A stretch of DNA of 40,605 nucleotides from Deltaproteobacteria bacterium (GTDB taxonomy: Bacteria > Desulfobacterota > Desulfobulbia > Desulfobulbales > Desulfurivibrionaceae), in contig JAJZPC010000017.1 in the NCBI GenBank assembly GCA_021811385.1, forward strand, positions 1-40,605, read 5' to 3'. Positions 1 through 40,605 of this stretch are shown here, in pieces. Under the pieces are notes generated by a model. That model ran no database searches and was not told the DNA's origin. It saw only the letters and a list, made by a program, of their open reading frames with translations. Every line of letters starts with the position of its first letter. Within the stretch, counting starts at the first letter, position 1. The position numbers and the translations under genes are program-made.

Positions 1-2663
1 TCCCGACCGGCGATCACGAGCTGGCCAAGGCCTACGAATTCAAAGAGGTTGAGGCCAGGTGGTACCAGAAATGGCTTGAGCAGAAAAACTTCCAGGCCAC
101 CATGGACGAGGGCAAGCCCTCTTTTTCCATCGTCATCCCGCCGCCCAACGTCACCGGCGTGCTCCATGTGGGCCATGCGCTCAACAACACCATGCAGGAT
201 GTCCTGGTCCGCTACAAGCGGATGTGCGGCTACAACACCCTCTGGGTGCCCGGCACCGACCACGCGGGCATCGCCACCCAGAACGTGGTGGAGCGCCAGC
301 TGGCCACCGAGGGCAAGAGCCGCCACGATCTGGGCCGGGCCCAGTTCATCGAGCGGGTCTGGCAGTGGCGCGAGGAAAAAGGCGGCACCATCATCAACCA
401 GCTCAAGCACCTGGGCTGTTCCTGCGACTGGGACCGGGAACGCTTCACCATGGATGAAGGGCTGTCCAAGGCGGTGCGCACCGTCTTTGTCCGCCTTTAC
501 AAGGAAGGGCTGATCTACAAGGGCGACTACATCGTCAACTGGTGCCCCCGCTGCAAAACCGCGCTCTCCGACGACGAAGTGGAACACGAGGACACGGCGG
601 GCAAGCTCTACCACATCCGCTATCCCTATGCGGACGGCTCGGGCCACGTGGTGGTCGCCACCACCCGCCCCGAGACCATGCTGGGCGACACCGGTGTGGC
701 CGTGCATCCCGACGATGCGCGTTACAGCCACCTGAAAACCATCGGCATCCGGCTGCCCCTCACCGACCGGACCATCCCGGTGGTCTTTGACCACCATGTG
801 GAGCGGGAGTTCGGCACCGGGGCGCTCAAGGTCACCCCCTCCCACGACCGCAACGACTACGAGATCGGCTTGCGCCACAACCTCGAACGGCTCAAGGTCA
901 TGGACGACTCGGGGATCATGAACGAGGCGGCCGGCCCCTACGCCGGGCTGGACCGCTTTGCCTGCCGCAAGCAGATCGTCGCCGATCTGGAGGCCCAGGG
1001 CTTCCTGGAAAAGATCGAGGAGTATGCCCACGCAGTGGGCCAGTGCTACCGCTGCAAAACCGTGGTCGAGCCCACCACCTCGCTACAGTGGTTCGTTTCC
1101 GTCAAGCCCCTGGCCGCCCAGGCCGTGGCCGCGGTGCGCGACGGGCGGACCGCCATCCACCCCAAGACCTGGTACAACACCTTCTACGCCTGGATGGACA
1201 ACATCCGCGACTGGTGCATCTCCCGCCAGATCTGGTGGGGCCATCAGATCCCGGCCTGGACCTGCGACGCATGCTCCCATTTCATGGTTGAGGAGCACGC
1301 GCCTTCCGCTTGCGAAAAATGCGGCTCGACCAAACTCACCCAGGAAACCGACGTGCTGGACACCTGGTTTAGCTCGGCGCTCTGGCCCTTCTCCACCCTG
1401 GGCTGGCCCGACGACACCAAGGAGCTGAAGTTCTTCTACCCCACCTCGGTGCTGATCACCTCCTTCGACATCCTCTTCTTCTGGGTGGCCCGGATGATGA
1501 TGATGGGCATCCACATCATGGGCGAGGTGCCCTTTAAAGACGTCTACCTCCACGCCCTGGTCCGCGACAAGCACGGCAAAAAGATGAGCAAGTCCACGGG
1601 CAATGTCATCGACCCCCTGGTGGTCATGGCCGAATACGGCACCGACGCCCTGCGCTTCACCCTCACCGCCTTTGCCGCCCAGGGCCGCGAGATCAAGCTC
1701 GCCGAGGAGCGCATCGAAGGCTACCGCCACTTCATCAACAAGATCTGGAACGCAGCCCGCTTCGCCCTCATGCACATCAAGGAGTGCGATCCCGCGATCA
1801 GCAAGGATATCGACCCCGCGAGCCTGCCCCTGGCCCACCGCTGGATCCTCCACCGGCTGAACCAGGCGATCACCGAGACACGCCAGGCTCTGGACGACTA
1901 CCGCTTCAACGACGCGGCCTCGGTCCTCTACCAATTCGTCTGGAACGAGTTCTGCGACTGGTATCTGGAATGGATCAAGTCCGATCTCTACGGCGACAAC
2001 GCCACGGCCAAGGCTCAATCCCAGGCGGTGCTCCTGGCGGTGCTGGAAAACACGCTCAAGCTCCTGCACCCCATCACCCCCTTTGTCACCGAGGAGATCT
2101 GGCATGTACTGCCCGGAGAGCGGACCAGCATCATGGTCGAAGCCTTCCCCACCCCGAACCCGGCCTGGGATGATCCCGAAGCCGCCGAGCTGGCCGCGCT
2201 GTTCATGGGGATCGTCGGCGGCATCCGCAACATCCGCAGCGAGGCCATGATCCATCCTTCAGCCGAGATCGAGGTGCTGATCATCTGCCACGACGAAACC
2301 AAACACGCAGGCTTGACCTCCCTTGCCGGTTCCCTCAAAACCCTGACCCGGACCTCCACCATGGCCGTGCAAAAGGAAGGCACCCGGCCCAAGGGCGCGG
2401 CATCCTATCTCTACACCGACATCGAGATTTTCGTGCCCCTGGCTGGGCTGGTGGATGTGGACAAGGAGCAGGCCAAGCTCAAGAAGGATCAGGACAAGAC
2501 CGAGGCCGAGCTGGCCCGTTGCCAGGGCAAGTTGAGCAATGAAAAGTTCATGGCCAATGCCCCGGAAGAGGTGGTGGCCAAGGAGCGGGAAAAGATCGGG
2601 GAGATGCAGGCTAAGCTGGAGAAGATCAAGGCAGGCATGGAGCGGTTGGAGGAGTTACGCTGA
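1..2663 (+). CDS. valS: Valine--tRNA ligase (5' end outside window)
   Basis: Class Ia aminoacyl-tRNA synthetase that charges tRNA-Val in the cytoplasm and edits misactivated Thr. The frame is open from base 3, so the start lies just upstream; about 886 residues are present and probably only 10-20 are missing. The first visible part (AYEFKEVEARWYQKW) is the usual N-terminus. The PPPNVTG-x3-HVGHAL block holds the HIGH-type ATP site and KKMSKSTGN is the KMSKS loop. An editing domain lies between them and includes zinc-type CxxC pairs (WCPRCKT, CYRCKT, CDAC, CEKC). The C-terminus is the Val-specific coiled-coil arm, rich in Lys and Glu (about the last 70 residues). The next gene is unrelated and lies in an AT-rich island, so valS is not obviously in an operon with it. 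Identification is secure. Confidence 0.97.
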   Translation, partial: PTGDHELAKAYEFKEVEARWYQKWLEQKNFQATMDEGKPSFSIVIPPPNVTGVLHVGHALNNTMQDVLVRYKRMCGYNTLWVPGTDHAGIATQNVVERQLATEGKSRHDLGRAQFIERVWQWREEKGGTIINQLKHLGCSCDWDRERFTMDEGLSKAVRTVFVRLYKEGLIYKGDYIVNWCPRCKTALSDDEVEHEDTAGKLYHIRYPYADGSGHVVVATTRPETMLGDTGVAVHPDDARYSHLKTIGIRLPLTDRTIPVVFDHHVEREFGTGALKVTPSHDRNDYEIGLRHNLERLKVMDDSGIMNEAAGPYAGLDRFACRKQIVADLEAQGFLEKIEEYAHAVGQCYRCKTVVEPTTSLQWFVSVKPLAAQAVAAVRDGRTAIHPKTWYNTFYAWMDNIRDWCISRQIWWGHQIPAWTCDACSHFMVEEHAPSACEKCGSTKLTQETDVLDTWFSSALWPFSTLGWPDDTKELKFFYPTSVLITSFDILFFWVARMMMMGIHIMGEVPFKDVYLHALVRDKHGKKMSKSTGNVIDPLVVMAEYGTDALRFTLTAFAAQGREIKLAEERIEGYRHFINKIWNAARFALMHIKECDPAISKDIDPASLPLAHRWILHRLNQAITETRQALDDYRFNDAASVLYQFVWNEFCDWYLEWIKSDLYGDNATAKAQSQAVLLAVLENTLKLLHPITPFVTEEIWHVLPGERTSIMVEAFPTPNPAWDDPEAAELAALFMGIVGGIRNIRSEAMIHPSAEIEVLIICHDETKHAGLTSLAGSLKTLTRTSTMAVQKEGTRPKGAASYLYTDIEIFVPLAGLVDVDKEQAKLKKDQDKTEAELARCQGKLSNEKFMANAPEEVVAKEREKIGEMQAKLEKIKAGMERLEELR

Positions 2664-2750
2664 TATTTGTGACGACGGATCACCAAATATGATCACAACA
2701 CTACCCCAGAGTTCGATTGGGGCAAAAAGAAATCCGTGGCGCGGTAGTGG

Positions 2751-2797
2751 AAAAATATTTATGAGAATAGGTGATTCTTGTTCTCGTAAATATTTTT
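2751..2797. promoter_or_regulatory. 17-bp inverted repeat upstream of the PLD-like gene
   Basis: The arms at 2751-2767 and 2781-2797 match at 16 of 17 positions, and the one difference is a G.U wobble in RNA; the spacer is 13 nt. The arms are AT-rich and the right arm ends in TATTTTT. The repeat could be an operator for a regulator, or a weak intrinsic terminator closing transcription from valS. It ends 28 nt before the start of the PLD-like gene, within its leader. Confidence 0.6.
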
Positions 2798-2825
2798 GAA
2801 AGGAAAGGGGAAAGGAAACTACAGC

Positions 2826-3257
2826 ATGAATACGACAACAATCGCACAGCCAGAAATCCAACTGGGGCAACAGATTGAGGCTTTGCTTGATGCAGAAGTA
2901 AACTATTCTCGAATCGTATTCGTTTCGGCCTTCACTGCTCTCCGAACGATTCTGCGTTTACGGGATAGGTTGCTTGCGGCTGCTGATAACGGAACAAACA
3001 TTCGTCTTGTCCTCGGGATAGACCTTGGCGGAACAAGTCAGGAAGTGTTACGGGAGCTTGCCGGATGGAATTGCGAAGTTTTCATATATCACAATCCAAT
3101 TGTTCGAGCCACTTTCCACCCAAAGATATATCTGTTCCAAGGTCGTCACACTGCATCCCTTTTTATTGGCTCTAACAACCTCACAGATGGAGGAATGTAC
3201 ACCAACTACGAGGCGGCAACACGTTATCTGTTCGATTTTCCAATAAATAATAAATAG
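2826..3257 (+). CDS. Truncated phospholipase D-like (HKD) protein
   Basis: A 143-residue protein with one PLD/HKD-type site: HPKIYLF (HxK) followed by IGSNNLTDGG. This arrangement is typical of the PLD-like nuclease domains found in restriction and other defence enzymes. The ATG is placed by an AAGGA site 9 nt upstream. PLD enzymes need two HKD sites, either in one chain or by dimerisation, and usually carry more sequence after the first. Here the frame ends in TAG exactly at the left inverted repeat of the neighbouring transposase unit, and I find no continuation beyond the element. I infer a gene cut off by insertion. It could still be a functional half-size protein that dimerises. The function of the parent gene cannot be named from this fragment. 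Confidence 0.6.
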   Translation: MNTTTIAQPEIQLGQQIEALLDAEVNYSRIVFVSAFTALRTILRLRDRLLAAADNGTNIRLVLGIDLGGTSQEVLRELAGWNCEVFIYHNPIVRATFHPKIYLFQGRHTASLFIGSNNLTDGGMYTNYEAATRYLFDFPINNK

Positions 3258-4053
3258 GGGACAGACCACGTTTTATGTTGCGGAAAAAATGAAAGATAAG
3301 TACAAGTGTGCTCATGCCAAGACGACCCCGCCTCATCATACCAGGTGTTCCCCTTCACTTGATCCAACGTGGAAATAATCGGCAGCCTTGTTTTTATGCT
3401 GACGAGGATTACGGATTTTATCTTGACTGGTTGCAGGAGTATAGCCGCGACACAGGTTGTTCCATACATGCCTTTGTGTTGATGACCAACCATGTTCACC
3501 TTCTTTTGACACCGACAGATGCGGACAGCGCCGGAATGCTCATGAAACGATTGGGGCAGCGTTATGTCCAGTACATCAACCGCACGTATCGTCGTAGCGG
3601 GACACTTTGGGAAGGACGTTTTCGCTCATGCATCACTCAACAGGAAGAATATCTGTTGTTATGCCAGCGGTACATAGAGATGAATCCGGTCCGTGCCGGT
3701 ATTGTTGAACACCCAGGCGAGTATCGCTGGTCAAGCTATGGTTGCAATGGACAAGGCGAAACATCGGCGCTATTGAGCCACCATCCCGTCTATCTGAGTT
3801 CTGGCCGGACCGGTGAAGAAAGGCAGGCCTCCTACCGAGAACTTTTCCGTCATGAGATGGAACCTGGTATCGTTGACCAGATTCGCCGGGCCACCAATGG
3901 GAATTTTTCCCTTGGCAACCCAAGATTCACAGAAGAAATAGCCGCAGTGCTTGGTCGCCGGGTAATTCCAGGAAAAGCAGGAAGGCCGTGTAAGCAAACA
4001 GTCGATAATGAGAAGAACACAGAAAAGAGTCGGTGAAAACGTGGTCTGTCCCC
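3257..4053 (+). mobile_element. RAYT transposase unit bounded by an 18-bp inverted repeat
   Basis: The left repeat (3257-3274, GGGGACAGACCACGTTTT) and right repeat (4036-4053, its exact reverse complement) enclose a single Y1/HUH transposase gene. The left repeat begins on the last base of the PLD-like gene's stop codon. The right repeat begins on the last base of the transposase stop codon. Total length is about 800 bp. REP-associated tyrosine transposases usually sit between REP-type sequences, and these repeats probably play that role here. No target-site duplication is apparent, as expected for HUH transposition. Confidence 0.75.
3314..4036 (+). CDS. REP-associated tyrosine transposase (Y1/HUH, IS200-like)
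   Basis: A 240-residue single-strand-specific transposase of the Y1_Tnp (IS200-like) superfamily. The N-terminus MPRRPRLIIPGVPLHLIQRG is the common opening of this family. The HUH metal site is TNHVHLLLTP (His60, His62). A conserved tyrosine, the likely nucleophile, lies in QRYIEMNPVRAG (Tyr120). A GTG two codons upstream is possible, but ATG 3314 fits the family N-terminus. Proteins of this type cut and join single-stranded REP-like hairpins. The gene fills the space between two perfect inverted repeats and looks intact. The C-terminal 60 residues are polar and less conserved, also typical. Confidence 0.88.
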   Translation: MPRRPRLIIPGVPLHLIQRGNNRQPCFYADEDYGFYLDWLQEYSRDTGCSIHAFVLMTNHVHLLLTPTDADSAGMLMKRLGQRYVQYINRTYRRSGTLWEGRFRSCITQQEEYLLLCQRYIEMNPVRAGIVEHPGEYRWSSYGCNGQGETSALLSHHPVYLSSGRTGEERQASYRELFRHEMEPGIVDQIRRATNGNFSLGNPRFTEEIAAVLGRRVIPGKAGRPCKQTVDNEKNTEKSR

Positions 4054-4228
4054 GATTACCGCCCGATTACCGCCTTGACAAACCTCCGCCCCCCTAATTT
4101 TGGCGTGTCCCCATTATTTTGGCCCTACGACGCAGCCAAAAAGTTAGCCTGCCAAGGATTTTTTTGTTTTTTGGTGGCAGTCGAACAGGTCCGGAACGAT
4201 CAGGCTGCCACCGAGTCGGGCCGCCCCG
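4054..4228. other. Non-coding stretch with promoter-like relic and hairpin
   Basis: Begins with a tandem CGATTACCGC-type duplication (4053-4073). At 4072-4092 a segment CCTTGACAAACCTCCGCCCC nearly repeats the start of the Phd-VapC promoter at 5180-5199, but lacks its TACAAT box. An 8-bp perfect hairpin (GGTGGCAG 4173-4180, CTGCCACC 4205-4212) follows a T-rich run. No gene is evident. Confidence 0.5.
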
Positions 4229-4267
4229 TTGACTTTTTGTATTCTCTGTGTTACTTGTAATACAAAA
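4229..4267 (+). promoter_or_regulatory. Promoter and palindromic operator of the RelBE/ParDE-like pair
   Basis: TTGACT at 4229-4234 is a good -35, and TTACTT or TACTTG near 4251-4257 is a weak -10 preceded by TG. A perfect 9-bp inverted repeat (TTTTGTATT 4235-4243, AATACAAAA 4259-4267, 15-nt spacer) flanks the -10. It ends just before the ribosome-binding site. This is the layout expected when a ribbon-helix-helix antitoxin represses its own operon. Confidence 0.6.
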
Positions 4268-4277
4268 GGAGATTGCC

Positions 4278-4502
4278 ATGTTAACTGTTAGATTGCCGAG
4301 TGATATTGAAGACCGACTGAACACTCTCTCCAAGACCACGAATAGGCCGAAGAGCTTTTATGTTCGGGAGGCCCTGGAGCGATCCATTGAGGAGATAGAG
4401 GATATCTACCTGGCCGAGAAACGGCTTGAGGATCTCCGTGCGGGAAAAACCAAAACCGTGCCACTTGACGAGGTATTGAAGCGCTATGGCATGGAAGGTT
4501 GA
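4278..4502 (+). CDS. Antitoxin, RelB/CopG-type ribbon-helix-helix
   Basis: A 74-residue protein. The N-terminal strand MLTVRLPSDIEDRLNTL and following helix (KSFYVREALERSIEEIED) form a ribbon-helix-helix DNA-binding unit. The acidic and helical C-terminus should wrap the toxin. The start is set by an AGGAG about 6 nt upstream. The last 17 nt overlap the toxin gene, indicating translational coupling. Related proteins neutralise RelE/ParE toxins and repress their own promoter; the 9-bp inverted repeat over the promoter is the likely operator. Whether the pair is closer to RelBE or ParDE cannot be settled from sequence alone. Confidence 0.85.
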   Translation: MLTVRLPSDIEDRLNTLSKTTNRPKSFYVREALERSIEEIEDIYLAEKRLEDLRAGKTKTVPLDEVLKRYGMEG

Positions 4503-4758
4503 ATTCGACCCGTCCGCGGACCGCGACCTCGACCGGCTTGACCCACAACATGCCCGGAACATTCTGAAATTCCTTGCTGAGCGGATCGCCAAGGATGAAG
4601 ATCCGCGTCGGTTCGGCACTCCTTTGCGATCGAATCTGGCCGGGCTTTGGAAATATCGCGTCGAAGATTATCGCCTTATCTGCGATATTCAGGAAGAAAA
4701 AGTTCTTGTCCTGGTGCTTCACGTTGGACACAGGAGCAAGGTGTACGGAGGACATTGA
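4486..4758 (+). CDS. Toxin of the RelE/ParE superfamily
   Basis: A 90-residue basic protein, MAWKVEFDPSADRDLDRL at the N-terminus, with the family's later strands visible in GLWKYRVEDYRLICDI and LVLVLHVGHRSKVYG. RelE members cut mRNA in the ribosome and ParE members poison gyrase. The GLWKYRVEDYRLI and HRSKVY arginines and the final tyrosine resemble RelE/YafQ-type nucleases, so mRNA cleavage is the more likely activity (inference). The gene starts inside the antitoxin gene (ATGGCATGG), with no separate ribosome-binding site. It appears full length for the family. Confidence 0.86.
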   Translation: MAWKVEFDPSADRDLDRLDPQHARNILKFLAERIAKDEDPRRFGTPLRSNLAGLWKYRVEDYRLICDIQEEKVLVLVLHVGHRSKVYGGH

Positions 4759-4786
4759 GAGTCATGACAATGGTGACCCCTTAAAT

Positions 4787-4857
4787 GTCGCATGGTCGCA
4801 TGGTCGCATGGAAGCATGGTCGCATGGAAGCATGGAAGCATGGAAGCATCTCGCATG
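4787..4857. repeat. 8-bp tandem repeat, about nine units, two unit types
   Basis: Consecutive 8-mers run GTCGCATG three times, GAAGCATG, GTCGCATG, GAAGCATG twice, GAAGCATC, then TCGCATG. The two unit types differ at two positions and are interleaved, which suggests slippage followed by duplication. The array lies 28 bp after the toxin gene in non-coding sequence. Confidence 0.85.
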
Positions 4858-4963
4858 GGGTCGGGCCAAGACAACAGAATGATTTAATGAAGAAAAAATA
4901 TGAAAAATGGGCCATATTTTTCCTTAACGACACCATTTCAAAGGACAAAATAGCTGTTAATTT

Positions 4964-5064
4964 CGTAGGTCGGGTAGAGGAACGAAACCCGACGTTTAAA
5001 CGACAACATCATCCACCACTCGACAGAAAATTGTCGGGTTTCGCTTTGCTCTACCCGACCTACG
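4964..5064. repeat. Palindromic REP/MITE-like element
   Basis: The left arm 4964-4993 (CGTAGGTCGGGTAGAG... to CCCGAC) pairs with the right arm 5033-5064 over roughly 28 positions, with a small internal bulge. About 39 nt lie between the arms. The outer arm ends (GTAGGTCGGGT / ACCCGACCTAC) resemble a repeat class I recall from many proteobacterial genomes, a family assignment not checked here. No coding potential. Confidence 0.75.
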
Positions 5065-5117
5065 ACAAAAAACATGGGAAGGCAGCTGTCATCGGGGACG
5101 CAAACGTTGTTGATTAG
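5065..5117 (+). pseudogene. Fragment of a Phd/YefM-type antitoxin gene
   Basis: The segment from about 5069 encodes KHGKAAVI, matching KHGKAAVV in the intact antitoxin at 5243-5494, and the DNA is also similar (ACATGGGAAGGCAGCTGTCAT against GCATGGGAAAGCGGCTGTCGT). It directly abuts the palindromic element and then loses similarity, ending at a TAG (5115-5117). I read it as the relic of a second antitoxin gene disrupted by the palindromic element. Confidence 0.45.
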
Positions 5118-5181
5118 TTGACTATCTCTTGAAAATCAAGAATTCCCCCCTCACCATATTTTTATCCCGTCATGCTTCACC

Positions 5182-5224
5182 TTGACAAACCTCCACCCCC
5201 AAACTACAATCTAGACAGACTAGA
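5182..5224 (+). promoter_or_regulatory. Promoter and operator of the Phd-VapC operon
   Basis: TTGACA (5182-5187), a 17-nt spacer and TACAAT (5205-5210) form a near-consensus sigma-70 promoter. Immediately after it, TCTAG-ACAGA-CTAGA (5210-5224) is an inverted repeat overlapping the transcription start. This is where a Phd-type antitoxin would bind to repress its own operon. The GGAGG of the first gene follows at 5232. Confidence 0.75.
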
Positions 5225-5242
5225 CAAATACGGAGGTTGACA

Positions 5243-5494
5243 ATGAGCCACGCATGGCAATTACAAGAAGCAAAAAACAAGTTCAGCAATTTGGTTGAGC
5301 GCGCCCAGCAGGAAGGCCCCCAGGTAGTCACAAAGCATGGGAAAGCGGCTGTCGTTGTGCTGTCAGTGGACGATTACCAAAAAATCACCAAACCAAAGGA
5401 TAGCCTGGTTGAATTTTTACAAAAATCTCCCCTTGGCGATCTGGAGCTGGATCTTTCAAGGGACAAAAATGCGCCGAGGGATGTGGCGCTATGA
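5243..5494 (+). CDS. Antitoxin of the Phd/YefM family
   Basis: An 83-residue protein whose first half is the Phd/YefM DNA-binding fold: WQLQEAKNKFSNLVERA, then VTKHGKAAVVVLSVDDYQKI. The C-terminal part is disordered and acidic, the part that binds the toxin. A TTG two codons upstream could serve as start, but GGAGG at 5232-5236 sits 6 nt before ATG 5243, so the ATG is chosen. The stop overlaps the toxin start as ATGA. Phd-fold antitoxins paired with PIN toxins are a known combination. The protein should neutralise the VapC below and repress the promoter above. Confidence 0.9.
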   Translation: MSHAWQLQEAKNKFSNLVERAQQEGPQVVTKHGKAAVVVLSVDDYQKITKPKDSLVEFLQKSPLGDLELDLSRDKNAPRDVAL

Positions 5495-5910
5495 GATACC
5501 TTCTTGACACCTGTGTGATCTCGGAACTTGCCAAGCCTGAGCCGAACAAAAAGGTGGTAGCATGGGTAACTCAAAATGATGAAGAAAATTTTTATTTATC
5601 CTCGCTGACCTTTGGAGAACTCTATAAAGGAATTTCCAAACTGCCGCCTTCCAAACGCAAAGACAATCTGCTCCAGTGGGTTGAGCATGACCTGAAAGAC
5701 CGATTTAAAACCAGAATCATCGACATAACCCTGGAAGTTGCCAAGCAATGGGGGGAAACACAGGGGATATGCGAGTCGCAAGGCCGCCCCATGCCGACCA
5801 TGGATGGCCTCATTGCCGCAACCGGCCTGGCCCATGATTTAACCGTAGTGACCAGAAATATAGCGGATATGCAACAAAGCGGCGTCTCGCTCCTCAATCC
5901 CTGGGAATAA
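5491..5910 (+). CDS. vapC: VapC-like toxin, PIN-domain ribonuclease
   Basis: A 139-residue PIN-domain endoribonuclease that needs Mg2+ or Mn2+; family members cut tRNA or rRNA. The acidic metal site is visible: Asp6 (LLDTCVISEL), Glu43 (FGELYKGI), Asp105 (MDGLIAATG) and Asp126 near TRNIADM. MRYLLDTCVISEL and the LTVVTRNIADM ending are typical of FitB/VapC proteins. All catalytic positions are present, so the toxin should be active. The start overlaps the antitoxin stop by 4 nt. Confidence 0.92.
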   Translation: MRYLLDTCVISELAKPEPNKKVVAWVTQNDEENFYLSSLTFGELYKGISKLPPSKRKDNLLQWVEHDLKDRFKTRIIDITLEVAKQWGETQGICESQGRPMPTMDGLIAATGLAHDLTVVTRNIADMQQSGVSLLNPWE

Positions 5911-5959
5911 CCCAGATTCTCTCCGCTTGGCTATAAACCGAGGTACAAGGAACCATCCC

Positions 5960-6508
5960 ATGGACATGCTGCGCTCAAAAAACTGGCTGATCCTGGCTCT
6001 CGCCATTCTCATTGCTATTGCAGGCTGCAATTCCGGCGAAATGGTGGTGACCATGACCCGCGATGAGATCCAGGCGCGGGTTGCCCCCCGGTTTCCCATC
6101 ACCAAAAACTGGCTGGTCCTGAATGTCGCGCTCAGCGAGCCGGAAATTTTCCTGTCCGAGGGCGCCAATCAGATCGGGATCAATACGCGGGTGGAGCTGA
6201 ACGTTCCCTTGCTCAAACCGATCACCGGATATCTGGGGATTGCGGCAACGCCGCGTTACGACGCGGAATCCAAAGCGTTGTATCTCGATCAGGCCACGGT
6301 GGAACGGCTGGACCTGCCAGGACTCATGCCCGAGCTGCAGGACAAGGCCCGAACCGCCATCGAATCCATCGCCCGGCAGGAACTCGCCAAACGCCCGATC
6401 TACGAGCTCAAGGGCCGCAATCTCAAGGAGATCACCGCAGCCTATACCCTCCGCGAAGTGCGGGTGCGCGACGGGAAACTGCAGGCAACCTTTGCCCTGC
6501 CGATGTAG
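5960..6508 (+). CDS. DUF1439-type lipoprotein (YceB-like)
   Basis: A 182-residue predicted lipoprotein. The hydrophobic segment WLILALAILIAIAGC ends in a lipobox with Cys23, so the mature protein is probably anchored in a membrane facing the periplasm. The rest resembles the DUF1439/YceB family: a TRDEIQARVAPRFPI motif, a long beta-rich core and a C-terminal VRVRDGKLQATFALP strand. The biochemical role of the family is not established. ATG 5960 is preferred over an upstream TTG because AAGG lies 9 nt before it. The stop is followed by a hairpin and a new promoter, so it is probably monocistronic. Confidence 0.75.
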   Translation: MDMLRSKNWLILALAILIAIAGCNSGEMVVTMTRDEIQARVAPRFPITKNWLVLNVALSEPEIFLSEGANQIGINTRVELNVPLLKPITGYLGIAATPRYDAESKALYLDQATVERLDLPGLMPELQDKARTAIESIARQELAKRPIYELKGRNLKEITAAYTLREVRVRDGKLQATFALPM

Positions 6509-6556
6509 CCAGGACGGCGACCCGCCTCCCAAGAAACAGCCGGATGCCTTTTCCCC

Positions 6557-6585
6557 TTGCGGCTCAGGGGAAACATCTCTATTAT
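6557..6585 (+). promoter_or_regulatory. Sigma-70 promoter for the DUF948-YtxH pair
   Basis: TTGCGG (6557-6562), 17-nt spacer, TATTAT (6580-6585). It overlaps a perfect 8-bp hairpin (6550-6557 with 6566-6573) lacking a T-run. The start site would be near 6592, about 44 nt before the first gene. Confidence 0.55.
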
Positions 6586-6635
6586 AAGAACATGATTTTT
6601 CACCTTCATCCTTGGCTCACACAGGAGTAACGGAA

Positions 6636-7034
6636 GTGACCTCTTCAGACTTTTTCTCCCTGCTCAGCGCCGTAAGCCTTTTTGCCATTGCCATCGCCCT
6701 GGTGCCGACCTTCATGCAATTTCGCCGCACCCTGCAAAAGCTGGAAATCTGCATCGAGAGCATTAACAAGCATGTTGACCCGCTGTGCCGCTCCCTGACC
6801 GAGGCGGCCAACGAAATCCAGCTTCTCTCCATCTCCTTGGGCGACAAGGTGGAAAAAACGGATGCGGTCATCTATACCGCCCAGAAGTCGGCGGAAACCC
6901 TGCTTACCACCACCACCATGTTCAAGGAAGCGGTTCGCCCCTTTATCACCACGCTGGGCGGTTTCAGCGCCGGGGTCGTGGCTTTTTCGCAGTTCCTCAA
7001 CCGATCACGGAAAAAAACCAAAATAGGAGACTGA
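6636..7034 (+). CDS. DUF948 domain protein, membrane-anchored
   Basis: A 132-residue protein with one N-terminal membrane segment (LLSAVSLFAIAIALVPTFMQF), then a helical, coiled-coil-like region (RRTLQKLEICIESINKHVDPLCRSLTEAA) and a basic tail. This matches the DUF948 family, often encoded beside YtxH proteins, as here. Function unknown; a structural or stress-linked envelope role is usual speculation. The start is set at GTG 6636 by AGGAG at 6623-6627; a TTG at 6612 is in frame but has no site. The next gene begins 1 nt after the stop, so the two are co-translated. Confidence 0.75.
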   Translation: MTSSDFFSLLSAVSLFAIAIALVPTFMQFRRTLQKLEICIESINKHVDPLCRSLTEAANEIQLLSISLGDKVEKTDAVIYTAQKSAETLLTTTTMFKEAVRPFITTLGGFSAGVVAFSQFLNRSRKKTKIGD

Positions 7035-7035
7035 T

Positions 7036-7425
7036 ATGAGCAGAGACAATTGCGACAATTCCAGCACCGCAGTATTGGCCTTCCTGGCCGGCACCGTTGT
7101 CGGCGCGGCCATCGCCCTGTTGACCGCCCCGAAGACCGGGCAGGAGACCCGGGAAATGCTGGCCGATTATGGGGCCGAGCTGAAGGAACGGGCAAAGACC
7201 CTGCCCGATGATTTTCAGGAATACAAGGAAACCGCCATCGAGCGGAGCAAGGAGATGATCGCCAAGGGCAAGGAACTCATCAGCAGGGGCACGGACCTGG
7301 CCGCGCAGGGAAAGGAATTTCTCGACGAGAAAAAAAGAACCCTCAGCGAGGCCATCGAGGCCGGAAAGATCGCCATGCAGGAAGAGCGGGAAGCCCTGGC
7401 CCACAAGCTGGAAGACAAGGATTAG
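7036..7425 (+). CDS. YtxH domain protein
   Basis: A 129-residue protein with a Gly/Ala-rich membrane segment (STAVLAFLAGTVVGAAIALLTAP) followed by KTGQETREML, the hallmark of the YtxH family, and a long charged helical tail rich in Lys and Glu. Family members are small membrane-attached proteins linked to general stress in Bacillus; their action is unknown. ATG 7036 has an AGGAG upstream and follows the DUF948 stop by 1 nt. Confidence 0.85.
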   Translation: MSRDNCDNSSTAVLAFLAGTVVGAAIALLTAPKTGQETREMLADYGAELKERAKTLPDDFQEYKETAIERSKEMIAKGKELISRGTDLAAQGKEFLDEKKRTLSEAIEAGKIAMQEEREALAHKLEDKD

Positions 7426-7445
7426 TTACACCTTTGGTTGTTGCC

Positions 7446-7468
7446 TCCCCTCCCTTGACGGGAGGGGA
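7446..7468. repeat. Short palindromic repeat with GC-rich arms
   Basis: TCCCCTCCC (7446-7454) and GGGAGGGGA (7460-7468) pair perfectly around a TTGAC loop, followed by GATTGAGGGGTGGGTG. It resembles a dispersed intergenic repeat I have seen in several bacterial groups; copy number here is unknown. There is no T-run, so it is not a canonical terminator. Confidence 0.6.
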
Positions 7469-7575
7469 TTGAGGGGTGGGTGACGTTGCAGACTGAGTCC
7501 GCGCCGGCAAGTTCCCCCACCTCCTAGCCTCCTCCCGCAGGTAAGCGTAGACTCCGGAGGGGAAGAGGAACTTAC

Positions 7576-7617
7576 AAAAAAGCGGCGATCTCATTGTGTT
7601 GAGACCGCCGCTTTTTT
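7576..7617. terminator. Bidirectional intrinsic terminator between ytxH and nadK
   Basis: AAAAAAGCGGCG ... CGCCGCTTTTTT with a further inner pairing (TCTCA/TGAGA). It has A-runs and T-runs on both sides, so it can end transcription of the YtxH gene on the plus strand and of nadK on the minus strand. Confidence 0.85.
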
Positions 7618-7637
7618 ATTCACGCACTACACATCCC

Positions 7638-8477
7638 TCACCGCTTGTTTTTTCGCACCTCGCCTGCCCTCCCACCCCAATTCAGCTTATTGCGCAGGAT
7701 TTCAAAATAATCCTTCTGGGGCGAACAGATGAGCCGCAGGGGTCTTTCCGAGGCCACGACCTCCAGGGTGTCGGCGGCCGACATCTCCCAGGCAGGCTGG
7801 CCATCGACAATAACCTTCACCTCGTTGGCCTGCTCGGCAAGCCGGGTGGTAAGGCATACCGCGGCAGGAAGAAGCACCGGGCGGCTTTCCAGCATGAACG
7901 GACAGATCGGCGTCACCAGGATGGATTGCAAGGCTGGGTTGACAATGGGCCCCCCGGCGGAAAGGTTGTAGGCCGTGGAGCCGGTGGGCGTGGAAAAAAT
8001 CAGCCCATCCGCCCGGTAGGTTGTGATGTACTCCTGATCGGCCCAGGTGCTCAGCTGAACCAATTGGTCGACACTGCCCTTGCTGACCACGACATCATTG
8101 AGGGCGTAGCGCCAATCGGTCGCCTCGCCACCGCGATGGATCCTGGTCTTGAGCATCAGCCTTTCCTCGACAACGATCTGCCCGGCGAGAATCCTTTCCA
8201 AAACCTCATAGCGTTCGCTCACCGCCACTTCGGTCAGAAAACCGAGATCGCCGAGGTTCACCCCCACCACCGGCACGCGCAGCCGGCTGGCCTGATCCGC
8301 CACATGAAGCAGGGTGCCGTCCCCGCCCAGGATGATCAGCAGGTCCATGTCATCGGCAATGGTATCGACTGCGGCGCCAATACCCCGCTCCGCCAGCCAG
8401 GGGAGCAGTTCCTTGCTCATCTCCAGGGCGGCGACAGAATCCTTTTTGCAGATGATCCCAACCTTACGGATTTCCAT
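7638..8477 (-). CDS. nadK: NAD kinase
   Basis: Phosphorylates NAD to NADP using ATP or polyphosphate; cytoplasmic. The 279-residue protein has the diagnostic ILGGDGTLLH (GGDG around residue 53), YALNDVVVSKG, and TPTGSTAYNLSAGGPIV motifs, and VDGQ near the C-terminus. ATG 8477 is chosen; a GTG two codons upstream is possible. It lies 12 nt after the proC stop, so proC-nadK is probably one transcript closed by the bidirectional terminator. The length fits the bacterial family. Confidence 0.95.
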   Translation of the reverse strand: MEIRKVGIICKKDSVAALEMSKELLPWLAERGIGAAVDTIADDMDLLIILGGDGTLLHVADQASRLRVPVVGVNLGDLGFLTEVAVSERYEVLERILAGQIVVEERLMLKTRIHRGGEATDWRYALNDVVVSKGSVDQLVQLSTWADQEYITTYRADGLIFSTPTGSTAYNLSAGGPIVNPALQSILVTPICPFMLESRPVLLPAAVCLTTRLAEQANEVKVIVDGQPAWEMSAADTLEVVASERPLRLICSPQKDYFEILRNKLNWGGRAGEVRKNKR

Positions 8478-8489
8478 TACCACCCCAAT

Positions 8490-9329
8490 CTACTTGCTTG
8501 TTCCGGAGAGCACCAGCCGGCCAAGCTCGCAGGAGCGGTTGGTGGCGGCCTCAACCGCATTGGTTACCAGCGCCCGGAACGCCCCTTTTTCAAGCTCATG
8601 CAGACCGGCAATGGTTGTGCCGCCGGGCGAGGTGACCATGGCCCGCAACTCGGCGGGATGCCTGGTGCCATCCAACGCCAACAGAACCGAACCAAGCACG
8701 GTTTGCAAGGCCAGGCTCTGGGCCACGGGACGGGCCAGCCCCACCTTGACACCGGCGTCGATCAGGGACTCTATAAAGGTAAAGACATAGGCCGGGCCGC
8801 TGCCGCTCAAGCCGGTAACCGCGTCAAGATATGTCTCATCCAGAACAAAGCTGACGCCGACCGCATCGAAGATGCTGGTAGCCACGGACAGATCCTCGGA
8901 GCTCACCCCCTGGCCGGGGCTCAGGGCGGAAGCGCCCTTGAGCACGATGGCCGGGGTGTTGGGCATGACCCGGATCACCCGGCAGCCGCGCCCGGAAACC
9001 GCGCCTTCCAGCACAGCCAGAGGGATGCCCGCGGCAATGGAGATGAGCAAATGCGTCGCGTTGATTTTTTCGCGGGACTCGCTGAGCACCGCCCCTATCA
9101 CCTGGGGTTTTACCGCCAGGATAACGACCTTGCACTCCGCCCAGACAGCGGTAGCTTCCGACACTGCGGTAACATTGTATTCCTTCTGCAACAACGCCCG
9201 CCGGGCACTGCTGGGATCGGCAACCAAAATCTGTCCGGCCTCGACAAGCCCGGCCCCGGTGATGCCCTTGATCAGGGCTTCGGCCATCAACCCCCCGCCG
9301 ACAAAGCCAAGTTTTCCTGAAAAACCCAT
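8490..9329 (-). CDS. proC: Pyrroline-5-carboxylate reductase
   Basis: Last step of proline synthesis: NAD(P)H-dependent reduction of 1-pyrroline-5-carboxylate to L-proline. The 279-residue protein has an N-terminal Rossmann fold (KLGFVGGGLMAEALIKG), VILAVKPQ, RVMPNTPA, and the P5CR signature region SGSGPAYVFTFIES with TSPGGTT near the C-terminus. The start at 9329 is set by AGGAG just upstream on the minus strand; an upstream in-frame extension lacks such a site. A weak promoter (TTGCAA 9429-9434, TACGAT 9407-9412 on the minus strand) may serve this operon. The preceding lpxC transcript is ended by a terminator. Confidence 0.96.
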   Translation of the reverse strand: MGFSGKLGFVGGGLMAEALIKGITGAGLVEAGQILVADPSSARRALLQKEYNVTAVSEATAVWAECKVVILAVKPQVIGAVLSESREKINATHLLISIAAGIPLAVLEGAVSGRGCRVIRVMPNTPAIVLKGASALSPGQGVSSEDLSVATSIFDAVGVSFVLDETYLDAVTGLSGSGPAYVFTFIESLIDAGVKVGLARPVAQSLALQTVLGSVLLALDGTRHPAELRAMVTSPGGTTIAGLHELEKGAFRALVTNAVEAATNRSCELGRLVLSGTSK

Positions 9330-9476
9330 AGCTAACTCCTCATGGTTAAGCCTGGCCGGGCTTGAAAACCCAGGCCATGGCGGATCAACAACAATGGTAT
9401 TGCTGCATCGTACCAATTTCCCCCGCCATTGCAAGGAGGATTGACAGGTTCGCACAAAGCTCCGATCTCCGGGCGT

Positions 9477-9510
9477 AAAAAAACCCGCGGAAGGTCAACC
9501 TCCGCGGGTC
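9477..9510 (-). terminator. Intrinsic terminator of lpxC
   Basis: Read on the minus strand: ACCCGCGGAGGT, a short loop, then ACCTTCCGCGGGT followed by a run of T. It lies 27 nt past the lpxC stop and separates it from proC-nadK. Confidence 0.88.
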
Positions 9511-9536
9511 GTTCCTCTCGAAAGAGGAGTGGTTAT

Positions 9537-10520
9537 TCAAGCAAAGCAGGGCTGTCCGGCAAGAGCGATGCTGGGGGGCAGCAGGTAGGAGAGCAGCTTG
9601 TCGCCAGCCTCCCTGGTGCTCACAACCACCTTTTCCAGCACCCGGTTATCGCCTTCCTTCTTATAGGCGATCAGATCCCAGCGCTCGGGCTGGGCGGCAA
9701 GCTGTTTCATCAAGGAGAAATGGTGGCCATGCCCGGATTTCCTGGTCACGACATGCCCGAGCAGGGGAAAGCCCAGCAGGGCGAGATCGCCGATCACGTC
9801 AAGGGTCTTGTGCCTGGCGAACTCATCGGCAAACCGCAGCCCCTCGGCATTGACAATGCCGTCATCGTCGATAACCACGGCGTTTTCCAGGGAGCCGCCC
9901 AAGGCAAGTCCGCTCTGCCGGAGCTTCTCGACCTGATCCAGGAACCCGAAGGTTCTGGCCCCGGCAACCTCCTCGGCGAATTTCTGGGGATTCAGATCGC
10001 TGGAAAAGGTCTGTTTCCGGATCAGGTGGTGGTTGAATTCGATCTCGCAGGTAACCTTGAACCCGTTATAGGGCAGAATCTTCACATAGGAATCACCCTC
10101 TTTATAGGAGATTTCCTTCTTTACCTTGAGCATCCACTTGCAGGCATTCTGCCGACGACGGCCCACCCGCTTCAGCACATGCACAAAGGGACCGGCGCTG
10201 CCATCCATGATGGGCACCTCGGGGCCATCCAGCTCGACCACCGCGTTGTCGATGCCCATGCCGAAAAGCGCGGCCAGCAGATGCTCGGTGGTGGAGATCA
10301 TCGCCTCGTCCTCGGTGGCGATGGTGGTGGCAAGCCGGGTGTCGATGATGCGATCCATGAAGGCCGGGGTTGGCGCGGCCTGCGGCATATCGCTGCGGAC
10401 AAAACGAATCCCGCTGTTCTCCTCGCCGGGCAGAATGGAGAGGGTGGCAACCTTGCCGGAATGAAGGCCGATGCCGGCGAAACTTACCGGCCGCTTGATG
10501 GTGTGCTGTAAAGAATCCAT
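9537..10520 (-). CDS. lpxC: UDP-3-O-acyl-N-acetylglucosamine deacetylase
   Basis: Committed step of lipid A synthesis: Zn-dependent deacetylation of UDP-3-O-acyl-GlcNAc in the cytoplasm. A 327-residue protein. The first zinc histidine is in ISTTEHLLAAL (His80). The second histidine and aspartate are in RHKTLDVIGDLALLG, and GHGHHFSLMKQL carries the catalytic histidine. IMDGSAGPF is also characteristic. The C-terminus is slightly longer than the typical 300-305 residues, by about 20. It stands alone with its own terminator and is separated from lpxK-waaA by another terminator, so it has its own promoter somewhere in 10521-10704. I see no convincing -35/-10 pair there. Confidence 0.96.
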   Translation of the reverse strand: MDSLQHTIKRPVSFAGIGLHSGKVATLSILPGEENSGIRFVRSDMPQAAPTPAFMDRIIDTRLATTIATEDEAMISTTEHLLAALFGMGIDNAVVELDGPEVPIMDGSAGPFVHVLKRVGRRRQNACKWMLKVKKEISYKEGDSYVKILPYNGFKVTCEIEFNHHLIRKQTFSSDLNPQKFAEEVAGARTFGFLDQVEKLRQSGLALGGSLENAVVIDDDGIVNAEGLRFADEFARHKTLDVIGDLALLGFPLLGHVVTRKSGHGHHFSLMKQLAAQPERWDLIAYKKEGDNRVLEKVVVSTREAGDKLLSYLLPPSIALAGQPCFA

Positions 10521-10704
10521 ATGATAAACACTCGCTTATGGTCTGTGTGTATTTTGCAACGATAACGATACCAGTAGTGGATTAGTGCAAGAAACAGACC
10601 ACCACGCAAATACAGGGGGCAAAAATATAAAGTTTATTTAATTTCAGCATGTTACACAGGAGAGGCACAAACAGTGCGAAACAGAGGGAGACCCAGACTG
10701 TTGC

Positions 10705-10751
10705 AAAAAACACACACTCCGAAAACATCCACTTCCGGGTGTGTGTTTTTT
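10705..10751. terminator. Intrinsic terminator after lpxK, two-sided
   Basis: AAAAAACACACAC and GTGTGTGTTTTTT form a long stem enclosing a smaller CGGAA/TTCCG pairing. The minus-strand reading ends the waaA-lpxK transcript; the plus-strand reading also has a T-run. Confidence 0.85.
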
Positions 10752-10764
10752 CAGAACACACCTA

Positions 10765-11823
10765 TCAAGGCTGCTCGCAGAGGTGATCGGCGATGAACCG
10801 ATCGAAGCCCGGATCCATATGGAGTTCGATGGTCAGAGCCAGAATGGGAAACTCCCCGAAAAAAGGCCGGAGTTTGACAAAATCCTTTTCCGTGGTGATC
10901 AGCACCCGGGCTCCGCATGCCTTGGCCACAGCGACAAGAGCGGCAACATCCTGCCCCGTATAGCCGTGGTGATCCTTGAACTCCTTGAACCCGGCAAGAG
11001 AAAATCCCTCCTGACGCAGGGTCTGACGGAAGGAATCCGGGTTTGCGATCCCGGCAAAGGCGAACACCTCCATGTTCCTGGCCTCGGCGAGGGTGCATTC
11101 CGCGTCCGGTTGGCTGTGCCAGATGCCGCGAGGGTGATACTCCCCCATAAACACGGGTTTTCCGGGGGCCTCCCCCTGGAGCCAAAAAAGAAAATCCTTG
11201 ACCCGGTTACGATTGCCGCTGTCAACCCCGGTAATGACAAAGCCATGGGCCCGCTTCAGGGCGGAGAGCGGCTCCCGCAGTTCCCCGCCGGGAAAAACCC
11301 GGCCATTGCCAAGGAGGGTCCGGGCGCTGAACAGAACCAGGTCCAGATCACGCTGCACGGCAAGATGCTGAAACCCATCATCCATGACGATGCGGTTCAC
11401 CCCGAACTTCTCGATGGCCTGCCTTGCAACCACCGCCCGTTCAGCCCCGGTCAAAACCGGAACCCCGGGCAGCGCCTCGGCCAGCATGAAGGGCTCATCC
11501 CCGGCCATCTCCGGCGAAAGCAAGGTGCGCGCGCCATCGGAAACGATATTCACCGCGCCGGAACCCTTTCCGCCATAGCCGCGGCTGACAATGGCCGGAC
11601 ACAAACCGCTGTCCAGGAGCAGACGGGCGACATAGCGCACCATGGGCGTTTTTCCGGTGCCCCCCAAGGTAAGATTGCCGATGCTGACCACCGGCACCAC
11701 CAACCTTTGGGATTGCAACAGGATATTTTTCCGGTACAAAAAGGCACGAAGCACCATGACCAGGCTGTACACCGGCGAAAAAATACGCCCAACCAGAAAC
11801 AGGACACCGAGCAGCTGCTTCAT
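10765..11823 (-). CDS. lpxK: Tetraacyldisaccharide 4'-kinase
   Basis: Phosphorylates the 4' position of the tetraacyldisaccharide-1-P intermediate to give lipid IVA, at the inner face of the inner membrane. 352 residues. An N-terminal membrane-associated helix (LLGVLFLVGRIFSPVYSLVMVL) precedes the Walker A motif GGTGKTP (54-60). SRGYGGK and MDDGFQH motifs follow, then the family's VFAFAGIANPDSF and TTEKDFVKL. Its ATG overlaps the waaA stop as ATGA, so the two are translationally coupled. An ORF extension further upstream belongs to waaA sequence and is not used. The pairing fits their sequential roles in lipid A-Kdo assembly. Confidence 0.96.
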   Translation of the reverse strand: MKQLLGVLFLVGRIFSPVYSLVMVLRAFLYRKNILLQSQRLVVPVVSIGNLTLGGTGKTPMVRYVARLLLDSGLCPAIVSRGYGGKGSGAVNIVSDGARTLLSPEMAGDEPFMLAEALPGVPVLTGAERAVVARQAIEKFGVNRIVMDDGFQHLAVQRDLDLVLFSARTLLGNGRVFPGGELREPLSALKRAHGFVITGVDSGNRNRVKDFLFWLQGEAPGKPVFMGEYHPRGIWHSQPDAECTLAEARNMEVFAFAGIANPDSFRQTLRQEGFSLAGFKEFKDHHGYTGQDVAALVAVAKACGARVLITTEKDFVKLRPFFGEFPILALTIELHMDPGFDRFIADHLCEQP

Positions 11824-13127
11824 CCCCTCTCCTCCCGCGCCAAGACGCTGCGGACCAGCGCGAGATGCGCCTCGGTGACTCCGCGTCGTGCGGCAATCAG
11901 CTCCTGCCCCCGGCGCCCTGCCCGTTCCCGCTCGACGGAATCCCCCAACAGAAGAGAGAGGGCAGCGCAAAGCTCCGCTGCATCACAAACCTGTCTGGCC
12001 CCGCCTGTTGCCAGAAGATCGCGGCTGATTTCGGCAAAATCCTCCATGCACGGGCCGAACAATACCGGCTTTCCATGCACCGCGGGCTCCAGGGGATTAT
12101 GCCCCCTTTCCGGAACCAGGCTGCCGCCGACAAAGGCCACATCGCAGAGAGCGTACACCGATGCCAACTCCCCCAGGGTATCGAGGATCAGCACCGAACC
12201 CTCCCCTGCACCGGAAAGCGAACGGCGGAAGGCAGGAATACCCAGCCGGGCCGCCATGGCCGCAAGCTCGGCTCCCCGCTCCACGTTTCGCGGAGCCACG
12301 ACCAGAAAAAGATCGGCAAAAGAGCGGGCAAGGCTTTGAAAGGCAGAAAAGACAAGCTCTTCCTCGCCCCGGTGGGTGCTGCCCGCCACCCACACCAAGG
12401 CCTGCTCCGGAATCCGCAAGGCAGCCCGGTCAAGCCCTGACGTGACGGAGCTTCCGGACAGGGCGGCATCGTATTTGAGATTGCCCAAAACCACCAGACG
12501 GGCTGGGTCAACCCCCAGTTGGCGCATGCTGACCGCATCCTGTTCCGTCTGCATGGCAAGGGCCTGAAAGGAGTTGAACAGCGGCCTGAAAAACCAGCGG
12601 AACCTGCGGTATCTGAGCAGGGAACTTTCCGAAACCCTGCCATTGACCAGCAAAGAGGGAATACCCCGCCGGTTGAGTTCCCGCAAAAAATTCGGCCAAA
12701 AATCGGTCTCCACCAAAACAAAGAGATCAGGCCTTGCCCAGGACAGCAACCGCCTTACGCTCCACAACGGATCAAAGGGGAAGGGCACAAAGCAATCGAC
12801 ATATTCCTGAAGGGTGGCGCGGGCAAAAGACTCCCCGGCCCGGGTGGCCGAGGAAAAAAGGATGATCCCCTGGGGATAGCTTCGCCGCAGCTCCCGCACC
12901 AGATTCCGGGCGGAAGCCACCTCGCCCACGGACAGGGCATGCACCCAGATGCGGGGCCTGTACGAACCGTCACCGCCGGGGCTCTCCCCAAGGGCAAACC
13001 CCAGCCGCTTACCGGCACGGCTGCGGTACTTGGGGGTCAGTATAACTTTGACGAAAAGAAGCGGAGCGAATACAATCACCCCCACCGTCACAAACAGATT
13101 GTATAAAAAAGCAGACACCATATTCAT
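11820..13127 (-). CDS. waaA: 3-deoxy-D-manno-octulosonic acid (Kdo) transferase
   Basis: Adds Kdo from CMP-Kdo to lipid IVA. 435 residues. An N-terminal membrane anchor (LYNLFVTVGVIVFAPLLFV) precedes WVHALSVGEVASA, where the Glu (about 69) is the family's catalytic base. FVETDFWPNFL-type, LVNGRVSESS and HNPLEPAVHGKPVLFGP segments confirm a GT-B Kdo transferase. The start codon could be 13127 or 13121 (MNM). Only 1 bp separates it from the start codon of rsmE on the opposite strand, so the waaA promoter must lie inside rsmE. It is the first gene of the waaA-lpxK pair. Confidence 0.96.
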   Translation of the reverse strand: MNMVSAFLYNLFVTVGVIVFAPLLFVKVILTPKYRSRAGKRLGFALGESPGGDGSYRPRIWVHALSVGEVASARNLVRELRRSYPQGIILFSSATRAGESFARATLQEYVDCFVPFPFDPLWSVRRLLSWARPDLFVLVETDFWPNFLRELNRRGIPSLLVNGRVSESSLLRYRRFRWFFRPLFNSFQALAMQTEQDAVSMRQLGVDPARLVVLGNLKYDAALSGSSVTSGLDRAALRIPEQALVWVAGSTHRGEEELVFSAFQSLARSFADLFLVVAPRNVERGAELAAMAARLGIPAFRRSLSGAGEGSVLILDTLGELASVYALCDVAFVGGSLVPERGHNPLEPAVHGKPVLFGPCMEDFAEISRDLLATGGARQVCDAAELCAALSLLLGDSVERERAGRRGQELIAARRGVTEAHLALVRSVLAREERG

Positions 13128-13128
13128 T

Positions 13129-13875
13129 ATGAACCTGATCTTACTCCATCCTCGGGAACTGACCGGTCAGCACGTCACTCTGACCGGGCGCCGCGCCGAA
13201 CACATCCGCAAGATTCTCCGCGCCACAATCGGGGACACTCTCCGGGTCGGCATGCTGGGCGGGTTGCTCGGCGCCGGCTGCATCCGGGAGATGGCCGGCG
13301 ACACCGTTGTCCTTGAGGTGCAACTCACCAGCGAACCGCCACCTTTTCCGCCCACCGACCTGATCCTGGCCGTGCCCCGCCCCATCATGCTGAAACGGGT
13401 CTTGGCCCAGGCGGTCTCCATGGGGGTAAGCCGGATCTTCCTGATCAACGCCAACCGGGTTGAAAAAAGTTTTTTCAGCTCCACCCTCATCCGGAACAAC
13501 GACTTTACGGAACCGCTCTGCCTTGGCCTTGAGCAGGCCATGGACACCAGACTGCCGGAGATCTCCGTTCACCCCCGCTTCCGGCCATTCGTGGAAGACT
13601 TTCTACCCGAACTGCTCCACGATTGCCCCATCCGGCTTCTTGCCCATCCGGAAGGCGACCGGACCATTGCCCAGGCGGCCGAAGGGTTGTCGGGGCAGCC
13701 GGACCAACGGGCAATCCTTGCCATCGGCCCGGAGGGGGGCTGGGTTGATTTCGAGGTGCAACGCTTCAAGGAGCAAGGCTTCATGCCCTTCAGCCTCGGC
13801 GCCCGCATCCTCCGCGTCGACACCGCAGTCCCTGCCCTGCTGGGTCAGCTCAACCTCCTGCGCCGGCTTCCCTGA
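13129..13875 (+). CDS. rsmE: 16S rRNA (uracil(1498)-N(3))-methyltransferase
   Basis: SPOUT-class methyltransferase that makes m3U1498 in 16S rRNA using S-adenosylmethionine. 248 residues. The N-terminal PUA-like part contains LTGRRAEHIRKILRATIGD. The SPOUT part has VPRPIMLKRVLAQAVSMGVSRI, the knot motif AIGPEGGW and GARILRVDTAVPALL. ATG 13129 is the only sensible start for the family N-terminus, yet it has no clear ribosome-binding site and abuts the waaA start head to head. Translation may start inefficiently or from a short leader. It converges on murJ, with 12 bp between the stops. Confidence 0.95.
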   Translation: MNLILLHPRELTGQHVTLTGRRAEHIRKILRATIGDTLRVGMLGGLLGAGCIREMAGDTVVLEVQLTSEPPPFPPTDLILAVPRPIMLKRVLAQAVSMGVSRIFLINANRVEKSFFSSTLIRNNDFTEPLCLGLEQAMDTRLPEISVHPRFRPFVEDFLPELLHDCPIRLLAHPEGDRTIAQAAEGLSGQPDQRAILAIGPEGGWVDFEVQRFKEQGFMPFSLGARILRVDTAVPALLGQLNLLRRLP

Positions 13876-13887
13876 CGCCGGAAATCA

Positions 13888-15480
13888 TCACCAGCCAAAA
13901 CGCTGGCGAGCCCGCTCCACCAGCATGGTCAATTCCTTGAACCCCAAGGCATAGAGCGTCACCCCGTAGATCGCGCCTCCGGTTGCAACAGAGACCACAA
14001 GCGCGGCGACACTTCCCGGAAAACTCGCCAGGGCAAAGGGGGCAAGGAGATAGTGCAACCCGGCCAGCCAGAGGGCCATGCCCAGGGAAGCGCCCAAAAC
14101 CTTGCCCAGCCCGGCAAAAAGATAACGCAGGGAATACCCGCCGAGCTTCCGGTACAAGACCGTGCTCAGGAAAAGAAAATTCAGGATCATGGCGCAGGAG
14201 ATGGACAGGGCAAGGGCCTTGTGCTGCAAAAGGCCGATGGTAAGCCAGACCAGAAGGACATTGACCGCCATGGTCAGAAAGCTGCCCAGCACCGGATAGC
14301 GGGTCTCATCCAGGGCATAAAACACCGGCACCATGATCTTGACCGAAGAGTAGGCAAACAACCCCACGGCATAACAGGACAACGCCTCGGCGGTTCGCGT
14401 AGTGGCCAGGCTGTCAAAGCTGCCGTGCTGAAAAATGACCCGGGTGATGGGCTCGCCCAGCAGCATCAATCCCACCGAAGCCGGAATGGTCAGGGAAAAG
14501 GCCAGGGTCAGCGAGGAGGCATAGGTTTCCCGCAGATTACCCATGTCCTTCAACGCCGCATACCGGGCAATCACCGGCAGGGTAGCGGTGGAGAGCGCCA
14601 CCCCGAAAAGACCCACCGGCAACCAGAACAGACGGAAAGCGTAACTGAGCCAGGAAAGGCTCCCCTGGGCCAGGGAAGAGGCGAAATAGGTATTGATCAA
14701 CACATTGATCTGCAAGGGCGCAAGGCCGATCACCGCCGGGGCCATGAGTTTCAGGATGCGGCGCAGGCCGGGATGGCGGAGGTCAAGCCGGGGCATAAAG
14801 ACAAACCCGGCCTTGAACAGGGCCGGCAATTGGCAGCCAAGCTGGAGCAGGCCGCCGATCAGGGTGCCGATGGCCATGCCCACAATGGGCGGCTGGCCGA
14901 AGCGGGGCATGAGCAGGGCAAAGCCAACGCCGCCGACGATGGAACCAAGGTTGAAAAAGCCCGAGGCCAGAGCCGGGATGAAAAAACGGCCCCGGGTATT
15001 CAAAATCCCCATCACCACGGAGGAGAGGGAGATAAAGATAAGAAAGGGGAACATGATCATCGAGAGGAGCGTGGTGAGCTCGACCTTTCCCGGAATCGCC
15101 TCAAACTCGGCCTCGACCATGAAACCGACGATCCGCTCTGCAAAAAACACCCCCAACAGGGTAAGGCAACTGAGCAGAATCCCGATAAAAACCAGGACAT
15201 TGCCCGCCAGGGCCCAGGTCGCCTTTTCGCCCTTATTGGTTTCATAATCGGAAAAAACCGCGACAAAGGCGGCGCTCAAGGCGCCTTCGCCAAAGAGATC
15301 CCGCAGCAGATTGGGAATGCGGAAGGCCACCACGAATGCGTCAAAGGCAAAGCCCGCCCCGAAAAACACCGCAAAAACCTGCTCCCGGACCAGCCCCAGG
15401 ATCCGACTGCACATCACGGCCACGCCGACCGTGCCGGCGGATCTGGCTATTTTTCCCGTATCCTGGGAGGGTTTTTTCAT
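13888..15480 (-). CDS. murJ: Lipid II flippase MurJ
   Basis: MOP-superfamily transporter that moves the peptidoglycan precursor lipid II across the inner membrane. 530 residues, with about 14 hydrophobic segments. The N-terminal TVGVAVMCSRILGLVREQVFA and the FRIPNLLRDLFGEGALSAAFVAVFSDY region are signatures of the family. ATG 15480 (MKKPSQDTG) is preferred; a TTG further upstream would add 18 residues unlike other family members. The ribosome-binding site is weak in either case. It faces rsmE with the two stops close together and no evident terminator between them. Confidence 0.95.
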   Translation of the reverse strand: MKKPSQDTGKIARSAGTVGVAVMCSRILGLVREQVFAVFFGAGFAFDAFVVAFRIPNLLRDLFGEGALSAAFVAVFSDYETNKGEKATWALAGNVLVFIGILLSCLTLLGVFFAERIVGFMVEAEFEAIPGKVELTTLLSMIMFPFLIFISLSSVVMGILNTRGRFFIPALASGFFNLGSIVGGVGFALLMPRFGQPPIVGMAIGTLIGGLLQLGCQLPALFKAGFVFMPRLDLRHPGLRRILKLMAPAVIGLAPLQINVLINTYFASSLAQGSLSWLSYAFRLFWLPVGLFGVALSTATLPVIARYAALKDMGNLRETYASSLTLAFSLTIPASVGLMLLGEPITRVIFQHGSFDSLATTRTAEALSCYAVGLFAYSSVKIMVPVFYALDETRYPVLGSFLTMAVNVLLVWLTIGLLQHKALALSISCAMILNFLFLSTVLYRKLGGYSLRYLFAGLGKVLGASLGMALWLAGLHYLLAPFALASFPGSVAALVVSVATGGAIYGVTLYALGFKELTMLVERARQRFGW

Positions 15481-15618
15481 GGCATTTACCAAAAAAACAA
15501 GGGGATGCAGCCGGCAAAACACCTTGCCCGGCAACCGATATCGCAGACACGGCTTAAATTGTACCGACCAAAATAGCAGGTTGCCGGGAAGAAGACAACA
15601 GGCATTCCGATTAGCTGC

Positions 15619-15648
15619 TTGACTTCATTGGATTTTTCTTACTACTAT
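15619..15648 (+). promoter_or_regulatory. Sigma-70 promoter upstream of the MogA-like gene
   Basis: TTGACT (15619-15624), 18-nt spacer, TACTAT (15643-15648). The predicted start, near 15655, is about 29 nt before the gene, which carries an AAGGAG site. Confidence 0.65.
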
Positions 15649-15683
15649 GCGACAGACCTCAACCTGCCCCAAGGAGACAGCGC

Positions 15684-16178
15684 ATGACAGCATACACCGG
15701 CGGCATACTGACCATCAGCGACAAGGGTTCGCGCGGAGAGCGGGAAGACACCAGCGGCCCTCAGTTGCAAGCAATGCTCATCGAACAGGGATTTTCCGTG
15801 GTGGCCTACACAATCGTCCCGGACGAAATCGCCCAAATACAGGAAACCCTCCGTGCCTGGGCGGATGAGAAGAAAATCGACCTGATCCTGAGCACCGGCG
15901 GCACCGGCGTTTCCCCCAGCGATCAGACCCCGGAGGCAACCCGGGCGATTCTTGACCGGGAGATCCCCGGCATCGGCGAAGCCATGCGCGCCGCCAGCCT
16001 GCAAAAAACCCCCAACGCCATCCTTTCCCGGGGCATCGCCGGGATCAGGAAACAGAGCCTGATCATCAACCTTCCGGGCAGCAAGAAAGCGGCCCAGGAG
16101 AACCTGGCGGCGGTGCTCCCCGCTTTGCAGCATGCCATTTACAAGATCCAAGGCGGCGCCAAGGACTGCGGAAGCTGA
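15684..16178 (+). CDS. Molybdenum cofactor protein, MogA/MoaB family
   Basis: A 164-residue protein of the MoCF-biosynthesis fold. MogA adenylylates molybdopterin before metal insertion. The core binding motif is STGGTGVSPSDQTPEATRA (about 70-88), with the N-terminal GILTISDKGSRGEREDTSG and the later INLPGSKKAAQENL. Length and motifs fit both MogA and MoaB. I cannot separate them by eye, so no symbol is given. A molybdenum or tungsten cofactor protein is consistent with an anaerobe using Mo/W oxidoreductases. The plus-strand gene has its own promoter and ends before a terminator shared in position with purM. Confidence 0.88.
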   Translation: MTAYTGGILTISDKGSRGEREDTSGPQLQAMLIEQGFSVVAYTIVPDEIAQIQETLRAWADEKKIDLILSTGGTGVSPSDQTPEATRAILDREIPGIGEAMRAASLQKTPNAILSRGIAGIRKQSLIINLPGSKKAAQENLAAVLPALQHAIYKIQGGAKDCGS

Positions 16179-16188
16179 GCCCGTAACG

Positions 16189-16219
16189 AAAAAGGCCCAC
16201 GGAAAAACCGTGGGCCTTG
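16189..16219 (-). terminator. Intrinsic terminator of purM
   Basis: AAGGCCCACGG, a short A/T loop, CCGTGGGCCTT. On the minus strand the stem is followed by a T-run (TTTTTCG), so it mainly ends purM. On the plus strand no T-run follows, though the stem lies just after the MogA-like gene. Confidence 0.85.
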
Positions 16220-16244
16220 CACAACAAACCATATAAAAAATTAA

Positions 16245-17303
16245 TCAGCCGCAATCAACCTCAACGGCCATGGTGTCTTTCTTCTTCATGGCGTCAATCT
16301 CCCCGATCAGATACGGGGATTCGCCCAAGGCAATCAGTTGCTGCATGCAGTCATCCACCTGTTTCGCGTCAACCACCACAACCATGCCGATGCCGCAGTT
16401 GAAGGTCCGGCACATCTCATGGGACGAGATTTTTCCATTTTTCTGCAGAAAATCAAAGATCGGGAGAACCTGCCAGCCCTTCTTGTTGATCACCGCCTTG
16501 CAGCCATTGGGCAAAACCCGCGGGATATTATCAATAATGCCGCCGCCGGTTATGTGAACCAGTCCCTTCACCTTGAAATTCTTCACCAGATTCAGCAGGG
16601 TTTCGCTGTAGATCCTGGTCGGCCGCAACAACTCCTCGCCCAGGGTGCAGCCAAGCTCATCGATTCTATCGTTGACGCTGAGCCCCATCTCCTCAAAGCA
16701 TATTTTGCGCACCAGGGAAAAGCCGTTGCTGTGCACCCCGCTTGAGGCAAGACCGATCAACTTGTCGCCGACGCTGATCTCGGAGCCGTCGATCAGCCTG
16801 TCCCGCTCGCAGATCCCGACCACAAACCCGGCGATGTCATAGTCCCCGGCCTGATACAGCCCCGGCATCTCCGCCGTTTCCCCGCCGATCAGGGAGCATT
16901 TGGCAATCTCGCAGCCCTTGGCGATTCCCTTGACCACGTCGGTGGCAACCCCGAGATCAAGCCCGCCGGTGGCGAAATAATCAAGAAAGAAAAGGGGATG
17001 CGCACCGCAGACGATGATATCGTTCACGCACATGGCCACCAGATCGATGCCGATGGTGTCATGCTTGTTGCACATCTCGGCGATCTTCAGCTTAGTGCCG
17101 ACCCCGTCGGTGGACGACACCAGGACCGGATCCTGGAACTTGCCGCCGCCCAGGGCGAACAGGCCGCCAAACCCGCCAATGCCGGTAAGCACTCCGGGCC
17201 GGAAGGTAGAGGCGACAATCGGCTTGATGGCATCGACAAAGGCGTTGCCCTTATCGATATCAACTCCAGCTTCCGCGTAACGAGAAATCTCTTTCTTAGC
17301 CAT
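16245..17303 (-). CDS. purM: Phosphoribosylformylglycinamidine cyclo-ligase
   Basis: ATP-dependent ring closure of FGAM to AIR, step five of purine synthesis. 352 residues. AGVDIDKGNAFVDAI opens the protein; SSTDGVGTKLKIA, GIDLVAMCVNDI, SLIGGETAEMPG and ITGGGIIDNIPRVLP are family signatures. ATG 17303 is chosen (MAKKEISRYAEAG); upstream in-frame sequence does not resemble the family. A minus-strand promoter (TTGACT 17470-17475, TAAAGA 17447-17452, spacer 17) lies about 145 nt upstream. It is a single gene closed by a terminator. It appears complete. Confidence 0.97.
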   Translation of the reverse strand: MAKKEISRYAEAGVDIDKGNAFVDAIKPIVASTFRPGVLTGIGGFGGLFALGGGKFQDPVLVSSTDGVGTKLKIAEMCNKHDTIGIDLVAMCVNDIIVCGAHPLFFLDYFATGGLDLGVATDVVKGIAKGCEIAKCSLIGGETAEMPGLYQAGDYDIAGFVVGICERDRLIDGSEISVGDKLIGLASSGVHSNGFSLVRKICFEEMGLSVNDRIDELGCTLGEELLRPTRIYSETLLNLVKNFKVKGLVHITGGGIIDNIPRVLPNGCKAVINKKGWQVLPIFDFLQKNGKISSHEMCRTFNCGIGMVVVVDAKQVDDCMQQLIALGESPYLIGEIDAMKKKDTMAVEVDCG

Positions 17304-17675
17304 AATCGTCTTCGGTAACCCCAAATTCTCAATCTTATAAAAAAAGCCGCGGACAAAAAATCCGTGCGGTGCGTTCGTAATCCCTAGCCGAAATTTTCTC
17401 GGCATGTGACCCGATGGCCCTGATTCTTCTTTTTTTTACGAGACCATCTTTAATTGCCAGCCCCGTAAAAGTCAACCAGTTTTCCGGTAACACCTTGAGA
17501 ACACAAGGCTTGCGTAAGGCAATGGGCGCAAGGACAAACTTCCACGCCACTCTCTCCTTGATTGAAAGTGTACCCTGTTCAGCCGGATAAACTCAAGCGC
17601 ATTTCATCCCCGCCGCGCGAATTGCCGGGAAAGGCCCAGCCAGCCCAGATTGCCTGGAAAAATCACTTGCCTTGG
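17304..17675. other. Intergenic region between purM and the zinc-ribbon operon
   Basis: Holds a plausible minus-strand purM promoter (17447-17475, sigma-70 spacing 17). A minus-strand open frame of 71 codons (17335-17550, basic, GTG start) spans that promoter. Its AAGGAG is only 3 nt from the GTG, so I do not call it a gene. Nothing else recognisable. Confidence 0.4.
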
Positions 17676-17704
17676 TTGACCTCCTTCACATTGTGCATTA
17701 TTCT
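17676..17704 (+). promoter_or_regulatory. Sigma-70 promoter of the zinc-ribbon transcript
   Basis: TTGACC (17676-17681), 17-nt spacer, TATTCT (17699-17704). The predicted start site falls at about 17711-17712. That is the first base of a 34-codon open frame and about 197 nt before the zinc-ribbon gene. Confidence 0.6.
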
Positions 17705-17711
17705 TCAGCTT

Positions 17712-17816
17712 ATGAAGTTTTTAATGAAATACCAAGTTTCCCTTATTGTGTTCCTGCTGCTCCTTGGCACGTGTTTTTTCGTCTTCGGCTTTAAAACCAC
17801 GTCCCCAGCTTCCTGA
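17712..17816 (+). CDS. Possible 34-residue single-pass membrane peptide
   Basis: A short frame starting MKFLMKYQVSLIVFLLLLGTC, one strong hydrophobic segment, then a short polar tail. Its ATG coincides with the predicted start site of the promoter at 17676-17704, so it would be a leaderless message, and there is no ribosome-binding site. It could be a leader peptide or chance. Nothing else supports it. Confidence 0.3.
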   Translation: MKFLMKYQVSLIVFLLLLGTCFFVFGFKTTSPAS

Positions 17817-17908
17817 GCTGGAAAAGCAAAAGCGCCCCAGGTCGGAGCGCCAGTAACCCGGCAACCCCCACTGACACCAGAAGCCATGCGCTTACGGAGG
17901 ATATCACC
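17817..17908 (+). promoter_or_regulatory. Structured leader of unknown type
   Basis: Roughly 90 nt of GC-rich leader with small inverted repeats (GCGC...GCGC at about 17832-17850, CAGT...ACTG at about 17850-17873), then GGAGG before the gene. It does not match the core of any riboswitch class I can recognise. Confidence 0.3.
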
Positions 17909-18562
17909 ATGAACATTGAACGATGCATCAAGCTTGCCAACGAAGAACACTACTGCCCTCACTGCAAGGGGCGGCTTTCCTGCTGCGAGGCCCCTCCATT
18001 CCACATCGGCGATGGCCTGGGGTGGGGATCGGACATCCTGTTCATCTGTCTCAACAATGACTGTCCCCTTTTCGCCAACAGCTGGGAACAGTTCGAGGAA
18101 CGGTATGGCCACAAGGCTTCCTGCCGCTACATGCTGCTGCCGGGAGAAGATACCGGCATGACCATGATGGTGGGCGGCGCCGACGCCTTTACCGGCTCGA
18201 TAATCGACATTGACGCCATCCAGAAGCAAAGCGAACGCCACCGCAAGGAAAAAACCCACACCGAAGATTTGGAAACCTGCGTGGCTGAAAACAATCTCAC
18301 CCCCGCCCTCTGTCTCGTCCTCGACAACTGCGCGGATCTCGCGGCGCGTAAACGGGCCTGCGAACTCCTGATCGACCTGAACAACCTCGACTGCATCGAC
18401 CCGATCCGCAACCACAATTTCGTCCATGGCGACATCGAGATGCAGGCCAACCTTTCCATCAAGCAACTCCTGGAAAACAACCACCGGAAGGAATGTCCCT
18501 ATTGCATGGAGATCGTCAAATCCCAGGCCAAGGTGTGCAAGCACTGCAGTAAAGATTTATAA
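17909..18562 (+). CDS. Zinc-ribbon protein of unknown function
   Basis: A 217-residue soluble protein. The N-terminal part has CPHC (16,19) and a later pair Cys47/Cys52 (ICLNNDCP), enough for one zinc site, with an unusual GDGLGWGSDILFIC stretch between. The middle is helical and charged. The last 22 residues form a classic short zinc ribbon, CPYC-x10-CKHC (196,199,210,213). Such C-terminal ribbons usually mediate protein or nucleic-acid contacts. A GGAGG site lies 8 nt before the ATG. It is preceded by a long leader and followed by tRNA-His, which has its own promoter. I do not recognise a named family and infer no pathway. Confidence 0.8.
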   Translation: MNIERCIKLANEEHYCPHCKGRLSCCEAPPFHIGDGLGWGSDILFICLNNDCPLFANSWEQFEERYGHKASCRYMLLPGEDTGMTMMVGGADAFTGSIIDIDAIQKQSERHRKEKTHTEDLETCVAENNLTPALCLVLDNCADLAARKRACELLIDLNNLDCIDPIRNHNFVHGDIEMQANLSIKQLLENNHRKECPYCMEIVKSQAKVCKHCSKDL

Positions 18563-18587
18563 GCCCGCGCCCTCCCCGACTTTGCCC

Positions 18588-18616
18588 TTGCGAAACGGAA
18601 ACCGATTGATTATATA
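18588..18616 (+). promoter_or_regulatory. Promoter of tRNA-His
   Basis: TTGCGA (18588-18593), 17-nt spacer, TATATA (18611-18616), followed by a GC-rich discriminator. The start would be about 32 nt before the tRNA. Confidence 0.65.
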
Positions 18617-18654
18617 GGGGGCGTTGGTTCCGGGGAGGATATCCCCACCATATG

Positions 18655-18731
18655 GTGAGCGTAGCTCAGCTGGTGGCAGCACCGGGTTGTGGCCTCGGAG
18701 GTCGTGGGTTCAAGTCCCATCGCTCACCCCA
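18655..18731 (+). tRNA. tRNA-His (GTG)
   Basis: The acceptor arm GTGAGCG pairs with CGCTCAC. An extra G at -1 (18655) faces C73, the tRNA-His identity feature. The anticodon loop TTGTGGC carries GTG. The T arm is GTGGG-TTCAAGT-CCCAT. The CCA end is encoded (18729-18731). The D stem has a mismatch in its last pair. Confidence 0.96.
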
Positions 18732-18741
18732 CGAAAAAGAT

Positions 18742-18774
18742 AAGGGTTTCGCATCATTGCGAAACCCTTTTTTA
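18742..18774 (+). terminator. Intrinsic terminator of tRNA-His
   Basis: AAGGGTTTCGCA, TCAT loop, TGCGAAACCCTT followed by a T-run, 11 nt after the tRNA. Confidence 0.9.
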
Positions 18775-18810
18775 TTGCCCATGGGCAGCGCCATGGAGCC
18801 GACCCGGTTG

Positions 18811-19551
18811 TCAGGGGGTGCCTTTCCCCCGATGCAGCCAGGAAATCTTGTCCCACAGGCCGCGAAGAATCTGCACCTCATGTTCGGTCAATCCCTGGCG
18901 GGCAAGCATCCGCCTAAAGGCGCGGACCAGATGCTCCGGGTTCTGCGGATTGAGAAAACCCACCTCAAGAAGCACCTGGCGCATCTGGGCAAACATGGCT
19001 TCCAGATTCTTTCCCAAGGCCGGACGTTTCCCACGCGTCTTGTCCTCGGCTGGGGCGGAAAATTGCAAGGAGGCCTCATACAGGCAGACCGCCACGGCCT
19101 GGGCAAGGTTCATGGAGGGCAAGTCGGCGTGGGTGGGAATGGTCACACAGTATTGACAAAGGTCCAGATCCTCGGTCTTGAGCCCGGTATCCTCGGGGCC
19201 GAAAACAATAGCCGCTTTGGCGGTTTTTGCCAGGCCGGCAACGGTCTTAGCCGCCTCCGCCGGAGAGAGCAGTTCTTCCCTGTATTTCCCGAATCGCCGG
19301 GTCGTGCCCAGGGCAAGGTTCCGGTCCGACAGGGCAAGAGCCAAATTCTCATACACCCTGGCCCGCTCAAGAAGATCAACCGCGGACACCGCCATATTGC
19401 GGGCTTCCGCCCCAAGATGACTCGCGCGCGGCTGCACCAGACGCAGTTCGCCAAAACCGAAATTCTTCATGACCCGGGCAACCGAGCCTATATTGCCGGC
19501 CCCTTTCGGCTCCACCAAAACGACACAAAGATGATCATAAGACAGAGACAT
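18811..19551 (-). CDS. trmJ: TrmJ-like tRNA 2'-O-methyltransferase (SPOUT/SpoU family)
   Basis: A 246-residue SAM-dependent methyltransferase, the same length as E. coli TrmJ, which methylates the 2'-OH of residue 32 in tRNAs. The three SpoU motifs are present: NIGSVARVMKNFGF, VFGPEDTGL and LPSMNLAQAVAVCLYEA. The C-terminal helical region is also TrmJ-like. The start MSLSYDHLCVVLVEP at 19551 fits the family; the longer upstream frame does not. The ribosome-binding site is weak. It follows the BON lipoprotein on the same strand with an 82-nt gap, so the two may share a transcript. A relative acting on rRNA or another tRNA site cannot be excluded. Confidence 0.87.
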   Translation of the reverse strand: MSLSYDHLCVVLVEPKGAGNIGSVARVMKNFGFGELRLVQPRASHLGAEARNMAVSAVDLLERARVYENLALALSDRNLALGTTRRFGKYREELLSPAEAAKTVAGLAKTAKAAIVFGPEDTGLKTEDLDLCQYCVTIPTHADLPSMNLAQAVAVCLYEASLQFSAPAEDKTRGKRPALGKNLEAMFAQMRQVLLEVGFLNPQNPEHLVRAFRRMLARQGLTEHEVQILRGLWDKISWLHRGKGTP

Positions 19552-19633
19552 GGAAAGAAAACCTGTTGGACATGCCAAGACATCATCATTCTTTCGGCAG
19601 GGCAGTATCCGCCGGAAAAAATTCTCCTGAAAT

Positions 19634-20212
19634 TCAGTGAACCTGCAGGTTATCGACAACTCCCCGGACACCCTCTATGGAACGAATCAGATTGAGAACC
19701 TTTTTCTTCGTTTCCTGGTTTGGCACCGTGCCGGTAACATTGGCGGAGCCCGAGTAAACATCCACGTCGATATTGAGCGATCTGATGCCGGGCTCTTCCA
19801 TGAGCCTCGTCTTGATCTTCGTGCCAAGCACCTTATCATCGAACCCCTGGCCCATGGTGCGGGAGCCGATCCGGAGTTCATTTTTTACCCGCACAACCCC
19901 GGATACTGATTTGGCGATGCTGCCGGCCCGGTTCGCCTCCTGCTGCGAGTCGACATACCCTGACAGGACCACCACCCCGGCCACGGTATCCACATCAATA
20001 TTGCGGGCCTTGACGTTTTTATCCCCGATGAGTTCGCTTTTAACCTTGGCGGTGATCGCCGCGTCGTCAAGCATCGTTCCGGCGGACCGCTCATCCGAAC
20101 CCACCGCGTACCCGCCTGCCGCGCCTCCACCCACTACGGCGGCGGTACAACCCAAAGTTAGCAGCATACAACCGCAACAAAGCGCTCCGACTAAAAAATT
20201 CAGCAATTTCAT
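19634..20212 (-). CDS. BON-domain lipoprotein (OsmY/DolP-like)
   Basis: A 192-residue predicted outer-membrane lipoprotein: a signal segment ending LTLGC (Cys22), a Gly-rich linker, then two BON domains (about residues 50-115 and 128-190). Each has the pattern 'xxIxVDVxxGxVxLSGxV' (IDVDTVAGVVVLSGYV; IDVDVYSGSANVTGTV). DolP-type two-BON lipoproteins support outer-membrane integrity; OsmY-like ones respond to osmotic stress. It begins at 20212 with GAGG 9 nt upstream. The role here is inferred from domain order only. Confidence 0.87.
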   Translation of the reverse strand: MKLLNFLVGALCCGCMLLTLGCTAAVVGGGAAGGYAVGSDERSAGTMLDDAAITAKVKSELIGDKNVKARNIDVDTVAGVVVLSGYVDSQQEANRAGSIAKSVSGVVRVKNELRIGSRTMGQGFDDKVLGTKIKTRLMEEPGIRSLNIDVDVYSGSANVTGTVPNQETKKKVLNLIRSIEGVRGVVDNLQVH

Positions 20213-20707
20213 TGGGGGAACCTCATCCTTTTTTTGTTTTTCGTATTGTTACCCTTGCCAACCTATCCACCTTGAAGGATATCAAGAAACCGGCGCATTC
20301 CACACCGGCCGGGACAATCCCTCTCCCATGGCCCACTGCCGGACACCATGTAACTATACCCAAAGACGCCCCCCATACCCACTCCTTTATTCCTTTCAAT
20401 ATTTTTTCTATTGCATTAAAAGAAAAGGTGAAGTATGTTGTTAAAACTAAAATAAATTTAAAAAGAAGTAATACCTCTTCATGATATCCATCCAGCCGTG
20501 TTATTTCCCCTGCTTCGTCAGTCTCCCTCAAAGTTTCTGCCGACAACATACTTCGTTAAATAACAGAAAATAGAGTGGAACATCCCCTGGACGGACGCAT
20601 TGTCGATTTTACCCCTTGCCGCACCCAAGCATCATTCCTGCCCCCCTTCCGGCACCCACACCAAAACAATGGACATATTCGGTGCTCTCGAAAAAGACAC
20701 CGTCTAC
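20213..20707. other. Long AT-rich intergenic region, no gene called
   Basis: Sits between two divergent genes, so it should hold the BON lipoprotein promoter (minus) and the helicase promoter (plus). I see no convincing -35/-10 pair for either. A minus-strand open frame of about 108 codons (20223-20549) has no family resemblance and ends within the BON leader. Confidence 0.4.
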
Positions 20708-20746
20708 GCGATGCAGCTTGACTTTTTTACCATTACATTGCATCGC
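20708..20746 (+). promoter_or_regulatory. 8-bp inverted repeat before the helicase start
   Basis: GCGATGCA (20708-20715) and TGCATCGC (20739-20746) are a perfect inverted repeat around 23 nt that contain TTGACTTTTTTACC. It ends 9 nt before the GGAG of the helicase gene. As DNA it could be an operator; as RNA, a leader hairpin controlling access to the ribosome-binding site. Confidence 0.5.
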
Positions 20747-20767
20747 TAATTGAACAAAGGAGTTCTA

Positions 20768-22030
20768 ATGAGTTTTGAAGAGTTTCAGTTTCACCCCCAG
20801 ATAATTGCCGGCATCAAAGCCTGTGGTTATACTTCTCCAACCCCCATCCAGCGCGAGGCCATGCCTCCCATTCTCGCCGGCCGCGATATCCTTGGCCTCG
20901 CCCAGACAGGTACCGGCAAGACCGCAGCCTTTGTGCTCCCCCTTCTGCAACGCCTGCAGGCCGGACCCCGCAAAAAAGTACGTGCGCTCATCGTTGCTCC
21001 CACCAGGGAGCTTGCTGAACAGATCCATGAAAATATCGGCACCATGGCCGGGCAGACCAGACTGCGCAGCGTTGTTATCTATGGCGGCGTGGGCAAGCCT
21101 GGTCAGATCAAAAAAATCAGGGAAGGCGCCGAGATCATCGTTGCCTGCCCAGGACGCCTGCTTGACCACTTGAACGACAAAGCCATCAACCTCCGTGAGG
21201 TTGAGGTTCTGGTTCTCGATGAAGCGGACCACATGTTCGACAAGGGCTTTTTACCGGACATCCGGCGGATCATGAAGCACCTGCCGACCCAGCGCCAGAA
21301 CCTTGTTTTTTCCGCCACCATGCCTGCGGAAATCCGTCACCTGGCCGAAGATATCCTGAACAACCCGGCGACGGTCCAAATCAATCACACCCAGGCCGTG
21401 ACATCCATCTCCCATGTGCTCTTCCAGGTCGCAAAAGAGAATAAAACATCCTTGCTGAAAAGCATCATGGCCCAGGAAGAGATGGCAACCACCCTGATCT
21501 TCACCAAGACCAAACACAAGGCCAAAAGCCTGGCCCTGGCCTTGGAAAAATCCGGATACAGCGCCACCTCTCTGCAGGGCAACCTGTCCCAGCAGAAACG
21601 CCAGCAGGCGCTGGACGGCTTCAAGAACGGAACGTTCAAGGTTCTGGTTGCCACGGATATCGCCGCCCGCGGGATTGACGTCTCCGGGATTTCCCATGTC
21701 ATCAACTTTGATGTCCCGGATACGGTTGAAGCATATACGCATCGTACGGGCCGCACCGGCCGGGCCACCCGGACGGGCGAAGCCCTTACCTTGGCCGCAG
21801 GAGAAGACAGCAAGATGATCCAGGCCATCGAGCGCACTCTGGGCAAAAAGATGGTCATCAAGAGCATCGCCGGTTTTGTTGCCGACGCTCAAGATCGCGA
21901 CGAACCAATCAAGTATCGGCGTGAAATGCCGATGAGAAAAAAACAAACCCCTGCCGGATCGGGGAGAAACAAGCGCACCAGGGCCTCATCCTTTGATTTT
22001 GGCATCCCGGTTCCCGCTCAACGACAGTAA
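20768..22030 (+). CDS. DEAD-box ATP-dependent RNA helicase
   Basis: A 420-residue RhlE/CsdA-type helicase that unwinds short RNA duplexes using ATP, acting in ribosome assembly or mRNA turnover. Motifs: GYTSPTPIQ (Q motif, about 20-28), AQTGTGKT (45-52), PTRELA (78-83), DEAD (151-154), SAT (182-184), TDIAARGID and HRTGRTGR. A basic tail (MRKKQTPAGSGRNKRTRAS) follows the core; the protein lacks the longer RNA-binding extension of DeaD. ATG 20768 has AAAGGAG upstream. It is followed closely by two cspA genes on the same strand. This suggests a cold-response role, since RNA chaperones and helicases work together when RNA structure becomes limiting. Confidence 0.94.
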   Translation: MSFEEFQFHPQIIAGIKACGYTSPTPIQREAMPPILAGRDILGLAQTGTGKTAAFVLPLLQRLQAGPRKKVRALIVAPTRELAEQIHENIGTMAGQTRLRSVVIYGGVGKPGQIKKIREGAEIIVACPGRLLDHLNDKAINLREVEVLVLDEADHMFDKGFLPDIRRIMKHLPTQRQNLVFSATMPAEIRHLAEDILNNPATVQINHTQAVTSISHVLFQVAKENKTSLLKSIMAQEEMATTLIFTKTKHKAKSLALALEKSGYSATSLQGNLSQQKRQQALDGFKNGTFKVLVATDIAARGIDVSGISHVINFDVPDTVEAYTHRTGRTGRATRTGEALTLAAGEDSKMIQAIERTLGKKMVIKSIAGFVADAQDRDEPIKYRREMPMRKKQTPAGSGRNKRTRASSFDFGIPVPAQRQ

Positions 22031-22033
22031 ACC

Positions 22034-22124
22034 GGTTTGGGTAACCAAACCTCCAGTCGGCATATTAATGCCGGCTTTATAACAAAGTGGTTCCTACGTG
22101 GGACCGAGTACAAAGGAGTAGTAC
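22034..22124 (+). promoter_or_regulatory. Structured leader of the first cspA copy
   Basis: Four hairpins: GGTTTGG-GTAA-CCAAACC (22034-22051), AGTCGGCAT/ATGCCGGCT (22055-22076), GGTTCC-TACGT-GGGACC (22089-22105), and GTAC...GTAC (22108-22124), which places AAGGAG in its loop. The same set precedes the second copy with paired changes. Confidence 0.7.
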
Positions 22125-22127
22125 AAG

Positions 22128-22328
22128 ATGGCAGAAGGCACAGTTAAATGGTTTAATGATTCAAAGGGGTTTGGTTTTATTGAGCAGGATGGCGGCAAGG
22201 ATGTATTCGTACATCATTCCGCAATTCAGGCCCAAGGATTCAAATCGTTGAAGGAAGGCGCACGGGTAACCTTCGACGTTGTCGACGGCCCCAAGGGACC
22301 CTCCGCGGCCAATGTGGTACAACAGTAA
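22128..22328 (+). CDS. Cold-shock domain protein, copy 1
   Basis: A 66-residue single cold-shock domain that binds single-stranded RNA and DNA and melts secondary structure. RNP1 is KGFGFI and RNP2 is DVFVHHSAI. It starts [19 protein letters not shown]. The protein differs from the second copy at only two positions (Lys/Gln in SLKEG, final Gln/Arg). No terminator separates the two copies, so they are probably transcribed together. Confidence 0.97.
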
Positions 22329-22335
22329 AACCCCA

Positions 22336-22434
22336 GGTTTGGGCAACCAAACCTCCAGCCGACATATCAAACGAGATAGTTCGGCTTTATAACAAAGTGG
22401 TTCCTACGTGGAACCGAGTACAAAGGAGTAGTAC
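22336..22434 (+). promoter_or_regulatory. Structured leader of the second cspA copy
   Basis: Same four hairpins as in front of copy 1: GGTTTGG-GCAA-CCAAACC (22336-22353), AGCCGA/TCGGCT (22357-22386, larger loop), GGTTCC-TACGT-GGAACC (22399-22415), and GTAC...GTAC around AAGGAG (22418-22434). Confidence 0.7.
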
Positions 22435-22437
22435 AAG

Positions 22438-22638
22438 ATGGCAGAAGGCACAGTTAAATGGTTTAATGATTCAAAGGGTTTTGGTTTTATCGAGCAGGAC
22501 GGCGGCAAGGATGTATTCGTACATCATTCCGCAATCCAGGCGCAGGGCTTCAAATCCTTGCAGGAAGGCGCCCGGGTAACCTTCGACGTTGTCGACGGCC
22601 CCAAGGGACCCTCCGCAGCCAATGTCGTTCAACGCTAA
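22438..22638 (+). CDS. Cold-shock domain protein, copy 2
   Basis: A 66-residue cold-shock domain with the same RNP motifs and near-identical sequence to the first copy. The duplicated unit, leader plus gene, is about 305-310 bp. Most codon differences between the two are silent, so the protein is under selection. A strong terminator follows. Confidence 0.97.
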
Positions 22639-22659
22639 AACCTGTTGAATGATATTTTA

Positions 22660-22688
22660 AAGCCCCGCTTCGGCGGGGCTTTTTTTTG
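22660..22688 (+). terminator. Intrinsic terminator after the cspA pair
   Basis: AGCCCCGC, TTCG tetraloop, GCGGGGCT, then eight T. Confidence 0.95.
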
Positions 22689-22689
22689 C

Positions 22690-22726
22690 AAAAAAAATGG
22701 CCTACGGAATTATCCGTAAGCCATTT
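22690..22726 (-). terminator. Intrinsic terminator of tRNA-Thr
   Basis: On the minus strand: AAATGGCTTACGGA, loop, TCCGTAGGCCATTT and a T-run. One T.G wobble in a 14-bp stem. Begins 7 nt beyond the tRNA end. Confidence 0.85.
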
Positions 22727-22733
22727 ATGTTAC

Positions 22734-22809
<76 letters not shown>

Positions 22810-22949
22810 GTTATACCTTGCGGGATAACGATATTTTTCGTATTTTAAATGATGCTCTGCATCTATCAACTTTACCCAAAAGTGTCAAGACCTTCCCGTA
22901 TCCCTTGCGGCAAAACATCTAAAAACTCGCCCCAGGCCCATTGGCAATA

Positions 22950-24317
22950 ATGAAAAAAAACCGCCCGGTTTCCATTCTTGTCGTCGATGACGACAAAACC
23001 CACCGCATCATGCTGAAGACCATGCTGAAGCAATGGGGCTGGCAGACAGAAGAGGCGGATGACGGAACAACCGCCATCGAGGCCGTGCACCGCACGCCCT
23101 TTGATGCCATCCTCATGGATGTCCGCATGACCAAGCTGGATGGCATGGAAGCCCTGCGCCGCATCCACGCCTACAATCCAGCCATTCCCGTGATCATCAT
23201 GACCGCGTACTCCTCGGTGGATGCCGCGGTGGAAGCCATCAAGATCGGCGCCCACGACTACCTGACCAAACCCCTGGACTTTGACCGGCTCAAACTCACC
23301 ATGGCCCATGCCCTGGATCACCGGCAAATCCAGGAAAACAAAGAATCTTCCCGCAACAATACAGGTTCGGCCATGGATGCCGTGGGAATTATCGGCCGAT
23401 CAGGTCCGATGCGCGAACTTATGGAAATGGTCTCCTACGTCGCGCCAACCGAGGCAACCGTTCTCATTTCCGGAGAGTCCGGCACGGGCAAGGAGTTGAT
23501 TGCCGCCGCCTTGCACCACAACAGCGCCAGAAAAAATGGCCCCTTTGTCAAGGTCAACTGCGCGGCCCTTGTTGAAAGTCTTCTGGAATCGGAACTGTTC
23601 GGCCATGAAAAAGGCGCCTTTACCGGGGCCGATCGGCGGCGGGAAGGAAAATTCGCCCAGGCAAACGGCGGCACCATCTTTCTTGACGAGATCAGCGAAA
23701 CCTCGCCGGGCATGCAGGCAAAACTGCTGCGCGTCTTGCAGGAACACGAAGTTCAACGGATTGGCGGACAGGAAACCCTTGCCGTTGACGTGCGCGTTCT
23801 GGCGGCCAGCAACCGCAACCTGGAGGAAGAGGTGACGCGGGGCGCTTTCCGGGAGGATCTCTACTACCGGCTCAACGTGGTGACCCTGCACGTCCCGCCA
23901 CTCAAGGAACGCCGGGAGGATATCCCACTCCTGGCCGACTACTTCGTGGAAAAATTTGCCGGAAAAAACAACCGACAGGTCTCGGGCATCACGCCGCGCT
24001 GCATGGCTCTGCTCATCAACTATCCCTGGCCCGGAAACGTGCGGGAACTTGAAAACGCCATCGAGCGGGGCATTATCCTCATGCGCGGCGACTACCTCGA
24101 CGAGGAATCCCTGCCCATCCCGGTGCAGCGCTTCGCCATGAAAAACGAGACCCCCCCATCTGCCTCCGCCCCCCCTGGTTCGCTGGAAGAGGCGGAACGG
24201 ATCGTCATCACGAACATCCTGGCGGAAACGGGCGGCAACAAAAGTGAAGCGTCCCGCCGCCTGAACATCACCCGCAAGACCCTGCTCAGCAAGATGCACA
24301 AGTATGGCCTGAGCTGA
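22950..24317 (+). CDS. Sigma-54-dependent response regulator (NtrC family)
   Basis: A 455-residue regulator with three domains. Receiver (about 6-120): phosphorylated Asp57 in AILMDVRM, with acidic residues VVDDD and Lys in YLTKPLD. AAA+ activator (about 145-380): Walker A GESGTGKE, the sigma-54 contact loop GAFTGA, Walker B GGTIFLDEI, and a WPGNVRELENAIERG end. Fis-type helix-turn-helix (about 420-455): NKSEASRRLNITRKTL. It activates promoters read by sigma-54 RNA polymerase once phosphorylated. No histidine kinase gene lies next to it, unlike the usual ZraSR-like pairs. The start ATG 22950 lacks a good ribosome-binding site; a TTG three codons upstream is equally possible. Confidence 0.93.
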   Translation: MKKNRPVSILVVDDDKTHRIMLKTMLKQWGWQTEEADDGTTAIEAVHRTPFDAILMDVRMTKLDGMEALRRIHAYNPAIPVIIMTAYSSVDAAVEAIKIGAHDYLTKPLDFDRLKLTMAHALDHRQIQENKESSRNNTGSAMDAVGIIGRSGPMRELMEMVSYVAPTEATVLISGESGTGKELIAAALHHNSARKNGPFVKVNCAALVESLLESELFGHEKGAFTGADRRREGKFAQANGGTIFLDEISETSPGMQAKLLRVLQEHEVQRIGGQETLAVDVRVLAASNRNLEEEVTRGAFREDLYYRLNVVTLHVPPLKERREDIPLLADYFVEKFAGKNNRQVSGITPRCMALLINYPWPGNVRELENAIERGIILMRGDYLDEESLPIPVQRFAMKNETPPSASAPPGSLEEAERIVITNILAETGGNKSEASRRLNITRKTLLSKMHKYGLS

Positions 24318-24328
24318 AATTCTTCAGC

Positions 24329-25330
24329 TTACAGAGACCACCCCTGGAAAAGTTCATCCCCAAGAGGCTCCGCCTCCAGACGACGCTCCTCTTCCCTAGA
24401 GGCAAACAACACCGTTGCCAAGGCTGATACCCCGGCCATCTTTTTCCCGAAACGCACAACAAGCCCGGCTGCCGCCGCAAAATCCTCCGGGTGTTCCGCA
24501 CCATGCAAAACCCCCATCGGCCCGGAGCGCTCCGGCATATGCACCAGAAAATCGCCCGGAGCGCAAAGCGCCCCAAGCCGCCCGTTTTCGGCTTCATCGC
24601 GCCCCAGGACAAGCCAGGCGCCGTGCGGCAACCGGAAATGACGGCCAAAGAGGAGCAAACGGATATCATTGGTCCTGACCTGGGGATAACGGGAATAATA
24701 CCAGGCAATCCGTTTTGCCTGGTGCTCCTCGGTAAGGACACACCCCCCGGCAGGACGCGGATAATCCCTGATGCCGAACTGTTCGGCAAGTTGTATTTGC
24801 GGCTGCCGCCCCCTGCCGTTAAAATCAAGGAGCAGTTCCCGATCCACCAGTCCCTCACGCTCCGCCAGGGTGGGCTCCAGGTTTTTGGCGCACAACGGTC
24901 GCAGGAGGATGCCGGTGCAACCGCTGTCACGCTCGATCACCCGCAGGGTATCGCGGCGCTGGGACATGGGGCGCTGACCGATCACCTCGCCGGTAATCAG
25001 AAAGGAGGCGGAGAACTCCTCCATCAATCTTCTTGCCTCGGTCAGCAGGAGAATCTTGCAATCGATGCAGGGGTTGAAATTCTTGCCGTAGCCATGGGGA
25101 GGGTTGCGCAGCATGGCAAAATAGGGCTCGCTCACATCCCGGAGAACAACCTCGATGCCGTACCTTTCCCTGACCGTCCTGGCATAGTCCTCCTCCCTGG
25201 CCAAAAGCTCGTACCCGAAAAATGGAGTGACAAACTTGACCGCCTGCACCGCGATCCCCTGAGCCGCGACGACCCGGCAGGCAAGGAGGCTGTCCAGCCC
25301 GCCGGAAAAAAGAGCCAGGGCTTTGGTCAT
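24329..25330 (-). CDS. PP-loop ATPase, ThiI/MnmA-like tRNA-thiolation family
   Basis: A 333-residue enzyme. The ATP-pyrophosphatase P-loop is LFSGGLDSLLA (9-14 SGGLDS). A CxxC pair (PCIDCKILL, Cys88/Cys91) and further cysteines near 138 and 147 fit a sulfur-carrying site. GEVIGQRPMSQR is the conserved block of MnmA/ThiI-like proteins. The last third (LPHGAWLVLGRDEAENGRL and after) is not a PP-loop part and looks like a small RNA-binding domain of the NFACT-R type; that label is from memory and unverified. The likely substrate is a tRNA uridine. It is not MnmA itself, and the exact position modified is unknown. Its ATG overlaps the recN stop (ATGA). Confidence 0.75.
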   Translation of the reverse strand: MTKALALFSGGLDSLLACRVVAAQGIAVQAVKFVTPFFGYELLAREEDYARTVRERYGIEVVLRDVSEPYFAMLRNPPHGYGKNFNPCIDCKILLLTEARRLMEEFSASFLITGEVIGQRPMSQRRDTLRVIERDSGCTGILLRPLCAKNLEPTLAEREGLVDRELLLDFNGRGRQPQIQLAEQFGIRDYPRPAGGCVLTEEHQAKRIAWYYSRYPQVRTNDIRLLLFGRHFRLPHGAWLVLGRDEAENGRLGALCAPGDFLVHMPERSGPMGVLHGAEHPEDFAAAAGLVVRFGKKMAGVSALATVLFASREEERRLEAEPLGDELFQGWSL

Positions 25331-27003
25331 AAAGCACCCTTCCGCTCCATGAGCGTGCGCACGTAGGCCAGGGTCTGTTCGCTGACGGAATCACCATCCA
25401 GCATCCTGGCGAGCTCATGCTCACGTTTTTCAGGAGACAGGGGAATGATGGAAGTTTGGGTGCGCGCATCGACCAAGGATTTTTGCACCAGGAAATGCTC
25501 GTCGGCCAGGGAGGCAATCTGCGGAAGATGGGTAATGCAAAACACCTGATGATGCCCGGCCAGCTCGCGGATCTTCCTGGCCACGGCTTCCGCCGCCTTG
25601 CCGCTGATCCCGGCATCGATCTCATCGAAAATAACCGTATCGACCTGATCCTTCTGGGCCAGAAGCGTCTTCAAGGCCAGCATCAAGCGCGACAACTCAC
25701 CGCCGGAGGCCACCTTGGCCAGGGGCTTGACCTCTTCGCCCTGATTGGCGGAGAACATGAATTCCGGACGGTCCCAGCCAAGCCTGGAGATGTTCCCCGG
25801 TCCCCCCCCCTGCTCTCCCTTGAAAGAGATCTCGAAAACCGCCTGTTCAAAACAGAGCGCAACCAGGGAAGCACGAATCTTGCCGGCCAACTCCAGAGCC
25901 GCTGCCTGACGAGCCGCGGAAAGCAGACCAGCCGCCTCGTTCAGGGCGGCTTCGCTCTGCCGCATTTCTTTTTCCAAGGCAGCCAGCCGCTCATCCAACG
26001 CCTCGATTTCCGCAAGCTCCTGCTTTGCCTCCTTGCCAAAGGCGATGACAGCATCGAGCTCGCCGCCATATTTTCTTTTAAGCCGCTGCAGCAGATCAAG
26101 GCGCGCCGTCACAACATCGAGTCGGGCCGGATCGCTGGCAAGGGTTTCCACATAATTGCGGATTGCCTGCACATGATCTTCCAGCTGAAAACAATTTCCA
26201 GCCACCTCTTCGGCCAGCCCGGCAAGACTTGGGTCAAAGGCGACCATCTGCGCCAGATTTTTCCGCACCACCGAGAGCGGGGCATTGACCGCCTCCGCCA
26301 AAAGGTGCCAGCTTTTTTTCCCAAGCCCGATCAGGTCATCGGAACCCCGCAGCCTGTCCCGCTCAAGAACAAGCTCCACGTCTTCGCCAGGATTCAGCGC
26401 AGCCTCCTCGATCTCCTGGACCTGAAAGGTGAGGAAATCCCGCCGCTGCTCCTTGTCCTTCTCCCTGGCCACGAGTTCCTGGTATGAATCCCTGGCTGCT
26501 GTCCATTTGTCATGGCATTGGGAGACAATAAGCCGCTGCGGCCAGAGACCGCCGACCGCGTCAATGCAATCGAGATGGCTGCGGGGCTGCAACAGCTGCT
26601 GATGATCGTGCTGGCTGGCAACGCTGAGCAGATTTTCCATCACCTCGCCCACCGCCTTGGCCGTGGCCAGACTGCCGTTCATGAAATACCGGCTGGACCC
26701 CTTCAGGGAAACAACCCGCTTGACCACCAGCTCGGCCTCGGGTTCAAATCCCATTTCCGCCAGTTTCTCCCGGATGACCCCATGCTGGGGATTGAGTTCA
26801 AAAAGCGCCTCAACCGTAGCCGTTTCCGCCCCGCTTCTGATCCAGGTGGCTGCGGCCTTTCCGCCTCCCAGCAGATGAATGGCCTGCAGGATGATGGATT
26901 TCCCGGCCCCGGTCTCTCCGGTAAGAACCGTAAGCCCTTCGGCAAAGGAAACGTGCAGTTTCTCGATGAGGGCAAGATTGGTGATGATGAGTTCCTTCAG
27001 CAT
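25327..27003 (-). CDS. recN: DNA repair protein RecN
   Basis: SMC-like ATPase for double-strand break repair. 558 residues. Walker A TGETGAGKS (28-36), VNL-type ITNLALIEKLHVSF start, QHDHQQLL, a central coiled coil (roughly 150-360), the ABC signature ASGGELSRLMLALK, Walker B VIFDEIDAGISG and CITHLPQIA. The domain order and length are as in other bacteria. No clear LexA-type box was recognised upstream. It is followed by the PP-loop enzyme with a 4-nt overlap, so the two are co-translated, an unusual pairing. Confidence 0.97.
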   Translation of the reverse strand: MLKELIITNLALIEKLHVSFAEGLTVLTGETGAGKSIILQAIHLLGGGKAAATWIRSGAETATVEALFELNPQHGVIREKLAEMGFEPEAELVVKRVVSLKGSSRYFMNGSLATAKAVGEVMENLLSVASQHDHQQLLQPRSHLDCIDAVGGLWPQRLIVSQCHDKWTAARDSYQELVAREKDKEQRRDFLTFQVQEIEEAALNPGEDVELVLERDRLRGSDDLIGLGKKSWHLLAEAVNAPLSVVRKNLAQMVAFDPSLAGLAEEVAGNCFQLEDHVQAIRNYVETLASDPARLDVVTARLDLLQRLKRKYGGELDAVIAFGKEAKQELAEIEALDERLAALEKEMRQSEAALNEAAGLLSAARQAAALELAGKIRASLVALCFEQAVFEISFKGEQGGGPGNISRLGWDRPEFMFSANQGEEVKPLAKVASGGELSRLMLALKTLLAQKDQVDTVIFDEIDAGISGKAAEAVARKIRELAGHHQVFCITHLPQIASLADEHFLVQKSLVDARTQTSIIPLSPEKREHELARMLDGDSVSEQTLAYVRTLMERKGAL

Positions 27004-27270
27004 ATGGCTCTCTATACAGGATTATGGGGTGTTACGAAATGATCTTTATGTTTCCGGCTAGTTCGTTACGGCCCATTATGCCGCTCACGGCATTTCAATG
27101 TTACGGTTTTTTTAAACAACGGCTTGTCAGGAGATTGCAATGGTTGACCTGCCCGGTCCGGCGGAACGGAACAAATGGTGGCGCAAATGGTTGATCATCA
27201 TTATATTATTATAAATACGTGGAGATGAAACCAAAGAACTCCCCCCAGAGCAGGCATCTGAATATTTCCC

Positions 27271-28698
27271 ATGAATCATAACACAACCTTCCGGCGCCTC
27301 ACCGCATCCATCGTCTGCGCGGTTTTTTTACTCGGCAATCTGCCCCTGGCGGGTTTTTCCCTGCCCCAGGCCCAGGCTTTCAGCGTCGGCGAGGAGCGGG
27401 AGGTCGGGGAAAAGCTCCTCTCCATTATCCGCAAGGAATTTACCCTTCTTGATGATCCAGACCTTACCGAATATGTAACCAATCTCGGGCGACAAACCCT
27501 GCAGCTCGCCGGACCACAGTTCTTTGATTATCATTTTTTCATCATCGACAACAAGGAATTCAATGCATTTGCCGCCCCGTCCGGCCTGATTTTTTTCCAC
27601 TCAGGCCTCATCGACCTGTGCGACACCGAAGGAGAACTGGTCAGTGTTCTCTCCCACGAAATCGGCCATGCCGCCAGCCGGCATATCGCGGACCGCATCA
27701 GCAAATCGGGCAAACTCAATGCAGGCACCACGGCCCTGATGCTGGCGGGTTTGCTTCTCGGCCAAGGAGCCCTTTCCCAGGCCCTTGTTACCGGTTCCAT
27801 GGCGGGCGGCCTTACCGCAAACCTCAAATTCAGCCGCGAGGACGAAGAAGAGGCAGACCGTTTATCCTACAAATGGATGTTGGAAGAACAACGCGACCCG
27901 GCGGACATGGTGAATATGCTCAAAAAAATGCGCCGGGTCAGCCGTTACCACCGAAAACAGGTGCCCACCTATCTGCTCACCCATCCAGAGCCGGAAAACA
28001 GAATCGGCTACATAGAAGACCTCATCCTACAGGATCCGCGGAAAAAAATCCAAACCCAGGATGAGTTTGCTTACAGAAGGTTCAAATACCGGGTGCAGGC
28101 CCTCACCCGGGACACGCAATCGATCCTGCCCATCTTGAAAAACAAGGCGGAGGAGCCGGGCACCCTGCAAAATGAACCCATGGTTTTTTTCGGTCTCTCC
28201 CAGGCCTATCTGGCAAACCGTGATTACCAAAAGGCGGAAGAGGCTCTCCAAAAAGTGATCAGCCGTTACCCGGACAAACACATCCTCAAAACAGATCTCG
28301 GCATGATAAAGCTTGAGGCGGGAGAAAGCAAAAAAGCCCTGGAACTCTTCCAGGAAATAAACAAGCTGGCGCCCAACGAGGCATACAACACATATTGCCT
28401 GGCCAAGGCCCTGCAACAGGCCGGAGAACCGGCGCAGGCGGTTCTCATCTATGAAAGCCTGACCGCGCGGATGCCGACCTATGCAAAACTCTATCAAGAA
28501 ATCGGCAAAATCAGAGCCTCCCTTGGCAACAAGGCCCTCGGACACTACAATCTCGCCCTGTATCAATATTATGAGGGATCAAGCCTCTCGGCCCGCTACC
28601 ACATCACGGAGGCGCTTAAAGGCCTTCCCGAGAAGGATCCTCTCTTCCCCAAGATACAAGAGCTTAAAAACAAGATCGTTCGAATCGACAAGATGTGA
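27271..28698 (+). CDS. M48-family metalloprotease with TPR repeats (BepA-like)
   Basis: A 475-residue secreted protein: signal segment (about 1-36, hydrophobic FLLGNLPLAGFSLPQAQA), M48 zinc protease domain, then TPR repeats (about 290-475). Zinc ligands: HEIGH (His129, Glu130, His133) and the downstream EEEAD (Glu194). E. coli BepA has this domain order and both assembles and degrades outer-membrane proteins such as LptD. A role in outer-membrane quality control is therefore the best inference, and it fits the nearby lipid A genes in a loose sense only. ATG 27271; no strong ribosome-binding site. It faces the HDOD gene with a 48-nt gap and no terminator seen. Confidence 0.9.
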   Translation: MNHNTTFRRLTASIVCAVFLLGNLPLAGFSLPQAQAFSVGEEREVGEKLLSIIRKEFTLLDDPDLTEYVTNLGRQTLQLAGPQFFDYHFFIIDNKEFNAFAAPSGLIFFHSGLIDLCDTEGELVSVLSHEIGHAASRHIADRISKSGKLNAGTTALMLAGLLLGQGALSQALVTGSMAGGLTANLKFSREDEEEADRLSYKWMLEEQRDPADMVNMLKKMRRVSRYHRKQVPTYLLTHPEPENRIGYIEDLILQDPRKKIQTQDEFAYRRFKYRVQALTRDTQSILPILKNKAEEPGTLQNEPMVFFGLSQAYLANRDYQKAEEALQKVISRYPDKHILKTDLGMIKLEAGESKKALELFQEINKLAPNEAYNTYCLAKALQQAGEPAQAVLIYESLTARMPTYAKLYQEIGKIRASLGNKALGHYNLALYQYYEGSSLSARYHITEALKGLPEKDPLFPKIQELKNKIVRIDKM

Positions 28699-28746
28699 GA
28701 ACGGCGAAGATGACCTGCGGGGCTTGGAAAACGTCGCGACGAGATA

Positions 28747-30315
28747 CTACTGTTTGCGGCTGCGGAGCTTACGGATCGCCATCACCGCAAAATCGCGGAA
28801 CAGCCGGGTTGCCTTGATCCGGTTTGAATCCAGCTTCGGCCGGCCTTTTTTACGGTCCAGATAGATCAGGCCGATGGGCTTATCGTCAAGGCAGATTGGA
28901 AAAAGATACACCGTCCGGTCCTTCACAAAGAATTTGAGGCTCTCGGGAAAGGCGTCAGGAGTGTTGGGAGGGATGGCCATATCCTTGCACGCCTTGAGAG
29001 ACTTGGGGATGATGTACCCGCTCAGCGCGAGATCGTGTTCGAATCTGGCGATGCCCGCCGGATCTATGTCGCCCAGGCCGAACCGGCCGACCAACACCCG
29101 CCGGGTGGGCTGCACGCTGATCACGGCGAGAAGCACCCGGTCAAAACCGATGCCCCGGTAAAGGCCTTCCAGCAGGTTGATATAGAAGTCGTTGAGGTTG
29201 AACGGCCCCATGAGCGTCTCGGTGATGTCATGGATAAAATCGTTGATCGATTTATCCGGACTGGTCGGCAGCTCATCCAGCTCCTGAATGCCTGTTTCTG
29301 CCAAGAGCGCCCCTTCTCCAGGGACGGACTCCACCTCGGCTTCCACTTCCTCGCTTTTTGCCTTCTTCTTCCGCGCCGCCTTTGCAGGATCCTTTATCGC
29401 CTCCCCCAGGCCCCGGAGCCGACTGCGCATCTTCAGCTTGGAAAGGCCATAGCGAATGGAATCGGAGATATCCTCCGAGGCATCGACTGTCTTGTTGACC
29501 CGCTCCACAGCCTCTTCCGTGCTTACGGAGAGCATATCGCCATACTGACGAACAAGATCGCCTATGTCCTTTTCATCACAGACATACTCGATGAGCCGGT
29601 TGGAGAAGTTTGCGACATTTTTCAGATAGCCCAGGGTATCGTAAGTATTCTGGGGCACCGGCGGATCGGGGTTCATGGAAGCGCAGACCTTGTCGGACAA
29701 ATTCCAGAAGGTTGCAACCTCAACCCCTATCTGGTCAAAGGTCAGCCCATCGAGAATCTGCCGGGTAGCGGCATCCTCGGACATGCCAGCCGCCACCTTT
29801 TCTTCGATCTCCCGGGAGATTTCCGGCATGTAGAGGCAGACAATGATCCTCCCCAGATTATGGAGAAGTGCGCAAATAAACGCCTCTTCAGGCACGATGT
29901 TGAGATTTTTTTCAACAGCCAGATCACGGGCCTGCAGGGCGCTCAGAAAGGATCGGGTAAGCAGTTTGCTGATCCCCTCTTTTTCAACCCCGTTTTTGAC
30001 AAAATCCTCAAACAGGGCGATACCCGTGGCAAGGTCACGGACTGCGTCAAAGCCTATAATCGTAACCGCCTTGGAGATGGAATTGACCGGCCGGCCGAGG
30101 GAGTAGTAGGCGGAATTGACCACCTGCAGTACTTTGTTGGTGAGGGAATAATCCTTCAGGATTACCTTAGAAAGCTCATAACCCGAGCTCTGACTGCTAT
30201 GGGTCAGGGAAATCAACTCTTGAACATTATGGGACATGGCCGGGAGTTCGCCCATGTTCATTTTTGCAAAGATTTCAGCAAGTTTCCCGCTTGACGGCGG
30301 TGCAGTCTCAGTCAT
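28747..30315 (-). CDS. HDOD-domain signalling protein with C-terminal GAF-like domain
   Basis: A 522-residue protein. N-terminal HDOD domain (about 15-215), with PAMSHNVQELISLTHSS, KVILKDYSLTNKVLQVVNSAYYSLGRPVNSI and LLHNLGRIIVCLYMPE. HDOD proteins are HD-like scaffolds without hydrolase residues, linked to signalling and cell-cycle or motility control. A Lys/Glu linker (KDPAKAARKKKAKSEEVEAEVE) leads to a C-terminal half (about 350-522) with a GAF-like pattern ending LDDKPIGLIYLDRKKGRPKL. What it binds is unknown. It is transcribed away from the FHA-kinase cluster, sharing the intergenic region. Confidence 0.85.
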   Translation of the reverse strand: MTETAPPSSGKLAEIFAKMNMGELPAMSHNVQELISLTHSSQSSGYELSKVILKDYSLTNKVLQVVNSAYYSLGRPVNSISKAVTIIGFDAVRDLATGIALFEDFVKNGVEKEGISKLLTRSFLSALQARDLAVEKNLNIVPEEAFICALLHNLGRIIVCLYMPEISREIEEKVAAGMSEDAATRQILDGLTFDQIGVEVATFWNLSDKVCASMNPDPPVPQNTYDTLGYLKNVANFSNRLIEYVCDEKDIGDLVRQYGDMLSVSTEEAVERVNKTVDASEDISDSIRYGLSKLKMRSRLRGLGEAIKDPAKAARKKKAKSEEVEAEVESVPGEGALLAETGIQELDELPTSPDKSINDFIHDITETLMGPFNLNDFYINLLEGLYRGIGFDRVLLAVISVQPTRRVLVGRFGLGDIDPAGIARFEHDLALSGYIIPKSLKACKDMAIPPNTPDAFPESLKFFVKDRTVYLFPICLDDKPIGLIYLDRKKGRPKLDSNRIKATRLFRDFAVMAIRKLRSRKQ

Positions 30316-30624
30316 ATTTTTCCGTAAGCACCCAAAGTTCGAACAACCCGCCCCCCAGCCTTTACTGCCTCCAACTTACCATTATAATTATACAATATTT
30401 ATAAAAAAAATCGAAAGCTGTAACGTTTTTTTATTACACGCTTATGTGATATATGATACGGTCATAACAGGCAAGTTAATTCCATGCAACTTTCTGATAT
30501 AGTGTGACAAATAGTTTTATCGAGACGTTTCACCAAACACAGGCCGTATTGTTGTGTTATTTTTCCGCACATGCGGATTCAGACAAACGACTGATAATAA
30601 TACGTAGCAGCCGGGATAAGGACG
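30316..30624. other. Divergent promoter region, HDOD gene and FHA operon
   Basis: AT-rich (about 309 nt). A plus-strand candidate is TTAATT, 16 nt, TATAGT near 30476-30503. A small hairpin CCGCA-CA-TGCGG lies near 30566-30577. Neither is compelling, and a minus-strand promoter for the HDOD gene is not evident. Confidence 0.35.
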
Positions 30625-30627
30625 ATG

Positions 30628-31374
30628 ATGCAGGACGGAACGATCAATCTTGAGGATTACACCAAATCCGATTGGACCATTATGCTCAATGACCGGGTCA
30701 TCGCCCGCTTCACCACCCATGAAGGCAGCAAGCTCATTATCGGCCGCAGCCCGGATGCGGATGTCGTCATCGACAACACCGCCATCTCCAGACATCACTC
30801 ATCCCTTGAACTTCGGGATGGCCGCCATTACCTGGCAGACTTGAAAAGCACCAACGGCACCACCGTGAACGGCAAAAAGATTGCTTCAAAGGTGCCGATC
30901 ACGGAGAAAGACGTTATTTTTATCGGAAAATTCCGTTTGATCCAGTCCGCGACAGACGACCAGCATGCTTCTTCATCCTACGCCACAGCCATGGATATCG
31001 ATGACGAAGCAACTGTTTTTGTCAGCTCTCCGAGGCAACAGGCCACTGCTCAACCCAGCCAGACCGCCACCCCTTCGCAAAACGAAATCTACCGGCTCGC
31101 GGTAATAGAAGGCAACGCCGCGCCGACCACGCTCTCCCTTGACGGCAAGAGCAGTGTGAAAATCGGCAAGGATTCGTCCTGCGACATGATCATTTCCGGC
31201 TGGCTTGTCGGCAAGCCCCAGTGCTATGTGGTAAGCAAAAAAGACAAATATTACATAGTGCCCCAGCGATCATGGGCAAACACCCGGCTCAACGATGTCA
31301 TCATCAAAGAGGAACGCCTCTTGCGCAAAGGCGACATCATCCAAATCAAGAGTGTGAAAATCAGGTTCAGTTAA
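30628..31374 (+). CDS. Protein with two FHA domains
   Basis: A 248-residue soluble protein. The first FHA domain (about 35-105) has all phosphothreonine-binding residues: IIGRSPDADVVI, ISRHHSSLEL and STNGTTVNG. A disordered Ser/Gln/Thr-rich linker follows. A second FHA-like domain (about 150-248) keeps the fold (SVKIGKDSSCDMII) but lacks the SxxH motif and is probably structural. FHA proteins read phosphothreonines written by a Ser/Thr kinase, and the next gene is one. ATG 30628 is preferred over 30625 because AAGGA is 5 nt away. It starts the signalling operon. Confidence 0.88.
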   Translation: MQDGTINLEDYTKSDWTIMLNDRVIARFTTHEGSKLIIGRSPDADVVIDNTAISRHHSSLELRDGRHYLADLKSTNGTTVNGKKIASKVPITEKDVIFIGKFRLIQSATDDQHASSSYATAMDIDDEATVFVSSPRQQATAQPSQTATPSQNEIYRLAVIEGNAAPTTLSLDGKSSVKIGKDSSCDMIISGWLVGKPQCYVVSKKDKYYIVPQRSWANTRLNDVIIKEERLLRKGDIIQIKSVKIRFS

Positions 31375-31382
31375 TCTCCCGG

Positions 31383-33821
31383 ATGCTTTCCAGACTCTTT
31401 GATCAAATAGGCAAGTGGAAAAAAGGCGCCTTCCCGGGTATCCCAGGTGAAACACCCGCCCAATCCCGGCAGTCCCCAGCAGCCGTCCATATCCCGGAGG
31501 TTCCTGTCTGGGCGCCCGGAGATACCATTCTTAACCGGTATCTTATCGAACAGGTCATGTCGGGCTCCATGGGGAATATCTACATTTCCGAACATCTCGG
31601 CTGGAAGATAAAGGTCGCCATCAAAGCTCCCAGACCGGAAGTCCTTGCGGACCGCGAGGGCATGCGCCGGATACTCAAGGAAGCCAACAGCTGGGTCCGG
31701 ATGGGCATGCACCCGAATGTGGCCTCCTGTTTTTATGTTCTCGGCATCAATAAAATCCCCCACCTTTTCATTGAATTTATCGATGGCGGAAACCTTTCCG
31801 ACTGGATCAAGGCCGGACGTTGCCGAAATCTCCGCACTGCCCTGTCCCTTGCCATCCAATTCTGTCACGGCATGGAATTTACCCATCAGCGTGGCATTAT
31901 CCACCGCGATATCAAACCCCAGAATATCCTGATCACCAAAAACTCCCTGCTGAAAATAACCGATTTCGGCATCCTCCTGGCCCATGGCGAGACGGAGAAT
32001 GGCGATGGCCAGGTTCCCGGCGCCGACACCACGGATCATGAGGCGACCATCGGCTTCCGGGGAACCCTGGGCTACGCCTCCCCGGAACAACTGCGCAACG
32101 CCCACTCGGTTGACCTGCGGACCGATATTTTTTCCTTCGGCCTGTGCCTCTGGGTCATGCTCTGCGGCAAGAAGCCTTTTACCAACAATGCCCTTGAACA
32201 TAAAATACCCACCCCGACTCCGGTGGCACCGGATGTCAAATTCCCCGCAGTGCTCAAGGATATTTTACGCAAAAGCGTTGCCTACAATCCGGACGACCGG
32301 TATGCCAACTTCAGCGAAATGCGCGCGGCTCTCAACGAGGCATACACCGCTGCCTTCAACACCGCCTGCCCCTATGCGGAACTCAGCAATATCGATCTGA
32401 GGGCCGACAGCCTCAACAACCGTGCGGTCTCCCTTTTTGAGTTGGGGGAAACCAACGAAGCCGCAGCCTGCCTGAGCAAAACCCTTGAAATCAACGAGAT
32501 GCTCCCAGAAGCCGTGTACAACATGATCTTGCTCAACTGGCGCTCGGGGACAAAGACCGCAAAAATTATCCGGCAGATAGAAACCGCCAAGAAACGGGGG
32601 GCCACAACACCCTGGCTCACCGACATGGAAGCAGCGGTCAAGCGCAGCATGGTGGCGGACAAGATTGAGCTCGATAAACAGCAGTTTCCTGAATTCCGGT
32701 TGTGTACCCCCAAAAATTCCCTGGAGATTTTCCGCGAAGGCCAGCTCCATCTTTCGGTGCAGCGCAACATCCTCGACCATCTGGAAAACAAACGCTATGG
32801 ACCTTGTCACGATATATTGATGACTGCCTGGAAAAACAGCAGCTACAAAAAAGACAAAATCTTCAACATGGTCTATGACCGGCTGCTGCGGGTCGGAACA
32901 AAAAAGAAGGTGCTGGGGGTTCAGCGCTTTCTGACCCTGAAAGGTGACGGAGGGCCGACAACACATCTCGCCCATATCCCGAACACGAAAAAATTTGTTG
33001 CCGCCGGCCCAGGGGGAAAAATAACCCTCCATGACCTTGGCTCTGCCTCGCAGCAGGGCATTGTCCTGGGCGAAGGCGGCAGCACCATTTCCGCGCTGGC
33101 AGTCTGCCCCATGGGCAAATATATCGCCGTCGGCGCCCAGGACGGAACCGTCTGCCTGTTTTCCACCAAGACCGGCGCCATGGAATCACGGGAACCTGCC
33201 CACAACGGCGCGGTGCACTCCTTGGCCTTCAACGACAATGGCCGCCACCTGGCCTCCGGCGGGGCAGACGGCATCATGAAGATCCGCAAGCTCGGCACCG
33301 GCCCGGAAATGACCACCTCGATCAAGGAAGGCGGCGCTGTCCGCGCCATTACTTTCACCACCACCGGTTTGAATCTGGTCACCGGAAGCCAGGACGGCTC
33401 TGTCCGTATCTGGAACGCAAACGGCAAGGAATGCTCGCGAATCATCGAAGCCCATGCCATGCCGGTTATCGCCCTGGCAAATTCGCCCGATGGCCAGCGC
33501 TTCGTCTCGGCCGGCACCGACCGGCATTTAAAGGTATGGGAACACACCACCGGCCGCGGCCTCAAATCAATCACGGCCCATGACGAAACCATTTCTTCCG
33601 CCCTGTTTCTCCAGGACAACCAGACCCTGATCTCCGGCTGCGAGGATGACATCATCAAGCTCTGGGACAGCAACAGCGGTGAATGCCTTGCCATCCTTGA
33701 CGGCAGAGGCGACGGCATATACAGCCTTGCCCACGGGCCGAAACCCCACACCTTTCTCGCCGGCAGGAAAGACGGGGCCATTGTTTTCTGGATGGTAATC
33801 TACCAACTGCATTTTGAGTAA
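31383..33821 (+). CDS. Ser/Thr protein kinase with TPR-like linker and WD40 repeats
   Basis: An 812-residue Hanks-type kinase. Kinase domain about 50-320: glycine loop MSGSMG (first Gly replaced by Ser), VAIK Lys81, HRDIKPQN (Asp176), DFG (194-196), GTLGYASPEQ (227-236). All catalytic residues are present. About 325-460 is a TPR-like helical stretch (NNRAVSLFELGETNEAAACLSKTLEINEMLPEAVYNM). From about 560 to the end lie repeated WD40 units, e.g. GAVHSLAFNDNGRHLASGGADG, SGCEDDIIKLWDSNSGECL. No membrane segment follows the kinase domain, so the enzyme is cytoplasmic. Translation starts 8 nt after the FHA stop. The WD40 part is likely a protein-binding platform. Confidence 0.92.
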   Translation: MLSRLFDQIGKWKKGAFPGIPGETPAQSRQSPAAVHIPEVPVWAPGDTILNRYLIEQVMSGSMGNIYISEHLGWKIKVAIKAPRPEVLADREGMRRILKEANSWVRMGMHPNVASCFYVLGINKIPHLFIEFIDGGNLSDWIKAGRCRNLRTALSLAIQFCHGMEFTHQRGIIHRDIKPQNILITKNSLLKITDFGILLAHGETENGDGQVPGADTTDHEATIGFRGTLGYASPEQLRNAHSVDLRTDIFSFGLCLWVMLCGKKPFTNNALEHKIPTPTPVAPDVKFPAVLKDILRKSVAYNPDDRYANFSEMRAALNEAYTAAFNTACPYAELSNIDLRADSLNNRAVSLFELGETNEAAACLSKTLEINEMLPEAVYNMILLNWRSGTKTAKIIRQIETAKKRGATTPWLTDMEAAVKRSMVADKIELDKQQFPEFRLCTPKNSLEIFREGQLHLSVQRNILDHLENKRYGPCHDILMTAWKNSSYKKDKIFNMVYDRLLRVGTKKKVLGVQRFLTLKGDGGPTTHLAHIPNTKKFVAAGPGGKITLHDLGSASQQGIVLGEGGSTISALAVCPMGKYIAVGAQDGTVCLFSTKTGAMESREPAHNGAVHSLAFNDNGRHLASGGADGIMKIRKLGTGPEMTTSIKEGGAVRAITFTTTGLNLVTGSQDGSVRIWNANGKECSRIIEAHAMPVIALANSPDGQRFVSAGTDRHLKVWEHTTGRGLKSITAHDETISSALFLQDNQTLISGCEDDIIKLWDSNSGECLAILDGRGDGIYSLAHGPKPHTFLAGRKDGAIVFWMVIYQLHFE

Positions 33822-33855
33822 TTTCCCCGCCCGGGAAAACAACGGTACGCGCACG

Positions 33856-34620
33856 ATGTTCGGTTTTTTAAAAAAAATCTGCAAAAGCAAACCCAGGACC
33901 ATTTCATTTTATGGCCGCACGGACACCGGAATGGTCCGCGATCATAACGAAGACAGCTTTTGTTCCTTGCGCAACCGGCGTCTTTTCGTGGTGGCCGATG
34001 GCATGGGCGGCCATAATGCCGGCGAGGTCGCCAGCCGCCTGGCCATCGAATCCCTGCTCGAATTCCTCTCGGAAGAAAAAATCCGGGAGATCCGAGGCAA
34101 CGACGAGGCGATCCACCAGAGCATGCTGGACGCCTTCAAGCATGCCAACCAAACAGTAATGGCCAAAGCCGACGACGACGAAACCATGCGGGGCATGGGC
34201 TGCACCATGGTCGCCTGCCTGCTTGACGACAACCGGCTCCACACCTGCCACGTCGGTGACGCCCGCTGCTATATCTCCGAAAAGGGGAGTCTGCAACAGA
34301 TCACGACCGATCATACCTCCGTGACATACATCAGCAGAACCGATGCCAACAACAACGAGATCCAGGTTCCCCGCAACGTGGTCACCAGGGCAATCGGCTT
34401 CCATTCCCATGAGGGGCCGGAATACCACAAAACCATCCTGCGGCCGGGGAACAGAATCCTGCTCTGTTCGGATGGGTTGTGGAACATGGTTGACCACACC
34501 CGGATTGAACAGATCCTCCTCAATGCCCCCACCCCGGAAAATGCCAGCGAAACCCTGGTCACGGCAGCCAACGAGCAGGGCGGACGCGACAACGTCACGG
34601 CCCTGGTAATCTTTTATTAA
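33856..34620 (+). CDS. PP2C-family Ser/Thr phosphatase
   Basis: A 254-residue metal-dependent phosphatase. Metal and catalytic residues: RDHNEDSF (Asp33), VADGMGGHNAGEVAS (Asp48), GMGCTMV, HVGDARCY, CSDGLWNMV and GGRDNVTAL. The length is that of a stand-alone bacterial Stp/PrpC phosphatase, lacking a membrane tail. Enzymes of this type reverse the action of Hanks kinases. The ATG at 33856 lies 34 nt past the kinase stop, and a TTG upstream overlaps that stop. The order FHA-kinase-phosphatase fits one operon. Confidence 0.93.
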   Translation: MFGFLKKICKSKPRTISFYGRTDTGMVRDHNEDSFCSLRNRRLFVVADGMGGHNAGEVASRLAIESLLEFLSEEKIREIRGNDEAIHQSMLDAFKHANQTVMAKADDDETMRGMGCTMVACLLDDNRLHTCHVGDARCYISEKGSLQQITTDHTSVTYISRTDANNNEIQVPRNVVTRAIGFHSHEGPEYHKTILRPGNRILLCSDGLWNMVDHTRIEQILLNAPTPENASETLVTAANEQGGRDNVTALVIFY

Positions 34621-34631
34621 AGAGCGAAACG

Positions 34632-35222
34632 ATGTCCGCCCGGCACAACGACCAGAACACCCTTGAAAACATCGCCGCCGACCTGCGAACTCTTGCCGAT
34701 GACCTGAGCCGGGGAAAACTCCGGGTCGGCAGCCGGCTTATCGCCATAGGAAACCCTCTGTTCATAAAAACCAAACAGAAGATCTCCGGCGACACTGCGT
34801 ATTGCACCCTTTCTTTTCAGGTGCCCCTCCGTGAGTTAGACAAGGAACCCGCACCGACCACCGACCAGAGGGAGACCTCAGCAAAAAACCGAGAGGTCAG
34901 GGATGACAGGGAGCTGCGTTTCAAGGGGAGACCGCCCGAGGGGAAAAAAATAAAAAAAGAGATCAGCTCCCTCTGGAAAACCGTTGCCAAAAAATTGGAA
35001 CAGGGGCAACCCCCTACCCCTGCCGAAGAAAAATCCCTTGTTTCCGCCTTTGAAAAGTATACTGTCTTTACCGAATCACCCTGGCATGAGGAATGGCTTG
35101 CCTGCTTCACGCTCTTGCGTGAGGCCTTGGCCTGCGCCCGCGGGGGAGATATGCGCACCGCCCGGGAACAGGCCGCGAAGGTAAACGAGCTCACCAGGGC
35201 TTGCCACAAACAACATAAATAG
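34632..35222 (+). CDS. Amphi-Trp / XXXCH-like domain protein
   Basis: A 196-residue protein of unknown function. The N-terminal part (about 8-66: LRTLADDLSRGKLRVGSRLI, then alternating strands to CTLSFQVPL) resembles the amphi-Trp-type domain; a basic Arg/Lys/Glu linker (70-120) follows. The C-terminus (about 130-196) ends AREQAAKVNELTRACHKQHK, with the Cys-His pair at 191-192 that names XXXCH proteins. As I recall from family naming, such proteins occur with ATP-grasp/kinase 'GAK' systems. No such partner is visible here, only the upstream kinase genes. It is not a haem site, since the second Cys is missing. Family names are from memory and not verified. Confidence 0.6.
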   Translation: MSARHNDQNTLENIAADLRTLADDLSRGKLRVGSRLIAIGNPLFIKTKQKISGDTAYCTLSFQVPLRELDKEPAPTTDQRETSAKNREVRDDRELRFKGRPPEGKKIKKEISSLWKTVAKKLEQGQPPTPAEEKSLVSAFEKYTVFTESPWHEEWLACFTLLREALACARGGDMRTAREQAAKVNELTRACHKQHK

Positions 35223-35233
35223 CCTGCGCCCAT

Positions 35234-36037
35234 ATGACTCCCTTCGAGATTGTCAAGCGGACCCCAAAGACCAATTGCGGGCAATGCGGTTATCCCACCT
35301 GCCTTGCTTTTTCGGCGGCTGTGGCGAAAAGCGGCGAGGCGTTTGCCAAATGCCCCTATCTCGACACCACCGGGCTCAAGACCTTGCCCGACGAAAGGGG
35401 GCTCGCATTGGAGGAGCTTTCCGGACAACGGGATCTGGCCCTTATCGAACATCTGAAAGACAAGATTTCCACCCTGGACTTTACCCGTATTGCCGTCCCG
35501 TTGGGCGCCAGTCTCTGTGGCGAAGGCAACCAGACCCTGTCGTTTCCCTTTCTTGCCCAGGAGGTGCTGCTGAGCAGACAGGGAATCCTCCTCAACGGCC
35601 GCACCCCGGAGGATCCCAGGGACCAGATTCTGATCTACAATTATATCCACTCCCAGGGCGGGGCAGCTCCCGCCCTGGATTGGATCGGCCTGGAAACCCT
35701 GCCGAACTCCATCTCCAAGGTAAGAACCCTTGCCACCTATTGCGAAAACAGATTGGCGGAGCTCTTCACCCCTCTTCCCGTCGAGACAATCATGGCGGCC
35801 TGCCACCAGCTGGGAGGTGTTGCCCACCCGGCGCCCTCCGCCACGCTGGGATGCATCATCCCGGTCCTGCCCAGGATTCCCCAGTATCTGGTCTACTGGG
35901 AGGCGGAACCCGAAGACGGATTTCCCGCCAAGGTCAAGATTCTTTTCGATCGCCAGGTTTCGGATTTTCTCGACCTGGAATCCCTGATCTTTTCGGCGGA
36001 ACGTCTGGCAGACCGGATTGCCGTCCTGCTGGGCTGA
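35234..36037 (+). CDS. (4Fe-4S)-binding protein with DUF3786 domain
   Basis: A 267-residue protein. The N-terminus binds a 4Fe-4S cluster: NCGQCGYPTC ... KCPY, i.e. C-x2-C-x4-C-x16-C at 15, 18, 23 and 40. The same module occurs in Rnf-B and the corrinoid Fe-S protein of the acetyl-CoA pathway. The remainder (PFLAQEVLLSRQGILLNGR..., ENRLAELFTPLP, GVAHPAPSATLGCIIPVLPRIPQYLVYWEAEPEDGFPAKVKILFDR) matches DUF3786, a family of anaerobes whose function is unknown. It begins 11 nt after the XXXCH-like gene and may be in the same operon. It may link redox state to the signalling genes, but this is speculation. Confidence 0.85.
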   Translation: MTPFEIVKRTPKTNCGQCGYPTCLAFSAAVAKSGEAFAKCPYLDTTGLKTLPDERGLALEELSGQRDLALIEHLKDKISTLDFTRIAVPLGASLCGEGNQTLSFPFLAQEVLLSRQGILLNGRTPEDPRDQILIYNYIHSQGGAAPALDWIGLETLPNSISKVRTLATYCENRLAELFTPLPVETIMAACHQLGGVAHPAPSATLGCIIPVLPRIPQYLVYWEAEPEDGFPAKVKILFDRQVSDFLDLESLIFSAERLADRIAVLLG

Positions 36038-36156
36038 AATCAGGGAAATTCGCGTCTGCCCGCCACGCGATCAGCTGATGACATTCCGGCAAATTCCTGG
36101 CATACTATTTTTCTAAAGTGATTGCCCCATCCCCTCCACCAGCCAGATAACGAGTC

Positions 36157-37485
36157 ATGGCCCGAAAACCTGCCGCACATAGCGCCCCTCTGGCAGAACG
36201 GCTGCGTCCGCAGACAATAGATGATTTTGTCGGGCAAAAACAGCTGTTGGGCGAAGACAAGCTTCTCCGGCGGCTCATCCAGCAGAAATATCTGCCCTCC
36301 CTGGTGCTTTGGGGGCCGCCCGGCACCGGCAAAACCACCCTGGCCCGGATCCTGGCCCAAACAACCGGCGCTGATTTTGCCTTCTTTTCCGCCGTGCTCT
36401 CCGGGGTCAAGGAGATCCGGGAGATAGTCGTGCAGGCCCAAACCGCCAAGGAAGAGCGCAACACCGCCACCATTGTTTTCGTGGACGAGATCCATCGCTT
36501 CAACAAAAGCCAGCAGGACGCCTTTCTCCCCCATGTGGAAAGCGGCCTGTTGACCCTCATCGGCGCAACCACCGAGAACCCTTCTTTTCACGTTATCGCG
36601 CCCCTTCTCTCCCGCTGCAGGGTATTGGTTCTCGAACCGTTGGGGCCGGAAGATCTGCAAACCATTCTCCAGCGGGCCATCACGGACACGGAACAGGGGC
36701 TGGGCGCCTGGCAGATCGCCCTTGCGCCCGAAGCGGCCGCCCACCTGGCCAGGATTGCCGACGGAGATGCCCGCAGTCTGCTGAACAGTCTGGAAATCGC
36801 CGCCAATCTGGCCGAACCGGATGCCGATGGCACGCGGCAGATAACCCTGGCCACGGTGGAAGAGGCCATTCAGCGCAAAAGCCTGCGCTATGACGCGGAC
36901 GGCGAGGAGCATTACAATCTGATCTCGGCCCTGCACAAAAGCCTGCGGGACAGCGATCCGGACGGCGCTCTGTACTGGCTGTGCCGGATGCTCGCCGCCG
37001 GGGAGGAGCCCTTGTACGTGGTCCGCCGCCTGATCCGCTTCGCCTCGGAAGATATCGGCAATGCGGACCCGCAGGCCCTCACGATTGCCATCAACGCCAG
37101 AAACTCGTATCAGACCCTGGGCAGTCCGGAAGGCGAACTGGCCCTGGCCCAGGCCGTCACCTATCTTGCCACCGCCCCCAAGAGCAACGCCGTCTATGCC
37201 GCCTATAACTCAGTGATGCACGACATCCGGCGCACGGGCACCTTGCCGGTGCCGCTCCATCTCCGCAACGCGCCAACCTCGCTGATGAAGGATCTCGGCT
37301 ACGGCAAGGGCTACCAGTATGCCCACGATGATCCCCATGCCCTGGTGGATCAACATCACCTCCCGGACCAACTTGAAGGAAAAACCTATTATCAGCCCGC
37401 CAACCGGGGCTATGAAGCGATCATCCGGGACCGGCTTGGCAAATGGCGACAGCTGCTGCGGGATCGAAAAAAACAACCCGCCTGA
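36157..37485 (+). CDS. rarA: Replication-associated recombination protein RarA
   Basis: AAA+ ATPase (MgsA/WRNIP1 family) acting at stalled replication forks. 442 residues. Walker A WGPPGTGKT (52-60), FVDEIHRFNKSQQDAFLPHVE Walker B, sensor GATTENPSF, then C-terminal tetramerisation region with RFASEDIGNADPQAL and YLATAPKSNAVY. Start ATG 36157 (MARKPAAHSAPLAERLRP) fits the family. It has 120 nt of non-coding DNA upstream. Identification is secure. Confidence 0.96.
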   Translation: MARKPAAHSAPLAERLRPQTIDDFVGQKQLLGEDKLLRRLIQQKYLPSLVLWGPPGTGKTTLARILAQTTGADFAFFSAVLSGVKEIREIVVQAQTAKEERNTATIVFVDEIHRFNKSQQDAFLPHVESGLLTLIGATTENPSFHVIAPLLSRCRVLVLEPLGPEDLQTILQRAITDTEQGLGAWQIALAPEAAAHLARIADGDARSLLNSLEIAANLAEPDADGTRQITLATVEEAIQRKSLRYDADGEEHYNLISALHKSLRDSDPDGALYWLCRMLAAGEEPLYVVRRLIRFASEDIGNADPQALTIAINARNSYQTLGSPEGELALAQAVTYLATAPKSNAVYAAYNSVMHDIRRTGTLPVPLHLRNAPTSLMKDLGYGKGYQYAHDDPHALVDQHHLPDQLEGKTYYQPANRGYEAIIRDRLGKWRQLLRDRKKQPA

Positions 37486-37528
37486 TTCGTTTTCAGGCAA
37501 CGACGATACATATGGAGTGAAGACCACG

Positions 37529-39172
37529 ATGAACAAACCAACCACCTTTCTGTTGCTTTTCCTTCTTGCCCTGCTCGGCATAACCGTATCCGCATCCGGG
37601 GCGGCGTCAAAACAAAAGGGCGCCGCCAAACAACCGGCAGGGATAGAGCACGACGTGACCATCTTCTTTGCCAATGACGTGCGGGGAGAAACAGAACCCT
37701 GCGGTTGAAAAAGCAACCAGTTGGGCGGTCTGCCCAAAAAAGCCCAGCAGCTTGAAGCCCTACGGGGGAAAAAAACCGCAGTGCTCCCCCTTGACAGCGG
37801 AGCCCTGCTTTTCAAGGATGAAAAGCTCCCCCAGGACCAGCGCGAACAGCTCGTTGTGACGGCACAGGGAATTGTCACGGCATACAACAAGATGTCCTTT
37901 GCCGGTGTCGGCATCGCCCGTCAGGATCTCGCGGCAGGCCTTCCCTTCCTGCTCGCTCTCCAGAAGAAAGCAAGCTTCCCCTGGCTGAGCGCCAATCTGC
38001 TCAGCCGCACCGATCGCAAGCCGTGGTTCAAGCCGCACACCCTGCTCACAACAGGCGGGATGCGCATCGCGGTCATCGGCCTCACCGCTCAAGGGGCCGA
38101 CTCGCTCCTTACGGACAAGGACAACGCGGTCATTGCCCCATGGGAAGAGGTGTTGCCCCAGGAACTCGCCCAGCTGAGGGGCCGGGCCGGGATGACCATT
38201 CTGCTTTCCAGCTATCCTTCCGCGATAAACAGAAAGATCGCCGAGGCCCATCCGGAGATCCACCTGATTCTTCAGGGAGGGGACAGCCGGGGCAACATGC
38301 CCCCGGAACGGGTCAACAACACCCTGATCACCCAGGTGGAACCCCAAGGCAAATCAGTGGGCTTCCTGGAGGTGCATTGGAACGCGGAAAGCAAGAGATG
38401 GGAAGAGACGGGCTCGGAAAATCTGCTGACAGACAAGCAAAACGAGTTGGATCGGTTGGGATGGCAGATCAACCGCTACCGCCGGCAAGGCGATCCGACA
38501 CAGGCATTCAAGAACCAACCCCAGGTTCTTGAAGCCTATAACGACATGCTTGCAAAACAACGACTGCTGGAGGAGGAGATTCTCCGTCTTACCGCCGAGC
38601 AGAACGCACGGGATGCGAACCGTTCACGATTCTCTTCGTACAGCTTCCATTTTGAGACCATGCGCAAGGATCTTCCGGACAATCCGTCCGTCCGGGCCAT
38701 TGTCGATGCAACCACCAGCGAGGTAAACCGGATCGGCAAGGCTGCGGTAAAGGCGAGAATCTCGGAGAGTACCGGCCGGAAACAGGAAGGGACTTCGGAA
38801 AAATACGCCGGCAGCACCGCCTGCACCAGCTGCCATGCCCCGCAGTTTGCCAAATGGCGGACCACGCAACATGCCACGGCCTATGACACCCTGGAGACAA
38901 AAGAACAGCAGTTCAATGTCCAGTGCCTTCCCTGCCACATCACCGGACCCGCCGCCCAGACAGGACAGGAAATGCTCGCCCTTGCCCACGACCTGCGCCA
39001 GGTCGGCTGCGAATCCTGCCATGGACCGGCCCAAGCGCACACCCTTCAGCCGGCGGCAGCCAAAGTCGGTCAGCCGACCATGGCCACCTGCCAACGTTGC
39101 CACACGGGCGACCATGATGACAGATTCAACTTTTCCGAAGCGCTCTCCCGCCTTCGCTGCGGCGCGGACTGA
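37529..39172 (+). CDS. Selenocysteine-containing tetrahaem cytochrome with 5'-nucleotidase-like domain
   Basis: A 547-residue exported protein if TGA codon 60 (37706-37708) is read as selenocysteine; both sides are in one frame. Signal peptide: about 1-25 (MNKPTTFLLLFLLALLG). Then IFFANDVRGETEPCG-U-KSNQLGGL, a Cys-Gly-Sec motif (Cys58, Sec60). I recall relatives having EPCGC-x4-LGGL here. The domain (about 40-290) follows 5'-nucleotidase strand order (LLTTGGMRIAVIGLTAQGADSL, LILQGGDSRG), but metal positions look lost: NDVRG replaces NDxHG and GGDS replaces GHSH. A coiled-coil-like segment is at 294-364. Four CxxCH haem sites follow: 432-436, 466-470, 494-498, 521-525. It should be periplasmic or surface-exposed, probably in electron transfer or redox chemistry. 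GGAG lies 11 nt before the ATG. Annotation pipelines would split it. Confidence 0.85.
37706..37708 (+). other. In-frame TGA recoded as selenocysteine (codon 60)
   Basis: The TGA follows the Cys-Gly codons of the EPCG motif and precedes KSNQLGGL in the same frame. I recall homologous proteins having Cys at this site. Confidence 0.82.
37721..37737 (+). promoter_or_regulatory. Predicted bacterial SECIS hairpin
   Basis: TTGGGC (37721-37726), loop GGTCT (37727-37731), GCCCAA (37732-37737): a perfect 6-bp stem. The loop sequence is the same as the apical GGUCU of the E. coli fdhF SECIS, closed by a G-C/C-G pair there too. It begins 12 nt, and the loop 18 nt, after the TGA, about the distance SelB needs. 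It lies inside the coding sequence, as bacterial SECIS elements do. Confidence 0.78.
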
Positions 39173-39183
39173 TCCGCAGGCAT

Positions 39184-39216
39184 AAAAAAAGGCCGGGAGA
39201 CATGTGTCTCCCGGCC
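39184..39216 (-). terminator. Intrinsic terminator of dnaK, convergent with the cytochrome gene
   Basis: GGCCGGGAGACA, TG, TGTCTCCCGGCC. The minus-strand reading is followed by seven T; the plus-strand reading has the matching A-run before it and no T-run. It serves dnaK mainly and blocks read-through into the cytochrome gene. Confidence 0.9.
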
Positions 39217-39243
39217 CGAAATCATCGCACTCCGCAGTAGTGG

Positions 39244-40605
39244 TTACTTCACTTCTTCAAAATCCGCGTCCACCACATCGTCGTCATCCTTCTTTGCCCC
39301 ACCGGCCTGCCCACCGCCTTCGCCGCCTTCCGCAGCCTTATCCTTGGTGGCCTGGGCATACATCATCTCAGCCAGCTTATGGGAAGCCTGGGTCAAGGAC
39401 TCAAGCCCCTTCTTGATCGCCTCCACATCGTCGGACTCCATGAGCTTCTTGAGGCTGTCGATTTCGACCTGGACCTTGTTCTTGGTCTCGCTGTCAACCT
39501 TGTCGCCCAAATCCTTCATGCTCTTTTCCGTGGCGTAGATCATGGAATCGGCCTGATTCTTGGTTTCGACCAACTCCTTGCGTTTGCGATCCTCGTCGGC
39601 ATGGGCCTCGGCGTCCTTCTGCATCCGTTTGATCTCTTCCTCGGAAAGACCGCTGGAAGCGGTGATCCGGATGGATTGCTCCTTGCCGGTGCCGAGATCC
39701 TTGGCGGAAACATGGAGAATGCCGTTGGCGTCGAGATCAAAGGTGACCTCGATCTGCGGCACCCCGCGCGGGGCCGGGGGAAGGTCGGTCAGCTCGAAGC
39801 GGCCGATGGTCTTGTTGTTTGCCGCCATTTCGCGCTCGCCCTGGAGCACATGGATGGAAACCGCGGGCTGGCTGTCCGCCGCAGTGGAGAAAACCTGGCT
39901 CTTCTTGGTCGGGATGGTGGTGTTCTTCTCGATGAGCTTGGTCATCACCCCGCCCAGGGTCTCGATACCCAGGGACAACGGGGTAACGTCGAGGAGCAGC
40001 ACGTCCTTGACATCGCCCTTGAGCACCCCGCCCTGCACCGCGGCGCCGATGGCCACGACCTCATCCGGGTTCACGCCCTTGTGGGGATCCTTGCCGAAGA
40101 TCTCCTTGACCTTTTCCTGCACCTTGGGCATCCGGGTCATGCCGCCGACCAGGATAACCTCGTCGATGTCCGCCGCGTTGATCCCGGCATCCTTAAGGGC
40201 AATCTGGCACGGTTTGACCGTGCGTTCGATCAGATCCTCCACCAACCCTTCCAGCTTGGCGCGGGAAAGCTTCATCTGCAGATGCTTGGGCCCGGAGGCG
40301 TCCGCCGTGATAAAGGGCAGGTTGATGTCGGTCTCCATGGTGGTGGAGAGCTCCATCTTCGCCTTTTCCGCCTCTTCCCGCAACCGCTGCAAGGCCATAT
40401 TGTCGGTGCGCAGGTCAATGCCCTGATCCCGCTTGAACTCATCGGCAATCCAGTTGACGATGCGCATGTCGAAGTCTTCGCCGCCGAGGAAGGTGTCGCC
40501 GTTGGTGGATTTCACCTCGAACACCCCGTCGCCGATCTCCAGCACCGAAATATCAAAGGTGCCGCCGCCCAGGTCGAACACGGCGATTTTTTCCTCGCCC
40601 TTCTT
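39244..40605 (-). CDS. dnaK: Chaperone protein DnaK (N-terminus outside window)
   Basis: Hsp70 chaperone; 453 C-terminal residues of about 640 are present. Frame is open to the window edge. [15 protein letters not shown] and [21 protein letters not shown] are nucleotide-binding-domain motifs; [23 protein letters not shown] starts the substrate-binding domain. The C-terminus ends in a Gly-rich tail and the conserved DADFEEVK type end. The start, grpE and dnaJ would lie to the right of the window if the usual order holds. Identification is secure. Confidence 0.97.

Follow-up and report, generated by a model that had tools for sequence, protein, structure and literature searches.

The locus and its gene family

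The window analyzed here, a 40,605-nt stretch of DNA from a Deltaproteobacteria bacterium, carries a forward-strand reading frame that is interrupted once, by an in-frame TGA at codon 60 (ETEPCG-TGA-KSNQLGGLPKK in translation), and that terminates at a second TGA (Table 1). With codon 60 read through, the product comprises 547 residues plus the stop. A first, sequence-only reading had described two frames in the same phase, split by a single TGA, the downstream one without a credible start of its own; translation confirmed both points, as the sole start within the 3′ part is a TTG at 37721, the first base of the hairpin described below, and the 483-aa open reading frame (ORF) that it opens would be devoid of the signal peptide.

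Table 1. Features of the locus, in window coordinates
Feature	Positions	Strand	Basis
UshA-like PCGU selenoprotein gene (predicted)	37529..39172	+	NF041198, 617.6 bits vs cut-off 275; TGA codon 60 taken as Sec
Hydrophobic N-terminus, probable signal peptide	37529..37606	+	Judged from the translation alone
Predicted Cys58-Gly59-Sec60 motif	37700..37708	+	C58 and G59 invariant in 69/69 rows; residue 60 Sec or Cys
In-frame TGA, predicted Sec codon	37706..37708	+	TGA 57, TGC 11, TGT 1 among 69 distinct loci
SECIS-like hairpin TTGGGC-GGTCT-GCCCAA	37721..37737 (loop 37727-37731)	+	Sequence and comparison with relatives
UshA/5′-nucleotidase-like domain, most usual metal-ligand residues gone	37652..38428 (extent approximate)	+	Profile and alignment
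Tetrahaem c554-like domain	38801..39136 (extent approximate)	+	CXXCH starts at residues 432, 466, 494 and 521; His448 and His504 invariant in 69/69 rows
RarA/MgsA-type AAA+ ATPase gene, directly upstream	36157..37485	+	Linkage kept with the Sec form

The product matches the NCBIfam model NF041198 (UshA_like_PCGU, "UshA-like (seleno)protein") over profile positions 15-519 of 519, and this model scores over its cut-off in 190 of the 257 genomes of the order. Among Pfam models, only the cytochrome part gave a match over cut-off (Cytochrome_C554, PF13435; 50.8 bits, cut-off 20.8). The gene shares the architecture and the PCGU motif of the NF041198 family, and we found no feature separating it from that family: the CxU position holds a TGA or Cys codon in all 69 distinct loci compared, and four CXXCH motifs form the C-terminal multihaem part of the product and of all 68 relatives counted. 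By contrast, a second model with a related UshA-like domain, NF049981 (UshA-like (seleno)protein family 2), for which a CxxU rather than a CxU motif is listed, reached 32.1 bits, far under its cut-off of 140, and the ExtKL multihaem (seleno)protein model NF040886, despite its tetrahaem likeness, reached 15.1 bits against a cut-off of 250.

Selenoproteins of this kind were tabulated in 2008 as "COG0737, UshA-like", with the CxU motif and 76 selenoproteins, in an entry that does not mention haems (PMC2398784), again in 2022 as "UshA-like protein", CxU (PMC9312934), and in 2026 as "UshA-like protein, NF041198, CxU" (PMC13188914); the entries in these three tables give no substrate. A literature search for the selenoproteome of the Desulfobulbaceae returned nothing. 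Since the model name UshA_like_PCGU itself states the motif, both the family and the Sec position were already catalogued, and the proposal of the sequence-only reading that this was a new selenoprotein location has to be given up. The gene is an ordinary member of a catalogued selenoprotein family, with Sec at the known place, and is no discovery.

The surroundings offer several further observations. At 30625-34620, genes for an FHA-domain protein, a Ser/Thr kinase with WD40 repeats and a PP2C phosphatase lie in a row and may form a signaling cluster. Before the rarA-type gene, 34632-36037 encodes an XXXCH-domain protein (30.3 bits, under the cut-off of 40) and an Fe-S/DUF3786 protein, and the order of these two genes and rarA is kept in four relatives (L016-L019). 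A 12-bp inverted repeat (39190-39217) that has a T-run on the minus strand is probably the dnaK terminator; the scan that covered such terminator-like sites counted 3, against 3.3 in shuffled sequences. A scan of the window for other read-through frames, which demands exactly one TGA between TAA/TAG stops and so misses TGA-ended genes such as the present one, listed three; one of them, at 15648-17435 on the minus strand, was rejected, as it looks like two neighboring ORFs sharing a frame.

Domains and codon 60 in the relatives

Among the matches listed, at least 138 genomes hold a copy with one internal TGA and at least 12 an uninterrupted copy (tabulated by hand). We read codon 60 in 74 loci, of which 30 plus 4 came from the match searches and 40 were chosen by hand, with all 12 listed uninterrupted copies included. 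All 74 align through the column of codon 60, and each has TGA, TGC or TGT there. Removal of five loci identical over the stretch left 69 distinct ones, the window locus counted among the 57 with TGA, beside 12 with a Cys codon.

The sequence-only reading had called the product a tetrahaem, nucleotidase-like protein, which agrees with the profile matches of its N-terminal domain to nucleotidases (3ivd, E = 1.1e-17; 1ush, E = 1.2e-16), with the four CXXCH haem motifs in its translation and with the likeness of its tetrahaem domain to cytochrome c554 (1bvb, E = 1.7e-16 by profile; also PF13435). Cys58, Gly59, the CXXCH motifs, His448 and His504 are invariant in all 69 rows, and residue 60 is always Sec, as predicted from TGA, or Cys. 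A predicted structure, computed for the window protein and four relatives, had a mean pLDDT of 40.3 and was too poor to use.

The nucleotidase matches would suit a protein that still acts as UshA does, as a metal-dependent phosphatase or nucleotidase in which Sec has an accessory role. The metal-ligand and catalytic residues of UshA are His43, Asp84, Asn116, His117, Asp41 and Asp120, and we paired their columns by eye from the profile alignment. On that pairing, the Asp41 and Asp120 columns hold Asp in 56 and 66 of the 69 rows, in favor of such an enzyme, but the Asp84 column holds Asp in 3, the His43 column His in 10, and the Asn116 and His117 columns neither Asn nor His in any row. The set of metal ligands and catalytic His that marks a UshA-type metallophosphoesterase is therefore not present. 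Because most metal-ligand residues have been lost, phosphatase activity is unlikely. Compared with E. coli UshA and other 5′-nucleotidases, the product is alike in its N-terminal domain by profile, but its metal ligands are mostly gone and it has the CxU motif and the haems in addition. In sequence, the CGU motif comes after the first of the former metal-ligand motifs. Our preferred reading is that this putative redox centre sits on a phosphoesterase fold that is no longer catalytic and to which the tetrahaem domain is joined.

The homologue alignment, which the sequence-only reading had set as its test, also bears on whether codon 60 is a stop at all. A true stop, arising by nonsense mutation or from a TGC codon misread in sequencing, might be suspected in a draft assembly from which tRNA-Sec was not recovered. 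However, TGA occupies the same codon in 57 of the 69 distinct loci, across many genera and also in G186, G077 and G070, whose genomes are each listed as a single contig, and the reading frame goes on past it in every one of the 57, which makes a true stop very improbable. Cys, as that reading had expected of the relatives, occurs at the column in the other 12. That the locus encodes a short secreted peptide and, as a second protein started at the TTG at 37721, the cytochrome can be dismissed almost entirely: the 483-aa ORF does exist, but its start is the first codon of the hairpin, the cytochrome would have no signal peptide, and each of the 12 Cys relatives is one uninterrupted protein. The nonsense, sequencing-error and two-gene readings were thus all rejected on the homologue evidence. 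The copy in G170 also has an internal TAG.

Both forms occur together in five genomes among the matches listed (G238, G242, G241, G253 and G256; loci L060, L061, L064, L062 and L065, respectively). A tree of the 69 proteins requires, on its well-supported branches, three switches between Sec and Cys. Under a midpoint root, used for display only, the Cys rows fall in three places within Sec groups, which makes replacement of Sec by Cys the simpler course.

The hairpin and the selenocysteine machinery

As the sequence-only reading had noticed, the TGA is followed by a hairpin of 6 bp with the loop GGTCT, 18 nt lying between the TGA and the loop. In loop and spacing it resembles the SECIS of E. 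coli fdhF, which has a GGUCU loop at an 18-nt distance. The candidate element may be recognized by SelB.

Taken from one sequence, the argument is weak, and weaker than the sequence-only reading supposed: of 20,000 synonymous recodings, 26% still had a 6-bp hairpin whose loop contains G somewhere within the tested range, and the same six pairs can form in 1.8%. The protein sequence itself favors a hairpin here. Moreover, a 47-nt fold prefers a different pairing (z = -0.70), and Rfam gave no match up to E = 5 over 37400-39300. What stands is the conservation among relatives, and it is from there, rather than from the single sequence, that the putative element draws its significance. The inner five pairs, with G-U allowed, are possible in 57/57 TGA copies versus 2/12 Cys copies (Fisher 1.9e-10), and GGCGGTCTG is kept in 51/57 versus 3/12 (Fisher 1.5e-5), with p-values that overstate the significance, as the tests ignore kinship. 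The loop GGTCT itself is kept in 51 of the TGA and 4 of the Cys copies. Stronger evidence for the candidate hairpin than these tests is the constancy of synonymous sites: the Gly codon at +6 is GGC, and the codon at +8 is CTG, in every TGA copy, versus 7 of the 12 Cys copies in each case. The SECIS-like hairpin expected downstream of the TGA in a bacterial selenoprotein gene is present here and conserved together with Sec. One Cys copy, L061 (the TGC form in G242), can still form the six pairs.

At 36, 39 and 45 nt, the inner stem is part of the minimum-energy fold in 43, 46 and 38 of the 57 TGA copies, versus none of the 12 Cys copies. The mean folding energy is slightly better for the Cys stretches (-9.2 versus -8.5 kcal/mol), and stability alone is therefore no marker of the element. 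Little covariation is seen, the variation being confined to the outermost pair (T-A in 32, C-G in 11 and unpaired in 14 of the 57) and one G-C/G-U change.

The machinery for selenocysteine that the sequence-only reading had proposed to look for was found in large part. The source assembly is a draft of 2.6 Mb in 108 contigs, 75.1% complete, in which selB (359.7 bits), selA (619.2 bits) and selD (380.1 bits) all score over cut-off. The selD gene (L101, G000:C16:42594-43517) has an in-frame TGA of its own and is therefore probably a selenoprotein gene too. The tRNA-Sec, whose lack the sequence-only reading had named as a refutation, was sought in the 75%-complete assembly without success: the six hits listed, all under cut-off, are ordinary tRNAs (Trp, Leu, Ser, Arg, Leu and Pro). 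Across the genus, 15 of 17 genomes have a tRNA-Sec over cut-off, the two without being the source genome and G201; both of the two hits inspected among the 15 are tRNA-SeC with the anticodon tca.

The distribution of selB in the order can be set beside the two forms. Counting selB as under cut-off where the best E-value exceeded about 1e-70, a threshold that gives back the 214 of 257 genomes tallied over cut-off, we found it under cut-off in 43/257 overall, in 19/138 genomes with a listed TGA copy, many of the 19 being incomplete, and in 6/7 genomes with only Cys copies listed (tabulated by hand). The TGA genomes thus lie near the background, in contrast to the Cys-only ones. Five of the latter belong to one genus (G071-G075; L026, L029, L063, L068 and L069), in which only Cys forms are listed and selB is over cut-off in none of the five, a pattern consistent with loss of selenocysteine use.

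Together, the column of 57 TGA and 12 Cys codons, the conserved hairpin and the presence of selA, selB and selD bear out the central claim of the sequence-only reading, that of Sec in a tetrahaem, nucleotidase-like protein. We put at about 0.93 the probability that the TGA of codon 60 is read as Sec in a member of the NF041198 family. Decoding would be carried out by SelB and tRNA-Sec, directed by the hairpin just downstream.

Linkage to rarA and a proposed function

The neighborhood differs between the two forms. The gene immediately upstream is of the rarA type in 27/27 TGA loci of a first set and 8/10 of a second (not in L120 and L122), which with the window makes 36/38, versus 0/12 loci of the Cys form; the search spanned about 1.5 kb upstream (3 kb in four loci), and the loci were best scorers and hand choices, mutually related rather than random, from one order. 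Of the five genomes with both forms, two had their TGA copies tested: G242 has its TGA copy beside rarA and its Cys copy elsewhere, and in G253 neither tested copy adjoins rarA. A literature search on rarA and selenoproteins showed, among the 8 of 19 papers listed, none that by its title concerned such a linkage.

The product is probably exported and loaded with four c-type haems, and it is probably a redox protein, as its motifs suggest. Its N-terminal domain would be a relative of the 5′-nucleotidases that has shed most metal ligands and no longer acts as a phosphatase, and the Cys-Gly-Sec motif would be the probable reactive centre. This motif may exchange electrons with the tetrahaem domain so as to reduce or oxidize a substrate, perhaps one containing sulfur or selenium, a proposal to which we give slightly less than even odds. 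With somewhat greater reserve, we suggest that a dead 5′-nucleotidase fold has turned into a selenium-haem redox enzyme, whose Sec form might have a distinct, ancestral role tied to its locus, because the linkage to rarA is kept with Sec across most of the order and three Cys lineages lie away from it.

The locus is thus very probably a true selenoprotein gene of a known family, with Sec at the known place. The combination of an in-frame TGA, Cys in relatives and an fdhF-like hairpin is a line of reasoning able to find real selenoproteins from raw sequence. Three features give a concrete hold on the function of the family: its lost metal site, its repeated switching between Sec and Cys, and its linkage to rarA.
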